Below, one piece after another: positions 1-21,686 of a stretch of DNA of 21,686 nt; positions within the stretch are counted from its first letter, which is position 1; the number at the start of each line of letters is the position of its first letter. The translations under genes and the position numbers were made by a program. Under the pieces are notes generated by a model. The model made no database searches, was not told the origin of the DNA, and saw nothing but the letters and a program-made list of their open reading frames with translations. Source of the DNA: a virus; IMG/VR virus record IMGVR_UViG_3300035698_011264, positions 1 to 21,686 of that record. One strand, written 5' to 3'.

Positions 1-117
1 AGGTGTGCCGAAGAGAATGGCTATTCAAAAACGCAACAAGTCCAATATCAATTATTTGTGCGTCAAATAATTGAATGGGAGAAGGCTATGGGTGATTTAA
101 TAAGAAAGAAAAATTAA
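1..117 (+). CDS. C-terminal end of an unknown protein (5' truncated)
   Basis: Frame 1 is open from the first base to a TAA at 115-117, giving the last 38 residues of a protein that begins before the window. The visible part is polar and helical in character, rich in Gln, Glu and Lys, and ends in a basic cluster (RKKN). Codon use looks like that of the next genes and the next gene starts 45 bases downstream on the same strand, so it probably belongs to the same early transcript. No family can be recognised from so short a tail. Confidence 0.55.
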   Translation, partial: RCAEENGYSKTQQVQYQLFVRQIIEWEKAMGDLIRKKN

Positions 118-162
118 TTTGCGGATAATTCCCAAAACATTATCAGAATAGGAGAATGAAAA

Positions 163-396
163 ATGACAGACACAGGGCAAGTAACATTTGAGTTTTACCG
201 GTTTAATCCACGCAGGATGAGACGAGGCGCGGAAGCAGTACAATTAAAAGTTTACGAGGGTGGGAATTATATAGACCTACTCTGGATGACCCGCAAAGAT
301 ATTAATGCTAATATACGAGCCCATGGAATGTGTGAGACTCTACGCAGAGGCTTGGAGTGTTACCAAACAGGCAAGGACCCCAAACAGCAGAGCTAG
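163..396 (+). CDS. Small phage protein of unknown function (77 aa)
   Basis: The ATG at 163 is preceded by a good ribosome binding site (GGAG at 151-154, 8 bases away). The product starts with a short polar stretch and a basic Arg-rich segment (residues 13-22), followed by an alternating hydrophobic strand (VQLKVYEGG) and then LLWMTRKDINANIR. The pattern 'W-M-[ST]-[RK]-K-D-I-x-x-N-I' followed by a Leu-rich helix recalls small proteins found next to phage replication genes, but I know no function for them. It lies 30 bases upstream of the replication initiator-like gene and is probably cotranscribed with it. No membrane segment or metal site is visible. Confidence 0.65.
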   Translation: MTDTGQVTFEFYRFNPRRMRRGAEAVQLKVYEGGNYIDLLWMTRKDINANIRAHGMCETLRRGLECYQTGKDPKQQS

Positions 397-426
397 CGTT
401 TAGAACTTTATGGAATAGGATTTATA

Positions 427-1440
427 ATGAATGAAGTGAAGGATCACAAAACGTCTGTATGGTCGGTTGCGCCGGGTGAGGTTGTATACGATAGACGGCT
501 TAAGGATGGCGCTGTCAGGGTTTACGCTTGCATTTCCGGTGTGTGTGGCTCCAAGGGGTGTACTTTCGCTAGCAATGAATGGATAGCCCGTAAGATTGGT
601 AAGAAGAAATGGACGGTCAGCAGGCTTGTCAGGCAGCTTGAGGAGTGTGGTCATATAGTAACGGTCGTGATGAAAGAGGAGGCGAATACAAGATATATAT
701 TAACCATTAACACCCGTCACCTACAAATTTTAGCAAAAGCCAGCATTATCAAGGGGTCCGAAAAAACAGCCGACCTATTGTCAAAAAAAGCAATAGCCCT
801 ATTGTCAAAAAAAGCAAGCCCTATTGCTGAAATCAGCAACCCCCCTATTGCTGAAAACAGCAACCATAGAATAAGAGAGGAGAATAAAGAGAGAGAAGGC
901 CTCACCCTCCCTGATTTCTTAAACGATAAAAAAAACAAAGGGGTCATCTATCTCAACGCAAGGGATAAATACTTATTTCCAACGGAGGGCTTTGTGGAGT
1001 GGTTTGAGGAGAATGTTCTAAAAAGACTACCCAAGTTCAACGCAAACACGGTCAACGACACAACGCTTAACGATTTTGATACTCAGGTATTTTCAAAGTA
1101 TGGGATAGAGATATCGACTCAGGCGGTTTTAGACATGATCAATGACAAGCCAAAGCTTAACGGCAACGTCCCCGGGGCCGGTGAGCTTAAGCGATACGCC
1201 GGGGCGATCTATCGAGCTGGCAAGCTGGCACAAAAGACAATCGAATCAAAAAAGAACACGGAAGCCATCCCCGAGCGAAAAGGTATGTGGGACGAGTGGC
1301 TATCGCTTGCCGAGACGGATCCTAAGAAATTTGTCTATCGGTACGGAACCGAACAGTTTTTTAGAGCTGCCGTCGACCGCAAAGAGGACCTTACTACGGC
1401 CCTTGAAAAAGCAAAGAAAAAAATAAAGGAGATCGCATAG
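427..1440 (+). CDS. Winged-helix phage replication initiator-like protein
   Basis: This 337-residue protein starts at an ATG with AGGA at 416-419. Residues about 25-98 read as a helix-turn-helix/winged-helix domain: KDGAVRVYACI as first helix, EWIARKIGKKKWTVSRLVRQLEECG as the turn and recognition helices, then a beta wing. This is typical of phage replication initiators and replisome organisers (HTH_36-like). A Lys/Pro/Ser-rich linker (residues 110-160) follows and contains the four DNA repeats listed separately. The C-terminal part (residues about 165-337) has no motif I recognise; it ends in a Lys-rich helix. By analogy with lambda O, the N-terminal domain would bind iterons inside its own gene and the C-terminal part recruit host helicase or loader. 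No helicase or primase is visible in this window. A transcription regulator is the main alternative. Confidence 0.7.
   Translation: MNEVKDHKTSVWSVAPGEVVYDRRLKDGAVRVYACISGVCGSKGCTFASNEWIARKIGKKKWTVSRLVRQLEECGHIVTVVMKEEANTRYILTINTRHLQILAKASIIKGSEKTADLLSKKAIALLSKKASPIAEISNPPIAENSNHRIREENKEREGLTLPDFLNDKKNKGVIYLNARDKYLFPTEGFVEWFEENVLKRLPKFNANTVNDTTLNDFDTQVFSKYGIEISTQAVLDMINDKPKLNGNVPGAGELKRYAGAIYRAGKLAQKTIESKKNTEAIPERKGMWDEWLSLAETDPKKFVYRYGTEQFFRAAVDRKEDLTTALEKAKKKIKEIA
774..864 (+). repeat. Four iteron-like repeats inside the initiator gene: candidate replication origin
   Basis: The heptamer CCTATTG occurs at 774, 798, 820 and 844, that is at spacings of 24, 22 and 24 bases. In copies 1 and 2 it is followed by the identical 13 bases TCAAAAAAAGCAA. 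In copies 3 and 4 it is followed by CTGAAATCAGCAAC and CTGAAAACAGCAAC. All four therefore share a CCTATTG...AGCAA frame. Because the middle spacing is not a multiple of three, copies 1-2 are read as LLSKKA and copies 3-4 as PIAE, so it is the DNA that is conserved. Purine-rich and A-rich sequence follows (865-945). The arrangement matches the lambda origin, which has four iterons inside O followed by an A+T-rich unwinding region. Confidence 0.65.
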
Positions 1441-1640
1441 TGAAAACAACAAAACAAAAAGAAGATAAAGCTATAATATCAATGCAAACCAAACTTAAAG
1501 AGTTAGAATCCCAAGTTGCCACCCTACTGTCGCACGGAGTCGAGCTATCCGCCCTGATCGCTGCGTTGGAAAGGGAAGACAGGATACAGCCGAAACGAAA
1601 ATTAGCACTAAAGCCACCATATAAGAAAGAGGTGACATGA
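1440..1640 (+). CDS. Small coiled-coil protein (66 aa)
   Basis: A GTG start at 1440 shares its first base with the TAG of the upstream gene, and AAGGAGA lies just upstream, so translation is probably coupled. Residues about 10-48 carry a heptad pattern of Ile/Leu/Val (AIISMQTKLKELESQVATLL...ALIAALERE) typical of a coiled coil; the tail is Lys/Pro-rich. There is no membrane segment or metal site. Its position directly after the initiator could suggest a partner of that protein, but this is inference from neighbourhood only. Confidence 0.6.
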   Translation: MKTTKQKEDKAIISMQTKLKELESQVATLLSHGVELSALIAALEREDRIQPKRKLALKPPYKKEVT

Positions 1641-1954
1641 TGATTAAACATAATGATGGGGATTATATCCAACTGATATGGGATGGCTTTCAGCCGGACT
1701 CTTATTACGTCAAAGGCCACGTCGATTTTAAGGAGGCAAAAGATATTATCGTTGGCGAGGAATGTTTGGAAGAAAACGAACTTGACGGAAAACCGATGCG
1801 ACACGCTTACGCAAGGTGGTCTACGCAAGGCGATGCCTCCGAAGGATGCGCTGTCGTACTTAGAGATTATAGCTCGGCGGGGCGAGGAAGATTTAAAGTA
1901 ACTGTCTGTGATATTTATAATCCAGAGCCAGTTAAGAAAGATGTGACAGAATAA
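1637..1954 (+). CDS. Unknown acidic protein (105 aa)
   Basis: The ATG at 1637 overlaps the previous stop as ATGA; a second in-frame ATG at 1640 is equally possible. GAGGTG at 1629-1634 serves as the ribosome binding site. The sequence alternates short hydrophobic strands with charged turns (YIQLIWDGF, YYVKGHVDF, GRFKVTVCDIY), suggesting a small mainly beta fold. I recognise no motif and no family. It lies inside the early gene cluster between the coiled-coil protein and the cysteine-repeat protein. Confidence 0.55.
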   Translation: MMIKHNDGDYIQLIWDGFQPDSYYVKGHVDFKEAKDIIVGEECLEENELDGKPMRHAYARWSTQGDASEGCAVVLRDYSSAGRGRFKVTVCDIYNPEPVKKDVTE

Positions 1955-1984
1955 GAACTGAAAACAAAAGAAGAAATATTAAAG

Positions 1985-2263
1985 ATGTCTAAAAAAGAAT
2001 TGTTAGTTTGTAGAGAAATGTTAAGAAGCGATATGCCAAACTCTTATTGCTCTGACTGCCCTGACTGCTTTGGCTGCTCTTATTGCTCTGACTGCTCTTA
2101 CTGCTTTGGCTGCTCTTATTGCCTTGACTGCTCTTACTGCTATGGCTGCTCTTATTGCTCTGACTGCTCTTACTGCTATGGCTGCTCTGGAAAAACTAAT
2201 TCAAAGTATATGGTATGTAATGTGCAACTAACCGAGGCAGAATATATTTCTAAAATGCAATAA
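1985..2263 (+). CDS. Cysteine-repeat protein with Cys at every third residue
   Basis: The 92-residue product has 16 cysteines at residues 22, 25, 28 and so on to 67, exactly every third position, within near-perfect 12-residue repeats (GCSYCSDCSYCF and close variants; DNA 2042-2188). Residues between cysteines are almost only Ser-Tyr, Ser-Asp, Phe-Gly or Tyr-Gly. Short non-repeat ends flank the array: a Lys/Leu/Arg-rich helix and a tail with KYMVCNVQLTEAEY. A period of 12 with four cysteines could stack as a disulfide- or metal-bonded solenoid; function is unknown. The ATG at 1985 has only a weak upstream GAAGAA. The reading frame is open back to a TAA at 1952-1954 and would encode KTKEEILK after a CTG at 1958, which fits the helix that follows, so a non-ATG upstream start is possible. 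Confidence 0.65.
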   Translation: MSKKELLVCREMLRSDMPNSYCSDCPDCFGCSYCSDCSYCFGCSYCLDCSYCYGCSYCSDCSYCYGCSGKTNSKYMVCNVQLTEAEYISKMQ

Positions 2264-2288
2264 TTAAAAGTATAAGAAAGGTGACGGA

Positions 2289-2654
2289 ATGAGTGAAGAA
2301 ATGAAACACGTAAAGCTTTTCAACGAGATATTAAATGACGGTACACTTAACGATATAATGGGCAACCAGTACTTAGCTTTATACGACGCAGCGAAACAAG
2401 ACATCACCGCCCTCCTCGCTGCACTCAAAGCAGAGAAGGAGAAAGTGGAGGGAATGGAGAAAGCGAAAGAAGATTTAATTAGACGTGTAGAAAGCCATAT
2501 CAAGGGCGAATCATGCAAGGGATTCTGTAAAGCATGTCATAAGCCCTACTGGAATGTTGATGACGAGGATATGACCTGTCCTTATTGCGGTAACAAAGAT
2601 TTTCCAGTGCCAGATATTGACGCACAAGATATATCAAGGAGTAAAGATGTGTAA
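2289..2654 (+). CDS. Coiled coil plus zinc-ribbon protein (121 aa)
   Basis: The ATG at 2289 follows GAAAGGTGA at about 2275-2283. The N-terminal half is helical, with a charged coiled-coil stretch at about residues 44-70. The C-terminal half has two cysteine knuckles, CKAC at residues 80-83 and CPYC at 97-100, separated by 13 residues, as in zinc ribbons. A zinc-stabilised contact with DNA, RNA or protein is likely, but the partner is unknown. The gene ends inside the start region of the next gene, whose ribosome binding site lies within this coding sequence. Confidence 0.65.
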   Translation: MSEEMKHVKLFNEILNDGTLNDIMGNQYLALYDAAKQDITALLAALKAEKEKVEGMEKAKEDLIRRVESHIKGESCKGFCKACHKPYWNVDDEDMTCPYCGNKDFPVPDIDAQDISRSKDV

Positions 2655-3036
2655 AAAAATAGGGCTAAAGCCGTGCTGGAATTGCGAAGAATTAGAACAC
2701 CTTGTGGTAACGCATGTGCTTGGAGAAATGCAGGTGGAGTGTCTCTGTGGGGTCAGGGGGCCTCTTGAGTCATCTCTCGAAGCATGTTATGTCGCTTGGA
2801 ACACCCACCCCTCACCTTGGATAACCATTAACGGCGATAAAACTAACTTACCAGAGACAGACGAACAGGTGTTATGCGTATTACAGCATTGGTACACGAA
2901 GGGCAAGAAAACAGCCGTGCTCTTTAAAGTTGACGAGGACGATGTTGACTGGAGAACCGCAGATAATAATTCAGAAATAAGTTATGACTGGAATGTAATA
3001 GCCTACATGCCAATCCCAGAACTGCCAGGAGAATAG
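2647..3036 (+). CDS. Lar-like zinc domain fused to a DUF551-type domain
   Basis: I chose the ATG at 2647 because AAGGAG lies at 2636-2641, five bases upstream; an in-frame TTG at 2617 has no such site. The 129-residue product begins GLKPCWNC, continues to VECLCGVRGP and then AWNTHP, which is the layout of Lar-family restriction alleviation proteins. The second knuckle is CLC rather than the usual CxxC, so zinc binding may be weak. Residues about 57-129 (PWITI, NLPETDEQVLCVL, then NVIAYMPIPELP) match the pattern of DUF551, ending in its typical 'W/Y-M-P-x-P-E-x-P' signature. Lar proteins modulate host type I restriction; whether this fusion does so is unknown. Confidence 0.7.
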   Translation: MCKKIGLKPCWNCEELEHLVVTHVLGEMQVECLCGVRGPLESSLEACYVAWNTHPSPWITINGDKTNLPETDEQVLCVLQHWYTKGKKTAVLFKVDEDDVDWRTADNNSEISYDWNVIAYMPIPELPGE

Positions 3037-3180
3037 ATGATTTTAGATCCCCGGACATTTCCAACGGTTCAGATAATATTATCCATCTTGGCGTCGGCAT
3101 CGTATTTTTATGTTGGCAATATCCGTATGACTATATTTTGGATTGCTTCGGCGGTACTGCAAACAGTGGTGACGTTTTAA
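3037..3180 (+). CDS. Small membrane protein (47 aa)
   Basis: The ATG at 3037 directly follows the TAG of the upstream gene, with AGGAG at 3027-3031. The product starts MILDPRTFPTVQIILSI and has two hydrophobic stretches (residues about 10-25 and 32-47) split by the short polar turn NIRMT, so it could form a helical hairpin in the inner membrane. The pattern 'DPRT-P-T-Q', then 'Y-F-Y-G-N/D-I-R', then 'I-Y/F-W-x-A-A' recurs, as far as I remember, in small phage proteins of unknown role near replication or MTase genes. A holin role is possible but unsupported by context. Confidence 0.6.
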   Translation: MILDPRTFPTVQIILSILASASYFYVGNIRMTIFWIASAVLQTVVTF

Positions 3181-3210
3181 AAAAAGCGGGCAGGGTGTTT
3201 TTTTAATTAA

Positions 3211-3321
3211 ATGCTCATGGAGCAGAAACGGCGGCGCGAAGCTGCTGAATGGTCTACTAAAAAAGTGAAATTTGCGATTAACCTTGCCCGTTTATATATA
3301 AAAGGAATTTATGAAAACTAA
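3211..3321 (+). CDS. Possible small basic ORF (36 aa)
   Basis: An ATG at 3211 opens a 36-codon frame ending at 3321, overlapping the first codons of the methyltransferase gene. The peptide is strongly basic at the start (KRRREAAEW) and would be a single helix. There is no clear ribosome binding site; the upstream bases are T- and A-rich (TTTTTTTAATTAA). It may be translated to couple into the methyltransferase start, or be a chance frame. Kept at low confidence because the 130 bases between the neighbouring genes hold nothing else recognisable. Confidence 0.25.
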   Translation: MLMEQKRRREAAEWSTKKVKFAINLARLYIKGIYEN

Positions 3322-4012
3322 CACGATAATCTGCGGTGATTGCCTCGACATCATGCGGGATATGCCGGATAACTCGGTTGACCTTGTGCTGACTGACCCG
3401 CCGTATGGGATAGGTGAAAGTGGGGCAAAGAATCGAAGTCATGGAAAATGTGCCGCACCAAAAGATTATGGCGATTATGATTGGGATAAAATCAAGGTAC
3501 CTGACTCGTGTATTACAGAACTCTGCAGGGCTGGAAAGAATCAAATAGTATTCGGCGGCAATTATTACGGACAGATATTAGGCGATACAAGCTGTTATAT
3601 CGTATGGGACAAATGCAATGGCAAAAGCGACTTTGCTGATTGTGAGCTTGCTTGGACGAGTTTCAAGTCGGCGGTCAGGCTCGTCAAGTGGAAATGGCAA
3701 GGAATGTTGCAAGAGGATATGAAAAACAAAGAGGTCAGGTACCACCCAACCCAAAAGCCATTAGGTGTAATGATGTGGATATTAGAGAAGTATTCGAATG
3801 TCGGCGACCTAATCTTCGACCCATTCTGCGGCTCAGGCACAACCTGCATTGCAGCCAAGCGGCTTGGCAGGCGTTACATCGGCATTGACATATCCGAGGA
3901 ATATTGCAACATCGCCCGTAAACGCTTAGAAGCTGAGGAAAAGGGGATAACTGTTAAAGAACTGGAAAAAGGGCAAAAGAGTTTATTTAAACCAGAAGGA
4001 GCGGGGCAATGA
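3311..4012 (+). CDS. Beta-class site-specific DNA methyltransferase (N6-adenine or N4-cytosine)
   Basis: The 233-residue product carries catalytic motif IV as DPPYG at residues 29-33 and the AdoMet-binding motif I as FDPFCGSGTT at residues 169-178. The order IV before I defines the beta class (Pfam N6_N4_Mtase). HPTQKP at 145-150 is the conserved segment just before motif I in this family. DPPY points to N6-adenine or N4-cytosine; the target cannot be read from sequence. The length is complete for the family, with a short middle region as expected for a small recognition domain. The start has AAAGGA at 3301-3306. No restriction endonuclease gene is adjacent, so it looks like an orphan that protects or marks phage DNA. 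Confidence 0.9.
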   Translation: MKTNTIICGDCLDIMRDMPDNSVDLVLTDPPYGIGESGAKNRSHGKCAAPKDYGDYDWDKIKVPDSCITELCRAGKNQIVFGGNYYGQILGDTSCYIVWDKCNGKSDFADCELAWTSFKSAVRLVKWKWQGMLQEDMKNKEVRYHPTQKPLGVMMWILEKYSNVGDLIFDPFCGSGTTCIAAKRLGRRYIGIDISEEYCNIARKRLEAEEKGITVKELEKGQKSLFKPEGAGQ

Positions 4013-4161
4013 AACCATTGGGATTAATAATGTTATCGGAAACTGTTCGAGGCAAAGGGGTATATGGACCGGTCCCATCCCGCTTGTCATCATTGATTTC
4101 CAGTTTTATACTTGGTTTGGTCTTGGGAATATTATTGTCTATTTTAGGAGCGTCATTGTGA
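4009..4161 (+). CDS. Small single-pass membrane protein (50 aa)
   Basis: The ATG overlaps the methyltransferase stop as ATGA, and AAGGAG sits at 3996-4001, seven bases upstream. The N-terminal half is polar with Pro and Arg; residues about 28-48 (LISSFILGLVLGILLSILGA) are one hydrophobic helix with Gly spacing. A 50-residue protein anchored by a C-terminal helix fits a membrane-associated phage accessory protein. No family recognised. The good ribosome binding site and tight coupling are the main reasons to accept it. Confidence 0.5.
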   Translation: MKPLGLIMLSETVRGKGVYGPVPSRLSSLISSFILGLVLGILLSILGASL

Positions 4162-4214
4162 AAAGTCAAAAGAGAGTTACGGAAAAGACACAAGGGAGTT
4201 TGTTTGATGCCTAA
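4158..4214 (+). CDS. Possible 18-codon leader-type ORF
   Basis: A GTG at 4158 overlaps the preceding TGA (GTGA) and has AGGAG at 4146-4150, seven bases upstream. It encodes only 18 residues, mostly polar and basic. Such a short frame would work as a coupling peptide rather than a folded protein. It overlaps the next small frame by eight bases. The ribosome binding site is real; whether the peptide has a function is not knowable from sequence. Confidence 0.25.
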   Translation: MKSQKRVTEKTQGSLFDA

Positions 4215-4293
4215 CCAAATAAAAAAAGAATCTCTTACAAAAACTGAGGCATTGATCCTCGGTTGCTTACAGCTTGCAAGCGGGTACGGTTAG
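4207..4293 (+). CDS. Possible 28-codon ORF at the end of the early operon
   Basis: An ATG at 4207 has AAGGGAG at 4192-4198, eight bases upstream. The peptide begins with a Lys-rich stretch and ends in a short hydrophobic helix (EALILGCLQLASGYG). It stops just before a 10-bp tandem repeat and the operon terminator. It could be a genuine last gene of the early operon or the remnant of a longer one. Low confidence because of its length. Confidence 0.3.
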   Translation: MPNQIKKESLTKTEALILGCLQLASGYG

Positions 4294-4297
4294 CGCT

Positions 4298-4323
4298 GTA
4301 AAAGTATGTAAAAGTATGTAAAA
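4298..4323 (+). repeat. 10-bp tandem repeat, 2.6 copies
   Basis: GTAAAAGTAT occurs at 4298-4307 and again at 4308-4317, followed by a third partial copy GTAAAA at 4318-4323. The period is about one helical turn, so a protein could contact the same face repeatedly. It lies in non-coding DNA between the last early ORF and the early terminator. It may be a binding site or simple slippage. Confidence 0.6.
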
Positions 4324-4349
4324 CACAGTTTTTGAAGTTTTGTTCTAAG

Positions 4350-4376
4350 CCGGCCCCTCGTGGGGCCGGTACTTTT
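4350..4376 (+). terminator. Intrinsic terminator closing the early region
   Basis: A perfect 8-bp G+C stem, CCGGCCCC (4350-4357) and GGGGCCGG (4362-4369), closes a TCGT loop and is followed by TACTTTT. It sits 57 bases after the last early ORF and before the late promoter, so it should end early transcription and insulate the late unit. Confidence 0.9.
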
Positions 4377-4454
4377 AAAGGGGAAACCAACAACCGCGAT
4401 ATTATCGAAAACACTCGTAATTAGATCGGTATTGAGAAAAAAAACAATTTTTAC

Positions 4455-4484
4455 TTGACATTTCAGGGATTAGCAGTATATATA
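4455..4484 (+). promoter_or_regulatory. Sigma70-type promoter, candidate late promoter
   Basis: TTGACA at 4455-4460 is a perfect -35 box. The -10 lies in the TATATATATAAAAT run starting at 4477: TATATA at 4477-4482 gives a 16-bp spacer and TATATA at 4479-4484 an 18-bp spacer. The start of transcription would be around 4490-4495. An A/T-rich tract (4431-4454) upstream could act as an UP element. It is the only promoter of this quality I see, and it precedes the whole packaging/virion operon. Confidence 0.75.
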
Positions 4485-4490
4485 TAAAAT

Positions 4491-4627
4491 ATACTCACAG
4501 CAAGTACTCGTGGAAAAGGCTAGCTGTAACTCGAAAACGGAGTTTAAAAAAATGTCAAGGACGATATCCACGAGTACAGGAGTGGGAACCATAACTAGGA
4601 TCGCTAACGGATTTAGCGGTCCTTTTT
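4491..4627 (+). ncRNA. Structured leader RNA upstream of the terminase genes (novel candidate)
   Basis: Between the promoter and terS lies about 137 bases with two separate folds. First, GTACTCGTGGA at 4504-4514 pairs perfectly with TCCACGAGTAC at 4567-4577 (11 bp), enclosing 52 bases that contain an inner hairpin: AACTC (4528-4532), loop GAAAACG, GAGTT (4540-4544). Second, an intrinsic terminator follows (4598-4627). Promoter, folded domain and terminator together define a small RNA or a terminated leader. It does not fit tRNA, hammerhead, twister or pistol ribozyme rules that I checked by eye. Possible roles: antitermination target (as in lambda qut/6S or HK022 put), attenuator or riboswitch, packaging-related RNA, or a DNA site for terminase. 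The fold is seen; the role is inference. Confidence 0.55.
4598..4627 (+). terminator. Intrinsic terminator ending the leader RNA
   Basis: GGATCGCTAA (4598-4607) pairs with TTAGCGGTCC (4613-4622) over 10 bp with a single U-G wobble, around a 5-base loop, and is followed by five T (4623-4627). It lies about 91 bases upstream of terS on the same strand, so the late operon can be expressed from the upstream promoter only by read-through or antitermination. Confidence 0.75.
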
Positions 4628-4717
4628 CTATTCAATTCAAGAGCAACCTTCAACTTATCGCTATTAACACGGCGATGTTCTTTCACATATTATACTTTGG
4701 TATAGGAGCTGTTTAGC

Positions 4718-5344
4718 ATGGCCAAAAAAGCTAAAAAAGCTGGCAAGAAAAAGACAACCGGAAAGAAGGCAACCAAGAGGAAAAAGGGAGATCCGAGCAA
4801 GCCGTTAGCGAACGCAAAGCACGAGTTGTTTTGTCGTGAATATCAGATCGATAACAATGCTACTCAGTCATATATCAGGGTTTATAATTGCTGTGTTAAA
4901 ACCGCCGATACAGGCGGTCCCAGGCTGATGGGAAATGTGGGGGTTATGGCTCGGGTAAGATTTTTAAAAGAAAAAATGATCTCAAAGCTGGATGTAGACG
5001 CGGCTCGTGTTATTGCTGAGTACGCAAAGTTGGCGTTTAGCAACATGGCCGACTATACAAAGCTCAACGATATGGGCGATCTTGTTCCGGACCTTTCAAA
5101 GTGTACTCGAGATCAGCTTGCAGCGTTGGAATCGCTTAAGACAAAAACAACGACGATCAAGACCAGGGGCAAGGGGAAGAATAAAGGCGTTACAACCGCA
5201 TCGATATCTACTGATTGTGAGTTTAAGCTGCATAAGAAACGGGAAGCGTTACGGGATCTTGGCAAACACCTGGGGATTTTCAAGAAGGACAACGACCAGA
5301 AGTTTGAGAACCTGGCTTCGGCGATACATGAGGCGATGGTATGA
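4718..5344 (+). CDS. terS: Terminase small subunit with basic histone-like N-terminal tail
   Basis: The ATG at 4718 has AGGAG at 4705-4709. After a Lys/Ala-rich tail (residues 1-28), residues about 30-90 read NAKHELFCREYQIDNNATQSYIRVYN...A..GPRLM.NVGVMARVRFL, the N-terminal helix-turn-helix signature of Terminase_2-type small subunits, followed by ARVIAEYAKLAFSNMADYTKLND, the typical oligomerisation/linker region. Terminase small subunits bind the packaging site and stimulate the large subunit ATPase. The large subunit gene overlaps its stop codon. The length (208 residues) is normal to slightly long, the extra being the tail, which would give non-specific DNA binding. The role assignment is strong; the tail is unusual. 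Confidence 0.88.
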   Translation: MAKKAKKAGKKKTTGKKATKRKKGDPSKPLANAKHELFCREYQIDNNATQSYIRVYNCCVKTADTGGPRLMGNVGVMARVRFLKEKMISKLDVDAARVIAEYAKLAFSNMADYTKLNDMGDLVPDLSKCTRDQLAALESLKTKTTTIKTRGKGKNKGVTTASISTDCEFKLHKKREALRDLGKHLGIFKKDNDQKFENLASAIHEAMV

Positions 5345-6804
5345 TAACGACAATTAAGAAGAGTGAGATATTAGCATTGATGGAGCATGGCCGGCGTGAT
5401 CCGGCGTGGTTTTTAACAAACTGTTTAGACGTAAAGCACGAATACCTTTGGAGTAAGATGCGAGAGATGTGCGAAAATGTCAGAGATAACGAACGGGTAG
5501 CGATCGGTGCCGGTCACGGCGTATCTAAGACGTTTACGATGGCTCGGTTAGCCTTATGGTTTTTGTATTGTTACTATCCATGCACAGTAGTAACGACGGC
5601 CCCGACCGGTAATCAGGTCAAGGGCTTGTTGTGGCGGGAACTTCGAAGCGCTCATGTTCAGGCAAAGATACCTCTTGGCGGAAACCTCACGACTACTATG
5701 CTTGACATGCAGAAAGAAACCGGCGTGATATGGTATGCGACCGGGTTCAGTACCAAACCTGATACGGTTACCCAGGAAGCGACCAGTTTTCAGGGTATCC
5801 ATAACGAACACGTACTCTTGATCTTCGACGAGGCTGCCGGTATCCTCCCCGAAATTTGGAGGGCTGCCGAGCATATTGGTGCTCCTTTCAAACGTTTTGT
5901 AGCGATCGGGAACCCGACGACTGCCGGCGGTGAGTTTGCCGCAGCGTTAAAGGATAAGACATACAAGCAGATGCGGATATCCGTTACAGATACACCTAAC
6001 TTTAAGCAGGGCAAGACGATCATCCCAGGCTTGTACGGTCGTGAGTACGAACAACGGATCCGCCTCAAATATCCACCCGACTCTAACGGTGAACCATCCG
6101 ACGAGTATAAGGTCAGGGTTCTTGGTATGGTATCTGCTAAACATGCGGAGGGCGCTTACTACGCAAAGACATTTAAAGAGCTTCGCAAGCAGGGCAGGGT
6201 TGGAGTTGTAAAGCACGACCCAAACATCCGGGTATTCCCGGTTTGGGATGTTGGCTACACGACCGCGATCTGGTTTGTTCAGCCTGACGGGACCGATTTC
6301 AGGATCATAAAATACTATGAAGATTCAGGGCTTGCTATCAAGGATTACGCAAAGTTATTCGACGAGCTTAGACGAGATGAGGGGTATCATTTTGGCGATA
6401 ACATTGTCCCTTGTGATATGGACAGCAACGCACAGAAGATCATCACTGGTGATACGGCATTAACAACCCTGCGTGATCTAGGCTATACAGCCGAGCCATT
6501 GAAGCAGGAATCCAGAGTAAACGAGGGGATTCTAAGAACGACCAGGTTTTTACATCGATGTTGGTTTGACGAGAAAAACTGCGAGATCGGTCTTGAACGA
6601 CTTGAGGGGTATTGTGAGGGTAAAAACAGACAGATGAGTACCGAAGATCGCCCGGTGTATACCGGGACACCTGAAAAGAATGGATGCGATCATGGCGCAG
6701 ACGCTTTCAGGTATGTCAGTAAAGCAGCCGAAGAGGATAAATTCGACAAGACATCTGGTATGACAAAGGCACAATGGAAAAAACTTAAAGAGCAATACTC
6801 ATAG
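5341..6804 (+). CDS. terL: Terminase large subunit (packaging ATPase and nuclease)
   Basis: The ATG overlaps the terS stop as ATGA. The ATPase domain shows Walker A GAGHGVSKT at residues 56-64, Walker B VLLIFDEA at 158-165 with catalytic Asp163-Glu164, and the coupling motif GNPT at 190-193. The C-terminal RNase H-like nuclease has the expected acidic residues: Asp303 in FPVWDVGYT, Asp359/361 in CDMDS, and Asp454 in HGADAF. At 487 residues it is full length. It pumps DNA into the prohead through the portal and cuts concatemers. The overall pattern matches terminases of P22-like and related environmental podoviruses. The last 25 residues are charged and probably contact the portal. Confidence 0.93.
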   Translation: MITTIKKSEILALMEHGRRDPAWFLTNCLDVKHEYLWSKMREMCENVRDNERVAIGAGHGVSKTFTMARLALWFLYCYYPCTVVTTAPTGNQVKGLLWRELRSAHVQAKIPLGGNLTTTMLDMQKETGVIWYATGFSTKPDTVTQEATSFQGIHNEHVLLIFDEAAGILPEIWRAAEHIGAPFKRFVAIGNPTTAGGEFAAALKDKTYKQMRISVTDTPNFKQGKTIIPGLYGREYEQRIRLKYPPDSNGEPSDEYKVRVLGMVSAKHAEGAYYAKTFKELRKQGRVGVVKHDPNIRVFPVWDVGYTTAIWFVQPDGTDFRIIKYYEDSGLAIKDYAKLFDELRRDEGYHFGDNIVPCDMDSNAQKIITGDTALTTLRDLGYTAEPLKQESRVNEGILRTTRFLHRCWFDEKNCEIGLERLEGYCEGKNRQMSTEDRPVYTGTPEKNGCDHGADAFRYVSKAAEEDKFDKTSGMTKAQWKKLKEQYS

Positions 6805-6812
6805 GAGATATT

Positions 6813-6965
6813 ATGAACGGAGTAAGCAAGAAACTATGTACGGCTGGGCTGGTAATCGCAGGTATATCGAGTGCGGCTAACGACCTCCAGGCTATAGTGA
6901 TCGGTGCTGTTGGTATTGTTGTTGTGATCTGCCAGGCTGTAATCGATGTTAAGAAGGGCGTCTAA
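6813..6965 (+). CDS. Small hydrophobic protein between terminase and portal (50 aa)
   Basis: The ATG at 6813 has AGGAG at 6803-6807, and the stop overlaps the portal start (TAATG). Residues about 8-23 and 26-44 are hydrophobic, split by a polar SSAANDLQ turn; the ends are charged (KK at the start, DVKKGV at the end). It looks like a one- or two-pass inner-membrane peptide. Its size and charge pattern would allow a holin, but holins are not usual at this position and no endolysin is adjacent. No family recognised. Confidence 0.6.
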   Translation: MNGVSKKLCTAGLVIAGISSAANDLQAIVIGAVGIVVVICQAVIDVKKGV

Positions 6966-8947
6966 TGTCAACCGAACGTGACCGAAAAAAAGAGCTTAAG
7001 GATGCTTACGACCAGGCATGGAGTTGTTTCTCAGGCTATCAGGCGCAGGCAAAATCTGACATAAAAGCCGTCAACAAAGATGCGTGGACCGAGAAGGACA
7101 TCCAGAAGATGATCAAGCAGCATCGCGATCCAATGTCATTCCCTATGATACGAAGGAACATCAATTGGATATCCGGTTATCAGCGTGAACATTTACTATC
7201 TATCAAGTATGACCCGATCGAGGCTGCCGACGAGGTTACAGCCGGCCAGTTCACGGCGTTAGGCACCTGGGTACTCCAGCACTCCAATTATTATCATACA
7301 TCCTCGGATGCGTTCGAGTTTTGTTTAAAGGCAGGCATCAACCTGATCAACTGTTACAACGATTCCAACGGTGATACGAACTTTGACAGGTATGCTTATA
7401 ACCAGTTTGTCCTTGACCCAACATTCAGGTCACGTACATTAAAAGACTGTCAGTATGGGATACTAAGAAGGCATGTAGGCATTGCCGAGGCTAAGATGGT
7501 CATCCCTAACAAGCGGGCACAAATCACAGAGATCGCCGAGAAGAACAAAGCCGGCGAACAGGATGAGATGTTTACTAATTATAGACGTCCGAGTCTTTAT
7601 GGTGAGAATCTATTAGCTTACGATGAGTTTACGCAGCGGATAACCAAGCAGAAAAAAGACGTCCTGATCAAGCCATTAAACTTACGGATAGAGTGGCCCG
7701 GCTCCAGCAAGCAGCTCAAGAAGGTTATAGCTTTTGCAAAAAAGAAGTTTGGGATCAGCGGTGAAGCGTTCGCGGATATCAAGCGTATTGAAAAGACGGT
7801 AGAGGTCACGGCGTATCTAAACGGTGAGGAGATGTGGACAGAGGTTGATCCGTTTGGGATTGGTGACTTTTCGTTTACCCCGGTGATGGCTTACTTCGAT
7901 CCCGACGCCGACGCTTTCAAGGACCGGATTCAAGGGGTTGCTCGGTTGCTGGTCGATTCACAGCGTGCGTCTGATCAGCGGATGATGAGTATGATGGCGA
8001 CATTCGATCAGCAGGCTGGCGCGGGGCTTGACTACGAGAAGGGCGCTTTGGTCGACGATGAGGATGCGTTCTCCACGGCTCCCGGCCAACCAAGGCTATT
8101 CGCAAAAGACGCGATATCCCAAAGTCGATATAAAGACAGACAGATCCCAGACGTTCCTCAGGGTATGTTCCAACTCCATAAGACTTTCGACGAGAACATG
8201 CCGAAGATGATAAACATTAACGAAGAGATGTTCGGAGGTCCGCAAAAAGGAACTATGCAGATTGCCGGTATGCTTGCCAAGCTGAGGGTAGGCGCGGGCC
8301 TTATCGGTCAGCAGGGATTGTTCCATAATCTCGGACTAAGCACAAAGGTAATCGGTTCGAAATTGCTTAAGCTGATGCAGCAATACACGCCTGAGAAGGT
8401 ACACCGGATCCTTAACGAGGAGCCGGTCCCGGGATTTAAGACAAAAGACTTCGGTAAGTATGACGCAGTAGCCGCCGAAGGGATGTTGACCGATACTCAG
8501 AACAACCAGGTTTATGCCGAGCTGATCACCTTAAAAGAGGTTGGCCAGAAGATAGGCGATCCATTCCCCGCCAAGTGGAAAACGATTATGGAGTTTATGC
8601 CGGTCCAGGCAAAGCTTAAAAGAAAACTACTCGAGGAGATTGAGCAGACCGAAACCGCGATAAAGCAGGAAAAGGCCGAATCAAAGAAGGTCGAGGACAT
8701 GATGTTGAAGCTTCAAATTATGGGTATGGAATCGCAGCTCTTAGAGAACCGAGCCCAGGCGGAGGAACGAAGGACACAGGCAACCGAAAACACGACCGGG
8801 GCCGCTCTCGATCGGACCAAGACGATGACTCAGATCGCCGACCTACAACAACAATTAAACTTAAAACCGTTAGCAGAGGTCGCTAAGATAGCTATAGAGC
8901 TTGAAAAGATACAGCAACAAAACAAAGAGGCAAAGGTTAAATCATGA
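6965..8947 (+). CDS. Portal protein, P22-like, with C-terminal coiled coil
   Basis: The ATG overlaps the upstream TAA (TAATG). Residues about 50-75 read MSFPMIRRNINWISGYQREHLL.., the 'N-x-I-x-P/S-G-Y-x-R' type segment characteristic of P22-like portal proteins, and the central part has the matching QFVLDP, YGILRRHV and 'ADAFKDRIQGVARLLVDSQRASDQRMMSM' stem/crown features. At 660 residues the length fits this group. Residues about 560-660 are a long Glu/Lys/Gln-rich coiled coil that could form a barrel extending into the capsid, as in P22 gp1. The protein forms the dodecameric DNA channel at one capsid vertex and docks terminase. Position right after terL supports the call. Confidence 0.87.
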   Translation: MSTERDRKKELKDAYDQAWSCFSGYQAQAKSDIKAVNKDAWTEKDIQKMIKQHRDPMSFPMIRRNINWISGYQREHLLSIKYDPIEAADEVTAGQFTALGTWVLQHSNYYHTSSDAFEFCLKAGINLINCYNDSNGDTNFDRYAYNQFVLDPTFRSRTLKDCQYGILRRHVGIAEAKMVIPNKRAQITEIAEKNKAGEQDEMFTNYRRPSLYGENLLAYDEFTQRITKQKKDVLIKPLNLRIEWPGSSKQLKKVIAFAKKKFGISGEAFADIKRIEKTVEVTAYLNGEEMWTEVDPFGIGDFSFTPVMAYFDPDADAFKDRIQGVARLLVDSQRASDQRMMSMMATFDQQAGAGLDYEKGALVDDEDAFSTAPGQPRLFAKDAISQSRYKDRQIPDVPQGMFQLHKTFDENMPKMININEEMFGGPQKGTMQIAGMLAKLRVGAGLIGQQGLFHNLGLSTKVIGSKLLKLMQQYTPEKVHRILNEEPVPGFKTKDFGKYDAVAAEGMLTDTQNNQVYAELITLKEVGQKIGDPFPAKWKTIMEFMPVQAKLKRKLLEEIEQTETAIKQEKAESKKVEDMMLKLQIMGMESQLLENRAQAEERRTQATENTTGAALDRTKTMTQIADLQQQLNLKPLAEVAKIAIELEKIQQQNKEAKVKS

Positions 8948-9165
8948 TAAAAACAATATGCGATAAATGCGGCGATATATGTAAGGAGGAGGAAACGATC
9001 GTTATGTCCGGGTTTGTCGGCACAGTCGGCCAGCCGGTCCGCCTGAGCGATAAGGTTGAGAAGCATTTTTGCGGACCATCATGTTTTGCAGAGTGGGCGG
9101 TCGCTGACGCGGGCGTAATACAGATAGCCGAAAAGTATGTACAAAAACCATTGAAGGAAAAGTAA
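8944..9165 (+). CDS. Small zinc-finger-like protein (73 aa)
   Basis: The ATG overlaps the portal stop (ATGA), and the gene's TAA overlaps the next ATG (TAATG). Cysteines at residues 6, 9 and 13 (CDKCGDIC) and at 43 and 47 (HFCGPSCFAEW), with His41 nearby, make a two-part metal site; 'FCGPSC..EW' resembles the second knuckle of MYM/TRASH-like treble-clef fingers. It probably binds one zinc. Role unknown; its place between portal and head genes suggests a morphogenesis or regulatory factor made with the virion proteins. Confidence 0.7.
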   Translation: MIKTICDKCGDICKEEETIVMSGFVGTVGQPVRLSDKVEKHFCGPSCFAEWAVADAGVIQIAEKYVQKPLKEK

Positions 9166-9677
9166 TGGGTAGACGCACAAAATCTAAGGATCAGAAGAAA
9201 GCCGAGGAAGTTCTTTTATGGGCCACGGCTGGTCTGCATGATAGCCTTACCAATGTAATAATGAATTTACAGGGTCATCCTCGCGTCTACTTTATGTTAA
9301 TTCACATAAAGGATAGTTACGATGGCAGGGTTGGTCAGTTTGGCGGTGTACTTCGCAACGATCTTTTAAACTCTACCTATATTCCAACACCTAAGGAGTT
9401 TCTATTGGGTGAGCGAACGATGGATCTCTCTAAAAAGAAAGCCGTCCACAATATTATAATACTTATGGACCGAGCACCCGCACAGCCGATGATCAGTACA
9501 TCGTTGCTTCGGATCGACAATAAGCAGGGACGAGCCGACTGGATTTACATCTTACCCCCAGACAAACCGATTATCTACGGGTGTGAGATGGGAGAAGCGA
9601 GTAGGTTTATATTTGAATCGGCTGCCAAGTCGGGCGCTCCCGTCGCCGGCAGTAATATTATAGTAAAGACTGGATAA
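9165..9677 (+). CDS. Unknown protein in the head module (170 aa)
   Basis: The start overlaps the upstream stop (TAATG). The N terminus is basic (GRRTKSKDQKK), followed by a helix (EEVLLWATAGLHDSLTNVIMNL) and then mixed alpha/beta sequence with several hydrophobic strands (RVYFMLIHIK, VHNIIILMDR, DWIYILPPDKPIIYG). There are no cysteine motifs, membrane segments or recognised catalytic signatures. It could be a small assembly factor or an inner virion protein; nothing in the sequence decides between them. Confidence 0.65.
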   Translation: MGRRTKSKDQKKAEEVLLWATAGLHDSLTNVIMNLQGHPRVYFMLIHIKDSYDGRVGQFGGVLRNDLLNSTYIPTPKEFLLGERTMDLSKKKAVHNIIILMDRAPAQPMISTSLLRIDNKQGRADWIYILPPDKPIIYGCEMGEASRFIFESAAKSGAPVAGSNIIVKTG

Positions 9678-9696
9678 TAAAATGGAGGCTCCAATT

Positions 9697-9849
9697 ATGT
9701 CAAAGTCACAAACACAGTACGAGATTGAAGACGATGCCAGGTCGTTAGTTAATGCTGAGGTTATCAAGAAGGACACAAAACGGTTTGCTGCTGCCGTCGC
9801 ACACCAAAAGAAAATAAACAAAGCAGGCGAGGAAGCTATTAAGAAATGA
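9697..9849 (+). CDS. Small charged helical protein (50 aa)
   Basis: I chose the ATG at 9697 because GGAG lies at 9684-9687, nine bases upstream; an in-frame ATG at 9682 would overlap that site and lacks one of its own. The product is highly charged and helical, with the pattern ARSLVNAEVIKKDTKRFAAA, then HQKKINKAGEEAIKK. Short proteins with '(D/E)AR-L--AE-I--D--R--AA' are, as I recall, common next to phage portal and capsid genes but have no known function. Its stop overlaps the next start. Confidence 0.65.
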   Translation: MSKSQTQYEIEDDARSLVNAEVIKKDTKRFAAAVAHQKKINKAGEEAIKK

Positions 9850-10004
9850 TGACACCGGATCAAAGGAAAGCGACAAAGCAGGTTGATGCTATCTTAAAGG
9901 AGCATTTCCCTACATTCTATGGGTCCGTAACTTTTAACTTGAAACCGTGTAGTAAGAAGGTTAATATTAATGTCGTTGAAAATGTAATTATCGAGAACCC
10001 TTAA
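9846..10004 (+). CDS. Small protein of the head module (52 aa)
   Basis: The ATG overlaps the previous stop (ATGA); a second in-frame ATG follows at 9849. A helix (DQRKATKQVDAILKEHF) is followed by a beta part, FYGSVTFNLKP and KKVNINVVENVII. The pattern 'L-E-x-x-F-x-x-F-Y-G-S/T-I/V-x-F-N' recurs in small phage proteins beside portal and capsid genes, as far as I remember, and pairs with the preceding small charged protein. Function unknown. Confidence 0.65.
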   Translation: MMTPDQRKATKQVDAILKEHFPTFYGSVTFNLKPCSKKVNINVVENVIIENP

Positions 10005-10018
10005 AGAAAGGAAATGTC

Positions 10019-10525
10019 ATGAAGAAAGTATTGTTGTTATTAATGATCATAGTGATGATCGCCGGATGTAACGAGGAACAGAAGTGGGGTAAAGGTGAGC
10101 CGCCTAAGGAGTACATTGATCGGTTTGGTAACGACAATGGTGCCCGTCTTGACTTTGCCCAGACTCAGGCGATCTCCAAGCTACAGGCGGTGGTCCACGG
10201 AGTTAACGGTACCGATGAGAACGAAAAGCCCACCCACCAAAACGGGCTGATCGATTACCTTACCGCATTAGAAGCGAGGGTTGGGAAGCTCGAAAAAGAT
10301 CCCGACCAAACATCTCGAATCGATATGCTGGAAGAAAACCAGCTCGTGATGTCATCGGCAGAAAACGTTGTCTTAGAAAAGATCGTTGAGACACAGGAGA
10401 TCATCGGTGCCAGGCTTGACGCAATCGAGGAATCCATTAAGGAACATGACCAGATGGATATTATGATAAGACCGCATGGTGAATTGTTTATAGGACGGGA
10501 AGATTCAGATATGAAACTGCACTAA
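10019..10525 (+). CDS. Phage-encoded lipoprotein with coiled coil
   Basis: The ATG follows AGAAAGGAAA at about 10005-10014. The N terminus MKKVLLLLMIIVMIAGC is a classic lipoprotein signal: two Lys, a hydrophobic run and a lipobox IAGC with Cys17 to be acylated. The mature 152 residues are acidic, with a coiled coil at about residues 80-150 (YLTALEARVGKLEKD.., then MLEENQLVMSSAENVVLEKIVETQEII). It should be tethered to the membrane facing the periplasm. It could act in superinfection exclusion, adsorption or as a spanin-like factor; the coiled coil plus lipid anchor is the only evidence. It is the last gene before a terminator. Confidence 0.75.
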   Translation: MKKVLLLLMIIVMIAGCNEEQKWGKGEPPKEYIDRFGNDNGARLDFAQTQAISKLQAVVHGVNGTDENEKPTHQNGLIDYLTALEARVGKLEKDPDQTSRIDMLEENQLVMSSAENVVLEKIVETQEIIGARLDAIEESIKEHDQMDIMIRPHGELFIGREDSDMKLH

Positions 10526-10572
10526 CGAGCAGGTTAAACAATTAAATAAGTATCCAGAGTAAACCGAACAAC

Positions 10573-10612
10573 GGCCTCTATAACTTCACGATGAAGGTAT
10601 AGGGGCCTTTTT
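10573..10612 (+). terminator. Intrinsic terminator between the lipoprotein and scaffold genes
   Basis: A 15-position stem starting GGCCTCTATA at 10573 pairs with the arm ending TATAGGGGCC at 10607, with one wobble and one mismatch, around a short ACGAT loop, followed by five T and AAT. Strong G+C at the base and a T tract on the + strand make it a good terminator or partial terminator. Confidence 0.8.
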
Positions 10613-10711
10613 AATAACTGCGATACGGGCTATACGAACGGGCAAGCAGTACGCCGATGCCGGGCAAGGTCGGAGCCGGACCTCAATCGCTAACAAGAAA
10701 GGGCATTTAAA
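10613..10711 (+). other. Leader before the scaffold gene, no promoter seen
   Basis: The bases between the terminator and the scaffold start contain two related words, TACGGGC and AACGGGC, and a possible imperfect hairpin around GGTCGGAGCCGGACC (10669-10683). I see no convincing -35/-10 pair. If the upstream hairpin ends transcription fully, a promoter of another type must lie here; otherwise capsid genes depend on read-through. Confidence 0.3.
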
Positions 10712-11545
10712 ATGCTAAAGAACATGATGGGCGTAAAATTTAATGCAGGTGACGCCGACCTGTTGGATGTCGTCAATAGATGCGATCCATTCTATCACAA
10801 GATGAAGTTTGCAAAGAATCTTGAGGATGACGGATCTGGAGGCGGCTCAGGCGAAGGCGATCAGACTGACGGTCAGACTGATGGCTCCCTCGATGCCGGA
10901 GGGCAGAGTGAAGTTGAAGGGCTTAAAGCTGGTATTGCAGCAGAACGTGGAAAGCGGCAGGATGCGGAGGCAGAGGTCGAGAGTTTGAAATCAGAAAAGG
11001 CTATTATAGCCACGAACACTCAGCAGCCGCCGGCGGCAAAACAATCCATGTATGCAGCCGTAGCCACAAGGCTTGGTATCGATCCAGAGTACCCCTCTCC
11101 CGAGGAGAATGGAAGGATACTCGAGACAATGGTTCAGTTGAATACGCAGCAAACACAGCAGACGGCCTTTTTCAACGAACACGCTGACTATGAAACGGTG
11201 GTAGGCAAAACCCTGATGAACGGAGCTTTTCAGATGGCGCCACCACTACAACGAGTGGTTAGTAGGAATCCTGCGTTACGTAATAAGATCGGATCGATGG
11301 ATCCAGCGGTGGCGTATGAGATTGCCAAAGCAGACCCGACATACCAGAAAGAGCTTGCCGAAAAAGCTAAGGACCCGACGGTTGCAGCAGCAGAACAAGC
11401 AGAGGCCGTGATTAAGGCGGCAGCCCAAAAGGTTTCAGTTAGCGGAATTGGCGCTCCTGGTAGCGCGGATGCTGTAGCGGCGATATCGAATATGTCAGAT
11501 GCGGATTTTGATAAAAAGATCGATGGGATCATAAACAGCACGTAA
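10712..11545 (+). CDS. Probable scaffolding protein
   Basis: The ATG has GAAAGGG upstream. The 277-residue product has the build of a phage scaffold: a Gly/Asp/Ser/Gln-rich low-complexity acidic linker (residues about 39-70), a helical coiled coil (EVEGLKAGIAAERGKRQDAEAEVESLKSEK, split here by position 67-97), a central part with many Ala and Gln, and a helical C-terminal end (residues about 255-277) that could dock onto the coat. It lies directly upstream of the major capsid gene, the standard scaffold position. No sequence family was recognised, so the call rests on composition and position. Confidence 0.7.
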   Translation: MLKNMMGVKFNAGDADLLDVVNRCDPFYHKMKFAKNLEDDGSGGGSGEGDQTDGQTDGSLDAGGQSEVEGLKAGIAAERGKRQDAEAEVESLKSEKAIIATNTQQPPAAKQSMYAAVATRLGIDPEYPSPEENGRILETMVQLNTQQTQQTAFFNEHADYETVVGKTLMNGAFQMAPPLQRVVSRNPALRNKIGSMDPAVAYEIAKADPTYQKELAEKAKDPTVAAAEQAEAVIKAAAQKVSVSGIGAPGSADAVAAISNMSDADFDKKIDGIINST

Positions 11546-11564
11546 GCGGGAGGAAGGAAGTATA

Positions 11565-12497
11565 ATGGCAGATGCACTAACGACTACTGATATTGTTGAT
11601 CCGGCAGTGAATGTCGTGTACCAAAGGACCTTGCTGAGAGCGGCAAGACCCGAATACGTCCACGCAGAATTTGCGCAGAAGTTTTCGATCAAGAATAAAA
11701 GTGGCAACACAATGAAGTTTAGGCGGTACAATCTGTATTCGGCGGCAACAGTGCCGTTGACAGAAGGTATCACGCCTAACGGGCACAGGCAGTCGAAGGT
11801 CGACTTGCAGGCCCAATGCTCTCAGTTTGGAGATTTCGCAACCTTGACCGATGTTGTAAGCCTTATTACAGAGGATAAGAACATCGTCATCGAAGTTGAC
11901 CTCCAGAACGACCAGATGCGCAACACGGAAGATCAGCTTGTCAGGGACGTTCTCGCGGCTTCGGCTTCGAGTACAACCTGTTCAAATGGGTCCGGAACGG
12001 TAACCCTTTTGAACAAGACTGACATCAACGCTGTACGTCAAACACTCCGTGGCGGCAACGCAAAGTACATGACCAGCCTTGTTAAGGCAGCATCCGGTCA
12101 GGGTACCTCGCCGATCAAGCCTGCATACTGGGGGATTGCCGATACAGACCTTGAGGACGATCTCGAAGCCGTAGCCGGTTTCAAGTCGACCTCGAACTAC
12201 CCCTCACAGGGAGCGACTCATGTAACCGAGTGGGGTAGTACAGATAACGTTCGTTGGCTGACCACAACGCAGGGATATGTAGCTAGCGGTACGTATTCTT
12301 GCCCGATCATAGGTCAGAAAGCTTACGGGCTTATCGACATTAGTGGTGGCAACGCTCAGGCCATCGTAAAAGCTTTGGGAAGCGGCGGTACAGCAGATCC
12401 GTTGAACCAAAGAGCGACGGTAGGTTGGAAGATGTGGCAGGTTGCACGTATTCTGAACGACGCTTTTATTCACGTACTTAAGTGTACTAACGGCTAA
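11565..12497 (+). CDS. Major capsid protein, N4-gp56 family type
   Basis: A strong ribosome binding site (AGGAAGGAAG, 11551-11560) precedes the ATG. The 310-residue product shows features I associate with the N4-gp56 major capsid family: 'YQRTLLRAARPEYVHAEFAQ' near the start, then 'SGNTMKFRRYN' with 'PLTEGITPNG', then 'QFGDFATLTDVVSLITED' and 'TEDQLVRDVLAAS'. These form the N-arm and HK97-fold beginning in that family. At 310 residues it is close to the usual length. It assembles into the icosahedral shell on the preceding scaffold. Strong translation signals fit its need for high copy number. Confidence 0.88.
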   Translation: MADALTTTDIVDPAVNVVYQRTLLRAARPEYVHAEFAQKFSIKNKSGNTMKFRRYNLYSAATVPLTEGITPNGHRQSKVDLQAQCSQFGDFATLTDVVSLITEDKNIVIEVDLQNDQMRNTEDQLVRDVLAASASSTTCSNGSGTVTLLNKTDINAVRQTLRGGNAKYMTSLVKAASGQGTSPIKPAYWGIADTDLEDDLEAVAGFKSTSNYPSQGATHVTEWGSTDNVRWLTTTQGYVASGTYSCPIIGQKAYGLIDISGGNAQAIVKALGSGGTADPLNQRATVGWKMWQVARILNDAFIHVLKCTNG

Positions 12498-12531
12498 TAG
12501 CCAGGCTGAAAAGTCAGAAAAGGAGATTAGT

Positions 12532-13188
12532 ATGTTTAATCTTGGAAGTTTCATAGCTGATGGCAACGCCGTTAACGTAGACGTCGGTTTCATCCCGGAT
12601 CTTGTTATTGCTATTGAGGGTATTGAGGAAACAAACCCTCAAATGCACTACTTTAACCGTGACCGAATCGATGCTGCAAGCGCTGTTGGTCAGTTTGGTT
12701 TTGTTAGAGCCGGCGACGGAACATTGACCGTCCATGCCGCGGCGCTTAACGGGTTTGCCCCGTTGGATACGGTGTCCGCAAAGCTGGCGTTCGACAACCC
12801 CGCAGGTGATGGTGTTGATCTGGTAGCTGCTATGCCGGACGCTTTTGTAGCGGCAACAGCACAGCCGACGGCAAGAACCACGTCGGCGCTCGGCTCGATT
12901 ACCAAGCCGTCATCCGGCAACGAGAACGGACTTGTCGCCGAGTGTACCACGTCTACAGGCGTTTATGGTACAGAACCAACCTGGCCAACCAAGCCGGGCG
13001 ATACGGTTACCGATGATGTTGGTAACGTATGGACGATGCGGTCAACAAAAATCGTTCACAGTGGGGTTAAAGGGTTCACCCTTGGCGCTACTGGTCAGAC
13101 CGACTCCGACGAGTGGAGCTGGTTTGCGTTTAAAGCAGATCAGAAGGTTAATTCTGAAAAGGATAACGCTTCTGTAGATTTCGTGTAG
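12532..13188 (+). CDS. Probable head decoration / virion structural protein
   Basis: AAGGAG at 12519-12524 precedes the ATG. The 218-residue beta-rich product lies directly after the capsid gene. It begins 'GNAVNVDVGFIPDLVIAI' and ends with 'VKGFTLGATGQTDSDEWSWFAFKADQ', a pair of segments that I remember framing small structural proteins after N4-gp56-type capsid genes. A module with 'EPTWPTKPGDTVTDDVGNVWT' lies in between (about residues 138-165); this kind of Pro/Trp/Thr module recurs in exposed phage virion proteins, so it may be an inserted surface domain. The decoration role is inferred from position. Confidence 0.6.
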   Translation: MFNLGSFIADGNAVNVDVGFIPDLVIAIEGIEETNPQMHYFNRDRIDAASAVGQFGFVRAGDGTLTVHAAALNGFAPLDTVSAKLAFDNPAGDGVDLVAAMPDAFVAATAQPTARTTSALGSITKPSSGNENGLVAECTTSTGVYGTEPTWPTKPGDTVTDDVGNVWTMRSTKIVHSGVKGFTLGATGQTDSDEWSWFAFKADQKVNSEKDNASVDFV

Positions 13189-13211
13189 GCAGTATGTAAC
13201 AGAATTGTTTT

Positions 13212-13244
13212 AACGGGGCCGGGACTGGCCTGGCCCCGTTTGTT
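13212..13244 (+). terminator. Hairpin terminator after the capsid block
   Basis: AACGGGGCC (13212-13220) pairs perfectly with GGCCCCGTT (13232-13240) around an 11-base loop, with TGTT after it. The stem is strong but the T tract is poor, so it may slow or partly stop transcription or protect the 3' end of the capsid message rather than terminate fully. Confidence 0.65.
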
Positions 13245-13268
13245 AACTCTTTATAAGGGACTGGAACA

Positions 13269-13979
13269 ATGGCAAGAAAAAAAGCTAAAAAAGCCAAACC
13301 AAAGGCAAGAAAAAAGAAGGCAGTATCATCGGATGATAAGATATCGATTACCGCGGAGGATTTCAAGAAGGCGGTAGCAGAGGCATCCGCCAACGCGGTC
13401 GCTCTGTATAAAGCAGATCAATCGCCGCGTCCGGTAAAGGCGGATATGACCGACAACATCGCTTTTAAGACAAAGCTAATGTCAAAGAACAAGGATGAGC
13501 TCATCCAGCTTGGATCGGATGAGTTTAACGTTAGCATCGATGCTGTTCTTACCGAACAGGTCATCATCGACAATCTGCTTAAGCTTGACGCGGCCCGCAA
13601 AAGCGAGGCGATGAAAGAGAACGAAGAGTCTCTCGACAAGGCGTTAAGCGATACTGATCCTCCGATAAAGGTAAAGTTCTTCAATTTGCAGTCTCCTGAG
13701 GAAGTTATAAACTTCGCGTTTGCCGGGCCAAAGGGTATGCGGGGTCCTGTCAATAAGACGGGGCATAAGAAGTGTCCTCGATACAAATTGTATCCTGGAG
13801 AAATATACACTTTAGCGTTAAGCGTCAAGGAGCACCTTGAGAGCCTGACGTATACCCATTACAAATCGGTTATCGATGTCAAAACCGGGCAGCAAAGCGG
13901 CGTCGTGCCTTTGATCAAGCCAAAGTATATTTTGAATCCAGTCATTAGTAAAGAGCAATTGCTAAGCTTACAGAAATAG
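13269..13979 (+). CDS. Unknown protein with basic histone-like N-terminal tail
   Basis: AAGGGA at 13255-13260 precedes the ATG. The first 20 residues are almost only Lys, Ala, Arg and Pro (MARKKAKKAKPKARKKKA), very similar in style to the tail on TerS. Residues about 25-130 are mainly helical and acidic; residues about 140-236 are mixed, with 'VKFFNLQSPEEVINFAFAGPKGMRGP' and a Gly/Lys/Pro-rich stretch 'TGHKKCPRYKLYPGEIYTL'. No family recognised. Placed between capsid block and a very large beta protein, it may be a DNA-contacting inner virion or assembly protein. Confidence 0.6.
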   Translation: MARKKAKKAKPKARKKKAVSSDDKISITAEDFKKAVAEASANAVALYKADQSPRPVKADMTDNIAFKTKLMSKNKDELIQLGSDEFNVSIDAVLTEQVIIDNLLKLDAARKSEAMKENEESLDKALSDTDPPIKVKFFNLQSPEEVINFAFAGPKGMRGPVNKTGHKKCPRYKLYPGEIYTLALSVKEHLESLTYTHYKSVIDVKTGQQSGVVPLIKPKYILNPVISKEQLLSLQK

Positions 13980-14015
13980 GCCTGGCAACAACCTAACAGA
14001 TTTAGGAGCTCTAAA

Positions 14016-16436
14016 ATGGGTAGACGAATTATTGGCTTCGACGAGTGTAACTCATTCGTAGAAGTAACGGGCCTGATGCAGACATTGTTTGACAATCAGG
14101 CACAACTGGAAACAAAAATCGAATTTCTAGCAGGTGAAAATGAAAAGAACAAGGCCTATAACGAAGAGGTCGAAGAATTTAACGAAGGACTCGGCATAGA
14201 AAAACCAGCCGGCAGCAAGGGGACAACGCTTGTCAAGACGCTTTTGATGATTGTATTGGTCCTGTTAATGTTGATGTTTACGGTCCCTGCTTTGGGAGCT
14301 TATAGCACGACTGATATTAATATGGAGATCGCCTCTAACCCAGAGATCCTCGCTCAGTACCTTCGTGACGTATTCGCTAACCAGACATCGAGCACGTTTA
14401 CGTTCACTCCTGATAGCGAGCCCGGAAGCGCGGATATCGAGCAGGGCATGGTCTATTTCGACTCAAGCGCAAGCGGTCTTTATGTCAGTCTCGACGGAAC
14501 AAGTTTTTCCCCGATAGATACTGCAGGCGGTGTGAGCCTTGACAGCGCTTACGATTTTGGTAGCGCCGGTGGAGGCAGAACGATTAATGTTACTGATGGA
14601 ACAGTAGCCTTAACATCGACTGATGCGGCAAATAATGTGGTGCTTACTATAACTCAAGGCGATACCGCAAGTGCTGTAAGTGCTGCCATTATAAGCGCAG
14701 GGACAGGAGCATTGCTATCTTTTGACAGCAACGGTACAGGCGCGGATATCTCGGGATCTGATAGTTCATGGGCCGTAACAAAGGCCGGAGCGATATCGGT
14801 AACGTCTGGAACAACGTCGGGAGATTTCCTATTCACTGGAAACGCTGCCAATATAGAATACGATAACAGCAGCGATACACTGCACGTTCTGGATTCTGCG
14901 ATCTTAGGTATTGGCGGAGCAACCACGGCGGCGGGTGATTTCACCTGGTCGTTCGACGGTACCGACTTGAACCTTGAATCGGCAGCCGGCGACGATGTAT
15001 ACCGCATGGGCGAATCCAGCAACTTTGACTTTGTTATACACGGAGGCACAAACACGAATGAGGTCACTTTTGATACCGATGACTCAGCGCTTATCTGTAC
15101 TTTCGACGGGTTTGATCTGGTAATAAACGACGATGACATTATCAACTTTGGGGACAGCCTGGAGTTTGCGGCATACTATGACGAGACATCGACCGACAAC
15201 CTGATAATTGTAGCGTTGACCGCGAACGATGCTGTGCAGATTGGTGACGGGACAACCGGTACCGACTTTAAAGCTATGGGAGCGACCAGCGGTGATTTTG
15301 TATTATTCGATGCGTCGGCAAACGAGCTATTCTTTGAGGATTGCGATCTAAAGATCAACGAAGGTGCTCAGATAGAGTTTGCCGATAGCGGAAATGCGAC
15401 CGACTGGACGGTCGATGTAGCGACCGGAGAAAAGCTGTTATTCACACCATCCGAGACAGACGATACCTCCGTATTCCAGATTGGTAACGCAACGTATACG
15501 GCTGATATACTGTTCTTCGGTAAGACAGCGAGTACGGTGACCTACGATTCTTCGGCAAATTTACAGACAAATGTTAACTATGACATTCTGCTTGACGATG
15601 CTTCAACTTTGATATTGGGTACAGGCTCCGACTGGTCGATGTACAGTGATACAGCCGATACGCTTGAGTTTGACCCCGGTGCTGCCGGCGATCAGTTTTA
15701 TATCGGTACCTCCAACACCGACGCGGCGGATGTGACATGGTTTTCTGACGTCAGCGGTGCAACCTTGACGCTTGACGAAGAGACTGGAACGGTTAACTTT
15801 GGTGCAAACGAGACCGGGCTTGATGTAATTTTCTTCGGTGCTACCGCAGCTAAGACAGCATGGTGGGATATGTCAGGCGATCAGTGGTACTTTGGCGTTG
15901 ACGCAACCGGTGTTGATGTGACATTCTATGGCGATACAACTTTGCACAATATGAAGTGGGACGAGAGTGCTAACGTACTTTCCTTTGACGGTGATCTCGC
16001 TATGTTGGAATTCCGTGGCGCTACTGTTGACGCCCACGAGACAACCATCGCTGTTATCGAACCTACCGCAAGCAATGTCCTTACCTTAGCCGATGACACA
16101 GGTGCTATTAGCTATATACCAACCGGATCTACTACTAAAGATGCTACGGATGCAGCTCTTCCTATAACCCATGCTGTTGTTATTGGAACAAGTGACGCAA
16201 CCTCCTCATGGTCATTGCCGGATGGAAATCCCGGCCAGGTGCTTACTCTTATTATCGGAACCGATGGCGGGGCTGCAACTGTAACCCCCGCCAGCACAAC
16301 CGGCGACGGATGGGCCACTATGGTCTTTACTAATGATGGTGAAGGTGCATCGTTTATGTTCGTAGATGCTACTGTTGGATGGACTGTGCTTGGTACTTTT
16401 GGTATCACGACCAATCCGTTGATCACAGGAGAGTAG
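14016..16436 (+). CDS. Large beta-rich repeat protein with an internal signal-anchor
   Basis: AGGAG at 14004-14008 supports the ATG. The 806 residues fall into three parts. Residues 1-70 are charged with a coiled coil. Residues 72-95 (LVKTLLMIVLVLLMLMFTVPALGA) are a hydrophobic run ending in an AxA-like site, so it reads as an internal signal-anchor. Residues 96-806 are Asp/Thr/Ser/Gly-rich beta repeats with recurring words: FDGTDLNLE, FDGFDLVIND, ILFFGKTA, VIFFGATA, VTFYGDTT and DESANVLSFDG. The last 80 residues (SLPDGNPGQVLTLII...GWTVLGTFG) match a C-terminal domain I have seen in many environmental phage structural proteins. A virion fibre or host-surface protein is likely. An alternative start at the internal ATG (14247) lacks a ribosome binding site. 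Confidence 0.7.
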   Translation: MGRRIIGFDECNSFVEVTGLMQTLFDNQAQLETKIEFLAGENEKNKAYNEEVEEFNEGLGIEKPAGSKGTTLVKTLLMIVLVLLMLMFTVPALGAYSTTDINMEIASNPEILAQYLRDVFANQTSSTFTFTPDSEPGSADIEQGMVYFDSSASGLYVSLDGTSFSPIDTAGGVSLDSAYDFGSAGGGRTINVTDGTVALTSTDAANNVVLTITQGDTASAVSAAIISAGTGALLSFDSNGTGADISGSDSSWAVTKAGAISVTSGTTSGDFLFTGNAANIEYDNSSDTLHVLDSAILGIGGATTAAGDFTWSFDGTDLNLESAAGDDVYRMGESSNFDFVIHGGTNTNEVTFDTDDSALICTFDGFDLVINDDDIINFGDSLEFAAYYDETSTDNLIIVALTANDAVQIGDGTTGTDFKAMGATSGDFVLFDASANELFFEDCDLKINEGAQIEFADSGNATDWTVDVATGEKLLFTPSETDDTSVFQIGNATYTADILFFGKTASTVTYDSSANLQTNVNYDILLDDASTLILGTGSDWSMYSDTADTLEFDPGAAGDQFYIGTSNTDAADVTWFSDVSGATLTLDEETGTVNFGANETGLDVIFFGATAAKTAWWDMSGDQWYFGVDATGVDVTFYGDTTLHNMKWDESANVLSFDGDLAMLEFRGATVDAHETTIAVIEPTASNVLTLADDTGAISYIPTGSTTKDATDAALPITHAVVIGTSDATSSWSLPDGNPGQVLTLIIGTDGGAATVTPASTTGDGWATMVFTNDGEGASFMFVDATVGWTVLGTFGITTNPLITGE

Positions 16437-16450
16437 ATTTAATTTTAACG

Positions 16451-16472
16451 GGGCGGGGCTTTGGCCCCGCCC
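16451..16472 (+). terminator. G+C-rich hairpin after the large beta protein gene
   Basis: GGGCGGGGC (16451-16459) pairs perfectly with GCCCCGCCC (16464-16472) around TTTG. The following bases are ATTATTGG, not a T run, so it is a weak terminator in the + direction; it may instead stabilise or process the message. It lies only 15 bases before the next start. Confidence 0.5.
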
Positions 16473-16487
16473 ATTATTGGAGTTATT

Positions 16488-17522
16488 ATGGCAGCGGACG
16501 AATATCTAGGTAATCTTGAAGAGATAAGGGACGAGTTTCGGGAGCTTGTCGGGCTCAGCGAAACGACTGATATGTCGGATACCGTGGTCAATAAGCGGGT
16601 CAACGAATACTATGTAAACTACTTCCCGTCCGATGCGAAGATATTTAACTTTGATGGGGACTTTACACAGTTGACAGCAGCGACCGACGCCGGTGAGTAT
16701 GCCCTTGACGCGGCGTATACAAAGCTTATGTCACCAATGTTCATTGATAACGATATGGTTCAGTTCTTCCAGGACTATGATTACTTCATGGAGAGATATC
16801 AACTTTACGAGCAATACTCAACGGCTCCAACCCTGGCGATCGGGTCATCTGATCCTACACAGGTCAAGAACTCAGCTTTTACTTTCAAGGTTCAGGGGTA
16901 TGGATACGCGAAGGCGGCTGACGAGACATCTTTCGTTTCACTTGATACGGTACCTCAGAACAAGTATGGGGCGTTCTGCCTCAAGGTCGAAACCGATGGG
17001 ACGGTCACGATCTATAAGGCCGACGATAATTCGACAGGCTACGATTCGATAGCTTTAGCTATCGGGGACCTGCCCGATGCGGACAGTGATTCGGCGTTTA
17101 TGGGGTATGTAATTGTCAGGAGCACCGACGCAGGCGGGTTCATACCAGGTACGACTTTACTTTCAGCAGCGGAGGTCACAGACACATATACGGACGGTGA
17201 CCCGGCACACAGAGGGATCCCGACCGGCGCTTATGTCGGGAAAGGAAAACTAATCTTAGGCCCAAGCCCGGACGATGCTTATCAGTTCAGGTGTTCGGCA
17301 GAGATGACCCGACCATCGGCACTGGCCACCGACGCCGCACTTCCGGTAGACCCTCAAAAGAACTGGAGAATGATAGCCTACGGAGCGGCGGCTCTATACC
17401 TTGCCGTCCACGACCCGGAACGGCTTAGAGAGATGGCAACATTAGCGGAATATTTACAAGAGTCAATAAGCGACAAAAAACGATATCAAAACAGGGGACG
17501 TGTTTCGGAACCTAACTTTTAG
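16488..17522 (+). CDS. Head-tail adaptor-like protein with an inserted beta domain
   Basis: I chose the ATG at 16488, with GGAG at 16479-16482; an in-frame TTG at 16461 lies inside the hairpin. The 344 residues show helical ends like those of phage head-tail adaptors: 'LEEIRDEFRELVGL...VNKRVNEYYVNYFP' at the start, and 'TRPSALATDAALPVDPQKNWRMIAYGAAALYLAV...LAEYLQESISDKKRY' at the end. Between them, about residues 112-240, sits a beta region (AFTFKVQGYGYAKAADETSF..., 'AIGDLPDADSDSAFMGYVIV', 'FIPGTTLL') that resembles exposed domains of phage virion proteins. It would join the portal to the tail; the insertion is unusual for an adaptor. Confidence 0.65.
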   Translation: MAADEYLGNLEEIRDEFRELVGLSETTDMSDTVVNKRVNEYYVNYFPSDAKIFNFDGDFTQLTAATDAGEYALDAAYTKLMSPMFIDNDMVQFFQDYDYFMERYQLYEQYSTAPTLAIGSSDPTQVKNSAFTFKVQGYGYAKAADETSFVSLDTVPQNKYGAFCLKVETDGTVTIYKADDNSTGYDSIALAIGDLPDADSDSAFMGYVIVRSTDAGGFIPGTTLLSAAEVTDTYTDGDPAHRGIPTGAYVGKGKLILGPSPDDAYQFRCSAEMTRPSALATDAALPVDPQKNWRMIAYGAAALYLAVHDPERLREMATLAEYLQESISDKKRYQNRGRVSEPNF

Positions 17523-17539
17523 CGATTGGAGAGATCAAA

Positions 17540-17995
17540 ATGAAAAAACGTATTACGATTTTATTACTATGTTCTTTGCTTGTTTTATTAATGGGTGCAA
17601 ACAGCTCAACGTTAACAAGTGTCTCTGACCGGAGAGTACAGGAGCCGGACAATAAACCCACCTGGGAACAGGTGGTAACGTTTACGATCGAGGCGGACGG
17701 TGGGGTTACAGAGATTTCGCATACTGTATATGTTAACGGAAACCTGCGTGAGATGATCATCGAGGTTGGCGCCGCCGGCGGGATATCCGGTACGGCAAAC
17801 GTTGATTTTGACGATAACAGGGGTATCGAGTTTGACACAAACGCTACACTCGCAGAGGGCTCGGAAACGGTTGTATATATGAATCTCGGTGTTGGGAAGG
17901 TTGTTGACGACTTTATAATACGGCTAACCCCAAGCGACGATCCGACGACTGGAAGCGATGACTGGACTATAGTGGTCACCTGCAGGGGGGATTAG
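17540..17995 (+). CDS. Secreted small beta protein in the tail block (151 aa)
   Basis: GGAGA at 17528-17532 precedes the ATG. The N terminus MKKRITILLLCSLLVLLMGA is a clear Sec signal peptide with a likely cleavage site after LMGA. The mature part is acidic and beta-rich, with 'VVTFTIEADGGVTEISHTVYVNG', 'GISGTANVDFDDNRGIEF' and 'DDFIIRLTPSDDPTTGSDDWTIVVT'. The pattern suggests a single immunoglobulin- or jelly-roll-like domain. No family recognised. A signal peptide on a gene inside a virion operon is unusual; see the findings. Confidence 0.65.
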   Translation: MKKRITILLLCSLLVLLMGANSSTLTSVSDRRVQEPDNKPTWEQVVTFTIEADGGVTEISHTVYVNGNLREMIIEVGAAGGISGTANVDFDDNRGIEFDTNATLAEGSETVVYMNLGVGKVVDDFIIRLTPSDDPTTGSDDWTIVVTCRGD

Positions 17996-17999
17996 TCCA

Positions 18000-18263
18000 A
18001 TGACTAAGGGAATAAAATTAGACGTCAAGACTATCGGCTTGATCGTCACTTTGTTGTTAATAAGCGGCGGGGTTGTAACCACCTGGGCGGTTTCCAAGGA
18101 ACGTCAGAGGGTGCTATGTAAGAACCTCCGTGAGCTTAAGGTCGACGGGTGCGATAAATCCGATGTCAACCAGGACGACATTATCGTTCTGCAAACCGAT
18201 GTAAAACATATCCGCAAAACGGTCGACGAGATCAAGACAGCGGTAACAAAGGAGCGCCCATGA
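18000..18263 (+). CDS. Membrane-anchored coiled-coil protein (87 aa), XhlA- or spanin-like build
   Basis: GGGGGG lies just upstream of the ATG. Residues about 10-30 (TIGLIVTLLLISGGVVTTWAV) are one hydrophobic helix; residues 45-87 are a charged coiled coil with heptad Ile/Val/Leu (DDIIVLQTDVKHIRKTVDEIKTAV). Two cysteines (40 and 51) could form a disulfide. This build is shared by XhlA-type lysis helpers and by inner-membrane spanins; neither an endolysin nor an outer-membrane spanin is adjacent, so the lysis role is only a possibility. Its stop overlaps the next start (ATGA). Confidence 0.6.
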   Translation: MTKGIKLDVKTIGLIVTLLLISGGVVTTWAVSKERQRVLCKNLRELKVDGCDKSDVNQDDIIVLQTDVKHIRKTVDEIKTAVTKERP

Positions 18264-19363
18264 AGAAACTAATAGTCTTACTAATCATGTTTACGTTCCC
18301 ATGCTATGGCGCCTGGGATAACGATCTCCCAGCCGATTCAAGCGTTTGGAACGATGCAGCCGGATACATCAGAGACAATAACGATGCGTTAGAGGCAGAG
18401 CTTGGTGTCGATCTTAACGAGGCGCATCCATACTTTCAGGCAGCGGCACCGACGAAAAAGCCGGACGGGTCCACGGCTCTTGACGTTGACGATAATGGGC
18501 GGTTATGGGTTGACTCTGACGATAATACAATCTATATACTGACAGCGTTCGCAGGCCCGACCTGGACATCTACGGCGGCTGCGGACGCTGTAACCTCGTC
18601 AGATCCTACGTTTACTCTATCAAATACCGATGAGGAGGATTCCGATGGAGGCCGTCAATCACGGTTTATCGGCAAGGGTGAACAGTCTGGAGGCGAATCG
18701 ACGACGCTTGGGTATACGGAGTTTTCGCACGATGGGACCAGTGACGACGAAAAGGGAAAGTACAGGGTGGTTCTAAACAGCGGGTCAGAGTCTGATTCAC
18801 CGTCAAACGTTCCGATCGAATATAGTGCGGACGGCAAGATAATAGTATCAACCTCGCTATCCGTTCTCGACGAGGACGATCTAAGCTCTGACGGCGAGAA
18901 GGTTCTGGCTACTCAGCAAAGCATCAAGGCATACGCAGACGGTGTTAATAGCGTTTTTGCTCGGCTGTATGTTAACGCTTCAAACCAGGCAGTATCGTCG
19001 GCGAACGCAACCAAAGTCACTTTTGACGGTGAGAGTTTTGATTCTGGCACGATAGCAGGCAGCAACAAAATAACCCCGGCGGTCGAAGGATATTACATAG
19101 TAACCGCCGCGGCAGAGTATACGACGATAGCTTCGGGCAATAATTTTAGGCTGATGATCTATAAAAACGGCGCAGAAATTGCAAGACAAGACGGCAATAG
19201 CGATAGCACAGCCCGTACCTGGTCGCTATCTGTGTCGGACGTGGTTTATTTTGATTCTAATGACTATGTAGAGATCTATGTTCAATCAGCCGACTCATCG
19301 TACTCGGTTTCTAAGAACTCGCATAAAACGTTCTTGAGTGTTTGTAAAATAGCAGGAATCTAA
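18260..19363 (+). CDS. Fibre protein with Sec signal and C-terminal C1q-like domain
   Basis: The ATG overlaps the previous stop. Residues 1-17 (MKKLIVLLIMFTFPCYG) look like a Sec signal. Next comes 'WDNDLPADSSVWNDAAGYIRDNNDALEAEL', a segment typical of phage fibre N-terminal regions, then a Ser/Asp-rich shaft, then 'DDLSSDGEKVLATQQSIKAYADG', a motif often found before tail-fibre tips. Residues about 233-366 (ARLYVNASNQAVSS..., 'TPAVEGYYIVTAAAEYTTI', 'FRLMIYKNG', 'YVEIYVQSADSSYSV') match a C1q/TNF-like jelly roll, which trimerises and can bind receptors. A receptor-binding fibre is the most likely role; the signal peptide is the odd part. Confidence 0.72.
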   Translation: MKKLIVLLIMFTFPCYGAWDNDLPADSSVWNDAAGYIRDNNDALEAELGVDLNEAHPYFQAAAPTKKPDGSTALDVDDNGRLWVDSDDNTIYILTAFAGPTWTSTAAADAVTSSDPTFTLSNTDEEDSDGGRQSRFIGKGEQSGGESTTLGYTEFSHDGTSDDEKGKYRVVLNSGSESDSPSNVPIEYSADGKIIVSTSLSVLDEDDLSSDGEKVLATQQSIKAYADGVNSVFARLYVNASNQAVSSANATKVTFDGESFDSGTIAGSNKITPAVEGYYIVTAAAEYTTIASGNNFRLMIYKNGAEIARQDGNSDSTARTWSLSVSDVVYFDSNDYVEIYVQSADSSYSVSKNSHKTFLSVCKIAGI

Positions 19364-21009
19364 TGTCAGCTTATAAACCATTTTTAATATCGAATTTTGC
19401 GATTGGAAAGAGCATTGGCGTAGAGCCGTGGCTCAGTCCTTGGGAGGCGTTCCCTACTCTTGTAAACATAAACGTCAATAAGGGCGTAATCGAAAAGAGG
19501 CATGGGTTTAGCCTATTCGCTCAGATGAAGCATGGATCTGTCGCTCAGACGGCCACGTCAATAACCGGGATCCACTCATACTTAAAAAAGGGGATGCCGT
19601 CATTACTGATAAACGATACTACCCGGTGCAATCTTTACAACGCGGTCGACGGTACGATGACAGACATATCGAGTGACCTTACAACTCCGGCTGATATTTT
19701 CACAGGTGCGGCCTCCGACTTTTTCCACTTTGTCGACTGGCAGGGTGTTGGGTATATGACAAACAATAAGGATCAGATACACCAGTTCTCGGGCCGGGGT
19801 AACGCGGTTGTCCCATTCAATATACAGGTAAACGATGACCCAAAAGCAAACCACATCGATACTTGTCAGTTTATATTTACTATTGATGACCGCATGGTTT
19901 TATTAGGTACGACCGAGTTTGGGACATGGTACCCAAACAGGCTTCGGTATGGAGGCGTTTTACAAACAGACTTTACAGTCGCCGGCGGAGGCACCGACGA
20001 TGCAGAGACCGAGCAGCGGATATCGGCAGCCGGCCGCATTGGAAAAACCGTATACGCTTTCTTCGAGGGTACCGACGGTGGATCGTTGTGGAGGATCAGA
20101 CGTACCGGAGATACGACGATCCCGTTAGAATGGGAGCGGGTCACTGAGACAGAGGGGTCAAGATCGCCACACTCTGCGGTAGAGTTTAACGATGGGATTG
20201 TAGTGATCGGGCTGTCAAACATTCTATTCTACGACCGGTTTAAGATAAAACGGCTGGAGATCCCGCATGGCCGGGACATCTTCACAGAGTTTAACGATAA
20301 CTATATAAGGAGTGTTGTCGGACACAACCAGAAGCAACGTGACCAGCGACACTTATTGTTTACGTTCGCTGATGCAGACTCATCGTCGATGGATAGGATA
20401 CTCGACTACAACGTTCTGGAACAAAATCTTACTATCCATAAGTCCAATCAGTCTTTCTTTATGAATGTGTTTGGAAGCTTCAACGGCCAAAAGGTACCAA
20501 GCATGACAGAGCTTGACGATGTTGTCGCGTCCGACGGTGCTCTGGTCAGCCAGATCACGGTAGATTCCAGGGCGGTGCTAGGCAGCCCGTCACCGTTTTC
20601 GCTTATCGGATGCAGAAACTCGAAGGTGTATAAATGGAACGATGGTGATTATGACGGAACCGACGACGATGATGGGAAGATCCCGATAGACCTATTGTCT
20701 GCACGACTTAACCCGTTCGTAAAGCAAGGTCGAAAAGCCGATTGCGGAAAGATCGGATTCCTGATCGATAACGATGCGGATGCTTCATTCTTGGCGTCGA
20801 TATATAAAAACACGCGGTCGACCGCGTATAAGACAAAAACAATCTCGGGCGATGGTCCGGACGATAAGGATAAGTTTTGGGTGTTCATTCACCCAGGCGG
20901 TGAGACGGGAGATTTTCATAGGATTGGGATCTCTCACGATGAAAGAAATAACCGACCGAGGATACACGCTATAATGCCATATTTCAGGCCGGGTGGAAGG
21001 TTGGTCTAA
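19363..21009 (+). CDS. Large tail protein, propeller-like (P22 gp10-like build)
   Basis: The ATG overlaps the upstream stop (TAATG). The 548-residue product begins with 'GVEPWLSPWEAFPTLVNINVNKGVIEKRHGF', a typical opening of phage propeller-type structural proteins in which each blade follows 'N--V-KG-IEKR-G'. Repeated short strands with Gly/Asp turns follow: 'ITGIHSYLKKG', 'FFHFVDWQGVGYMTN', 'FIFTIDDRMVLLGT', 'HSAVEFNDGIVVIG'. The build is like P22 gp10-type tail hub/stabilisation proteins, which plug the portal channel with the adaptor. I recognise a resemblance, not a proven homology. The C-terminal 130 residues contain a jelly-roll-like beta part ending 'RIGISHDERN'. Confidence 0.65.
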   Translation: MSAYKPFLISNFAIGKSIGVEPWLSPWEAFPTLVNINVNKGVIEKRHGFSLFAQMKHGSVAQTATSITGIHSYLKKGMPSLLINDTTRCNLYNAVDGTMTDISSDLTTPADIFTGAASDFFHFVDWQGVGYMTNNKDQIHQFSGRGNAVVPFNIQVNDDPKANHIDTCQFIFTIDDRMVLLGTTEFGTWYPNRLRYGGVLQTDFTVAGGGTDDAETEQRISAAGRIGKTVYAFFEGTDGGSLWRIRRTGDTTIPLEWERVTETEGSRSPHSAVEFNDGIVVIGLSNILFYDRFKIKRLEIPHGRDIFTEFNDNYIRSVVGHNQKQRDQRHLLFTFADADSSSMDRILDYNVLEQNLTIHKSNQSFFMNVFGSFNGQKVPSMTELDDVVASDGALVSQITVDSRAVLGSPSPFSLIGCRNSKVYKWNDGDYDGTDDDDGKIPIDLLSARLNPFVKQGRKADCGKIGFLIDNDADASFLASIYKNTRSTAYKTKTISGDGPDDKDKFWVFIHPGGETGDFHRIGISHDERNNRPRIHAIMPYFRPGGRLV

Positions 21010-21344
21010 TGTCGATTATCAAAATAGGCAAGGATATAGAGCTGCCTTACGACGAGATCGCTATCCTAAGCGGTGATCCGAAGCGGTTGGCGGACTATTT
21101 AAGAGAGCTTGTAAAAGTTAACGAGGAGTATTTAAAAGATATAGTATCGGCGACTAACCTTGGTATCGATCTTGTTAGCGGGGATGCTGTTTATTATGCG
21201 TTAAAAGATAAAGACGGGAACTACCCGGTGTATACTTGGAGAAGATTACAGGTTGGCGATAACCTTGAGGATCAGATATTAACAGGCGGAGATTCGACCT
21301 CCGGCACCTGGACAACAGTTTATACTAGAGAAAGACCAGAATAA
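21009..21344 (+). CDS. Small tail-block protein (111 aa)
   Basis: The ATG overlaps the previous stop (TAATG) and the gene's own TAA overlaps the next ATG. The first half is helical (DEIAILSGDPKRLADYLRELVKVNEEYLKDI); the second half is beta with 'GDAVYYALKDKDGNYPVYTWRRLQVGDNLEDQ', which looks like a small exposed domain. No family recognised. Its place between the propeller-like protein and a fibre-like gene suggests a tail or fibre-attachment protein. Confidence 0.6.
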   Translation: MSIIKIGKDIELPYDEIAILSGDPKRLADYLRELVKVNEEYLKDIVSATNLGIDLVSGDAVYYALKDKDGNYPVYTWRRLQVGDNLEDQILTGGDSTSGTWTTVYTRERPE

Positions 21345-21686
21345 TGAAAAAACTTTGTATTTTACTTTTAATGTTGTTCGCGGCCGCCTGTTATGGCGAT
21401 GAGGCTACAAGCTCGATCATCCCGAACGCAGACGCAACCCTTGACCTTGGCTCAACAAACCGAAGATGGCGCGTTCTTTATATCGAAGGAGTCACAGTTA
21501 ATACGGCGACCTGGGAAAGGGACAGTCTTTCCGGGTTCACGAATATATCAGCCTCAAACTTCTATGGGGATATTACATCGACGATCATGACCGATGGGAT
21601 TACCACGATAACAGACGGAAACTATACCGGTGTTGGCAACATAACCGGCGCAGACCTTAATATCGATACCGGAACCGGCGACTATA
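21344..21686 (+). CDS. Fibre-like protein with Sec signal (3' truncated by the window)
   Basis: The ATG at 21344 overlaps the upstream stop. The first 18 residues, MKKLCILLLMLFAAACYG, form a signal peptide; cleavage by signal peptidase I after CYG is likely, though AAAC is also a weak lipobox. The mature start 'IIPNADATLDLGSTNRRWRVLYIEG' matches a segment I know from phage fibre proteins ('-P---A-DLGS---RWR-LY'), followed by short Asn/Thr/Gly-rich beta repeats. The frame is open to the end of the window (114 residues seen). A fibre or adhesin role is likely. Confidence 0.65.
   Translation, partial: MKKLCILLLMLFAAACYGDEATSSIIPNADATLDLGSTNRRWRVLYIEGVTVNTATWERDSLSGFTNISASNFYGDITSTIMTDGITTITDGNYTGVGNITGADLNIDTGTGDY

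Follow-up and report, generated by a model that had tools for sequence, protein, structure and literature searches.

The stretch ahead of the packaging genes of this uncultured phage is best explained as a leader serving the packaging (late) operon, on which most transcripts would be stopped until read-through is permitted; we place the probability of this reading at about 0.5. The window, that is, the whole stretch of DNA analysed, is the entire viral record of 21,686 bases. Between the methyltransferase side and terS it carries a promoter, a folded leader and an intrinsic terminator, in that order, and this layout recurs in L002, the closest relative by TerL that retains upstream sequence. 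We infer a working promoter, efficient termination and some agent that regulates read-through.

The genes to the left are phage genes for a replication-initiation-like protein and a DNA methyltransferase, while those to the right encode, in order, TerS (phrog_51), TerL, a P22-like portal and the major head protein. The stretch taken as gene-free measures 342 nt. An earlier note, made from the sequence, had called it free of genes; the next gene is indeed terS, but a candidate ORF preceded by GGAG lies inside. A likely terminator of the upstream operon precedes the leader (Table 1). No DNA relative of the window was found in the phage-record search. Elsewhere in the window, positions 1985–2263 encode a Cys-rich repeat protein (YCSDCSYCFGCSYC...) with a weak match to phrog_15341, a phrog of unknown function, and another perfect 11-bp inverted repeat with a short loop lies near the left end (48–74).

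Table 1 Features of the leader region and its surroundings (window coordinates unless a relative is named)
Feature	Position	Strand	Basis or detail
Tandem 10-bp repeat CTGTAAAAGTATGTAAAAGTA, upstream of promoter	4296–4316	+	20/21 identical to L002 837–857
GC-rich hairpin then TACTTTT, likely upstream-operon terminator	4349–4370	+	−21.8 kcal/mol, z −3.3
A- and T-tracts abutting −35, UP-element-like	4440–4454	+	sequence
−35 element TTGACA, perfect	4455–4460	+	sequence
A/T-rich −10 region: TATATA (4477 or 4479), TATACT (4490)	4477–4495	+	sequence
Dyad ACAGC (4497–4501) and GCTGT (4523–4527), possible pseudoknot with the 11-bp stem	4497–4527	+	
Folded RNA: 11-bp closing stem 4504–4514/4567–4577, inner hairpin 4528–4532/4540–4544	4504–4577	+	folding
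Possible 54-aa ORF, through terminator to terS	4552–4716	+	GGAG 9 nt ahead of ATG
Intrinsic terminator: 11-pair hairpin (4597–4623), then TTTTTCT	4597–4628	+	
TTAACA-18-TATTAT, possible second promoter past the terminator and ahead of terS	4664–4693	+	10/12 matches
terS, terminase small subunit	4718–5344	+	phrog_51, E 8e-27; Terminase_2
terL, terminase large subunit	5341–6804	+	phrog_2
Pre-portal element copies	L044 4990–5105, L049 6570–6690, L041 7333–7434, L053 3758–3875, L056 1374–1467, L046 2934–3059		

The promoter proposed in the earlier note stands in its −35 element, while its −10 is weak, with TATATA matching at 4/6 positions and a spacing of 16 or 18 nt; the promoter is therefore absent from the stock scan listing. 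TATACT (4490–4495) is a better −10, but it lies 29 nt away from the −35. Owing to the weak −10, the start site is uncertain, at about 4489–4502. The A- and T-tracts may function as an UP element, and TATACT, just 3′ of the first −10, is a conceivable pause element, which we offer only as a lead. Further upstream, CTGTAAAAGTATGTAAAAGTA is common to the window and L002, and no other match with fewer than four mismatches was detected in 28 relatives (0.59 Mb, both strands counted). A repeat similar to it is found at L064 3147–3166, next to the gene of a small DNA-binding-like protein.

The perfect closing stem around an inner hairpin, described previously, is confirmed as an exact 11-bp inverted repeat that encloses a 5-bp hairpin. 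When the 342-nt stretch was shuffled 2000 times, 14 shuffles contained an 11-bp inverted repeat of any sequence with a loop of up to 80 nt, which makes it uncommon, not extreme. The fold as a whole is well past chance: the RNA at 4492–4628 has a folding energy of −44 kcal/mol (z −4.46) where its shuffles average −27.8, and low z values were also obtained for the stem part by itself (−3.96) and for 4490–4596, from which the terminator is excluded (−3.73). The terminator alone scores z −4.66 and is the first-listed plus-strand match of the stock terminator scan in 3000–6000, in agreement with the intrinsic terminator claimed ahead of terS.

The absence of a match to known RNAs likewise held: no Rfam family scored above its curated threshold in 4300–4800, none even at E ≤ 5, and ARAGORN reported neither tRNA nor tmRNA. 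A covariance model built on the single window RNA (R1) recovered only itself from 67 sources, the next match having an E of 1.2, and the exact 11-bp stem pattern had zero matches in viral contigs. Compensatory changes in the stem, suggested earlier as a check, were not shown because no alignable homologue of the window RNA was found.

Searches with TerL returned L002 (78% identity) and L003 (80%), followed by a group at 55–63%; L003 is cut off inside terL, and the single genome scanned with TerL gave a distant match only. At the equivalent position, L002 carries TTGACA-16-TATTAT (913–940) and a terminator hairpin (−21.6 kcal/mol) that ends near 1083; the hairpin is visible in the fold and was missed by the stock scan because its stem has a bulge. 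The promoter-leader-terminator unit thus spans 171 nt in L002 (913–1083) versus 173 nt in the window, and the earlier view of a self-contained unit ahead of terS is supported by this recurrence. The L002 terminator is followed by genes for an HNH endonuclease and for a TerS from a different family (phrog_309). Only ~51 nt, with no promoter match, separate the terminator from the next ATG, and an L002 ORF ends at that next start codon. Rfam gave one chance match on L002.

The two leaders differ in sequence and fold. Plain local alignment was not significant (p 0.077), and the L002 leader minus its terminator folds at chance level (z 0.31). What they share is two paired elements arranged in pseudoknot order, a CGTGG/CCACG helix and a CAGC/GCTG dyad, the window's ACAGC/GCTGT having TCAGC/GCTGA as its L002 counterpart. 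The stem identity of these elements was reached by 0 of 20,000 L002 shuffles, a statistic chosen post hoc. The pattern TTGACATTT..CGTGGNAAAR occurs in 71 viral stretches, with paired arms in the window and L002 only. A pseudoknotted RNA common to both was considered and set aside: the dyads are significant, but the first L002 arm falls after the −10 and ahead of the expected start site, and may therefore be a DNA feature, so that it is not claimed as RNA.

Among further relatives, sigma70-like promoters lie upstream of terS in L042, L044, L048, L049, L052 and L067. In L067 the region before terS comprises a short ORF and a strongly folded noncoding stretch of ~250 nt (520–768, z −4.06) that ends in a hairpin with a T-run; the folded stretch has no Rfam match. 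In L042, L044 and L048 the promoter is present and no terminator was found ahead of terS. A terminator-like hairpin with a T-run stands no more than ~30 nt from the portal start codon in L040, L043, L044, L045, L046, L047, L049 and L053. These hairpins may terminate transcription, and since a promoter would hardly fit behind them, transcription of the portal gene in these roughly eight relatives probably reads through them.

Some of the pre-portal terminator-like hairpins are preceded by a conserved hairpin, for which we built a model (R2). The conserved noncoding element consists of the GTAAGTTCGGACTTAC hairpin, a boxA-like CTCTTCACCATAAGAATA and the terminator, lies immediately 5′ of the portal start in most of its six copies, and has no Rfam match. 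It shares with the window leader the phage group, an upstream promoter and a terminator fronting a late gene; it differs in lying between terL and portal, the window leader being placed before terS. Membership of the window RNA in this element was rejected, the best plus-strand score of 4300–4800 against R2 being 4.7 bits. ACCATAA, just 5′ of the window terminator, also occurs in the pre-portal element and, at only 7 bases, was treated as chance. In five relatives the terL-portal gap also holds a TTGACA/TATAAT-like promoter into which the beginning of a small ORF extends (L046 2370, L047 4221, L052 2593, L053 2991, L056 1237); this ORF often contains KK[DE]LT, with a terminator downstream.

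Taken together, a model for an attenuated leader emerges. A host-type sigma70 promoter would fire ahead of the packaging operon, RNA polymerase would make a folded leader of about 125–140 nt, and the intrinsic terminator would stop most transcripts; read-through into terS, terL and the structural genes might then be permitted by an antiterminator protein, by the leader RNA itself, or by translation through the terminator. The model is favored by the presence of promoter, fold and terminator each, by an L002 layout kept despite the different TerS family and the unalignable leader, by the ~51 nt free of promoter matches that follow the L002 terminator, and by the relatives' pre-terS promoters, the folded leader of L067 and the pre-portal hairpins. 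Counted against it are the fold, which is not conserved in L002, the lack of a second member for R1, the failure to recognise an antiterminator gene among the ORFs scanned and the three relatives with a promoter and no terminator found before terS. The possible promoter past the terminator would, if used, make read-through unnecessary. Antitermination, as proposed in the earlier note, gains indirect support from the pre-portal hairpins of about eight relatives.

That possible promoter, just ahead of terS, bears directly on a different account, in which the stretch is a stand-alone gene for a small noncoding RNA of ~130 nt acting in trans, with terS served by its own downstream promoter. The fold and the strong terminator suit such a gene, as does the promoter match, although matches of its type in the region are near the shuffle mean and not above chance expectation. 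Against it, no homologous RNA was found in the 67 sources or the phage records, the exact stem pattern had no match in viral contigs, and L002 lacks both a significant fold and a further promoter match ahead of its next gene; we regard a trans-acting RNA as rather unlikely. The elements common to both phages, namely the dyad with the CGTGG/CCACG core and the 21-nt motif, could instead mark a DNA-level site, at which the repeats of 4497–4577 and the 21-nt tandem repeat bind a regulator or the terminase (an operator, or pac/cos) and the fold is a by-product. The L002 arm that would fall outside the RNA fits this explanation, which we nevertheless judge distinctly improbable: in both phages the repeats sit between a promoter and a terminator that share one strand, and the window has a P22-like portal. 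P22-type phages package by the headful mechanism from a pac site inside terS.

The ORF that crosses the terminator suggests that the leader may be translated, yielding a small gene product or leader peptide, with translation either coupled to terS or disrupting the terminator. Its ribosome-binding-like GGAG, an open frame across the terminator, a stop 1 nt ahead of terS and the L002 ORF ending at the next start codon agree with translation, and its codon score of 0.14 is ambiguous, between genes (0.26) and the antisense control (0.02). A homologue search of phage records returned nothing at E ≤ 1 for the ORF, its longer form (4510–4716) matches no PHROG, and we consider translation very unlikely to be the main explanation. 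The hardest to credit is the ordinary one, a plain promoter and an insulating terminator, unregulated, with a chance hairpin between them; the weak −10, the unconserved L002 fold and the frequency of 11-bp repeats among shuffles accord with it, whereas the whole-RNA z value and the repetition of the promoter-terminator layout among relatives do not.

The attenuated leader has precedents. Lambda-like phages are well known for terminated leaders ahead of their late genes, and the likeness to lambda pR′-6S RNA-tR′ (and to P22 and other lambdoid late operons) drawn in the earlier note extends, at the sequence level only, to a sigma70-like promoter, a short terminated leader with an intrinsic terminator, and late genes next, as well as to the module order terS-terL-portal and the P22-like portal. 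No Q-like gene was recognised among the window ORFs scanned (part of the ORFs, in a record that may be a fragment). The comparison with HK022 putL/putR proved loose. Put RNA, of about 70 nt, folds into two adjacent stem-loops (PMC9378689); the folded RNA of the window, at 74 nt, is similar in size and also near a phage promoter, but it forms a single long stem enclosing an inner hairpin and so lacks the two-stem-loop shape of put. Put moreover acts in early operons, and the comparison is one of size and shape.

A broader and tentative reading, which we hold to be unlikely as it stands, is that the window belongs to a new phage group whose late genes would be run by read-through of terminators near late-gene starts, with leader RNAs of differing sequence as antitermination or attenuation elements; the terminator would lie before terS in the window and L002, and before portal in others. 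No close relative of the window's phage group turned up in the phage records searched, and if read-through is regulated, the leaders of this group would constitute a new set of candidate antitermination RNAs.
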